Translations under genes and position numbers: made by a program
Shown here: piece after piece, positions 1 to 36,131 of the stretch
Layout of the letters: every line of letters begins with the position of its first letter
Position numbering within the stretch: position 1 is the first letter of the stretch
The notes under the pieces: model-generated
The model's database searches: none
The model's input: the letters and a program-made list of their open reading frames with translations, nothing else
What the model was told of the DNA's origin: nothing
Assembly (NCBI GenBank): GCA_030157685.1
Contig: JAOAUI010000441.1
Coordinates: 1-36,131, forward strand
Source of the DNA: Ferruginibacter sp.
GTDB taxonomy: Bacteria; Bacteroidota; Bacteroidia; Chitinophagales; Chitinophagaceae
DNA length: 36,131 nucleotides
Reading direction: 5' to 3'

Positions 1-53
1 GATTTTACCGGGGGTATTTTTTTTATGCAGCTGCACCAAGGTTGGGTTAGTAG

Positions 54-61
54 TATATTTG
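54..61 (+). promoter_or_regulatory. Possible -7 box of the class IV aminotransferase gene
   Basis: The octamer TATATTTG fits the Bacteroidetes -7 consensus TAnnTTTG. It lies only four bases before the ATG, so transcription from it would be nearly leaderless, and no clear -33 TTG is spaced correctly. It may be chance in AT-rich DNA. Confidence 0.2.
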
Positions 62-65
62 AGGC

Positions 66-905
66 ATGGAGTATTTTATTTTTAACGGCAAGCTGCTTAA
101 GCCGGAAACGGGCATTATTGGGGCCAATAACCGCGGGCTCAGGTTTGGCGACGGGCTTTTTGAAACCATTAAAAGCATAAACGGCCAGTTAGAATTTATT
201 GATGAACATTTTGCACGCCTTTGGAAGGGCATGCAGGTATTGCAGTTTACTATTCCCAAGCAGTTTACACCCGATTACCTGGAGCAGGAAATACAAAACC
301 TGCTAAAGAAAAACGGGCATGATAAAATGGCAAGGGTGCGGTTAACTGTCTTTAGGGGCGATGGGGGCTTGTATGATGCCATTGACCATAAACCAAATTA
401 CCTGATACAAAGCTGGTCACTGCCCGATGAAACCGGCAGCTGGAACAGCAATGGCCTGGTTGTGGGAATTTATACCGATATAAAAAAGAGCTGCGATATA
501 CTGAGCAACCTGAAGCACAATAATTTTTTACCTTATGCCATGGCGGCGCTGTTTGCAAAAAAGGAAAAATGGAATGATGCCATTTTGCTGAATACCGAAG
601 GCCGGCTTTGCGATACCAGCATTGCCAATATTTTTTTAATTAAGGATGAAGTTGTTTACACACCTGCCTTGTTCGAGGGTTGTATTGCCGGCGTGATGCG
701 GAGAAACCTGGTTGAAAAACTTACTGCAGCCGGTTATAAACTGGTTGAAGGAAAAATAAGTGTAGATGAACTGTTGAATGCGGATGAAGTTTTTTTAACC
801 AATTCTATCTATAATATGCGGTGGGTGCAAAGTGTAGGAGATAAGAAATACAGCAATGCGCAAACACAAAAAATATATGCTGCATTTTTTTCAACAAATT
901 CATGA
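66..905 (+). CDS. Class IV PLP-dependent aminotransferase / aminodeoxychorismate lyase-like
   Basis: A 279-residue fold-type IV PLP enzyme, the family of branched-chain aminotransferase, D-amino-acid aminotransferase and 4-amino-4-deoxychorismate lyase (PabC). The N-terminal RGLRFGDGLFETI is the usual family entry motif. SNLKHNNFLPYAMA holds the probable Schiff-base lysine, and TEGRLCDTSIANIF followed by EGCIAGVMR match the conserved phosphate-binding and C-terminal blocks. Length is normal for PabC or IlvE-like proteins. Substrate cannot be decided from motifs. PabC is plausible because folE and pterin genes lie about 4 kb downstream, but the two are not in one operon. It is followed after 41 bp by the photolyase gene on the same strand. 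The start at ATG 66 is chosen because it begins immediately before the conserved N-terminus. Confidence 0.85.
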   Translation: MEYFIFNGKLLKPETGIIGANNRGLRFGDGLFETIKSINGQLEFIDEHFARLWKGMQVLQFTIPKQFTPDYLEQEIQNLLKKNGHDKMARVRLTVFRGDGGLYDAIDHKPNYLIQSWSLPDETGSWNSNGLVVGIYTDIKKSCDILSNLKHNNFLPYAMAALFAKKEKWNDAILLNTEGRLCDTSIANIFLIKDEVVYTPALFEGCIAGVMRRNLVEKLTAAGYKLVEGKISVDELLNADEVFLTNSIYNMRWVQSVGDKKYSNAQTQKIYAAFFSTNS

Positions 906-946
906 TACCGGTGTTTTAAACTCATAAGCACTAAAGTTTTTTACCA

Positions 947-2260
947 TTGCAAACAGTAAATATTTTCTGGTTCCGGCGGGATTTGAGGTTAACCGATAAT
1001 GCCGGCCTGTACCATGCGTTAAAAAGCAGCAACCCGGTTGTACCCATTTTTATTTTTGATAAGAATATACTGTACAGGCTTGGTGATAAGGCAGACAGGA
1101 GAGTGGCTTTTATTCATGCTGCATTGGAAGAAATGCAGGGCGAACTTGTAAAAATGAACTCATCGCTGCAGGTTTTTTATGCAACACCGCTGGAAGCATT
1201 TGAAAAACTTTTAGCAACCTATACCATTGAAAAAGTATTTACCAATCATGATTATGAACCTTATGCAAAGGAAAGAGATGAGGCTATTGGAGATTTATTA
1301 AAAGCAAAAGGCGCATCGTTGCATACTTTTAAAGACCAGGTAATTTTTGAGAAAGACGAAGTAATAAAAGATGATGGTAAACCTTATACTGTTTTTACAC
1401 CTTACAGCAGAAAATGGAAAGCAGCTTTGCAGAATTTTCATTTTAAAGCATACCCAACAGAAAAATATTTCAATAATTTCTATGAGCAAGCTCCGAACGA
1501 GATTCCTTCATTAGAATCAATGGGTTTTATTAATGTAGAAGAAGATTTTCCTTCTAAACAATTAAATGATGAGCTGGTAAAAAAATACCAGGAGCAGCGT
1601 AATTTTCCGGCAATAGCCGGTACATCCAAACTGGGAGTGCATTTGCGTTTTGGTACGGTAAGTATACGGCAGCTTGCCCGGCAAAGCAGTGGCTTAAGCG
1701 AAACATTTTTGAATGAGCTAATATGGCGTGATTTTTACCAGATGATACTCTGGCATTTTCCACAGGTGGGCATGGGTGAGGCCTTTAAGCCGGCTTATGA
1801 TTTTATTGAATGGAGAGATGATGAAGAAGCATTTGAAAAATGGTGCGCCGGCCAAACCGGTTACCCCATTGTAGATGCAGGCATGCGGGAATTGAATGCA
1901 ACCGGTTTTATGCATAACCGGGTGCGTATGATTGTGGCTTCTTTTCTTACCAAACATTTACTGCTTGACTGGCGCCTGGGCGAAGCTTATTTTGCTGAAA
2001 AATTGCTGGATTTTGACCTGGCTGCCAACAATGGCGGCTGGCAATGGACCGCAGGCAGCGGTTGCGACGCAGCACCATATTTCAGGATTTTTAATCCTTA
2101 CCTGCAAACAAAAAAATTTGATCCTCAGCTGGAGTACATTAATAAATGGGTACCCGAACTGAATGAATTGAATTATCCCCAACCGATCGTTGATCATGAA
2201 TTTGCGAGGAAACGGTGCCTGGAGGTTTACGGAAAGGCATTAAAACAAGATATGTTCTAA
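947..2260 (+). CDS. phrB: Deoxyribodipyrimidine photolyase (class I CPD photolyase)
   Basis: Flavoenzyme that uses blue light to split cyclobutane pyrimidine dimers in DNA. The N-terminal Rossmann antenna domain starts with IFWFRRDLRLTDNAGL. The C-terminal FAD and DNA-binding domain carries LIWRDFYQMILW, VDAGMRELNATGFMHNR and NNGGWQWTAGSGCDAAPYFR, which is strongly typical of class I photolyases. The 437-residue length is slightly shorter than E. coli PhrB. The start codon is TTG. The protein begins directly at the conserved beta strand, and no upstream ATG in frame fits. Its stop overlaps the convergent mqnD stop by four bases, so the two transcripts must run into each other. A 6-4 photolyase or cryptochrome role is less likely given the CPD-type C-terminal motifs. 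Confidence 0.95.
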   Translation: MQTVNIFWFRRDLRLTDNAGLYHALKSSNPVVPIFIFDKNILYRLGDKADRRVAFIHAALEEMQGELVKMNSSLQVFYATPLEAFEKLLATYTIEKVFTNHDYEPYAKERDEAIGDLLKAKGASLHTFKDQVIFEKDEVIKDDGKPYTVFTPYSRKWKAALQNFHFKAYPTEKYFNNFYEQAPNEIPSLESMGFINVEEDFPSKQLNDELVKKYQEQRNFPAIAGTSKLGVHLRFGTVSIRQLARQSSGLSETFLNELIWRDFYQMILWHFPQVGMGEAFKPAYDFIEWRDDEEAFEKWCAGQTGYPIVDAGMRELNATGFMHNRVRMIVASFLTKHLLLDWRLGEAYFAEKLLDFDLAANNGGWQWTAGSGCDAAPYFRIFNPYLQTKKFDPQLEYINKWVPELNELNYPQPIVDHEFARKRCLEVYGKALKQDMF

Positions 2261-3099
2261 TTTACTGTTTCAAGAAATATGCCTGCTTTACTAATTCCTG
2301 TTTCTGATTTATTTTGTTGATAAACGTCCAGCAATTTCAATACTGCATTTCTTCCTGTTGCGCCTAAATCAATTGAATATTCGTTTACATAGAGGTTGAT
2401 ATGTTTACGCATTACAGCTTCGCTCATTTCCTGTGAATGAACTTTTACATAATCGGCCAGTTCAGCATAATGATTGTGGTATGCATATTCAATGCTTTTC
2501 TTTATCAGGCTATCAACCTGCCTTGCAATGGTAGCATCAACAGAGCGACGGATAACAATGCCGCCAAGCGGAATGGAATTACCTGTTTCTTTTTCCCAGT
2601 AATCGCCCAGGTCGGTAATTTTATGCAAACCTTTATCAACATAAGTAAACCGGTTTTCATGAATAATTACACCAAGGCCTTTTCCTTCTAAAACAAAATT
2701 TTCTATTTCATCGTAACGCAGAAAAACTTTGTTTTTAGCTCCGGGATAAGCTAAAGAAAAAAGTAAATGTGCTGTGGTATGTTCGCCAGGTATGGCAATT
2801 ACGAGATCTTCAACATTTTGACTTTTGACTTTTGACTTTTGAATTAATAAAGGTCCCACGCCTTTACCTAAAGCACTGCCACTGTTCAATACAATATATT
2901 TTTCGAGCACTAATGGTAAAACACCGTAGCTGAGTTTTGTTATATCCAGTTTGCCCGCCAATGCCCATTCATTAAGGGTTTCCACATCTTCTAAAACAAC
3001 ATCAAAAGTCAATCCGCCGGTATCAATCTTATTATTTACCAGTGCATCAAAAATAAATGTATCGTTGGGGCAGGGTGAGAAGCCTAAGGTTAAAGTCAT
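2257..3099 (-). CDS. mqnD: 1,4-dihydroxy-6-naphthoate synthase (futalosine pathway)
   Basis: Converts cyclic dehypoxanthinyl futalosine to 1,4-dihydroxy-6-naphthoate, a late step in the MqnA-D route to menaquinone. The N-terminus LGFSPCPNDTFIFDALVN is the family signature of this periplasmic-binding-protein-like fold. LDITKLSYGVLPLV and IPLGGIVIRR are further conserved blocks. The 280-residue length is normal. It lies 38 bp downstream of mqnB on the same strand, so the two probably form one transcript, while MqnA and MqnC are not in the window. An odd point is a run of ACTTTTG heptamers inside the gene (2821-2841) that encodes the hydrophilic patch QKSKVKSQN in a loop, probably a repeat expansion tolerated in frame. 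Confidence 0.95.
   Translation of the reverse strand: MTLTLGFSPCPNDTFIFDALVNNKIDTGGLTFDVVLEDVETLNEWALAGKLDITKLSYGVLPLVLEKYIVLNSGSALGKGVGPLLIQKSKVKSQNVEDLVIAIPGEHTTAHLLFSLAYPGAKNKVFLRYDEIENFVLEGKGLGVIIHENRFTYVDKGLHKITDLGDYWEKETGNSIPLGGIVIRRSVDATIARQVDSLIKKSIEYAYHNHYAELADYVKVHSQEMSEAVMRKHINLYVNEYSIDLGATGRNAVLKLLDVYQQNKSETGISKAGIFLETVN
2814..2841. repeat. In-gene heptamer repeat within mqnD
   Basis: Three exact copies of ACTTTTG (2821-2827, 2828-2834, 2835-2841) are preceded by one imperfect copy, CATTTTG. The repeat is inside mqnD and is read as alternating Lys/Ser/Val residues. It belongs with the other 7-bp and 8-bp phased repeats noted in this window. Confidence 0.85.
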
Positions 3100-3112
3100 G
3101 TTTATTTAGTTA

Positions 3113-3134
3113 ACCTGCCTGCCGACAGGCAGGT
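3113..3134. repeat. Perfect palindrome between mqnB and mqnD
   Basis: ACCTGCCTG and CAGGCAGGT form a 9-bp perfect stem around a CCGA loop, GC-rich in an AT-rich junction. There is no T-run on either side, so a simple intrinsic terminator is unlikely. It looks like a REP-type dispersed palindrome or an mRNA-processing hairpin in the mqnB-mqnD transcript. Confidence 0.75.
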
Positions 3135-3137
3135 CCG

Positions 3138-3767
3138 TTAATTGGTTAAATCGTTAATTAGTATTTGTATTTCTTTGTTCAAATTTTCAATGGCCTCTTT
3201 CATCTTCCATTTTGTTTTATCTCTTTCGCCAACATGGTTTGAGATTGATCTGATTTGTAGAAAAGGAATTTGTTCCTGTAAACAAACATAATGCAATGCA
3301 GCACCTTCCATCGTTTCAATATCGGCATTAAAAGTTTGTATAAACTGTTGTTTTTGTAATTCGCTGTCGCTTACTTTATTTATTGTAAGTGCTTTTACTT
3401 TTGGTAACCTGTTTTTTGATAAAGCTTCGTTTGAATTTACAAGCCAACCATCAACAAATGGAAATTCATCTTTGTTTGCAAAGGCAGTATTAATGATTGG
3501 TGTGAAATTTCCTTTCTCTTCAATACCCAGATCGGCAAAGCAATCCTGCTTTACAATTACAACCTGTCCCAATGTCATTTCATTTGAAAAACAACCTGCA
3601 ATACCTGCCTGGATAATAAAGTCATAATCCATCTGGTGTATGCGTTTTTGCAAATGGTAGATTGTAGCAGGAACTCCAACGCCCGTTATCAGTGTATCAA
3701 CCCGGCTGTTTGCAGCTGTAAATGGCTCTATTTCATGCGCTGTTGCGGCTATGAGTAAGATTTGCAT
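3138..3767 (-). CDS. mqnB: Futalosine hydrolase
   Basis: Nucleoside-phosphorylase-fold enzyme that releases hypoxanthine from futalosine to give dehypoxanthinyl futalosine. Visible motifs are MQILLIAATAHEI at the N-terminus, IQAGIAGCF (the nucleoside-binding glycine strand), ADIETMEGAALHYVC with the conserved Glu-Met-Glu that contacts the ribose, and IRSISNHVGERD. The start is placed at MQIL (3767), because the nine residues before it in the longest ORF are not family-like. At about 209 residues it is typical in length. mqnD follows directly, supporting the pathway call. The last codons and stop (LINDLTN) are written by a GTTAATT-like junction repeat, so the C-terminal tail is probably not functionally conserved. 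Confidence 0.93.
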   Translation of the reverse strand: MQILLIAATAHEIEPFTAANSRVDTLITGVGVPATIYHLQKRIHQMDYDFIIQAGIAGCFSNEMTLGQVVIVKQDCFADLGIEEKGNFTPIINTAFANKDEFPFVDGWLVNSNEALSKNRLPKVKALTINKVSDSELQKQQFIQTFNADIETMEGAALHYVCLQEQIPFLQIRSISNHVGERDKTKWKMKEAIENLNKEIQILINDLTN

Positions 3768-3812
3768 TGTACAAATTTCGTATTTACACTTCACATTTCA
3801 GGATTTAGCAGT

Positions 3813-3820
3813 TACCTTTG
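3813..3820 (+). promoter_or_regulatory. Candidate -7 box of the PTPS-folE cluster
   Basis: TACCTTTG fits the Bacteroidetes TAnnTTTG consensus and lies 19 bases before the ATG at 3840, a plausible leader length. No convincing -33 TTG is seen at the usual spacing. Confidence 0.4.
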
Positions 3821-3839
3821 CCGAAATTTTGAATATTTA

Positions 3840-4250
3840 ATGGTTTACATCACCAGGATAGAACATTTTAACGCAGCTCACAAATTATACAACCCTGCAT
3901 GGAGTCGTGAAAAAAATGAGGAGGTATTTGGCAAATGTGCCAATGAAAACTGGCATGGGCATAATTTTGAATTGTTTGTTACGCTAAAAGGTGATCCTGA
4001 TCCCGATACCGGTTTTGTGTACGATGTAAAAAAACTGAGCATTATTGTAAAGGAACATGTAATTGATAAACTGGATCACAAGAACCTGAATGTAGATGTT
4101 GATTTTATGAAGGATAAACTTTGTTCTATTGAAAACCTGGTGATTGGTATCTGGAACGAACTGACACCACACCTGCCCGCCGGTGTTCAGCTACACTGCC
4201 TTAAATTATCTGAAACGCCCCGGATATTTGTTGAATACTACGGTACTTAA
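3840..4250 (+). CDS. 6-pyruvoyltetrahydropterin synthase / 6-carboxytetrahydropterin synthase family, copy 1
   Basis: A 136-residue T-fold enzyme acting on dihydroneopterin triphosphate from FolE. HFNAAHKLYN supplies one zinc histidine, and CANENWHGHNFE gives the catalytic Cys and the other two zinc histidines. LDHKNLN holds the Asp-His dyad, and ETPRIFVEYY supplies the pterin-anchoring Glu. The Cys-to-HGH spacing is five residues, like animal 6-pyruvoyl-tetrahydropterin synthases, rather than the three usual in QueD. The start is ATG 3840; the longer ORF from 3762 adds unrelated residues and would overlap mqnB. A related copy follows at 4414 and folE at 4863. The product could feed queuosine, biopterin-like or folate synthesis; the sequence does not decide. 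Confidence 0.88.
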   Translation: MVYITRIEHFNAAHKLYNPAWSREKNEEVFGKCANENWHGHNFELFVTLKGDPDPDTGFVYDVKKLSIIVKEHVIDKLDHKNLNVDVDFMKDKLCSIENLVIGIWNELTPHLPAGVQLHCLKLSETPRIFVEYYGT

Positions 4251-4413
4251 TTTCAGTATCAGCCAAACAAACACTAACTTTACTTCAATAACTTTCAATA
4301 GTTGATGTGTTTGATCAGCAGACTTCTGTTTTAACCATCAGCAAATTTTGTTCTCACGATTTACTTAAAATTTTAAGAACAATTTGTAATGTTTATATGT
4401 TATAACATTTGTC

Positions 4414-4827
4414 ATGAGTAAAAAAGTAGCCGTTTACCGTAAAGAACATTTTAATGCAGCACACCGTTTAAATAATCCGTTGTGGGATGAAGCTACCAAC
4501 CAGCAGGTTTTTGGTAAATGCAATAACCCGCATTTTCACGGCCATAATTATGAACTGGTGATTAAAGTAACAGGTGAGCCCGATCCTGTAACCGGTTACG
4601 TAATGGATATGAAACTGCTGAGCGATATTGCACAGGAAAATGTGCTTGAAAGGTTCGATCATAAAAATCTGAATGAAGATACAGCGGAGTTTAAAAATCT
4701 GAATCCTACGGCAGAAAATATTGCCATAGTGATCTATAATATTTTAAGAGAAAAAATTGATATGGAATTTGATCTGCAAATCCGACTGTATGAAACAGAA
4801 AGAAATTTTGTGGATTATCCGGCATAA
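4414..4827 (+). CDS. 6-pyruvoyltetrahydropterin synthase / QueD-family protein, copy 2
   Basis: A 137-residue paralogue of the preceding gene with the same layout: [37 protein letters not shown] and [11 protein letters not shown]. All zinc ligands, the catalytic Cys, the Asp-His pair and the substrate Glu are present, so both copies should be active. Again the spacing between Cys and HGH is five residues, and CNNPxxHGHNY is very like eukaryotic PTPS. The two copies are clearly diverged in the second half, so this is not a recent duplication. Its stop codon lies in a 7-bp phased repeat running to the folE start, 35 bp away. Likely co-transcribed with folE. Which copy is the queuosine enzyme is not clear. 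Confidence 0.9.
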
Positions 4828-4866
4828 ATCTAAAGTCTAAAATCGTAAATCTAAAATCAGAAATGG
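4825..4866. repeat. Heptad-phased repeat at the PTPS-folE junction
   Basis: Six consecutive 7-mers in exact phase: TAAATCT, AAAGTCT, AAAATCG, TAAATCT, AAAATCA, GAAATGG. The first contains the TAA stop of the upstream gene and the last contains the ATG of folE, so the whole junction is built of the repeat. Confidence 0.85.
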
Positions 4867-5459
4867 CTTATAAAAAAATTGAGCAGTACGATGAGAAAAC
4901 CACATTGGGGCTCATAGAGACTTACAAAAATACTTTAAGGCTTTTGGGAGAAGACCCCGACAGGGAGGGGCTTGAAAAAACACCCGAACGTGTAGCCAAG
5001 GCAATGCAGTTTCTTACACAGGGTTATGAAATTGACGCCAATGAAATTTTAAATTCTGCAAAATTTCATGAAGATGTGAGTGAGATGATCATTGTTAAAG
5101 ACATTGAACTGTACAGCATGTGTGAGCATCATATGCTGCCGTTTTATGGCAAAGCACATGTGGCTTACATTCCCAATGGATATATTACCGGCCTGAGTAA
5201 GATTGCCAGGGTGGTTGATGCATTCAGCCGAAGGTTGCAGGTGCAGGAAAGATTAACACACCAGATACTGAATGCAATAAAAGAAACACTGAACCCGATA
5301 GGCGTGGCTGTAGTAATTGAAGCATCGCATTTATGTATGATGATGAGAGGAGTGGAGAAACAAAATTCGGTTACCACTACATCAGCTTTTTGGGGTGAGT
5401 TTGAAAAAAATGAAACAAGGAGTGAGTTTGTGAAATTGATCTCAGCGAAATTGCACTAG
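4863..5459 (+). CDS. folE: GTP cyclohydrolase I
   Basis: Catalyses GTP to 7,8-dihydroneopterin triphosphate plus formate, the entry step for folate, biopterin and queuosine synthesis. [17 protein letters not shown] is the family N-terminal signature. [20 protein letters not shown] carries the zinc Cys and catalytic His residues, [25 protein letters not shown] is the core helix, and [12 protein letters not shown] supplies the second zinc Cys. The 198-residue length is normal for the homodecameric enzyme. It sits directly behind two PTPS-family genes, which use its product. The stop overlaps the convergent Uma2-family gene by four bases. Confidence 0.97.
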
Positions 5460-5995
5460 TCAAACAAACTAATTACATCAAAATTTATTGAGCAAGTTGA
5501 TGTAAGATTAAATTGATTAGTATCTGTTTGTTTGTATTTGTTGTCTGTTAATTCAAAAATCTCTAAAGTTTTTTTATCACAATCAGCAATAATGTAATAT
5601 TTTACACCATACATTTCATAGATGTTATATTTTGTATTTCTATCTCTGAGTCTGGTGTTATGTGAGGAAATTTCTAAGATTAATTGAGGTGGAAATGTAA
5701 GAAAATCTTCCTTAAATTCCCCGCATACAACCATACAGTCAGGCCTTACAACTGTATTTTCATTAACTATCCAATCTAATTCGTAATAAACTTCGCAATT
5801 GCATATTAGTTGTTTTAGTTCTAAAATATTGCCAAGCTGCCTGCTAAATTTACCAGAAAAACTTTGATGAGACCTTTTTGGAGATGGGCTCATAGCATAA
5901 GGATATCCATTAATTAATTCCCAGTTACCTTCCCATAGTTTATAATCATTATAACTATATTGCTCCGGCCCAAATATTTTGGTTGGCAAATTCAT
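5456..5995 (-). CDS. Uma2-family protein (PD-(D/E)XK nuclease fold)
   Basis: About 179 residues from MNLP. The layout is that of Uma2 (DUF820) proteins: [25 protein letters not shown] near the N-terminus, VVRPDCMVV for the acidic metal ligand, PQLILEISS for the E-x-K-like strand, and the tail [19 protein letters not shown]. The family is predicted to be nuclease-like and is abundant in cyanobacteria and some Bacteroidetes, but its role is not established. The start at 5995 is preferred over 6013, because a TAnnTTTG box on the minus strand lies just upstream and residues 1-6 of the longer ORF are not conserved-looking. The gene stands alone between convergent folE and divergent fabD, as is common for mobile single genes. 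Confidence 0.8.
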
Positions 5996-6010
5996 TATCT
6001 TAAATTTACT

Positions 6011-6018
6011 CAAATTTA
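6011..6018 (-). promoter_or_regulatory. Candidate -7 box of the Uma2-family gene
   Basis: Read on the minus strand this is TAAATTTG, matching TAnnTTTG, 15 bases before the start at 5995. It is six bases from the forward box of fabD, so the two promoters would be tightly packed. Confidence 0.4.
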
Positions 6019-6023
6019 AATTT

Positions 6024-6031
6024 TATTTTTG
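6024..6031 (+). promoter_or_regulatory. Candidate -7 box of fabD
   Basis: TATTTTTG matches TAnnTTTG and lies 17 bases before the fabD ATG. The surrounding DNA is AT-rich, so chance matches are possible. Confidence 0.4.
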
Positions 6032-6048
6032 ATAAAACCGATTGCTTT

Positions 6049-6939
6049 ATGGCACATGCTTATATATTCCCTGGACAGGGATCTCAGTTCTGTGGTATGG
6101 GAAAAAACCTGTACGATTCCAATCCCGTTTCAAAAGAAATGTTTGAACAGGCGAACGATATTTTAGGTTTCAGAATTTCTGATATCATGTTCAGCGGATC
6201 GGATGAAGATCTGAAACAAACCAATGTAACACAGCCTGCAGTTTTTTTACATTCGGTAATTGCATTTAAAACTTTACCTGATGTAAAACCCGGTATGGTT
6301 GCAGGCCATTCGTTAGGAGAGTTCTCTGCTTTAGTTGCCAATAATGTACTGAGTTTTGAAAATGCTTTAATGCTGGTTTCCATCCGTGCGCAGGCTATGC
6401 AGCGTGCCTGCCAGATGAATCCATCAACCATGGCGGCTGTATTGGCATTGAGCGATGATAGGGTAGAAGAAATTTGTGCAGAAGTGATGAACGAAACGGG
6501 CGAAGTGGTGGTAGCTGCAAATTATAATTGTCCGGGGCAGTTGGTTATAAGCGGTTCTATAAAAGGTATTGAAGTTGCCTGCGAACGCATGAAAGCAGCA
6601 GGAGCCAGGCGTGCATTGGTTTTACCGGTGGGTGGTGCATTTCATTCGCCTTTAATGTTGCCGGCAAAAGAAGAGCTTGCAGCAGCGATTGAAGCAACAC
6701 ATTTTAATGAACCATCCTGCCCGGTATATCAAAATGTAGTGGCAAAAGCAGTAACCAATTCTGTAGATATAAAACACAATTTAATTGACCAGTTAACAGG
6801 CGCTGTGCGATGGACACAAAGTGTGGAAGCCATGATTGCTGATGGTGCAACGCAGTTTACAGAAGCTGGTCCAGGTAAAGTTTTGCAGGGATTGGTGATG
6901 AAGATCAATAAAGAAATGATTGCTGATGGGGTTAGTTGA
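6049..6939 (+). CDS. fabD: Malonyl-CoA:ACP S-malonyltransferase
   Basis: Transfers malonyl from CoA to acyl carrier protein to supply fatty-acid elongation in the cytoplasm. Visible are the N-terminal PGQGSQ (residues 8-13), the nucleophile elbow GHSLGEF with Ser at about residue 88, a conserved Arg in SIRAQAMQ, and GGAFHSPLM with the catalytic His at about 199. GPGKVLQGL near the end is also typical. The 296-residue length matches the family. It is transcribed alone, with the convergent secreted-protein gene downstream separated by an inverted octamer repeat. No other fab gene is adjacent. Confidence 0.97.
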   Translation: MAHAYIFPGQGSQFCGMGKNLYDSNPVSKEMFEQANDILGFRISDIMFSGSDEDLKQTNVTQPAVFLHSVIAFKTLPDVKPGMVAGHSLGEFSALVANNVLSFENALMLVSIRAQAMQRACQMNPSTMAAVLALSDDRVEEICAEVMNETGEVVVAANYNCPGQLVISGSIKGIEVACERMKAAGARRALVLPVGGAFHSPLMLPAKEELAAAIEATHFNEPSCPVYQNVVAKAVTNSVDIKHNLIDQLTGAVRWTQSVEAMIADGATQFTEAGPGKVLQGLVMKINKEMIADGVS

Positions 6940-6942
6940 AAT

Positions 6943-7045
6943 GTTAATCCATATATCCGTTAATCCGTAGGTGCGTTAATTTGTAAAAGGGTTTAAAATA
7001 TTGAAATCCCTATGGATTAACCAATTAACTAATTAACGGATTAAC
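6943..7045. repeat. Inverted arms of 8-bp phased repeats between convergent genes
   Basis: The left arm has five 8-mers in phase beginning GTTAATCC, ATATATCC, GTTAATCC (6943-6982). The right arm has four in phase, GGATTAAC, CAATTAAC, TAATTAAC, GGATTAAC (7014-7045). The right units are reverse complements of the left ones, so the region can fold into a long imperfect hairpin. It fills the gap between the fabD stop and the stop of the convergent secreted-protein gene and may serve as a two-way terminator. Confidence 0.8.
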
Positions 7046-7050
7046 AGAGT

Positions 7051-9873
7051 TTACTTTATTATAATAACCGAACCTTTCCTTCTAACAACTTTTCCTGTGT
7101 AATCAATTCCTTCTGCCATCCAAACATAAGTTGCAGTAGATTGCTCTGTGCCTTTGATGCGTCCATCCCATCCAATGGCTGGGTTGGATGTGCTAAAAAC
7201 AAGTGAGCCCCAGCGGTCGTAAATACGGAAATAATTAAAATTCCTTATTCCCACAGGAATTGCTTTTAAAACGTCATTCCTGCTATCTCTGTTAGGTGTA
7301 AAAGCATTGGGTACATAAATTTCGGGGCCACGGTATACCTGTATTTTTATTTTATCGGTGGCTACACAACCGAGCGCTGTACGAGCTGTAACAGTGTAAG
7401 TGATATCCTTATCAAGAACAGTTATGGGATTAGTAATTAAAGGGTTGTTTAAACCATAGTATGGCAACCATTCATATTGAGTAAAGCCTACACCGTTTAT
7501 ATCGTTAGCATACAAATTCAGCGGCTGTCCAACGGGTAATATGGTGTCCCTAGGGGCATCAACAATTGCCTGTCGGGTTACGGTAATCACCACATCATCT
7601 TTCTTTAAAGAATTACAGCCGTTTGCATCTACAACGTGCAGCGAATAAGTAATAGTGCCCGGCAGGTTAATGGTGGTTGGGTTTTGAATGCGGTTATTAT
7701 TTAATGCAGAAGATGGCGACCAGAAATATGAAACACCGCCTGAACCGCTGAGTTGTATATTCTTACCAAAACAAATAGAAGCATCAGGACCGGCATTGGC
7801 AGTTGGTGCAGGATTTACAAAAACAGTTACCGAATCAAACCTGTTACAAATGCCTGTTGTGGCAGTTACATAGTATTTGGTTGTATTAACGGGGTTGGCA
7901 ACAGGGCTTTGTAATGCACTGTTATCAAGTGTTGCAGCCGGCGACCAAATAAATGTGTTTGCATTTGATATGGTTTTAAGCTGTATGTTTTTTCCTTCGC
8001 AAATGGTTAAATCCAATCCTGCTTCAAGTGTTACAATATTATTTAAGGGGATAAAAACATTTTGAACAGCTGAACAATTATTATCATCTTTTACAGTAAT
8101 GGTATAATTGCCGGCTACAAGGCTAAATACATTACTGCTTTGAAAATTAATTCCATCCAGTGAATATTGGTAAGGATTTTTTCCTCCGGCAACATTAACA
8201 GTAACAGTTCCATCAGCAAGGCCCGAGCAACTTGCGGCCTGCACAAGTGAATTGCTTACTACAAAATCGGGGTAGAGTTGCGTGATGGGAATATCAAGAC
8301 TGTCTATACAACCGGTAGCGTCTCTTATTTTTACTTTGTAAATACCAACCGGTAAATTAGAAAAAATATTTCCGGCCTGCCAAGCTCCATTATTGAAAGA
8401 GTATTCAACCGGGGCAGTCCATTCCGGCCCGCCATCAACCTGTATCTCGCCGGTGGTGGCATCTTTACAATTTATTTCTGTTTTGGAAATAAGATCCAGT
8501 TTTTTCCATTGTACAAAAGCTGAGTCACGCCCATGACAGGTTCCTTCGGTAGATGTACAATAATAAGTTGTGAATTCATTTACCGGCGTAGCAATCGGGT
8601 TACGGATTGTAAGACTGCTCAAAGTAGGGTTAGCATCCCATTGGTAAGAAGTATATGTATTGTAGGCTGTTAACTGTACCGATGTGTTTCTGCAGATCCT
8701 CGCAGTATCGGGTACAATACCCAGCGTATCATAATCTCTTATTTGTATAATGGTGCTGTCTGTTGGGGTGTTGGCACTGCATCCACCACCTGCTAAAGCA
8801 TAAATTTTTATCAGTTCAATTCCTTCAAGTATGTTGTCAATGATGGGTATAACATTTACTATCACTTCGCTTTGGTTTGCAGGTATGGTTACTGTTGTTG
8901 GCAGCAATTGCATATCAACACCGTTGATGGCGGTGCCTGCATACGAGAGCGATACATCAAGTGGCCCTGCTTCAGCATTTGGCCGTTTTATTTTGAATGA
9001 ACCTGCACTGCAGCCTTCAACTAAGTAATAATTATTTTGTGGATCTACCTGTGTATTATTTACAATGCTGATGGCATTGGAAGAGAGGCTTCCGGCTTCG
9101 AGGAAAACGCCGCTGTCCAGATCATCATCAAACACATCGGCAATCACTAATTTTAAATGATACGATTGGCAGGGCACCACCTGTTCCCTGGCTGTAAATA
9201 CCTGGATATGGCCGTTATGGGTAAAAAATTTATTGGGTTCATTATTAACAAAGTACTGTGGAAACAGGGCACATGAAAATTCATTGATATTATTAATGGT
9301 TACGGGTAAACTGGTATTGGGTATTAATGCAATGTTCTTTAAACCCGTAATACCCGGCCCCTGAATAAAGAAAGCAAAAGCATCGTTGAATTCTGTACAG
9401 GAAAAATCGGTATACTCTTCCGAGCTGAAAACATAATTGAAGCGGATACTATCGCCAAGCGGAACAAAATCAAATTCAAGTACACAGGCATCGTTTGTTA
9501 CTTCCGCAACAATAGCAGAAAGATCGGGGTCGCCCGGGAATCCCCATTGGTTGAAGGCATCTACATTCAGGGCTGTAGCAATACCATCTCCATCCATTCC
9601 AAAACTACCGGCACCAATTGTTTTTGCCCTGCCGTTTGTTAATACAATGCCGCTGTCTATTCCAATATTTGTACCGCTGATGTTGTTAAAAATACCTGTC
9701 ATAGCCGGATGCCCGGTAAGTGAAACATTACTTACAGTAACACCAGGCCCAAGCAGCTTTTGTACCAATGCCTGTGCATTGCTCTCGGCTGTTATCTGTA
9801 ACTGGGCATTTGATTGCAGGTATAAAAAAGTGCAGGTAATGCAGAGCAGGAATATTTTGCAGATGAGTTTCAC
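7051..9873 (-). CDS. Secreted choice-of-anchor-L protein with gliding-motility-type C-terminal sorting domain (T9SS cargo)
   Basis: A 940-residue predicted cell-surface or secreted protein. It has a Sec signal peptide (MKLICKIFLLCITCTF, cleavage probably after SNA). A choice-of-anchor-L domain of roughly 230 residues follows: GIDSGIVLTNG, DACVLEFDFVPLGDSIRFNYVFSSEEY and NDAFAFFIQGPG are characteristic. A Calx-beta-like stretch lies at about 280-380. Two SprB-like repeats follow at about 470-610 (GKNPYQYSLDGINFQ and TITVKDDNNC), then PKD/Ig-like segments with ANAGPDASICFGKNIQL and VTATTGIC. The end, YVPNAFTPNRDSRNDVLKA through FRIYDRWGSLVF to WDGR, is the gliding-motility-associated C-terminal domain used as a type B T9SS sorting signal. 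Likely role is adhesion or matrix; the ligand is unknown. Confidence 0.9.
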   Translation of the reverse strand: MKLICKIFLLCITCTFLYLQSNAQLQITAESNAQALVQKLLGPGVTVSNVSLTGHPAMTGIFNNISGTNIGIDSGIVLTNGRAKTIGAGSFGMDGDGIATALNVDAFNQWGFPGDPDLSAIVAEVTNDACVLEFDFVPLGDSIRFNYVFSSEEYTDFSCTEFNDAFAFFIQGPGITGLKNIALIPNTSLPVTINNINEFSCALFPQYFVNNEPNKFFTHNGHIQVFTAREQVVPCQSYHLKLVIADVFDDDLDSGVFLEAGSLSSNAISIVNNTQVDPQNNYYLVEGCSAGSFKIKRPNAEAGPLDVSLSYAGTAINGVDMQLLPTTVTIPANQSEVIVNVIPIIDNILEGIELIKIYALAGGGCSANTPTDSTIIQIRDYDTLGIVPDTARICRNTSVQLTAYNTYTSYQWDANPTLSSLTIRNPIATPVNEFTTYYCTSTEGTCHGRDSAFVQWKKLDLISKTEINCKDATTGEIQVDGGPEWTAPVEYSFNNGAWQAGNIFSNLPVGIYKVKIRDATGCIDSLDIPITQLYPDFVVSNSLVQAASCSGLADGTVTVNVAGGKNPYQYSLDGINFQSSNVFSLVAGNYTITVKDDNNCSAVQNVFIPLNNIVTLEAGLDLTICEGKNIQLKTISNANTFIWSPAATLDNSALQSPVANPVNTTKYYVTATTGICNRFDSVTVFVNPAPTANAGPDASICFGKNIQLSGSGGVSYFWSPSSALNNNRIQNPTTINLPGTITYSLHVVDANGCNSLKKDDVVITVTRQAIVDAPRDTILPVGQPLNLYANDINGVGFTQYEWLPYYGLNNPLITNPITVLDKDITYTVTARTALGCVATDKIKIQVYRGPEIYVPNAFTPNRDSRNDVLKAIPVGIRNFNYFRIYDRWGSLVFSTSNPAIGWDGRIKGTEQSTATYVWMAEGIDYTGKVVRRKGSVIIIK

Positions 9874-9922
9874 TTGGCCTCAAGTTAACATATATCTTTT
9901 GCATTTTGAAACCGGCCATAAA

Positions 9923-9950
9923 AAAGCCCCCCGATACATCGGGGGGCTTT
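9923..9950 (-). terminator. Intrinsic terminator of mdh
   Basis: AAAGCCCCCCGAT and ATCGGGGGGCTTT form a perfect 13-bp stem with a two-base loop, followed on the minus strand by a T-run. It lies 17 bases behind the mdh stop and upstream of the next minus-strand gene, which therefore has its own promoter. Confidence 0.93.
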
Positions 9951-9967
9951 GTGTTTTTTATTTATTA

Positions 9968-10897
9968 TTAAAGATTTTCCAATGCGGCATTCATACTCCG
10001 CACGGCATCGGCGCTTTTATTAAAAGCAGCCTGTTCTTCTTCATTCAGTTTGTAATCAATGATCTTTTCAATACCACTTCTGCCAATTACCACCGGTACG
10101 CCAATGCAGATATCATTTTGGCCGTATTCGCCTTCTAAAGAAACACAGCAAGTGTATAATTTCTTCTCATCCCTTACAATAGATTCAACCAGGGCAGCTC
10201 CCGCCGCACCGGGTGCATACCACGCACTGGTGCCCAATAAGCCGGTAAGTGTTGCACCGCCAACCATGGTATCGGCTACTACTTTTTTCAAAGTTTCGGT
10301 ATCTAAATAATTGCTAACCGGTGTTCCCTGGTAAGTAGCTAATCTTGCCAAAGGGATCATGGTGGTATCTCCATGTCCGCCAACAACAACTGCCTGTAAA
10401 TCAGTGGCAGGCACGCCCATGGCTGTTGATAAATAATATTTAAAACGGCTGCTGTCTAAAATGCCGCCCATTCCAATAATTCTGTTCTTTGGTAATCCAC
10501 TTGATTTAAGTGCCAGGTAGGTCATCGTATCCATTGGGTTGCTGATAACAACAATGATGGCATCGGGAGAATATTTTAGAAGATTTTCGGTAACTGATTT
10601 TACAATACCGGCATTGATGCCGATCAGTTCTTCCCTGGTCATGCCCGGTTTACGGGGAATGCCTGAAGTAATAACCGCAACATCGGTTCCGGCAGTCTTA
10701 GCATAATCATTGGTGCTTCCGGTAATGCGGGTGTCAAAACCCAGCAGGGTAGCAGTTTGCATCAGATCCATGGCCTTGCCTTCGGCAACGCCTTCTTTAA
10801 TATCAAGTATCACCAGTTCGTTACAAAGTTCTTTACGGGCAATATTGTCGGCACAGGTAGCACCTACGGCTCCAGCTCCAACTACAGTAATTTTCAT
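9968..10897 (-). CDS. mdh: Malate dehydrogenase (LDH-like type)
   Basis: NAD-dependent oxidation of malate to oxaloacetate in the TCA cycle. The N-terminus KITVVGAGAVGATCA is the NAD-binding glycine motif, followed by the acidic residue in LVILDI. TSGIPRKPGMTREEL gives the substrate-loop arginines, ISNPMDTMT the substrate Asn and GGHGDTTMIPL the catalytic His. The 309-residue length and the P-R-K-P-G-M-T-R loop favour malate rather than lactate as substrate. The gene has its own -7 box and a strong terminator, so it is monocistronic. Confidence 0.96.
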   Translation of the reverse strand: MKITVVGAGAVGATCADNIARKELCNELVILDIKEGVAEGKAMDLMQTATLLGFDTRITGSTNDYAKTAGTDVAVITSGIPRKPGMTREELIGINAGIVKSVTENLLKYSPDAIIVVISNPMDTMTYLALKSSGLPKNRIIGMGGILDSSRFKYYLSTAMGVPATDLQAVVVGGHGDTTMIPLARLATYQGTPVSNYLDTETLKKVVADTMVGGATLTGLLGTSAWYAPGAAGAALVESIVRDEKKLYTCCVSLEGEYGQNDICIGVPVVIGRSGIEKIIDYKLNEEEQAAFNKSADAVRSMNAALENL

Positions 10898-10934
10898 GTA
10901 AATATGTTTATTGGTAGAAAAATAATTTGCGCTG

Positions 10935-10942
10935 CAAAGATA
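10935..10942 (-). promoter_or_regulatory. Candidate -7 box of mdh
   Basis: On the minus strand this reads TATCTTTG, a perfect Bacteroidetes -7 element, 37 bases before the mdh ATG. Confidence 0.55.
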
Positions 10943-11079
10943 ATTAAATACACAGTTAGTAAAAATGCATTTTATGACTGCAAAGGGATTGGAAGACCCG
11001 GCAAAACCAGTTTTAACTGTTTCATGTGAAGTCTTGGTTTGATTTTGGGAATAGGTACAAAATTAAAATCCAATACCAA

Positions 11080-11682
11080 ATGTTTAAAATGCTACATGTC
11101 ATCGGCCTCGTTTTCCTTCAAATTAACAGTTTTGGTATTAGTTTATTGCCTGAATTCAGTGCAGTATATAATAGCCGGAAAAAAGTAGTTGTTATTAAAT
11201 GGCAACATAGTACAGCAGATATAAAAACCTATATAGTTCAGCAAAGCTCAGGTAATAAAGCATGGGCGGATATTGCTTTGCAGGAAATTGACCCCGCCAC
11301 CGGAAACCGTAGTTTTTATTTTGAAGACAAAAATTTTGAAGCAAAAGAAAACCATTACCGGCTAAAATGTATGTATGCAGATGGTAAAACAGCTTATAGC
11401 CTGAATGTGGTTGTGATGATAGCTTCTGCCACAAACAACTGGGTTATTTACCCGGTGCCGGTAACCGATCTGCTTACGCTTGAATACAGGGGATCTGAAC
11501 CTATACAGGGAGTTATAAATGTAATTATTCAACAGCCGGCCGGAAGAGTTTTTTTAAAGCGCAGGTACTCTTCTCAAAGCAAACAAATTAAAATAACGCC
11601 CGATTTTCTGCCCAAAGGCATTTACGACATAAGAATTCTGGTGCAGGATGAAGTTATATGGGACCAGCGTTTTGTAAAGTAA
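11080..11682 (+). CDS. Small secreted protein with T9SS type A-like C-terminal domain
   Basis: The longest ORF starts at 11026, but the hydrophobic signal segment begins at MFKMLHVIGLVFLQINSFG, so ATG 11080 is chosen (200 residues). The middle is one fibronectin-III-like beta domain (VVVIKWQHSTADIKTYIVQQSS). The last 80 residues, NNWVIYPVPVTDLLTLEY through LPKGIYDIRILVQDEVIWDQRFVK, resemble the Por secretion C-terminal sorting domain (IYPNPV...KGIY...KFVK pattern). It is therefore predicted to cross the outer membrane by the type IX system. Function of the mature protein is unknown. It is convergent with the thioredoxin-like gene, with only 14 bp between the stops. Confidence 0.7.
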   Translation: MFKMLHVIGLVFLQINSFGISLLPEFSAVYNSRKKVVVIKWQHSTADIKTYIVQQSSGNKAWADIALQEIDPATGNRSFYFEDKNFEAKENHYRLKCMYADGKTAYSLNVVVMIASATNNWVIYPVPVTDLLTLEYRGSEPIQGVINVIIQQPAGRVFLKRRYSSQSKQIKITPDFLPKGIYDIRILVQDEVIWDQRFVK

Positions 11683-11696
11683 TTTGCAGAGATTGG

Positions 11697-12188
11697 TTAA
11701 AACAATGCCGCAATCTCGTCAACCGGGATGTCTTTTTTATAGTGCTGCATCAACTTTCCATTTTTATCATACACATATACATCGGGTATAGAAGAAACCT
11801 GGTAAAACTTAGGCAGGTCAAAAACAGCATCCCTGGTTAAAGTAATATTTGGGAAATCGGCAAGTTTGTAATCCTTATAAAATTTTTTGATACGGCTGAA
11901 TTCATAAATGGTCACCATCAATATCTGTACATCTTTAAACCGGTCAATTTTTGCAGTAAAATTTTTTGTTGCTTCCTGGCAATGGTCGCAATCAGGATCA
12001 AAAAAAACAAGAATAGTTGGTTTGCCTTTTTGCAGCATATTATTTGTAAAACTACTGCTGTCCGGCACTTTTCTGATATTAAAAGCAGGTATATAGGGAG
12101 ATTTAAAATATTGCCGGGTACTATCAATTTGTGCAAAACCACATAAAGTCAGGCAGCTTATTATTAAAGTAAAAACCGTTTTCTTCAT
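11697..12188 (-). CDS. Thioredoxin-like periplasmic redox protein (TlpA/ResA type)
   Basis: 163 residues with a Sec signal peptide (MKKTVFTLIISCLTLCGFAQ). The thioredoxin fold includes TILVFFDPDCDHCQEAT, with the redox pair Cys67 and Cys70 in a CDHC motif, and the cis-proline loop SSIPDVYVYDKNGK. DFPNITLTRDAVFDLPKFYQV fits the central insert of AhpC/TSA-like or TlpA-like proteins. Probably located in the periplasm, reducing or shuffling disulfides. A link to cytochrome c maturation is possible, since ccmBCD lie elsewhere in the window, but is not shown. No close partner gene is adjacent. Confidence 0.82.
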   Translation of the reverse strand: MKKTVFTLIISCLTLCGFAQIDSTRQYFKSPYIPAFNIRKVPDSSSFTNNMLQKGKPTILVFFDPDCDHCQEATKNFTAKIDRFKDVQILMVTIYEFSRIKKFYKDYKLADFPNITLTRDAVFDLPKFYQVSSIPDVYVYDKNGKLMQHYKKDIPVDEIAALF

Positions 12189-12280
12189 CTTCTTTAAATT
12201 TTGGTAAAACTAATTCCTTTGTTTGAAAAACAGTTGTTAAGAATAAATATAAAAAGGAATCTGAAATTATAGGGTCTGGT

Positions 12281-12338
12281 CCCCCTCTCCTTTGGAGTTC
12301 CTGCAAAGGAACGAGCGTAGCTCAGTTAGGGGTGAGGG
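12281..12338. repeat. Dispersed intergenic repeat (interrupted copy)
   Basis: CCCTCTCCTTTGGAG followed later by TTAGGGGTGAGG matches the second copy at 19061-19092. Here the two halves are separated by a 28-base insert that carries its own hairpin (GTTCCT GCAA AGGAAC). It sits in the gap between the thioredoxin-like gene and efp. Confidence 0.7.
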
Positions 12339-12372
12339 CAGCAAAGAATTTCGGATTTAGCCATACTATTCC

Positions 12373-12380
12373 TACTTTTG
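12373..12380 (+). promoter_or_regulatory. Candidate -7 box of efp
   Basis: TACTTTTG matches TAnnTTTG, 37 bases before the efp ATG. A start site a few bases downstream would place the next feature, a palindrome, at the very 5' end of the mRNA. Confidence 0.5.
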
Positions 12381-12384
12381 CGCT

Positions 12385-12400
12385 CCCGATAAGTATCGGG
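12385..12400 (+). repeat. Palindrome in the efp leader
   Basis: CCCGATA and TATCGGG form a perfect 7-bp stem with a two-base loop, between the -7 box and the efp start. It could be a 5' stabilising hairpin or a dispersed REP-like palindrome. Confidence 0.7.
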
Positions 12401-12417
12401 ATAAAAAATGTGATATT

Positions 12418-12984
12418 ATGGCAACAACAGCAGATATGCGCTCTGGCCTCATCATCAAAGTAGATGGCAGCCTGTATAGTGTTATAGAATTCGGGCAAAA
12501 CAAAACCGCCCGTGCAGCAGCCAAGGTTTGGGCTAAACTTAAAGGTGTAGATAATAACCGCACCATTGAAGTAACCTGGAACAGTGGCGAAACGATCTTT
12601 CCGGTAAGGGTGGAAAAAAAGCCCTACCAGTATTTATATAAAGACGATACCGGTTACAGCTTTATGGATACCGAAACTTTTGAGCAGATCACAGTTGCAG
12701 AAACAATGATTGATGCCCCAAAATTTTTAAAGGATGGCCAGGAGGTAACTGTTTTAATTAATGGAGAAACTGACTTACCGATGGGGGTAGAGTTGCCTGA
12801 CAAGATCGTGTTACTGGTTACTTACAGCGAACCCGGCATGAAAGGCGATACAGCGACCCGTACTTTAAAGCCGGCAACTGTTGAAACTGGTGCTACGGTT
12901 AACGTTCCTTTATTTGTAAATGAAGGAGAATTGATAAGGGTGAATGCAAAAACCGGCGAATACGTGGAAAGAGTGAAAGAATAA
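12418..12984 (+). CDS. efp: Elongation factor P with atypical loop
   Basis: Translation factor that relieves ribosome stalling at polyproline stretches. The start MATTADMRSGLIIKVDG, the central MDTETFEQI and the C-terminal GDTATRTLKPATVETGATVNVPLF...GEYVERVKE show all three beta domains, and the 188-residue length is standard. The domain I tip, normally KPGKG (or KPGRG), reads KTARAAAK: the proline and both glycines are gone and Arg32 stands where the modified residue is expected. The tip position is therefore an arginine, as in the rhamnosylated class, but without the usual surroundings. How this EF-P is modified, if at all, is not shown. It is monocistronic between its own promoter box and terminator. 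Confidence 0.95.
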   Translation: MATTADMRSGLIIKVDGSLYSVIEFGQNKTARAAAKVWAKLKGVDNNRTIEVTWNSGETIFPVRVEKKPYQYLYKDDTGYSFMDTETFEQITVAETMIDAPKFLKDGQEVTVLINGETDLPMGVELPDKIVLLVTYSEPGMKGDTATRTLKPATVETGATVNVPLFVNEGELIRVNAKTGEYVERVKE

Positions 12985-13005
12985 GCGGATAAAATGTATA
13001 GAGAA

Positions 13006-13036
13006 GGGGTATCTGAGTAATCGGATATCCCTTTTT
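13006..13036 (+). terminator. Intrinsic terminator of efp
   Basis: GGGGTATC and GATATCCC pair over eight positions (one G-T) around a 10-base loop and are followed directly by TTTTT. It lies 21 bases behind the efp stop. Confidence 0.8.
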
Positions 13037-13207
13037 CATTTTTGTAAAATGCTGCGATTTTGCCCAAAAAATGCCGGAAATCAGCCTTTTTGGGTCAAAA
13101 ATCAGCAATTTTATGCTTTTTTCTAAAATTTTAGTTGCAGTTATGAAAATACTTACCCTATCTTAGCAGCCCGGTTTTCAATTTAAATTAACCTTTAAAT
13201 AATATAC

Positions 13208-13687
13208 ATGGACATCAAGCAAATTCAGGAGCTGGTAAAGCTCATTAACAAGACCAATATAGGAGAAATCACCATTGAAGAAGAAGGCGTAAAAATTACA
13301 GTTAAACAGAAAAAGGATCCCGTACAGCATATTATAGCTGGCGGTGGAACTCCGTCATTTACATCGGCGCCTGCTGCAGGTACTGCACCTGCTCCGGCAG
13401 CAGCGGCCCCGGTTGCGGCTAAACCAGCAGAGCCCAAAGCAGATAACCTGGTAACCATTAAAAGCCCGATGATTGGTACTTTTTACCGCCAGGCTGGCCC
13501 GGGAAAACCCATTTTTGCCAGCGTAGGCGAAGAAGTTACACCCGGTAAAGTGGTTTGTATTATTGAAGCCATGAAACTTTTTAATGAAATTGAAAGTGAA
13601 GTGAAAGGCAAAATTGTAAAGGTTTTGGTAGAAGATGCCAGCCCTGTGGAGTATGACCAGCCTTTGTTTTTAGTAGATCCAAGTTGA
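13208..13687 (+). CDS. accB: Biotin carboxyl carrier protein of acetyl-CoA carboxylase
   Basis: Carries biotin between the biotin carboxylase (AccC) and the carboxyltransferase in the first committed step of fatty-acid synthesis. 159 residues: the N-terminal MDIKQIQELVKLINKTNIGEI helix is typical of AccB. A flexible Ala/Pro linker (about residues 50-78) follows, then the biotinyl domain with the biotinylation motif IIEAMKLFNEIE, Lys123 being the attachment site. IKSPMIGTFYR is the domain entry and VEYDQPLFLVDP its end. accC follows after a 134-bp repeat-rich gap, so they are probably one transcript. The stop codon is part of the repeat. A possible -7 box, TATCTTAG, with one mismatch lies about 45 bases upstream. 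Confidence 0.96.
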   Translation: MDIKQIQELVKLINKTNIGEITIEEEGVKITVKQKKDPVQHIIAGGGTPSFTSAPAAGTAPAPAAAAPVAAKPAEPKADNLVTIKSPMIGTFYRQAGPGKPIFASVGEEVTPGKVVCIIEAMKLFNEIESEVKGKIVKVLVEDASPVEYDQPLFLVDPS

Positions 13688-13821
13688 TTTGATGATGTGC
13701 TGATTTGATGATTTGAAGATGAAGTGATCAAAAGTGTTTATCGCTTTTCAATCAAAAGTCCAGGATTATCAAATTGCTGAATCATCAAATTTTCAAATCA
13801 TCAAATTTCCAAATTAAAGCA
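13685..13821. repeat. Inverted arms of octamer-phased repeats between accB and accC
   Basis: The left arm starts at the accB stop: TGATTTGA, TGATGTGC, TGATTTGA, TGATTTGA and two weaker units in exact 8-bp phase (13685-13732). The right arm runs TTATCAAA, TTGCTGAA, TCATCAAA, TTTTCAAA, TCATCAAA, TTTCCAAA, TTAAAGCA in phase from 13766 to 13821 and ends exactly at the base before the accC ATG. The two arms are reverse complements of each other in their core units, giving a possible long hairpin. Confidence 0.88.
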
Positions 13822-15159
13822 ATGTTTAAAAAGATATTGATAGCTAACCGCGGTGAGATTGCTCTCAGAGTAATAAGAACCTGCCGTGAGATGGGCATTA
13901 AAACAGTTGCAGTTTATTCTACTGCCGATAAAGATAGTTTACACGTAAAATTTGCCGATGAAGCCGTTTGTATTGGCAAACCCGTCAGTATGGATAGTTA
14001 CCTGAACATGGCGCATATTATGGCGGCTGCCGAAATTACCAATGCAGATGCCATTCACCCCGGATATGGATTTTTGGCAGAGAACGCAAAGTTTGCGAAG
14101 ATCTGTGCCGATCATGGCATTAAGTTCATCGGCCCTACGCCCGAGATGATCAATGCCATGGGTGATAAGATCACTGCAAAAAATACCATGATTGCAGCCG
14201 GTGTGCCTGTGGTGCCTGGTGTTGATGGTTTGCTGGAAAGTGTTGACCATGCAAAAAAATCGGCCAAAGAAGTTGGATACCCGGTTATTTTAAAAGCAAC
14301 TGCCGGTGGTGGTGGTAAAGGAATGCGTGTGGTTTGGGAAGAAGCCGAAATAGAAAAAGCATTTGAAAATGCCAAGACAGAAGCCGCTGCTTCTTTTAAG
14401 AACGACGGCATTTACATGGAAAAATTTGTGGAAGAACCACGCCATATTGAAATACAGATTGCAGGAGATCAATACGGTAATGTTTGCCATTTAAGCGAAA
14501 GGGATTGCTCTATACAACGCCGCCATCAAAAACTGGTGGAGGAAACACCATCGCCATTTATGACCGATGAACTCAGGCAACGCATGGGTGATGCAGCCAT
14601 AAAAGCAGCACAGGCTATTAATTACGAAAGCGTAGGAACCGTTGAGTTTTTGGTTGATAAGCACCGCAACTTTTATTTTATGGAGATGAACACCCGTATA
14701 CAGGTGGAGCATTGCGTAACAGAAGAAGTGATCAACTTTGATTTAATTAAGGAACAGATAAAAATTGCCTGCGGCGAAAAGATTGTGGGTAAGGCTTACT
14801 TCCCGCAAATGCACGCCATTGAGTGCCGTATTAATGCCGAAGATCCTTATAATGATTTTCGCCCCTCACCAGGAAAGATAACTGTGTTGCACCAGCCCGG
14901 CGGGCATGGTGTACGGGTAGATAGCCATGTGTATGCAGGTTATATTATTCCTCCTTATTACGATAGCATGATCGGTAAACTGATTGCCATTGCACAAACC
15001 CGTGAGGAAGCCATCAATACCATGAGCCGTGCTTTAAGCGAATATGTAATTGAAGGCATTAAAACCACCATACCTTTTCACCAGCAACTGATGCAGGATG
15101 AAAATTTCAGGAAAGGGAATTTTACGACCAAGTTTATGGATACGTTTCAGTTGAAATAA
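13822..15159 (+). CDS. accC: Acetyl-CoA carboxylase, biotin carboxylase subunit
   Basis: ATP-dependent carboxylation of the biotin on AccB. The true start is [17 protein letters not shown] at 13822. The ORF-track start 16 codons earlier would translate the junction repeat into a non-conserved tail. ATP-grasp features are visible: [14 protein letters not shown] (glycine-rich loop), [27 protein letters not shown], and [16 protein letters not shown] with the metal and catalytic residues. ECRINAED and FRPSPGKI are in the C-terminal lobe. The 445-residue length is normal. A strong terminator follows, so accBC ends here. Confidence 0.97.
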
Positions 15160-15180
15160 AACAGTGGTTTAAAATATATG

Positions 15181-15212
15181 AAAGCATTCCGTTTAAACGG
15201 AATGCTTTTTTT
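15181..15212 (+). terminator. Intrinsic terminator of accBC
   Basis: AAAGCATTCCGTTT and AAACGGAATGCTTT form a perfect 14-bp palindrome with a TTTTTTT tail, 21 bases behind the accC stop. Confidence 0.93.
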
Positions 15213-15269
15213 GTAATCAACTTTGATGAGTATATTTATTAGAAACAGCAGAGGCACATTTCATTGCTG

Positions 15270-15356
15270 ATGACCATTAAAAAAGTACCAAGAGTTGTGT
15301 ATATTTATATCCTTGCTCTCATATTATTGAAGCTTTCGAGTCACTGCGATTTATGA
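15270..15356 (+). CDS. Possible 28-residue membrane peptide
   Basis: A short ORF below the ORF-track limit. The peptide begins MTIKKVPRVVYIYILALILL, a basic N-terminus followed by one hydrophobic segment. Its TGA stop overlaps the ATG of the next ORF in ATGA, the usual layout of translational coupling. A GAGG about 16 bases upstream is too far to be a convincing ribosome site. No family is recognised. It may be a leader peptide, a small toxin-like peptide or chance. Confidence 0.35.
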   Translation: MTIKKVPRVVYIYILALILLKLSSHCDL

Positions 15357-15670
15357 AAAATATTCTACACTTTCTCTTTATTCTTTTTTTAGAAGTATCG
15401 TCTGGAATTATACTCTCATTCTTATATTGGCTGTTATCTTATTTACTGTTTAAGAAAGATGAATTTGGTTCAAGTAGGATTAATGAAAGTATATATTACC
15501 TTATCATTCTACTACCACCATTTATTTATTGTTATCTAGAACATCTAAGTTTGAAAAGGAAAGGACACAAAATTAAGTCTGTAATTTTTTTAATGGCAGG
15601 GTTAACATATTTGCTGGCAGGGTTAATTTTTTTGCTGATTTCCACAAATTTTTACCTGATTAACAGATGA
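15353..15670 (+). CDS. Small hypothetical membrane protein (three predicted membrane segments)
   Basis: 105 residues, not recognised. Hydrophobic stretches are seen at about residues 4-33 (a long or bent segment), 47-65 (IYYLIILLPPFIYCYLEHL) and 75-103 (IFLMAGLTYLLAGLIFLL). A basic loop LKRKGHKIK precedes the third. Base composition is more AT-rich than the neighbouring acc genes. The start overlaps the stop of the preceding 28-codon ORF, and its own TGA overlaps a following ATG, so three short ORFs may be translated as a coupled set. Nothing indicates a function. It lies at the head of an accessory stretch between accC and the sugar-nucleotide operon. Confidence 0.55.
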   Translation: MKNILHFLFILFLEVSSGIILSFLYWLLSYLLFKKDEFGSSRINESIYYLIILLPPFIYCYLEHLSLKRKGHKIKSVIFLMAGLTYLLAGLIFLLISTNFYLINR

Positions 15671-15753
15671 TCTCTGCCAACCTCGATCTTCGCCACTGGC
15701 TCGTGAAATTAGACAAGCAGTTTGCCTTGGTTGGTGTTCCCATTCGTACGTAA
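15667..15753 (+). CDS. Possible 28-residue ORF coupled to the membrane protein, or a gene remnant
   Basis: An ATGA overlap with the stop of the membrane protein opens a 28-codon ORF containing MISANLDLRHW and KLDKQFALVGVPIRT. Its base composition changes sharply to C-rich codons (CTC, GCC, CGC) compared with the AT-rich gene before it. The overlap may therefore be an accident at an insertion boundary, and the peptide a fragment of a foreign gene. No family is recognised. Confidence 0.25.
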   Translation: MISANLDLRHWLVKLDKQFALVGVPIRT

Positions 15754-15779
15754 GCTTAACTGGTGCACCCGTGAGCGCC

Positions 15780-15804
15780 GCCGGCTGGTGTTATCACCAC
15801 CGGC
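15780..15804. other. GC-rich hairpin
   Basis: GCCGGCTGGTG and CACCACCGGC pair with one bulged C around a TTAT loop. No T-run follows directly. It is unusual for this AT-rich region and sits 25 bases behind the short C-rich ORF. It could be part of a small structured RNA or of a mobile-element end. Confidence 0.55.
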
Positions 15805-15806
15805 AC

Positions 15807-15841
15807 AGCAGCAAAAAGCTAAAATAGCCCTGCTCTTTTTT
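15807..15841 (+). terminator. Probable intrinsic terminator
   Basis: AGCAG and CTGCT form an outer stem with an inner GCTA AAA TAGC stem, followed by CTTTTTT. It is weaker than the other terminators in the window but correctly built to end the short-ORF transcript before the 21-bp repeat array. Confidence 0.55.
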
Positions 15842-15857
15842 AATTATTAGCCATTTT

Positions 15858-16094
15858 GTTTTAGATATTTGATAAATTAAATTAGATATTTAATCAAATA
15901 AATTAGAATTTTGATAGTATAAATTGTAATTTCAATAATATAAATTATAATTTTGACTATATAAATTAAGATTTCGATTGTATAAATTAGAACTTTAACT
16001 GTATAAATTAAAACTTAGACCACATAAATTAGATATTTGATCCGCTAAATTGAATATTCACCAGTTTTTCTATAAATTAGGTAATATTTTAACC
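15858..16094. repeat. Array of ten AT-rich units with exact 21-bp spacing, upstream of an XRE regulator
   Basis: AAATT begins at 15879, 15900, 15921, 15942, 15963, 15984, 16005, 16026 and 16047, always 21 bp apart. A degenerate unit fits at 15858 and one more unit, offset by six bases, is at 16074. Inside several units the pattern is a dyad AAATT-nn-AATTT. The 3' part is variable, with a frequent TAT end. Units differ from each other at many positions, so this is not a recent expansion. The 21-bp period is two helical turns, putting every unit on the same face of the DNA. The array ends 16 bases before the XRE start. Confidence 0.92.
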
Positions 16095-16110
16095 TTCAAA
16101 CTATATTACA

Positions 16111-16458
16111 ATGTTATCACTTAACCTAGCACCCATATTCAATGCCCGTGGCATTACCAAACCACATGGTTTCCTCGTACGTAACGGCTTCAGCCCTTTC
16201 ACTGCCAGCCGTCTCATGAACAACCAAACAGTTGTTTTTCGCCTGGAGCATATGGAAAAACTCTGTGAAATTCTCGTATGTGAACCAAACGATTTGCTGC
16301 TCTTCACCCCCAATAAAAACAAGCAGTATGCTCCCAACCATCCCTTGTTAAAACTCACCCAGGATGATAGCAATAACTGGTCAGCTGCTATAGCTGCCAT
16401 GCCTTTTAAAGAATTGAAAGAGGCTGCTAATAAGATCATTGGTAAAGATGGACAGTAA
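16111..16458 (+). CDS. XRE-family (Cro/C1-type) helix-turn-helix regulator
   Basis: 115 residues. The N-terminal HTH covers about residues 5-65: LAPIFNARGITKPHGFLVRNGFSPFTASRLMNN is the helix-turn-helix. It is followed by RLEHMEKLCEILVCEPNDLLLFTP, the classic end of the HTH_3/HTH_26 domain of Bacteroidetes. The C-terminal half (LLKLTQDDSNNWSAAIAAMPFKELKEAANKI) looks like a short helical oligomerisation segment. Codon use is rich in C-ending codons (CTC, GCC, ACC), unlike the flanking genes, which suggests transfer. The 21-bp dyad array directly upstream is the obvious candidate operator, so autoregulation is likely but inferred. It is convergent with rfbD. Confidence 0.85.
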   Translation: MLSLNLAPIFNARGITKPHGFLVRNGFSPFTASRLMNNQTVVFRLEHMEKLCEILVCEPNDLLLFTPNKNKQYAPNHPLLKLTQDDSNNWSAAIAAMPFKELKEAANKIIGKDGQ

Positions 16459-16494
16459 GATCGGTTTTAGGTGAGCAGGAAAATAAGCAGGCTT

Positions 16495-17370
16495 TTATTT
16501 AAACAGTTCCAAACATTTTCGCAAACTACTTTCCCAATCCCGAACTGCAACTCCAAATGTCTCTTTAATTTTTGTAGTATCTAAGACTGAATATGCCGGC
16601 CGCTTTGCAGCAGTAGGATATTGTGCAGTTGTAATTGGATTAACAATACATTTACTGCCTGTTAATTCTTTTATAGCAACTGCAAATTCATACCAGTTGG
16701 TAATGCCTGCATTTGAGTGATGATAGATTCCCGGATTTTCTTTGCTTTTGCCGGATGCGATCATCTGCATAATGGCAGCAGCAAGATCAGCGGCATAAGT
16801 TGGGCAACCAACCTGATCGCTTACCACATTGATTGATTCTCTTTCCTTCATCAGCCGCAACATCGTCTTCACAAAATTATTACCAAAGAAAGAGTATACC
16901 CAGGCAGTGCGAATGATAATTGCCGACGGGCAATTTTCCGATGCTGAAACCTCGCCCTGTAGTTTTGATTGGCCGTAAACACTTACCGGGTTTGTTTTGT
17001 CTGTTTCTTTATAAGGTTGGCTGGCCGTACCATCAAAAACATAATCAGTGGAAATATGGATGAGTTGCGTATTATTTTTTTTACAAACTGTGGCAAGGGC
17101 TGCAACGGCAGTTGCATTAATTAAGAAAGCATTTTCCTTTTCTGATTCTGCTTTATCAACGGCAGTATATGCTGCGCAATTGATGCAGAAGTCTATTGCC
17201 TGCTCTGAAAAATATTTTTGTATTGACGTAGCATTTGCAATATTCAAGTCATCTTTTCCAGCAAATAAAAATTGGTATCCTTCAAATGCCGGAGCCAGCA
17301 TCTGTAACTCATTGCCCAACTGGCCATTAGCACCGGTAACTAATATGGTGGGCTTATTGCTCAAAGACAA
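16495..17370 (-). CDS. rfbD: dTDP-4-dehydrorhamnose reductase
   Basis: NADPH-dependent last step of dTDP-L-rhamnose synthesis. The extended SDR fold shows ILVTGANGQLGNEL (cofactor glycines), CAAYTAVDKAE, ISTDYVFDG, and VYGQSKLQGE with the catalytic YxxxK. RTAWVYSFFGNNFVKTM and DQVGCPTYAADLAAAI are typical RmlD blocks. The 291-residue length is normal. The start overlaps the end of rfbC by 17 bases, so the two are translationally linked. It is the last gene of the seven-gene sugar-nucleotide operon. rfbA and rfbB, which make the substrate, are not in the window. Confidence 0.96.
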   Translation of the reverse strand: MSLSNKPTILVTGANGQLGNELQMLAPAFEGYQFLFAGKDDLNIANATSIQKYFSEQAIDFCINCAAYTAVDKAESEKENAFLINATAVAALATVCKKNNTQLIHISTDYVFDGTASQPYKETDKTNPVSVYGQSKLQGEVSASENCPSAIIIRTAWVYSFFGNNFVKTMLRLMKERESINVVSDQVGCPTYAADLAAAIMQMIASGKSKENPGIYHHSNAGITNWYEFAVAIKELTGSKCIVNPITTAQYPTAAKRPAYSVLDTTKIKETFGVAVRDWESSLRKCLELFK

Positions 17371-17914
17371 AGTTGTTTTTGCAATTCAATAAGGAAGGTT
17401 GCTGCAGGTCTTTTTCAGAAATAATGGCTTTATCAGCAGGAATATTCCAATCAATATTTAAAGCCGCATCATTGTAAAGAATACCGGCTTCCGATTCTTT
17501 ATTATAAAATTCATCGCATTTATACATCACTTCTGCGGTTTCGCTCAATACAGAGAATCCATGGGCAAACCCTTTCGGTATCAGCAATTGTTTATTATTT
17601 TCTGCCGATAACTCAATAGAAAAAGCCATGCCATAAGTAGGAGAACCCGTGCGGATATCAACCACAACATCCATTATTTTACCACTTAGCACCCTTACTA
17701 ATTTTGTTTGTGCATGCGGATTTAACTGGTAATGCAGGCCACGGATTACGCCAAAGGAAGATTTGGACTGGTTATCCTGAACAAACCTGTCATTAATACC
17801 GGCTGCATGAAATACTCTTTCACTATAACTCTCAAAAAAATATCCCCTGCTGTCTTTGATTACAGTTGGTTCAAAAATTACAAGTCCGGGAAATTCTGTT
17901 CGTATTAAAGCCAT
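17354..17914 (-). CDS. rfbC: dTDP-4-dehydrorhamnose 3,5-epimerase
   Basis: Epimerises dTDP-4-keto-6-deoxyglucose for RfbD. The cupin-fold protein has DSRGYFFESYSERVF, QDNQSKSSFGVIRGLHYQ with the catalytic His, KLVRVLSGKIMDVVVDIR, and IPKGFAHGFSVLSETAEVMYKCDEFYN with the conserved Tyr. Length, 186 residues, is normal. Between it and the upstream epimerase gene lies a repeat-rich gap of 115 bp, so mRNA processing or a second promoter is possible there. Together with RfbD it implies rhamnose in the surface glycan. Confidence 0.97.
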   Translation of the reverse strand: MALIRTEFPGLVIFEPTVIKDSRGYFFESYSERVFHAAGINDRFVQDNQSKSSFGVIRGLHYQLNPHAQTKLVRVLSGKIMDVVVDIRTGSPTYGMAFSIELSAENNKQLLIPKGFAHGFSVLSETAEVMYKCDEFYNKESEAGILYNDAALNIDWNIPADKAIISEKDLQQPSLLNCKNNFVFEQ

Positions 17915-17918
17915 TTTT

Positions 17919-18032
17919 TGTTAATTGATAATGGATAACTGGCAAATGGATAATGTTTGATGATTTAAGCTGTATCCAATTTGAAAATCAGCTTTTATTC
18001 TGAAAAGTTATCAATTATTCACTACTTAATTA
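17919..18032. repeat. Heptad-phased inverted repeat between rfbC and the epimerase gene
   Basis: The left part reads TAATTGA, TAATGGA, TAACTGG, CAAATGG, ATAATGT in 7-bp phase. The right part reads AGTTATC, AATTATT, CACTACT, TAATTAT in the complementary sense. The stop codon of the upstream epimerase gene (NG-TAA) is provided by the right arm. The arms could pair in the operon mRNA. Confidence 0.75.
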
Positions 18033-19022
18033 TCCATTGCTATACTTTTGTTTAAAGAATTCTATCGTCTCTTCCAAACCTGCTTCAAATTTTTTTACAG
18101 GTTCATAACCCAGTAATTTTTTTGCCAGCGAAATGTCAGCTAAAGAATCTCTGATATCACCGGCTCTTGGCTCCCGGTAGGTTGCTGCAAAATCACTTTT
18201 TAAATATTCAACACAGGCATTGTATAAATAATTCACCGAAAAATTTTCGCCCATTGCAATATTGTATACTTTGTTCAATGCTTCGGCATTATCAGTAAGC
18301 ATGCCTTTTATATTTACCTGCACAGCATTGTCAATAAAAGTAAAATCACGGGTTTGTCCGCCATCGCCATTTATAAAAACTTCAGTGCGGTTCATGATGT
18401 GCTTTACAAACAATGGAATTACTGCAGCGTAAGCCCCATCAGGGTCCTGGCGTGGCCCAAAAATATTAAAATACCTGAAGCCCATCAACTTTATCCCATA
18501 CACATCAGCAAAAACCTGGGCGTATAATTCGTTTGTTTTTTTAGTGGCGGCATAAGGCGATAGGCAATTGCCAACCTTGTTTTCCTGTTTGGGTAAGGTT
18601 GGTTCATCACCATAAACAGAAGATGAAGAAGCGTACACAAACTGTTTAATATTATTATCAACTGCGGCTTTCAGCATATTTGCAAAGCCTCCAATATTTA
18701 CTTCGGTAAAATAAACCGGTTCTTTTATGCTGCGTGGTACAGAACCCAATGCGGCCTGGTGGCTTACATAATCCATTCCGGCGCAAGCCTGCTGACAGGT
18801 ATCTATATTCCTGATATCACCTTCAATAAATTCAAATTGATCGTATCGCTTTAAAATATCAAGATTAGATTGAAAACCATTCACCAGATTATCAAGCACT
18901 CTTACTTTTCCGGCCCCGTTCTTTAAAAGATATTCTGCGATATGGCTGCCGATAAAGCCTGCGCCTCCTGTGATAAGAAAGGAAGACTGACTTAAATCTT
19001 TTGTATGAAATGTAGTGCTCAT
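18030..19022 (-). CDS. NAD-dependent epimerase, UDP-GlcNAc(A) 4-epimerase type (WbpP/TviC-like)
   Basis: 330-residue extended SDR. SSFLITGGAGFIGSHIAEYLL is the NAD site. SHQAALGSVPRSIKEP is a signature of the WbpP/TviC/Gne group, SSSSVYGDEPTLPK precedes the active site, and SPYAATKKTNELYAQVF contains the catalytic YxxxK. FRYFNIFGPRQDPDGAYAAVIPLF is diagnostic for this group. The gene directly upstream is a TviB/WbpO-like dehydrogenase, so the pair probably makes UDP-N-acetylgalactosaminuronate from UDP-GlcNAc, as in Vi antigen synthesis. UDP-GlcNAc itself could also be epimerised. The stop is formed by a junction repeat. Confidence 0.88.
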   Translation of the reverse strand: MSTTFHTKDLSQSSFLITGGAGFIGSHIAEYLLKNGAGKVRVLDNLVNGFQSNLDILKRYDQFEFIEGDIRNIDTCQQACAGMDYVSHQAALGSVPRSIKEPVYFTEVNIGGFANMLKAAVDNNIKQFVYASSSSVYGDEPTLPKQENKVGNCLSPYAATKKTNELYAQVFADVYGIKLMGFRYFNIFGPRQDPDGAYAAVIPLFVKHIMNRTEVFINGDGGQTRDFTFIDNAVQVNIKGMLTDNAEALNKVYNIAMGENFSVNYLYNACVEYLKSDFAATYREPRAGDIRDSLADISLAKKLLGYEPVKKFEAGLEETIEFFKQKYSNG

Positions 19023-19060
19023 TATTTTACTCCTTCAATCTTTATACTCCCTATTCCAGT

Positions 19061-19092
19061 TCCCTCTCCTTTGGAGAGGGGTTGGGGTGAGG
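19061..19092. repeat. Dispersed intergenic repeat (intact copy)
   Basis: CCCTCTCC-TTT-GGAGAGGG forms an 8-bp stem, followed by GTTGGGGTGAGG. It matches the two halves of the 12281-12338 element. It lies four bases behind the stop of the dehydrogenase gene inside the operon and could attenuate or stabilise the mRNA. Confidence 0.75.
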
Positions 19093-19095
19093 CTT

Positions 19096-20385
19096 TTACA
19101 GGCTCCAATATTTCCTCGACGTAATTTTATTGCGGTATATACCTTTTAAGTCTGCAACTATTGCATCAGCTTTTGTTATAGATGCAAAATAGTTATCGTC
19201 CAGTTTTTTATAATCATCATGCGGAACTGTAACTAATACAGCATCATAATCATTACTCAATTCGGGCGTAAGCTCAAAGCCATATTCATGCATCAGTTCA
19301 GCACTATCGGCATGCGGATCTGTTACATGTACGTTCAGTGAAAAAGCTTTTAGTTCCTTAATAACATCTGCTACTTTACTGTTTCTTATATCACTTACAT
19401 TTTCCTTAAAAGTAGCACCCATCACCAATACCTTGGCATCTTTTACATTGCCATTTGTTTGAATGATGTTCTGCAAAATTTTTCTTGCCACATAACCCGC
19501 CATGGCATCATTAATAAAACGGCCTGCTAAAATTACCTGTGAATTGTAACCTAATTTTTTTGATTTGTATGTAAGGTAATAGGGGTCAACACCGATGCAA
19601 TGCCCGCCAACAAGCCCCGGTTGAAATTTCAGGAAATTCCATTTGGTGCCTGCGGCTTCCAATACTTCGTAGGTGTTGATATTCATTTTATCAAAGATGA
19701 TGGAGAGTTCATTCATCAAGGCAATGTTCAGATCACGCTGTGTGTTTTCAATAATTTTTGCAGCTTCGGCTACTTTAATGGAAGATGCTTTGTGTACGCC
19801 GGCTTTTACAACCAGTTCATACACTTTGGCAATCGTATCCAAACTTTCAGCACAACAACCGCTCACTACTTTTATAATGGTACTGATGGTATGCTCCTTA
19901 TCGCCCGGGTTTATTCTTTCGGGTGAATATCCGATCATATAATCTTCGGTCATTTTTAAACCCGAGAGTTTTTCGATGATGGGTACACAATCTTCTTCGG
20001 TACAACCCGGATAAACCGTGCTTTCATAAACCACATAATCTCCTTTCTTAATTACTTTACCAATTGTTTCACTGGCACGTGTTACGGGAATAAGATCGGG
20101 TACATTGTGTTCATCAACAGGCGTTGGTACTGCAACGATGAAGAAATTCGCTTTTCTTAAAACATCCAGGTCGTTCGTAAATTCAATATCGCATCCGTCA
20201 AAAGCAGCAGCTTCCAGTTCCTGGCTGGGGTCAATTTTATTACGCATCATTTCCACACGCTGTGCATTGATATCGAAGCCAATTACTTTTATCTTTTTTG
20301 CAAACTCCAGCGCAATAGGCAGGCCTACATAGCCAAGGCCGATTACTGCCAATGTCTTTTTCTTTTCTAACAGATCCTGGTACAT
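19096..20385 (-). CDS. UDP-N-acetylhexosamine 6-dehydrogenase (WbpO/TviB-like)
   Basis: NAD-dependent two-step oxidation of a UDP-HexNAc to its uronic acid. 429 residues: LAVIGLGYVGLPIALEF is the N-terminal Rossmann motif. VVYESTVYPGCTEEDCVP and IGYSPERINPGDKEHT precede the lid. IKVAEAAKIIENTQRDLNIALMNEL and FQPGLVGGHCIGVDPYYLTYKS include the catalytic Cys in GGHCIGVDP. VMGATFKENVSDIRNSKVAD marks the C-terminal domain. These blocks follow TviB/WbpO more closely than UDP-glucose or UDP-ManNAc dehydrogenases, but substrate choice remains inference. It is paired with the WbpP/TviC-like epimerase downstream. Confidence 0.9.
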   Translation of the reverse strand: MYQDLLEKKKTLAVIGLGYVGLPIALEFAKKIKVIGFDINAQRVEMMRNKIDPSQELEAAAFDGCDIEFTNDLDVLRKANFFIVAVPTPVDEHNVPDLIPVTRASETIGKVIKKGDYVVYESTVYPGCTEEDCVPIIEKLSGLKMTEDYMIGYSPERINPGDKEHTISTIIKVVSGCCAESLDTIAKVYELVVKAGVHKASSIKVAEAAKIIENTQRDLNIALMNELSIIFDKMNINTYEVLEAAGTKWNFLKFQPGLVGGHCIGVDPYYLTYKSKKLGYNSQVILAGRFINDAMAGYVARKILQNIIQTNGNVKDAKVLVMGATFKENVSDIRNSKVADVIKELKAFSLNVHVTDPHADSAELMHEYGFELTPELSNDYDAVLVTVPHDDYKKLDDNYFASITKADAIVADLKGIYRNKITSRKYWSL

Positions 20386-20390
20386 CTTTT

Positions 20391-20424
20391 AATGGATAAT
20401 TAATAATTGAATAATGGATAATTA
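20391..20424. repeat. Heptad-type repeat at the UXS-dehydrogenase junction
   Basis: Two copies of AATGGATAATTA surround AATAATTGA. The UXS stop codon (TAA) lies within it. It is related in sequence to the repeat at 17919-18032. Confidence 0.65.
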
Positions 20425-21423
20425 GCTTTTACTTTCAAACTCTTTCGGTAACTTATTCAACTCCTCTTTTGGTAAACTTTTAAAATACTCATAAGTTATT
20501 TTTAAGCCTTCTGCTCTTGATACTTTAGGTTCCCATCCCAGCAGTTTTTTTGCTTTTGTAATATCGGGCTGGCGTTGTTTTGGATCATCTGTAGGCAATT
20601 CCTTAAAAACAATTTTTTGTTTTGTTCCGGTCAGTTTTATTATTTCTTCCGCAAAATCAAGCAGGGAAATTTCATCAGGGTTACCAACATTCACCGGCTC
20701 TGAATAATCACTCATCAGCAGGCGGTAAATGCCATCCACCAAATCATCTACATAACAAAAACTGCGGGTCTGGCTGCCATCACCAAAAACAGTAAGGTCT
20801 TCGCCACGCAATGCCTGGCCAATAAATGCAGGTAATGCACGGCCATCATTCAGGCGCATTCTTGGGCCGTAGGTATTAAATATGCGTACGATCCTGGTTT
20901 CAACATCATGAAAAGTATGATAAGCCATGGTGATGGCTTCCATAAAACGTTTGGCTTCATCATACACACCACGTGGCCCAACCGGATTTACATTGCCCCA
21001 GTATTCTTCGGTTTGCGGATGCACCAATGGATCGCCATATACTTCGCTGGTTGATGCAACCAGTATCCTGGCGTTTTTGGATTTTGCCAATCCCAGGCAA
21101 TTATGCGTACCCAACGAACTTACTTTTAAAGTCTGAATAGGAATTTTTAAATAATCTATGGGGCTGGCCGGTGATGCAAAGTGTAAAATATAATCAAGCT
21201 TGCCGGTTACATGTATGAATTTAGAAACATCGTGATGGTAAAATTCAAACTCTTTTAATTTAAAAAGATGCTCGATGTTTTTCAGGTCGCCGGTAATTAA
21301 ATTATCCATGCCCATCACCTGGAAACCTTCTTTAATAAAGCGGTCGCAAAGATGGCTTCCCAAAAAACCTGCTGCACCGGTAATTAAAACGCGTTTTCCT
21401 TTCTGGATATTTTCAATATTCAT
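20422..21423 (-). CDS. UDP-glucuronate decarboxylase (UDP-xylose synthase)
   Basis: Extended SDR that oxidises, decarboxylates and re-reduces UDP-glucuronate to UDP-xylose. 333 residues: [56 protein letters not shown], and [15 protein letters not shown] with the YxxxK pair are all diagnostic of [25 protein letters not shown] and [18 protein letters not shown] are also diagnostic. No ArnA-like formyltransferase domain is present. It is directly downstream of ugd (10 bp), which makes its substrate, so the pair forms a complete UDP-Glc to UDP-Xyl route. Confidence 0.95.
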
Positions 21424-21433
21424 GCTGTTAGTT

Positions 21434-22792
21434 TTATAAATCCTCCTGAATATTCGAATTGTTAACTCCTTTCAGGATTTGGGGAATTATTGTTTTTCTG
21501 CCAACACTCACATAATAAAAACCAAGTTCTTCCATTTTATTCAGGTCGAAAAGGTTTCTGCCATCGAAAATTACTTTATTTTTTAACAAAGAAACCATGT
21601 TATTAAAATCAGGTGTACGAAACTCACTCCATTCAGTTGCAATTACCAATGCATCTGCATCAACCAAAGCATCATACTGACGCTCGGCAAAATGTATATT
21701 ATCCGCATAAATTGCTTTTACATTATTCATGGCTTCGGGGTCGTAAGCGCTTACAACAGCACCTTCAGCAAGTAAAGCATCAATAATGGTTAAGGCCGGC
21801 GCTTCACGAATATCATCTGTATTGGGTTTAAAAGCCAAACCCCAAACCGCAATTTTTTTTCCATTTAAATCATTATTGAAATAAGTTTTTATCTGCGGTA
21901 CTAAATGTAATTTCTGTTTTTCATTTACATCCATTACTGCATCCAGTATCTTAAATTCGTAATTAACTTCAGATGATGATCTTGCCAGCGCCTGCACATC
22001 TTTTGGAAAGCAGCTGCCGCCATAACCTATGCCGGGAAACAAAAATCTTTTGCCAATTCGTTCATCGCTGCCAATGCCTTTACGTACCATATCCACATCG
22101 GCACCTAACAATTCGCAGAGATTTGCAATCTCATTCATGAAAGTGATCTTGGTTGCCAAAAAAGAATTGGCGGCATATTTTGTAAGCTCAGCACTTTTTT
22201 CATCCATATAAATAATGGGATTGCCTTGGCGTACAAAAGGCAGGTACAAATCGTTCAATGCTTTTTTTGCTCTTTCTGATGTTGTGCCAATAACCACACG
22301 GTCCGGTTTCATAAAATCATCAACGGCTACACCTTCTCTTAAAAATTCGGGATTGGAAACTATATCAAATTCAACTTTTGCATTTTTTGCAACAGCAGCA
22401 TGTACTTTATCGGCAGTGCCAACGGGCACAGTGCTTTTATCTATAATAATAACGTAGTCGGAAATTATTTTTCCCAGATCATCGGCTACACCCAAAATAT
22501 ATTTCAGATCAGCACTTCCATCTTCACCGGGTGGTGTGGGCAGTGCCAGAAATATGATTTGTGCACCGGCAATACCTTCAACTAAATTTGTTGTAAAATG
22601 CAAACGGCCTTCTTTCTGGTTACGCAGAAAAAGTTTTTCCAAACCAGGCTCATAAATAGTAAGCTCACCGCCATTTAGTTTATTGATCTTTGATGCATCA
22701 ATGTCAACACAGGTTACCGTGTTTCCTGTTTCTGCAAAACAGGTTCCGGTTACCAATCCAACATAGCCTGTTCCAACTACAGCAATTTTCAT
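21434..22792 (-). CDS. ugd: UDP-glucose 6-dehydrogenase
   Basis: Oxidises UDP-glucose to UDP-glucuronate with two NAD. 452 residues: [60 protein letters not shown], and [39 protein letters not shown] contains the catalytic Cys, and [16 protein letters not shown] is the C-terminal UDP site. All match bacterial UGD. It sits three bases behind the DegT-family gene and ten bases before the UXS gene, showing a tight operon. Confidence 0.97.
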
Positions 22793-22795
22793 TTG

Positions 22796-23926
22796 TTATC
22801 TGTTTATATACTCTAAAACTTTATTTACAATAAATGTTTGTTGTTCCTCGTCAAGTTCGGTATGAATGGGTAAAGAGATCACCCTTTCTGTTAACCAGTC
22901 TGTAACCGGTAAATTAAAATCGCTGCCACCAAATGCATCAAACATTTTTTGCCTGTGCGCCGGTACCGGGTAATAGATCATGGACGGTACACCCTGATCG
23001 GCTAAATACTGGTTCAAACCATCCCGGTCAACACCGTTTAAAGTTAAAGTGTATTGATGAAAAACGTGTTTATTATTGCCATCTCTAAACGGAATAGTTA
23101 TGAATTTATTTTCTGCAAAAGCCTGATCATAAAAATCAGCAGCTTTCCTGCGGGCAGCAATGTATTCGTCCAGGTGTTTTAGTTTAATATCCAGGATAGC
23201 CGCCTGCATGGCATCCAGCCTGCTGTTGCAGCCCACCACATCGTGGTAGTAGCGCTTGCTTTGGCCGTGAGATGCGATCATTCTTAATTTAGCCGCCAAC
23301 TCATCATCATCAGTAAACATAGCACCACCATCGCCAAATGCCCCCAGGTTTTTTGATGGATAAAAAGACGTACATCCGATTTGCCCGATACTGCCTGTCT
23401 TTTTTACTGTACCATCGCTGAAGGTGTAATCGTTGCCTATTGCCTGTGCATTATCTTCAATTACCGGTAAATTATGTTTTGCTGCAATGGCCATTATCTT
23501 TTCCATATCGGCCGCATGGCCATAAAGATGTACCGGTATAATGGCTTTTGTCTTGGGTGTGATGGCTTTTTCAATCGCTTCAGGATCTATACAAAATGTC
23601 TTGGGGTTTACTTCAACAAAAACCGGTTTAATGTTGAGCAAAGCTGCTACTTCAACCGTGGCAATATAAGTAAAGGAAGGAGTGATTACTTCATCGCCGG
23701 GTTGTAAACCCAGGGCCATCATGGCAATCTGCAAAGCATCGGTACCATTGGCGCAGGGAATACAATGCCTGCTGCCATGATATTTTGCAAGGTTTTCTGC
23801 AAAGTCATTTACTACTTTACCACCGATGAACATGGAACTTTCCATTACGGCTATTACAGCAGCATCTACTTCGGATTTAATTTTAAGGTATTGTGTTTTG
23901 GTATCAACCATTTGTAGGGGCCTCAT
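22796..23926 (-). CDS. DegT/DnrJ/EryC1/StrS-family sugar aminotransferase
   Basis: PLP enzyme that aminates a keto-sugar nucleotide. 376 residues: VESSMFIGG-like start (MESSMFIGGKVVNDFE-type), HCIPCANGTDALQIAMMALGLQPGDEVITPSFTYIAT, EDNAQAIG, and TSFYPSKNLGAFGDGGAMFT with the Schiff-base Lys. VGCNSRLDAMQAAIL and VPSMIYYPVPAH complete the signature. The last blocks resemble the WbpE/WlbC group that makes the 3-amino group of UDP-2,3-diacetamido uronic acids. That would fit the HexNAc dehydrogenase in this operon, but the oxidoreductase and acetyltransferase partners (WbpB, WbpD) are not present here. First gene of the operon. Confidence 0.88.
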   Translation of the reverse strand: MRPLQMVDTKTQYLKIKSEVDAAVIAVMESSMFIGGKVVNDFAENLAKYHGSRHCIPCANGTDALQIAMMALGLQPGDEVITPSFTYIATVEVAALLNIKPVFVEVNPKTFCIDPEAIEKAITPKTKAIIPVHLYGHAADMEKIMAIAAKHNLPVIEDNAQAIGNDYTFSDGTVKKTGSIGQIGCTSFYPSKNLGAFGDGGAMFTDDDELAAKLRMIASHGQSKRYYHDVVGCNSRLDAMQAAILDIKLKHLDEYIAARRKAADFYDQAFAENKFITIPFRDGNNKHVFHQYTLTLNGVDRDGLNQYLADQGVPSMIYYPVPAHRQKMFDAFGGSDFNLPVTDWLTERVISLPIHTELDEEQQTFIVNKVLEYINR

Positions 23927-23947
23927 AGTAAATTATTTTATGCGTCG

Positions 23948-23955
23948 CAAAGATA
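23948..23955 (-). promoter_or_regulatory. Candidate -7 box of the sugar-nucleotide operon
   Basis: On the minus strand TATCTTTG, identical to the mdh box, 21 bases before the DegT-family start. Correctly placed to drive the whole seven-gene operon; a -33 element is not clear. Confidence 0.55.
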
Positions 23956-24034
23956 AGGATTGCAGCAGGAATGAAGAATTTGTGATATGGGTAACTGCAA
24001 TTAAAAAATAGCCATTAGATTTGTTGAAACTTCG

Positions 24035-25306
24035 ATGCTGAGTAAATTTTTATATAACCTGTTTCTGTTGCTGTATTCATGCGGTATACGTGTTGCTGCT
24101 ATTGCCAACCCTAAAGCCAAAAAATGGCTCAATGGCCGCAAGGATATCTTCGCTTCAATCAACTCAAGACTCAAGACTCAAGACTCAAAACTAATTTGGA
24201 TGCATTGCGCCAGCCTTGGTGAATTTGAGCAGGGCAGGCCCTTGCTGGAAGAACTGAAATCAGCAAATCCGCAACAAAAAATTGTACTCACTTTTTTTTC
24301 TCCCTCTGGTTATGAAATGATGAAAGATTATAAAGGGGCTGATTTTGTTTTTTATCTGCCGATGGATTCGCAGGTGAATGCAGGAAAGTTTCTGGATGCA
24401 GTAAACCCTTCTTTGGTACTTTGGGTGAAATATGAATACTGGTTTTATTATCTCACCGAAATTAAGCAAAGAAATATTCCGACTGTTCTGGTATCTGGCA
24501 TATTCCGTAAAAATCAACCTTTTTTTAAATGGTATGGTGCTATCTGGAAAAAAATGCTGGAAAGTTTTACGCATTTTTTTGTGCAGAATGAAGAATCGCA
24601 GCAATTGCTTTCAACACTTGGTTTCACAAAAAATATAACCATGAATGGCGATACCCGCTTTGACAGGGTATTGGAAATTGCGGCACATTTTACACCCGTT
24701 ACCGGCATTGAAGAATTTTGCGGAGATAGCCCGGTAATTGTAGCCGGCAGCACCTGGGAAGAAGATGAAATAGAATTATTACATTTTGTAAACGTGAATA
24801 AACAGGTAAAATTTATTATTGCACCGCATGAAATTGATAAAACCAATTTAAAGGATGTGAAAGATGAATTTCCGGATTCAATATTCTATTCAGAATTGAA
24901 CAACTTACAACGGACGATGGACAACGGACAACCCAATGTTTTAATAATAGACAACATCGGCATGCTTTCCCGCCTGTATAAGTATGCAACTGTAACATTT
25001 GTTGGTGGCGGTTATGGGGCCGACGGAGTGCACAATGTTTTGGAAGCAGCAGTTTATGGCAAGCCGGTTGTATTTGGCCCGGTGTACGAAAAATTTTATG
25101 AAGCAATAGGATTGGTGAACAGCGGAGGAGCCGTTAGTATTGATGGTGGACCGGTTAAACTGGAAACTGTTTTAAATGGATTGCTCAATGATGAAACAGA
25201 AAGAACAAGAAGGGGAGAAGCTGCAGCACAATTTGTTAAGGGAAACGCCGGTGCCTCAAAAAAAATAATGAAGTTTATTCAGGAAAAACGCCTTTTAACC
25301 AGTTGA
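24035..25306 (+). CDS. waaA: 3-deoxy-D-manno-octulosonic acid transferase
   Basis: GT-B glycosyltransferase that adds Kdo from CMP-Kdo to lipid A precursor at the inner membrane. 423 residues: a membrane-anchoring N-terminus (MLSKFLYNLFLLLYSCGIRVAA), WMHCASLGEFEQGRPLLE with the conserved catalytic Glu, LWVKYEYWFYYL, VVAGSTWEEDE, FVGGGYGADGVHNVLEAAVYGKPVVFGP in the CMP-binding domain, and FYEAIGLVNSGGA. It carries two in-gene heptamer repeats in loops (about residues 43-52 and 290-300). A TAGATTTG box 11 bases before the start may be a promoter but is very close. Divergent from the sugar operon; its end overlaps the next convergent gene by 28 bp. Confidence 0.95.
   Translation: MLSKFLYNLFLLLYSCGIRVAAIANPKAKKWLNGRKDIFASINSRLKTQDSKLIWMHCASLGEFEQGRPLLEELKSANPQQKIVLTFFSPSGYEMMKDYKGADFVFYLPMDSQVNAGKFLDAVNPSLVLWVKYEYWFYYLTEIKQRNIPTVLVSGIFRKNQPFFKWYGAIWKKMLESFTHFFVQNEESQQLLSTLGFTKNITMNGDTRFDRVLEIAAHFTPVTGIEEFCGDSPVIVAGSTWEEDEIELLHFVNVNKQVKFIIAPHEIDKTNLKDVKDEFPDSIFYSELNNLQRTMDNGQPNVLIIDNIGMLSRLYKYATVTFVGGGYGADGVHNVLEAAVYGKPVVFGPVYEKFYEAIGLVNSGGAVSIDGGPVKLETVLNGLLNDETERTRRGEAAAQFVKGNAGASKKIMKFIQEKRLLTS
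24162..24189. repeat. In-gene heptamer repeat, first site in waaA
   Basis: Four in-phase copies of ACTCAAG, the last ending in A. They are read as the hydrophilic linker LKTQDSK between the N-terminal anchor and the conserved WMHCASLGEF block. Confidence 0.9.
24907..24934. repeat. In-gene heptamer repeat, second site in waaA
   Basis: Four in-phase units, ACAACGG, ACGATGG, ACAACGG, ACAACCC, read as QRTMDNGQPN in a loop before the strand VLIIDNIG. The repeat unit is unrelated to the first site, although the unit length is the same. Confidence 0.85.
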
Positions 25307-26028
25307 AAAAACTGCGCTACCATTTCATTGTTGCTATCCCAACCGTTTTTAACTTTCAACTCTCTTTGTATCCAGTATTCGGCTTCGGCAAAAATAGAAA
25401 AACTGTTGATGGTTTTAATGCTGCGTTCATAAGCCACTTCATCGCCACGGAATAATTCATTGATAAATAAAAAACGGTCGTTTACCCCAATGGCTTTTCT
25501 CAAATCCCTGATGGGAACTTCGGTTAAAGTATCGCCCAAATCTATTTTTGATTGTTTTAGTTTTTCATTAATGGATGCATGATTATTTGAAACAGCTTCA
25601 TTGATCTCTTTGGTCAGCTCTTCTTTTTCGGGCAGTGGCTTAAATTCCTGCTGGTGTGTAAGTGTGGGGATGTCTTCTTCCGGTTCAAAAATAATATGCG
25701 GCTTATTTTGAACACTTATCTGCTGCAGGGTTTCTGCATTCCGTTTAATTTCTTCCAGTTCGGCCTCTATTTCGGCTTCATCAACCTGTAAAATTTCAAC
25801 AATTCTTTCTTCCTGCACAGGCCCGGGCACGATTGCCGGAGATTCTTTAAGTACAGGATTCATATTAGATACGGTTACCACCACAGATTCACCTTCCAAA
25901 ACATGATGCTGCTGCAGGTGCAGTAATTCTGCCTGTAACATTTGAACGGTAAGCAACATTTGGTCTGCCGGGGCATTTTGTGCAAACTGGTCCTGTAATT
26001 TTTTTAGGAGTGTCTCCACTCTTTCCAT
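25279..26028 (-). CDS. Conserved-looking hypothetical protein with a C-terminal helical domain
   Basis: 249 residues, not recognised as a named family. The N-terminal half is charged and probably coiled coil or disordered (LLKKLQDQFAQ, MLLTVQMLQAELLHLQQHH, EAEIEAELEEIKRNAETLQQ). The last 80 residues look like a folded domain: DLRKAIGVNDRFLFINELFRGDEVAYERSIKTIN followed by FAEAEYWIQRELKVKNGW. I have an impression that this domain recurs in Bacteroidetes hypothetical proteins, which a search should test. No signal peptide or membrane segment. Its last codons overlap the 3' end of convergent waaA by 28 bases, an unusually deep overlap that encodes both C-termini. Confidence 0.75.
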   Translation of the reverse strand: MERVETLLKKLQDQFAQNAPADQMLLTVQMLQAELLHLQQHHVLEGESVVVTVSNMNPVLKESPAIVPGPVQEERIVEILQVDEAEIEAELEEIKRNAETLQQISVQNKPHIIFEPEEDIPTLTHQQEFKPLPEKEELTKEINEAVSNNHASINEKLKQSKIDLGDTLTEVPIRDLRKAIGVNDRFLFINELFRGDEVAYERSIKTINSFSIFAEAEYWIQRELKVKNGWDSNNEMVAQFFQLVKRRFS

Positions 26029-26038
26029 GATATTATTA

Positions 26039-26046
26039 TACTTTTG
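26039..26046 (+). promoter_or_regulatory. Possible -7 box of tdk
   Basis: TACTTTTG matches TAnnTTTG. The leader would be about 80 bases, longer than usual for this window; the divergent gene starts nearby. Confidence 0.25.
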
Positions 26047-26129
26047 ATGCCCATGCTTGAATGAGGCAACAGTTAAAAAAACAACAAAGCCCCCTAAGTT
26101 ACAAACTGATTTTTAAAAAAAATACTTAA

Positions 26130-26699
26130 ATGTTTATAGAACCCAATTTAAAAGGCGAAAGAAGAGGATGGATTGAAGTGATTTGCGGCAGTATGTTCAG
26201 TGGAAAAACGGAAGAACTGATACGCAGACTTAAGAGAGTAAAGATCGCTAATTTAAAAGTAGAGATATTTAAACCGGCCATTGATGTGCGTTACGACGAA
26301 ACGAAAATAGTGAGTCATGATACCAATGCTATACAATCTACTCCGGTTGATAGTTCACAAGCTATTTTGATATTGGCCCAGGGTGTAGATGTGGTGGGCA
26401 TTGACGAAGCCCAGTTTTTTGACGCAGAGATTGGAAATGTTTGCGAAGAACTGGCTAAAAAAGGTATCAGGGTGATTGTTGCCGGGCTGGATATGGATTA
26501 TTTGGGCAACCCTTTTGGCCAAATGCCAAACCTGCTTGCCAAGGCCGATTATATTACCAAACTGCACGCCATTTGCCAGGTATGTGGCAATATTGCCAAC
26601 ATCAGCTACCGCAAGGTAAAAACAGAGGGGCAGGTACTGCTGGGCGAAAAAGATGTGTACGAACCACGCTGCCGGACCTGTGCCCAGGTAAAAGATTAA
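26130..26699 (+). CDS. tdk: Thymidine kinase (type II)
   Basis: Phosphorylates thymidine in the salvage pathway. 189 residues: [21 protein letters not shown] is the P-loop (about residues 17-37), [11 protein letters not shown] the Walker B/DEAQ motif, and [16 protein letters not shown] the lasso region. The zinc site is CQVCG with EPRCRTC. Typical length and layout for bacterial tetrameric TK. ccmB follows after 17 bases on the same strand, so the two may share a transcript despite unrelated functions. Confidence 0.96.
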
Positions 26700-26716
26700 A
26701 ACTTTAAAAAACTGCA

Positions 26717-27373
26717 ATGATTTCCAGAATATTTACGCTTTTACAAAAAGATGTTTTGCTTGAATTCAGGCAGAAGCATACTTTTTATGGCATACTGTTA
26801 TACATTGCCTCCACCATTTTTGTACTCTATTTATCTATTGACAGGCCCGATGCCAATGTATGGAACGGTTTATTCTGGACCATTCAATTGTTTATTTGTG
26901 TAAATGCCGTGGCCAAAAGTTTTTTGCAGGAAAGCAGGGGACGTATGCTCTATTTTTATTCTATTGCATCGCCGGTTGAGTTTATTGTGGCAAAAATGAT
27001 CTATAACCTGCTGCTCATGATGCTGATGAGCCTTTTGAGCCTGTTGCTTTTTGTTATTTTTTTAGATAACCCGATAAACAACAGCCTTTGGTTTGTTGGA
27101 ATTGTGGTTTTGGGAGGTGCCAGCATCAGTATTGTGTTTACATTAATGAGCGCCATTGCCGCCAAGGCCCAGCAAAATGCCGCACTGATAGCCATTTTAG
27201 GGTTTCCGGTAATACTGCCTCAACTATTATTATTAATGCGCCTGAGTAAAGCAGCTTTTGCTGAAGTTTTCAGGCAGGGGGCTGTAATGGAGCTTTCACT
27301 TTTGATAATTGGCCTTGATATTTTGGTTATTGCAATGGCGGTAATTTTGTTTCCTTACTTATGGAAGGACTAA
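26717..27373 (+). CDS. ccmB: Heme exporter protein CcmB
   Basis: Membrane subunit of the CcmABCD system that loads heme onto CcmE for cytochrome c maturation. 218 residues with six hydrophobic segments. ISRIFTLLQKDVLLEFRQKHTFYGILLY at the start is typical of the family. FWTIQLFICVNAVAKSFLQESRGRMLYFYSIASP and the segment ending ALIAILGFPVILPQLLLLMRLS are also typical. The ATPase CcmA is not adjacent, so it must lie elsewhere. ccmC and a ccmD-like gene follow. Confidence 0.93.
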   Translation: MISRIFTLLQKDVLLEFRQKHTFYGILLYIASTIFVLYLSIDRPDANVWNGLFWTIQLFICVNAVAKSFLQESRGRMLYFYSIASPVEFIVAKMIYNLLLMMLMSLLSLLLFVIFLDNPINNSLWFVGIVVLGGASISIVFTLMSAIAAKAQQNAALIAILGFPVILPQLLLLMRLSKAAFAEVFRQGAVMELSLLIIGLDILVIAMAVILFPYLWKD

Positions 27374-27418
27374 GATAAAAAACCGATATATTTTTTAATT
27401 CTTTGTATTCGTTTCCCC

Positions 27419-27426
27419 TAACTTTG
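27419..27426 (+). promoter_or_regulatory. Candidate -7 box upstream of ccmC
   Basis: TAACTTTG matches TAnnTTTG, 22 bases before the TTG start of ccmC, in the 75-bp gap behind ccmB. It could give ccmCD its own promoter. Confidence 0.45.
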
Positions 27427-27448
27427 AGGCTCTTAAAAATTTCTTTTT

Positions 27449-28156
27449 TTGAAGAAAAACTGGTGGAAAATATTATCCTTTCTTTTGTTGGTCTACACGG
27501 TTGTGGGAGGTTTCTTAATGGACGTTCCCCGTTTATTTATTTTAAATGAAACCATACGTAACCTGTATTTTCATGTTTGCATGTGGTTTGGTATGATGAT
27601 CCTATTTGGTACCAGTTTTGTGTACAGCATTAAATACCTAAGGGGTTTCAGCTTACGCAACGATATTTTTGCACATAATTTTGCAGCCATAGGTTCGTTT
27701 TTTGGCATATTGGGTTATGCCACCGGAACCATCTGGGCCAATTATACCTGGGTTACCGACCAAAGCCAGTCGCTGGGAAGTATTTTAAAAGAACCAAAAC
27801 TTATTGGCGCTGCCATTGCCTTATTAATTTACGGAGCCTATTTTGTTTTACGTGGCTCATTTACCGATATGGATAAGAAAGCAAGAGTAAGTGCGGTGTA
27901 TAATATTTTTGCATTTGCTATGTTGTTCCCAAGTATCTGGATTATCCCCCGTTTAGTTGGCAGCCTGCATCCGGGAGCACCTGGCAGCGAAAGCGGCAAC
28001 CCTGCCTTAAATTTTAAAGATATAGACAGCCGGTTGAGAATGATTTTTTACCCCGCAATAATTGGATGGACATTGCTGGGTGTATGGATAGCTACATTAA
28101 AAATACGGTTACAATTATTTAAAGATAAAACTTTGCTAAATGAAAAAGATAGTTAG
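27449..28156 (+). CDS. ccmC: Cytochrome c biogenesis protein CcmC (CcsA/HemX-like)
   Basis: Multi-pass membrane protein that presents heme to CcmE. 235 residues, start codon TTG, six hydrophobic segments. RNLYFHVCMWFGMMILFG includes the conserved first heme-ligand His. SLHPGAPGSESGNPAL near the end carries the second His in its usual SLHPG context. The tryptophan-rich heme-binding motif between them is reduced: IWANYTWVTDQSQ lacks the expected WxWD run. ccmD overlaps its 3' end by 17 bases. No ccmE or ccmF is found downstream in this window. Confidence 0.9.
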   Translation: MKKNWWKILSFLLLVYTVVGGFLMDVPRLFILNETIRNLYFHVCMWFGMMILFGTSFVYSIKYLRGFSLRNDIFAHNFAAIGSFFGILGYATGTIWANYTWVTDQSQSLGSILKEPKLIGAAIALLIYGAYFVLRGSFTDMDKKARVSAVYNIFAFAMLFPSIWIIPRLVGSLHPGAPGSESGNPALNFKDIDSRLRMIFYPAIIGWTLLGVWIATLKIRLQLFKDKTLLNEKDS

Positions 28157-28361
28157 AAGTTTGTGGTTGATGGTTTGTGGTTTATTGTGCAGCAGCATAT
28201 TATTTGCACAGGATGCAAAGCCCGAAATGGCAGATGTAATGCGGAGCAATGGAAAAATTTATGTGGTAGTAACAGTTTGCCTGACTATTTTAATTGGCTT
28301 ATTTATTTATGTTTTTATTGTAGATAGAAAAATAAGCAGGCTGGAGAAAGGAAAAGATTAA
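28140..28361 (+). CDS. ccmD: CcmD-family small membrane protein
   Basis: 73 residues with a signal-peptide-like N-terminus (SLWLMVCGLLCSSILFAQ) and one membrane segment (VVVTVCLTILIGLFIYVFIV) ending in the basic DRKISRLEKGK. This matches the small CcmD proteins of Bacteroidetes that hold CcmABC and CcmE together. The start overlaps ccmC by 17 bases. Assignment rests on size, topology and position rather than strong motifs. Confidence 0.75.
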   Translation: MKKIVRSLWLMVCGLLCSSILFAQDAKPEMADVMRSNGKIYVVVTVCLTILIGLFIYVFIVDRKISRLEKGKD

Positions 28362-28390
28362 TCCGGAGGATTGTTGCGTATTGATCAAAA

Positions 28391-28490
28391 TGTACAAGAG
28401 TGCGACGCCAATGAAGTTGAATGATGGTAATTTGCCGGGTTCAAAAAAATTGCCCCGTAGCATGAGATGCTTCGTTCCTCAGCATGACAG
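28391..28490. repeat. Composite dispersed intergenic element, copy 1
   Basis: TGTACAAGAGTGC at 28391 is followed 73 bases later by GAGATGCTTCGT...CCTCAGCATGAC (28464-28490). The same two modules recur in the same order at 35706 and 35839. It fills the gap between ccmD and gdhA. The ORF called across it in the track is an artefact. Confidence 0.75.
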
Positions 28491-28574
28491 AAAAGTGAAT
28501 ACTGCCAGCTATGAACTATTAACGAATAACGATTTACTCTTTCAAATAACGATTGCTAATATAAAAACAATTTT

Positions 28575-29996
28575 ATGAGTGCTAACCAGCCATACAGCTT
28601 TTTCCACAGTGTGGAGAGAAGCTTTGACAAAGCGGCCAAATTTACAAAATGGGATTTGGGAATTTTAGAACAGATTAAAGCATGCAACAGTGTTTACCAG
28701 ATGCGTTTTCCGGTTAAGCGTGATGATGGAAGTATTGAAGTAATTGAGGCTTACCGTGTACAACACAGTCACCACAAAGCGCCATGTAAGGGCGGTATCC
28801 GTTTCAGCGATGAAGTAAACCAGGATGAAGTAATGGCATTGGCCAGTTTGATGACCTACAAATGTGCCATTGTAAATGTGCCTTTTGGAGGTGGTAAGGG
28901 CGGTATTAAAATTAATCCACGTAAATACAGCGAGTACGAACTGGAAAAAATCACCCGTCGTTACACTTCAGAATTAGTTAAGAAAAATTTCATTGGCCCG
29001 GGCATTGATGTACCGGCTCCCGATTACGGTACCGGATCAAGAGAAATGGCATGGATCGTTGATACCTATGCTTCATTAAAGCCAGGCGAAATTGATGCTG
29101 CCGGTTGTGTAACCGGTAAGCCGGTAACACAGGGTGGTGTACGTGGCCGTACAGAAGCAACCGGCCTGGGTGTTTTCTTTGGTATACGTGAAGTGTGTAA
29201 CATGCCTGATGTGATGGAGAAGCAGGGGCTGAGTGTGGGTGTTGAAGGAAAAACAGTAGTGGTGCAGGGTATGGGTAATGTGGGTTTTTATTGCTCTAAA
29301 TTTTTTCGTGAGCATGGTGCCAAAGTGGTGGCCATTGCTGAATACGAAGGAGCGATATATAAAGCTGATGGTTTAAATGAAGAAGAAGTATTTGCACACC
29401 GCAAAGCAACCGGATCTATTTTAAATTTCCCCGGCGCTACCAACCTGGCTAAAAATACCGATGCACTGGAACTGGAATGTGATATTTTAATTCCGGCGGC
29501 ATTGGAAAATGTTATTAATGGCGAAAATGCACCAAGGATAAAAGCAAAGATCATTGGCGAAGCTGCTAATGGCCCTTGTACACCTGAGGCAGATGAAATA
29601 TTTGCACAAAAAGGAATTTTATGTGTGCCCGATATGTACCTGAATGCGGGTGGTGTTACGGTAAGTTATTTTGAGTGGCTGAAAAATTTAAGCCACGTTC
29701 GTTATGGCCGTATGGAAAAACGCTTTACTGAAAACCTGAACTCACATATTTTAGGACAGATAGAAGAGCTGAGTGGAAAAAAAGTGAGTCAAAAAGAAAA
29801 AGAATTCATCATGCACGGGCCAGATGAAGTAGACCTGGTACATAGCGGATTGGAAGAAACCATGATTGCAGCAACCAGAGAGATCATGGATATCTGGAAA
29901 AATAATCCTGAAATTCCTGACATGCGTACGGCTGCTTATGTAAGCGCCATCAATAAAGTTGCTATCAGTTACAGCGAGTTGGGTATTTTTCCATAA
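28575..29996 (+). CDS. gdhA: Glutamate dehydrogenase (Glu/Leu/Phe/Val family)
   Basis: Reversible oxidative deamination of glutamate linking carbon and nitrogen metabolism. 473 residues: HKAPCKGGIRFSD with substrate Lys72, SLMTYKCAIVNVPFGGGKGGI with catalytic-region Lys96 and Lys108, and APDYGTGSREMAW with the catalytic Asp. VVVQGMGNVGFYCSKFF is the NAD(P)-binding motif. Longer than the usual 420-residue hexamer by about 50 residues, mostly in the C-terminal part (EELSGKKVSQKEKEFIMHGPDE). Cofactor is not certain. Monocistronic with its own terminator. Confidence 0.93.
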   Translation: MSANQPYSFFHSVERSFDKAAKFTKWDLGILEQIKACNSVYQMRFPVKRDDGSIEVIEAYRVQHSHHKAPCKGGIRFSDEVNQDEVMALASLMTYKCAIVNVPFGGGKGGIKINPRKYSEYELEKITRRYTSELVKKNFIGPGIDVPAPDYGTGSREMAWIVDTYASLKPGEIDAAGCVTGKPVTQGGVRGRTEATGLGVFFGIREVCNMPDVMEKQGLSVGVEGKTVVVQGMGNVGFYCSKFFREHGAKVVAIAEYEGAIYKADGLNEEEVFAHRKATGSILNFPGATNLAKNTDALELECDILIPAALENVINGENAPRIKAKIIGEAANGPCTPEADEIFAQKGILCVPDMYLNAGGVTVSYFEWLKNLSHVRYGRMEKRFTENLNSHILGQIEELSGKKVSQKEKEFIMHGPDEVDLVHSGLEETMIAATREIMDIWKNNPEIPDMRTAAYVSAINKVAISYSELGIFP

Positions 29997-30018
29997 ACTG
30001 TTTTTGATTCAAATATTA

Positions 30019-30054
30019 AATTGCATCCCGCCACTGGCAGGATGCAATTTTTTT
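30019..30054 (+). terminator. Intrinsic terminator of gdhA
   Basis: AATTGCATCC and GGATGCAATT form a 10-bp stem with an inner GCC/GGC pairing, followed by a run of seven T. It lies 22 bases behind the gdhA stop. The A-rich left flank lets it act for the convergent gene too. Confidence 0.9.
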
Positions 30055-30075
30055 ATAGGGAACGGTTAGTGAACT

Positions 30076-30468
30076 TTATAGTTTAACTACGTTCATTTGT
30101 TCTGTGACTTGCCTGTTAATCTGATAGCTAACAGTTTGGCCTGATTTCTTGCCGGTGATCTCAAATTTTAAAACTGCATCACCCAGGTCATCTGTGTTCA
30201 GTAAAAATTGTTTTGAAAAAGTTTCGCCTTTAAGATCGGCATTGTAAAACACAACACCCGATTCATCAGTTATGATGATGTTGAATACATTTTCATCTTT
30301 TGAACCAGAGAAGTTTAACTGAATAAGCGGCTGGTTCTTAAAAGTGCCGGCATACTTCAGTTCTACAGGAAGTGCAGGGTTTAAAGTTGCAGTGTCGGCA
30401 GCATTTACCTGCATAAAGTTAATGACCGAAAAAATGGCGATTGCAAAGATTGTTTTGATCTGTTTCAT
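30076..30468 (-). CDS. Secreted hypothetical protein
   Basis: 130 residues with a signal peptide (MKQIKTIFAIAIFSVINFMQVNA). The mature part is predicted all-beta: LPVELKYAGTFKNQPLIQLNFSG, NVFNIIITDESGVVFYNADLKGETFSKQF and AVLKFEITGKKSGQTVSYQ. This pattern resembles small periplasmic beta-sandwich proteins common in Chitinophagaceae, but I do not recognise a named domain. No sorting domain is present, so it should stay in the periplasm or membrane. Convergent with gdhA. Confidence 0.7.
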   Translation of the reverse strand: MKQIKTIFAIAIFSVINFMQVNAADTATLNPALPVELKYAGTFKNQPLIQLNFSGSKDENVFNIIITDESGVVFYNADLKGETFSKQFLLNTDDLGDAVLKFEITGKKSGQTVSYQINRQVTEQMNVVKL

Positions 30469-30791
30469 AAAGTTTAATTTAATGGTTACTAATAGTTATT
30501 GTTTAAAAAAATTAATAGTAAACAATCGGATTTTTTTTCAGGTAGCAAATAAAAGTTAAAGAGACGGGGCAGATCCGCTGTTGTTGCAATAAACAGGTTG
30601 TTAATTGCTTTGATGATGTAAAAGTAGAACCGTTTATCGGCGTTTACAAACCAATGTACTACCCAGACTGATTCACCCAACAGGCATACTGCAGGCTGAA
30701 ACAACTGTTAATAAAGGGTTTAGGAGAAATTATTGTATGACAGCCAACATGTTTTTTAGTAAAGGATACAAACTGAGGCTTAACGTTTAGT
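30469..30791. other. Gene-free stretch with one weak hairpin
   Basis: No ORF here looks real. ATTGTTTA (30498-30505) and TAAACAAT (30519-30526) form an 8-bp stem with a 13-base loop, followed by CGGA and a T-run. It looks like a terminator in the forward direction, although no forward gene precedes it. The rest shows no recognisable element. Confidence 0.4.
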
Positions 30792-31184
30792 TCACATTAC
30801 AGGCTGCATCAGATCCCATAAATTACCATACAGGTCTTCAAAAACAGCTACAGTACCGTACTCTTCTTTTACCGGAGGCCGTACAAAATTTATTTTCTGC
30901 AAAAGCATATTATTATAGTCACGCCAAAAATCATCGGTATATAAAAATAAAAATACCCTGCCGCCGGTTTGATTGCCTATCCTGCTTTTTTGTTCATCGG
31001 TAGCAGCCTGTGCAAGTAATAAGCAACATTGCCCATCACCTTTTGGTTTTACCATTACCCATCTTTTTGTTTCACTCAGCCTGGTATCTTCAATAAGTGT
31101 GAAGTTTAGTTTTTCGGTATAGAAAGCAATGGCTTCATCGTAGTTGTTTACTACTAAAGCTATATGGGCTATGTGTTGGTTCAT
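30792..31184 (-). CDS. VOC-family (glyoxalase/bleomycin resistance-like) protein
   Basis: 130 residues, one vicinal-oxygen-chelate domain with two beta-alpha-beta-beta-beta modules. MNQHIAHIALVVNNYDEAIAFYTEKLNFTLIEDTRLSETKRWVMVKPKG is the first module with the metal His. VFLFLYTDDFWRDYNNM and YGTVAVFEDLYGNLWDLMQP form the second, with the metal Glu replaced by the usual DLYGNLWDL end. The substrate is unknown; members range from glyoxalases to dioxygenases and antibiotic-binding proteins. Probably transcribed with or separately from the hydrolase gene just upstream (34 bp). Confidence 0.85.
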   Translation of the reverse strand: MNQHIAHIALVVNNYDEAIAFYTEKLNFTLIEDTRLSETKRWVMVKPKGDGQCCLLLAQAATDEQKSRIGNQTGGRVFLFLYTDDFWRDYNNMLLQKINFVRPPVKEEYGTVAVFEDLYGNLWDLMQPVM

Positions 31185-31218
31185 CTTCTTTTAATAAATA
31201 AAAAATAATTGGGCATCA

Positions 31219-32100
31219 TTAAAGTAGCGGTGCTAAGGCATTACTATTCTCCAAAAACAACCGGAAATTATGATCGGGCCTGTTGATGACATCATTGTGT
31301 TCTTTAAGGCTGTGTATAAAAATAACCTGGTTTGTTTTAAGCATAGGTGTATGCACATCTTTTTCTTCGGGGTTTATAAACGGAATATTTTTTTCCCTGA
31401 GCAGCTGCATCATTTTATCAGACACTTCATCTGTGCCGCCGCCTTTATTGGTATACAGGTTGATGAATTGATGCGATGCATCGGACTGAATCCAGGCAGT
31501 ATATTTATCAAGCTGGCTGTACAGGCCATCAAATAAAATTACCTGCTTTATTTCTACACCACCGTTCTGTAATATATGTGCCATGACTCTGAAAGCGCCG
31601 CTATGGCCTGCCAATACTATGTTTCCGGGTTTTGCGTTTTTACTGATTAGCTTTTCTGTTTTCAATTTAAAAAGTACATCTTTCAGCAGGTTTTTAAAAA
31701 TGCCTGCCTGTTCAAGTTTTCCTCCATAACTATCGGGTGCATTTTTTGTTGTTTCGGGCAATACCAAAATAGCATTGCGTTTTGATGCTATGAATTGTTT
31801 TATCAGTTCAAAGTAAGCGGCAGCACTGTCAATTGTGTTTCGCCAGCCATGAAACCAAAAAACTACATCAACATGTTTACCGGTTTTAAAATAAGGCGGT
31901 ACTGCAATCAGTACAGTACTGTCACTGTAATGCACTGTGGCAGGATATAAAACCTTGTTATAAGTATGTCCAGTTGATCTTGCTGTATCGGGAAAAGATG
32001 TATAAGCAGATGAGATACGGAATAGCTGCAGCTCATTTTCTTTTTGAGCAAATGAAGCAAAGCATGGAAACAATAGCAGCAGCAGGAATGGTATTCTCAT
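31219..32100 (-). CDS. Secreted alpha/beta-hydrolase-like protein
   Basis: 293 residues with a signal peptide (MRIPFLLLLLFPCFASFAQ). The alpha/beta-hydrolase core shows VDVVFWFHGWRN (oxyanion strand, about residues 78-88) and IVLAGHSGAFRVMAHIL with the nucleophile Ser167 in GHSGA. ILFDGLYSQ and a C-terminal KEHNDVINRPDHNF supply candidate acid and His residues. Likely an esterase- or peptidase-like enzyme of the periplasm or outside the cell; the substrate is not predictable. No sorting domain is present. Confidence 0.78.
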   Translation of the reverse strand: MRIPFLLLLLFPCFASFAQKENELQLFRISSAYTSFPDTARSTGHTYNKVLYPATVHYSDSTVLIAVPPYFKTGKHVDVVFWFHGWRNTIDSAAAYFELIKQFIASKRNAILVLPETTKNAPDSYGGKLEQAGIFKNLLKDVLFKLKTEKLISKNAKPGNIVLAGHSGAFRVMAHILQNGGVEIKQVILFDGLYSQLDKYTAWIQSDASHQFINLYTNKGGGTDEVSDKMMQLLREKNIPFINPEEKDVHTPMLKTNQVIFIHSLKEHNDVINRPDHNFRLFLENSNALAPLL

Positions 32101-32252
32101 TTTAATTAATTGCCTTTACAAGTTACTAAAGATGTGGAATTTTACGGGGGTAAAGTAAATGCCAGGCACCTGAATAAAAGCTTGTAGTAACAAATGCATT
32201 AATTTAGTTTTTTTTAAAGCTATTTTATACTAAGTTTATCAAAAAAAAATAA

Positions 32253-33068
32253 ATGAAAACGCTGGCAGAACTTCAAACGGATAAATCTACATTTTCTATC
32301 GGGCTGGCATTATCCGATGGCTGGAACCTGGTATCGAAAAATCTGGGCTATTATATTTTGGGAGGTATTATTGCAGTTGCAATAAGTGCCGGTGTTGGTA
32401 TTATTCCCTTTGTGGGTGGTATTGTAAACAACCTTGTACTAAGCCCCTGCTTAATAGGTGGAGCGGTTTATGTAACCTGGCACATATCAAATGGTAAGGG
32501 GTGGACTGATTTTGGGGATATGTTTAAGGGCTTTAATTTTCTGCAACCCATTTTTATAAGTTCATTCATACAGTATGTTATAACTGCAGCACTTGCCTTG
32601 CTGGTGTTTTTTAATTTTTTACCCGAATTAATAGACATTTTTAAATTATCTCAGCGTGCAGATATGTTTTCCAAACAGGAAGAACTGGGTAATGCTTTCC
32701 TGGATTTAATACGTAATAGTAAGTTTGTGGTTTCCTTATTGTTATTGATGGTTGCGTTGTTGTTTATCACTGTGCTGTGGGTATTTAAAACACATTTTAT
32801 AATTATTTACAAAATGCAGGCCTGGCCTGCCATGGAGATGAGCCGCCGCATAGCCCGGCACAACCTGTTTCAGTTACTCGGTTTTTTTATATTGATGGGT
32901 TTTATTCTCATAATTAGCGCCATACCATGCGGTATAGGTTTACTGTTTACGCTGCCATGGTTAATTGGTGCTACCTACAGTGCTTTTGCACAAATTACAC
33001 ATTGCGACCGCTCAAATGAAATCAATGAAGAGATGTTTGATTTTATGGCGGGTAAAAAAGATAATTAA
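32253..33068 (+). CDS. Integral membrane protein of unknown function
   Basis: 271 residues with five to six hydrophobic segments: YYILGGIIAVAISAGVGIIPF, NNLVLSPCLIGGAVYVTW, FISSFIQYVITAALALLVFFNF, VVSLLLLMVALLFITVLWVF, and LLGFFILMGFILIISAIPCG with LLFTLPWLIGATYSAFA. Between segments a conserved-looking cytoplasmic stretch, MQAWPAMEMSRRIARHNLFQLLG, is like that seen in DUF975-type and related membrane proteins of unknown role. No enzyme motif. The start follows an A-rich tract typical of Bacteroidetes translation starts. Convergent with the cupin gene. Confidence 0.75.
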   Translation: MKTLAELQTDKSTFSIGLALSDGWNLVSKNLGYYILGGIIAVAISAGVGIIPFVGGIVNNLVLSPCLIGGAVYVTWHISNGKGWTDFGDMFKGFNFLQPIFISSFIQYVITAALALLVFFNFLPELIDIFKLSQRADMFSKQEELGNAFLDLIRNSKFVVSLLLLMVALLFITVLWVFKTHFIIIYKMQAWPAMEMSRRIARHNLFQLLGFFILMGFILIISAIPCGIGLLFTLPWLIGATYSAFAQITHCDRSNEINEEMFDFMAGKKDN

Positions 33069-33081
33069 TCCGGCAAATGGT

Positions 33082-33648
33082 TTAATTTATTTTTAATGGA
33101 GGCCCTACAACCTGCATTTCATTATCAGCAAAAATTTTAGCGATCTCGGCCGGAGTAGGTTCATGATCCAATGCAGCCATAGTTACAAAAAAGTTTTCCA
33201 GTTTTCCGGCGGGCTGCATGGTTACAGTCATTTTTCCTTTTTCCGAAACCTGGGTCCAGGCATGAGGAACTTTGCGGGGTAAAAAAATACTCTCTCCTGC
33301 GGTTAAACTGTATTTGTCTTCTCCCACCTGAAAATAAAAAGATCCCTCCATCACGTAAAAAACCTCATCCTGAAAATGATGAATATGCATGGGCGTTCCC
33401 CTGCCTGGTGAAAGTGATGTTTGTTCAAAAATGGCCAGGTCTCCATCGGTATCGCTGCCCGAAACTTTTACGTCGAGTATGTTAGCATTAACAGCTTTTA
33501 ATTTTATATGCCCGTGAATACGGCCTTCACCTGCATTTATTTTAAACCCTTTGTTATTTCTTAAAATGCTGTTTTGTATTTTAGAAAAAGCCAGCATGGG
33601 TGCAGCTGACAGGGCTATAAGCGATGCAAGAAATTTATTCCTTTTCAT
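33082..33648 (-). CDS. Exported cupin-domain protein
   Basis: 188 residues. An N-terminal twin-Lys/Arg-poor export signal (MKRNKFLASLIALSAAPMLAFS) precedes a single cupin domain: GRGTPMHIHHFQDEVFYVMEGSFYFQVGEDKYSLTAGESIFLPRKVPHAW. The two metal-binding boxes, with HIHH...E and a later H in PHAW, are complete. LENFFVTMAALDHEPTPAEIAKIFADNEM is the tail common in quercetin-2,3-dioxygenase-like exported cupins. Enzyme or sugar-binding role not known. Confidence 0.82.
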   Translation of the reverse strand: MKRNKFLASLIALSAAPMLAFSKIQNSILRNNKGFKINAGEGRIHGHIKLKAVNANILDVKVSGSDTDGDLAIFEQTSLSPGRGTPMHIHHFQDEVFYVMEGSFYFQVGEDKYSLTAGESIFLPRKVPHAWTQVSEKGKMTVTMQPAGKLENFFVTMAALDHEPTPAEIAKIFADNEMQVVGPPLKIN

Positions 33649-33772
33649 AATAGCAAAATTTAAAAATGAGTAATTGATCTTTACGCAGGATATGGTTTAT
33701 TGCTTAACCAAAACCTGCTGTTGTAAGATAATACTTATTTAAATGGTTGTGCTGGCGAAAATATATTGCTGT

Positions 33773-34210
33773 TTATTTTTGAATTTTAGTCAAATACTCT
33801 TCCAAAGAAATAGTAATAATATGCGTCCAGCCCATTTCAAAATTTTCCTGTTTTAATGCAGCCACGCTGCTGCCGAAAGGAATGGTGAATTCGTGTACCA
33901 ACGTAATTTTTGTGGTGGTATCATCTACTTTTAAAAGGTTCCAGCTAAGGGTTGATGTGCCGGAGTAACCGGGATACTCCCAGGTATATACCAGTTTTTC
34001 ATCCGGAATTATTTCAAGCATTTTGCCCCGGTGCAGCCATTGATTATCTTCTGTTTCGCCGGCTGTCCATTCAAATACAGCGCCGGATTCCAGTTTAAAG
34101 GCTTCATCAAAATTAAAATACCATTCTTTCATCATGGCACGGTCTGTAATGGCCTGCCATACCAATGCTATGGGTGCGTTGTATGTTTTTTCTATCTGGA
34201 AGCTATTCAT
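33773..34210 (-). CDS. SRPBCC / AHSA1-like domain protein
   Basis: 145 residues forming one START-like ligand-binding fold: FQIEKTYNAPIALVWQAITDRAMMKEWYFNFDEAFKLESGAVFEWTAG at the start, KLVYTWEYPGYSGTSTLSWNLL in the middle and FEMGWTHIITISLEEYLTK at the end. These proteins commonly sit next to an ArsR-type regulator. Here the downstream-reading order is regulator then SRPBCC, and the regulator is broken (34239-34499). The ligand is unknown. With its regulator lost, this gene may be constitutive or silent. Confidence 0.85.
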   Translation of the reverse strand: MNSFQIEKTYNAPIALVWQAITDRAMMKEWYFNFDEAFKLESGAVFEWTAGETEDNQWLHRGKMLEIIPDEKLVYTWEYPGYSGTSTLSWNLLKVDDTTTKITLVHEFTIPFGSSVAALKQENFEMGWTHIITISLEEYLTKIQK

Positions 34211-34238
34211 TTCTATTTATTTTTCTTTTTGAATTTTA

Positions 34239-34499
34239 TCAGGATACTTGTTCCAGTGCATCCAGCTTGTCTTCCCAAAACTGTTTGTATTGTGTTATCC
34301 ATGCATTTACTTCGCTTAACTTATCAAGCTTTGCTATGCAGTAGCGTTCCCTGCCTTCCTGTTTTATTTTTATAAGGCCACACTTGGTGAGTACTTTTAT
34401 GTGTTATGAAATAGCCGGCCGGCTGATATTGTAATTTTCTGCCACCGCATTAAGGGTTAAAGGCTGCAGGGCCAGCCTGCAGCGGCGAAAAATTATTCG
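34239..34499 (-). pseudogene. Broken ArsR-family regulator
   Basis: Reading the minus strand by eye gives LALQPLTLNAVAENYNISRPAIS-stop-HIKVLTKCGLIKIKQEGRERYC, then AKLDKLSEVNAWITQYKQFWEDKL, ending at a TGA. This is clearly the winged-helix core and tail of the ArsR proteins that pair with AHSA1/SRPBCC genes. Two faults are visible. A TAA stop (34404-34406) replaces the Lys or Arg expected in SRPAIS-K-HIK, which a single base change from AAA could cause. The first 20 or so residues, including the start, are missing and the acyltransferase gene now abuts there. The ORF track does not list it. Confidence 0.85.
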
Positions 34500-34504
34500 T
34501 TTTA

Positions 34505-35542
34505 TTAAGCTACTGCCGGCAGAAGCCTTTTTTTTATTGCTTGAATTTTTTTAATCAGGAAAGGTTCAAATATTTTTACTATGATGTAGGACACAATTAG
34601 TAAAATAAACAAGGGGATAACAGGCAATAGTAAACCTGGAATATTACTTACGTTATTATTTAATTTAAGCATTAAGCCAATCATAGCATTTTCGTGAATA
34701 AGGTACAGCGGATAACTGACGAAGCCAAAGAAAATAAGTACGCTGTTGCTAAATACAAATCTTGCTTTTTCAAAGTAAACAGGAATAAAAAAAACAGCTA
34801 TAACGATGATTGCGCAAACCAACTCTTCGGAAGAACGTTGGTATTTGTACAACTGTAATAAACTTACCAGGATTGCAAACAATAAATACCTGATTTTATC
34901 ACTCGTAAAATATAAGTAAGCTAATGCCCCGCCTGTAAACCATCCAAAATAATGGCAGGAGAGCAAATTGGAGAAGGATGTTAAAATCTTAATGCCCGAT
35001 ATGCTTGCGGCGTAAGAGTATACGAACAACAAAAAAAGTCCGATGACTGCATTTTTTTTCCCGAATAAAAAGTAAAATGTACCGAAAATAAAATAGAATT
35101 TAAATTCAACAAATAAAGACCAAAAAGAGTTTTCAACCAGATCAATTTTAAAACCTGTGATAAACTCTATCCAGATTGGTTCAATAAAAATTAACCCTGG
35201 AATGGCGCCGCTTAATTTTTGTATTCCTAACGGGCGTTCAGGTAAAAGATGCATGGTTGAATATAGAAGTACAGTTGCAACCAACATTGCCGGAAATAGC
35301 CTTAACCATCTTTTGTAAATAAACTGAGAAAATGTTTTGTTTTTCTCTAAAGACATAAGGATAACAAATCCGGAAATTAAAAAAAATAACGGAACGCCCA
35401 GGTATCCATACCTGAAAACAGGAAAATGCTTATACTGGCTGCCAAATGGAACTAAATGGGTGTATTGGGAAAAAGTATGAAAACAAATAACAAGTAATAT
35501 TGCAATTCCTCTTAAGCCGTCTAAAAAGGTTATTCTCTTCAT
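34505..35542 (-). CDS. Acyltransferase 3 family membrane protein
   Basis: 345 residues, about ten membrane segments. RITFLDGLRGIAILLVICFHTF is the classic acyltransferase-3 start with the conserved catalytic-region His. FRYGYLGVPLFFLISGFVI and FIYKRWLRLFPAMLVA supply the second and third motifs, and NSFWSLFVEFKFYFIFG the conserved Trp-Ser-Leu-x-x-Glu block. The family O-acylates surface sugars such as O-antigen or exopolysaccharide, fitting the sugar operon at a distance. It is notably AT-rich compared with the neighbours and abuts the truncated ArsR gene, so it may have arrived by insertion. Confidence 0.9.
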   Translation of the reverse strand: MKRITFLDGLRGIAILLVICFHTFSQYTHLVPFGSQYKHFPVFRYGYLGVPLFFLISGFVILMSLEKNKTFSQFIYKRWLRLFPAMLVATVLLYSTMHLLPERPLGIQKLSGAIPGLIFIEPIWIEFITGFKIDLVENSFWSLFVEFKFYFIFGTFYFLFGKKNAVIGLFLLFVYSYAASISGIKILTSFSNLLSCHYFGWFTGGALAYLYFTSDKIRYLLFAILVSLLQLYKYQRSSEELVCAIIVIAVFFIPVYFEKARFVFSNSVLIFFGFVSYPLYLIHENAMIGLMLKLNNNVSNIPGLLLPVIPLFILLIVSYIIVKIFEPFLIKKIQAIKKRLLPAVA

Positions 35543-35717
35543 TTAATTATTTGTTTGACTGTGGCTTTGGTTACTAAGCAGCTTAAGTATTTGTATTCAT
35601 ATTAATTTGTGGTGGAATAAAGAAACGCAATTTTACCTGAAAAATTGTTTGTTTTGTTGCGGAAGCTGATTTGCATGCTTCGCTCAGTGCTCAATAATTA
35701 TTTTTTGTACAAGAGTG

Positions 35718-35735
35718 CCCCGAATGCTTTCGGGG
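35718..35735. repeat. Palindrome CCCCGAA/TTCGGGG
   Basis: A 7-bp perfect stem with a four-base loop, inside the composite element. No T-run follows, so it is a structured repeat rather than a terminator. Confidence 0.65.
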
Positions 35736-35781
35736 TAAACTGTGCCACCGAAGCCAATAGAATTCCCAAGCCCTGGCCCAT

Positions 35782-35810
35782 AAAAAAATCCCGACTTTAA
35801 AAATCGGGAT
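35782..35810 (-). terminator. Intrinsic terminator of the edge PLP-enzyme gene
   Basis: On the minus strand ATCCCGA and TCGGGAT pair around a nine-base AT loop and are followed by seven T. It lies 64 bases behind the stop at 35875. Confidence 0.85.
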
Positions 35811-35874
35811 CATTGTCTTTAAAAATCGTTTTGTAATTGGAGATTGCTTCGTCGTGCCTCCTCGCAATGACGTT

Positions 35875-36131
35875 TTAATTCGCTTCCGCCATATCCGGTA
35901 TATCAACTGCTTTATAAGCACCGGCATCTAATTTCTTTTTTGTTTCTTCAAATGCTTTTAGTGTTTCGTCAATATCGGCATCTGTGTGGGCGGCAGTGGG
36001 TATAAGGCGGTAAATGATATCACCTTTTGGTATTACGGGGTACACCACAATGCTGCAGAAAATATGGTAGTTCTCACGCAGGTCCATCACCATTTGAGTG
36101 GCTTCGGGCACATCGCCTTTCATGTAAATGG
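35875..36131 (-). CDS. C-terminal part of a PLP-dependent alpha-oxoamine-synthase/aminotransferase-like enzyme (cut by the window)
   Basis: The frame is open to the window edge, so only about the last 85 residues are seen; the Met at 36123 is internal. ATQMVMDLRENYHIFCSIVVYPVIPKGDIIYRLIPTAAHTDADIDETLKAFEETKKKL fits the C-terminal small domain of fold-type I PLP enzymes of the AONS/KBL/serine palmitoyltransferase group. In these enzymes a YPxxPxG...RLxPTAxHT motif ends the active site. The active-site Lys lies outside. A sphingolipid-type serine palmitoyltransferase is possible in this phylum, but the fragment cannot decide. The last 15 residues (GAYKAVDIPDMAEAN) are a non-conserved tail. Confidence 0.7.
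   Translation of the reverse strand, partial: IYMKGDVPEATQMVMDLRENYHIFCSIVVYPVIPKGDIIYRLIPTAAHTDADIDETLKAFEETKKKLDAGAYKAVDIPDMAEAN

What the first reader, a model, noticed from the sequence alone, without database searches (positions are those of the whole stretch)
13685..13821. Octamer-phased inverted repeat spanning the accB stop to the base before the accC start
The left arm starts in the accB TGA and runs in 8-bp steps (TGATTTGA type). The right arm runs in 8-bp steps (TCATCAAA type) and ends at the base immediately before the accC ATG. The arms are complementary. The repeat thus sets the whole intercistronic space between two subunits that need a fixed ratio, and it sits on the translation signals of both. 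It may be an RNA hairpin controlling translation or stability, or a self-propagating short repeat that tolerates gene junctions.
Basis: partly seen in the sequence, partly recalled or inferred. Interest (0 to 1): 0.66.

Follow-up and report, generated by a model that had tools for sequence, protein, structure and literature searches.

The report
Gene-less shell of mobile element
The mirrored 8-letter repeats between two fatty-acid-synthesis genes look like the empty shell of a small, poorly known genetic element that usually carries one gene between its repeat ends, and each version of that gene comes with its own repeat word, as if its protein reads the word.

Summary
The repeat is real: 8-bp-phased inverted arms (core 13687-13713 / 13780-13806) fill most of the accB-accC spacer; 0 of 2000 shuffles match it. 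It is better explained as the gene-less version of an element built round a 23S_rRNA_IVP four-helix-bundle gene (PF05635, "IVP") than as an accB/accC ratio switch. In Chitinophagaceae, 60 of 73 IVP genes sit inside 7-8-bp-phased inverted repeats, and the word differs by locus. Related IVP proteins share words. The IVP subfamily found inside accB-accC in 20 relatives was predicted to carry window-type octamers, and mostly does. Sister species with 95-99% identical AccC can hold different IVP lineages with different arms at this site, so protein and arms appear to change as a cassette. Phased repeats are common in IVP+ genomes (24 in 600 kb) and nearly absent from IVP- genomes (1 in 520 kb). Arm mismatches show no G-U bias (88 vs 100; tRNA control 18 vs 0), arguing against selection on an RNA hairpin and for recognition as DNA. 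The window holds a second, GTTAATCC-type copy whose likely IVP partner is elsewhere in the genome. Transposition was not observed; the mobilising mechanism is inferred.

The parts
13208..13687 (+). accB (biotin carboxyl carrier protein); its TGA is the first 3 nt of the left arm
   Evidence: TIGR00531 E 1.2e-44; translation
13685..13728 (+). left arm: octamer-phased [AG]ATKTGNN units (TGATTTGA TGATGTGC TGATTTGA TGATTTGA AGATGAAG TGAT)
   Evidence: lag-8 identity 0.72, 0 of 2000 shuffles; direct-repeat family spaced 8,8,8
13729..13764 (.). loop/interior without an IVP gene; unrelated to the loops of other copies in the genome
13765..13817 (-). right arm: the same octamer word in inverted orientation (core 13780-13806 pairs with 13687-13713)
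   Evidence: lag-8 identity 0.60, 2 of 2000 shuffles; inverted-repeat score 34, 0 of 2000 shuffles
13822..15159 (+). accC (biotin carboxylase); ATG follows the right arm after a few nt
   Evidence: TIGR00514 E 1.1e-218
6943..7048 (.). second gene-less phased inverted repeat, word GTTAATCC; the same word flanks an IVP gene elsewhere in this genome (L113 = C64:2068-2385)
   Evidence: inverted repeat 6956-6987/7017-7048, lag-8 0.56; word search 71 vs 1 control hits genome-wide; L113 arms

Best explanation
The repeat is a gene-less (non-autonomous) copy of a small element whose full form is: left arm of 3-6 phased 7-8-bp words, one IVP four-helix-bundle gene (PF05635/TIGR02436), right arm of the same word inverted. 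Each IVP subfamily has its own word. The window carries the [AG]ATKTGNN octamer of the subfamily that occupies accB-accC in many related genera. SHOWN: arms and phase; IVP inside such arms in most cases; word/protein co-variation; occupied, gene-less and element-free states at the same accB-accC site; different IVP+arm cassettes at that site in sister species; conservation of the arms in the close pairs tested; near-absence of the repeats from IVP-free genomes. INFERRED: the IVP protein (solved relatives are homopentamers) recognises its word as duplex DNA, pairs the two inverted arms and promotes their copying or insertion into short intergenic spacers; gene-less shells remain or are mobilised in trans. 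The arms abut both genes because the original spacer was only about 20-30 bp.
For: 60 of 73 IVP loci have flank inverted repeats above the 99% sham level, and the true partner flank beats 19 random flanks in 54 of 73. IVP pairs at least 50% identical share words in 49.5% of cases vs 3-4% below that; Mantel 9 of 2000. Prediction test: 30 loci of the accB-accC IVP subfamily mostly carry AATKTGNN-type octamers; window arms match this subfamily (median 20.5) and not other IVPs (9), p=8e-12; members outside accB-accC alone p=9e-6. 20 of 120 distinct accB-accC junctions hold an IVP gene, dN/dS 0.04-0.15 where measurable. Sister species: AccC 99% but IVP 58%, 97% but 59%, 95% but 61%, with different arms. 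Arms near-identical in L276/L277 at dS about 3.4 while spacers are unalignable. IVP+ vs IVP- density 24/600 kb vs 1/520 kb. No G-U bias. Phylum-wide IVP, 19 of 30 flank repeats.
Against: No insertion event, target duplication or excision was seen. Loops of gene-less copies in the own genome are unrelated, so they are not obvious internal-deletion copies. Gene-less words match IVP words of the same genome only weakly (150 of 2000 permutations; incomplete IVP sampling). No IVP of the matching subfamily was found in this MAG, which is 77% complete. IVP distances at accB-accC do not track AccC (r 0.12, n.s.), so loss of an ancestral gene at this very site is not shown. A few other genes also lie between same-word arms.
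Confidence: 0.62

Rival explanations
1. RNA-level IVS-type element: the arms form an intercistronic RNA hairpin cut by RNase III (as in 23S rRNA IVS), so the element is tolerated or used as an mRNA processing site.
For: Protein family and overall anatomy (ORF in the loop of an inverted repeat) match rRNA IVS (PMC4990558); the window RNA folds better than shuffles (z -2.7).
Against: Sense-strand mismatches show no G-U excess (88 vs 100 AC; tRNA control 18 vs 0). Arms are also found at convergent junctions. The fold is only modestly special (z -2.7 as RNA, -1.9 as DNA).
Confidence: 0.2
2. Passive DNA process: slippage plus quasipalindrome template switching makes and homogenises phased inverted repeats in AT-rich spacers; IVP genes merely tolerate such places.
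For: Arms within an element resemble each other more than orthologous arms do (0.65 vs 0.29); loops are unrelated.
Against: Does not explain word/IVP-clade coupling across genera, near-absence from IVP-free genomes, or arm conservation at saturated dS.
Confidence: 0.1
3. RNA hairpin that sets the accB:accC expression ratio.
For: The repeat sits next to both translation signals; predicted hairpin.
Against: Same-genus relatives lack it; words differ between species; the same type of repeat sits at unrelated junctions; no G-U bias.
Confidence: 0.06
4. Ordinary intrinsic terminator or REP-like bidirectional terminator.
For: Inverted repeat in an intergenic region.
Against: AT-rich, loop of tens of nt, 7-8-bp phase, inside an operon; the terminator-like repeats in the window look different (13-nt arms, 2-nt loops).
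Confidence: 0.02

Closest known systems
23S rRNA intervening sequences (IVS) with S23p/IVP ORF (Coxiella, Leptospira and others; PMC4990558)
   Same: Same protein family (PF05635), ORF inside the loop of a terminal inverted repeat, selfish-looking, function unknown.
   Different: Here located between protein genes, not in 23S rRNA helices; arms are arrays of a 7-8-bp word specific to the IVP subfamily; gene-less copies abound; no sign of RNA-pairing selection.
REPIN / REP-RAYT systems
   Same: Dispersed short intergenic inverted repeats depending on one resident protein gene, with protein-repeat co-specificity and near repeat-free genomes when the gene is absent (REPIN features from general knowledge and PMC3116915).
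   Different: The associated protein is a four-helix bundle, not a Y1 (HUH) transposase; arms are phased tandem words, not a fixed palindrome.
Intergenic heptamer arrays (TAACTGA repeats in Beggiatoaceae, Cyanobacteria, Bacteroidetes, PMC4679880; STRRs)
   Same: Phased 7-mers near stop and start codons in Bacteroidetes and others.
   Different: Described as direct repeats of one word; no IVP link or inverted architecture reported in the parts read.
Avd accessory protein of diversity-generating retroelements
   Same: Proposed homologue of PF05635 by sequence and structure alignment (PMC10053308).
   Different: Reverse transcriptase and template/variable repeats were not searched for here; none was noticed in the loci inspected.

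Membership tests
IVP phased-repeat element (family defined here) | 7-9-bp phased arms in inverted orientation | tested here: met
IVP phased-repeat element (family defined here) | IVP gene between the arms | tested here: not met
   The window copy is gene-less; the gene is present at the same site in 20 other junctions
IVP phased-repeat element (family defined here) | arm word matches a particular IVP subfamily | tested here: met
23S rRNA IVS | lies inside a 23S rRNA gene | tested here: not met
   between accB and accC
23S rRNA IVS | RNase III excision from RNA | not testable with these tools
   needs RNA work
23S rRNA IVS | arms maintained as RNA helix | tested here: not met
   GU 88 vs AC 100; tRNA control 18 vs 0
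REPIN/RAYT | cognate Y1 transposase (TnpA_REP) | not tested
   no Y1/RAYT search was run; the gene found between arms is an IVP
Curated RNA families (Rfam 15) | match at or above gathering score | tested here: not met
   no match over the repeat; two sub-threshold hits elsewhere

The most novel reading that the evidence does not exclude
A new kind of bacterial mobile element, spread through Bacteroidota: a single four-helix-bundle protein (IVP, relative of DGR Avd) reads and propagates its own 7-8-bp word, written as phased inverted arrays at gene junctions, with no conventional transposase; rRNA IVS would then be the special case that landed in rRNA, and dispersed heptamer/octamer repeats its gene-less offspring.
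Probability: 0.45. Interest if true: 0.9.

Novelty: new variant of a known kind. Interest (0 to 1): 0.76.

Why it matters
The function and mobility of IVS and of the S23/IVP family have been open for decades (PMC4990558), and phased heptamer/octamer intergenic repeats have lacked a maker. A protein family whose members each come with their own repeat word gives a directly testable protein-DNA code, a possible transposase-free mobility system, and an explanation for many Bacteroidota intergenic repeats.

Tried and rejected
RNA-hairpin selection: rejected by the G-U/A-C test with tRNA control. Simple internal-deletion MITE copies: loops share no homology, so not supported as recent copies. Purely vertical inheritance of accB-accC IVPs: IVP and AccC distances uncorrelated, and sister species hold different IVP lineages. 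Same-genome word sharing between gene-less repeats and IVPs: only a trend (150 of 2000). Exclusive IVP cargo: not exact; three other genes lie between same-word arms. Literature: 8 searches of the open-access library found IVS, Avd and TAACTGA papers but no description linking IVP genes to phased repeats; most subscription journals are not covered.

Full report
WHAT IS THERE. Between accB (13208-13687, TIGR00531) and accC (13822-15159, TIGR00514) lie 134 nt. The accB TGA opens an octamer-phased arm (TGATTTGA TGATGTGC TGATTTGA TGATTTGA ...; lag-8 identity 0.72, 0 of 2000 shuffles). After about 36 nt of loop the same word returns inverted (lag-8 0.60, 2 of 2000). The best ungapped inverted repeat, 13687-13713 / 13780-13806, scores 34 against a shuffle mean of 17.6 and maximum of 30. 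Rfam has nothing over the repeat.

NOT UNIQUE IN THE GENOME. The word TGATTTGATGATTTGA (up to 3 mismatches) has 174 places in the 3.18-Mb draft genome against 58 for the reversed control, many in plus/minus pairs tens of bases apart. Of the copies looked at, most lie within about 20 bp of both neighbouring genes, usually codirectional, some convergent; their loops are unrelated. A second word, GTTAATCCGTTAATCC, has 71 places against 1 control and forms about a dozen paired sites. One of these is in this window (6943-7048), and one encloses a gene of the PF05635 family (L113).

THE GENE. The own genome has five PF05635 (23S_rRNA_IVP, four helix bundle) genes. Three of the four with both flanks readable lie clearly inside a phased inverted repeat with its own word (AGTCGGG, GTTAATCC, TGGATAC); the fourth (L115) has weaker arms just under the threshold used below. 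Over 73 IVP loci from a 61-genome sample of the family plus L034, the flank-to-flank complementarity exceeds the 99% sham level in 60, and the true partner flank beats 19 random partner flanks in 54 (expected 3.7). The preferred lag is 7 (or 14), then 8. Across Bacteroidota 90 of 118 genomes carry IVP genes, and 19 of 30 sampled loci pass the same threshold. In 20-kb samples, six IVP-bearing genomes gave 24 phased inverted repeats in 600 kb (all six positive); nine genomes without PF05635 gave 1 in 520 kb (one of nine positive; genome-level Fisher p=0.0014); shuffles of the window and of two of these genomes gave none.

PROTEIN AND WORD GO TOGETHER. IVP pairs at least 50% identical share arm words in 49.5% of cases, against 3-4% for more distant pairs (none below 20% identity); the Mantel statistic is reached by 9 of 2000 permutations. 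TAAGTNN recurs in several genera, as do AGGCANN and GTTGATNN. This gave a prediction: the IVP subfamily seen inside accB-accC in two same-genus species (L252, L266/L034) should carry window-like octamers wherever it occurs. Relatives of it at E<=1e-20 are found in 90 of 249 family genomes, and most of its 30 best loci have AAT[TG]NGNN octamers, including loci outside accB-accC. The window arms match this subfamily (median score 20.5; 19 for the 8 loci elsewhere) and not other IVPs (9), p=8e-12 and 9e-6.

THE accB-accC SITE. Among 120 distinct accB-accC junctions from relatives, 20 hold an IVP gene, 48 of 96 long enough show significant arm complementarity, and 24 are shorter than 60 nt; same-genus relatives with 28-30 nt spacers have no element. 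IVP genes at this site are under purifying selection (dN/dS 0.04-0.15 where measurable). Sister species can hold different cassettes: AccC 99% vs IVP 58% (L289/L294), 97% vs 59% (L280/L290), 95% vs 61% (L273/L285), with different arm words; accordingly IVP distances do not follow AccC distances. Where the same cassette is shared, the arms are near-identical (L276/L277: 33 of 37 and 38 of 39) although synonymous sites are saturated and the inner spacers cannot be aligned. The arms are therefore constrained and appear to travel with the gene.

DNA OR RNA. If the arms were kept as an RNA helix in the transcript, sense-strand G-U mismatches should exceed A-C. They do not: 88 vs 100 over 113 elements, while tRNA stems from the same sequences give 18 vs 0 (only 11 tRNAs). 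With the same word in inverted orientation at both ends, recognition as duplex or cruciform DNA is the simplest reading.

MECHANISM (INFERRED). The IVP protein, whose solved relative 2rld has five chains in the entry and whose Xanthomonas homologue is a pentameric ring (PMC4990558), would bind its word arrays, bring the inverted arms together and promote their copying or insertion into short intergenic spacers. Shells without the gene, like the one in this window, would be left behind or mobilised in trans. What is missing is an observed insertion, a target-site signature and a biochemical test. Weak points: unrelated loops of gene-less copies, only a trend for word sharing within genomes, no matching-subfamily IVP in this 77%-complete MAG, three other genes found between same-word arms, and the fact that arms were picked for best complementarity, so the within-element similarity figure (0.65 vs 0.29) is biased upward.

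RELATION TO KNOWN THINGS. It resembles, and shares its gene family with, rRNA IVS, but fails that family's defining location and shows no RNA-helix constraint. It behaves like a REPIN/RAYT pair, but the protein associated with it is a four-helix bundle. Heptamer arrays (PMC4679880) may be relatives. The open-access literature searched has no description of this link; that library is incomplete.

Noticed in passing
window 15861-16041: 21/42/63-bp tandem array with heptamer sub-phase and an internal inverted repeat (15907-15932/15942-15967) in the spacer downstream of accC; may be another decayed phased element.
   Followed up: no
window 4825-4864: Heptamer-phased run (AAATCTA type) just upstream of the ATG at 4863; only one arm visible.
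   Followed up: no
L227, L038, L049: Same-word phased arms enclosing genes other than IVP (transporter-like ORF, others): composite elements or adjacent copies.
   Followed up: partly
G062, G087, G287, G302 (same genus): Window-type word strongly amplified in some species (61-115 places) but rare in others, so expansion is lineage-specific.
   Followed up: partly
IVP arm mismatches in the first 73 loci: Purine-purine mismatches on the sense strand outnumber pyrimidine-pyrimidine about 2:1 (98 vs 47): an unexplained strand bias.
   Followed up: no
L268, L254 and other accB-accC junctions: Long spacers with only faint or one-armed words, possibly decaying shells.
   Followed up: no
L028: Another octamer word in the own genome (GTTTAGNN, GTTTAGTGGTTTAGAAG...) forming a phased inverted repeat; its IVP partner was not sought.
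   Followed up: no
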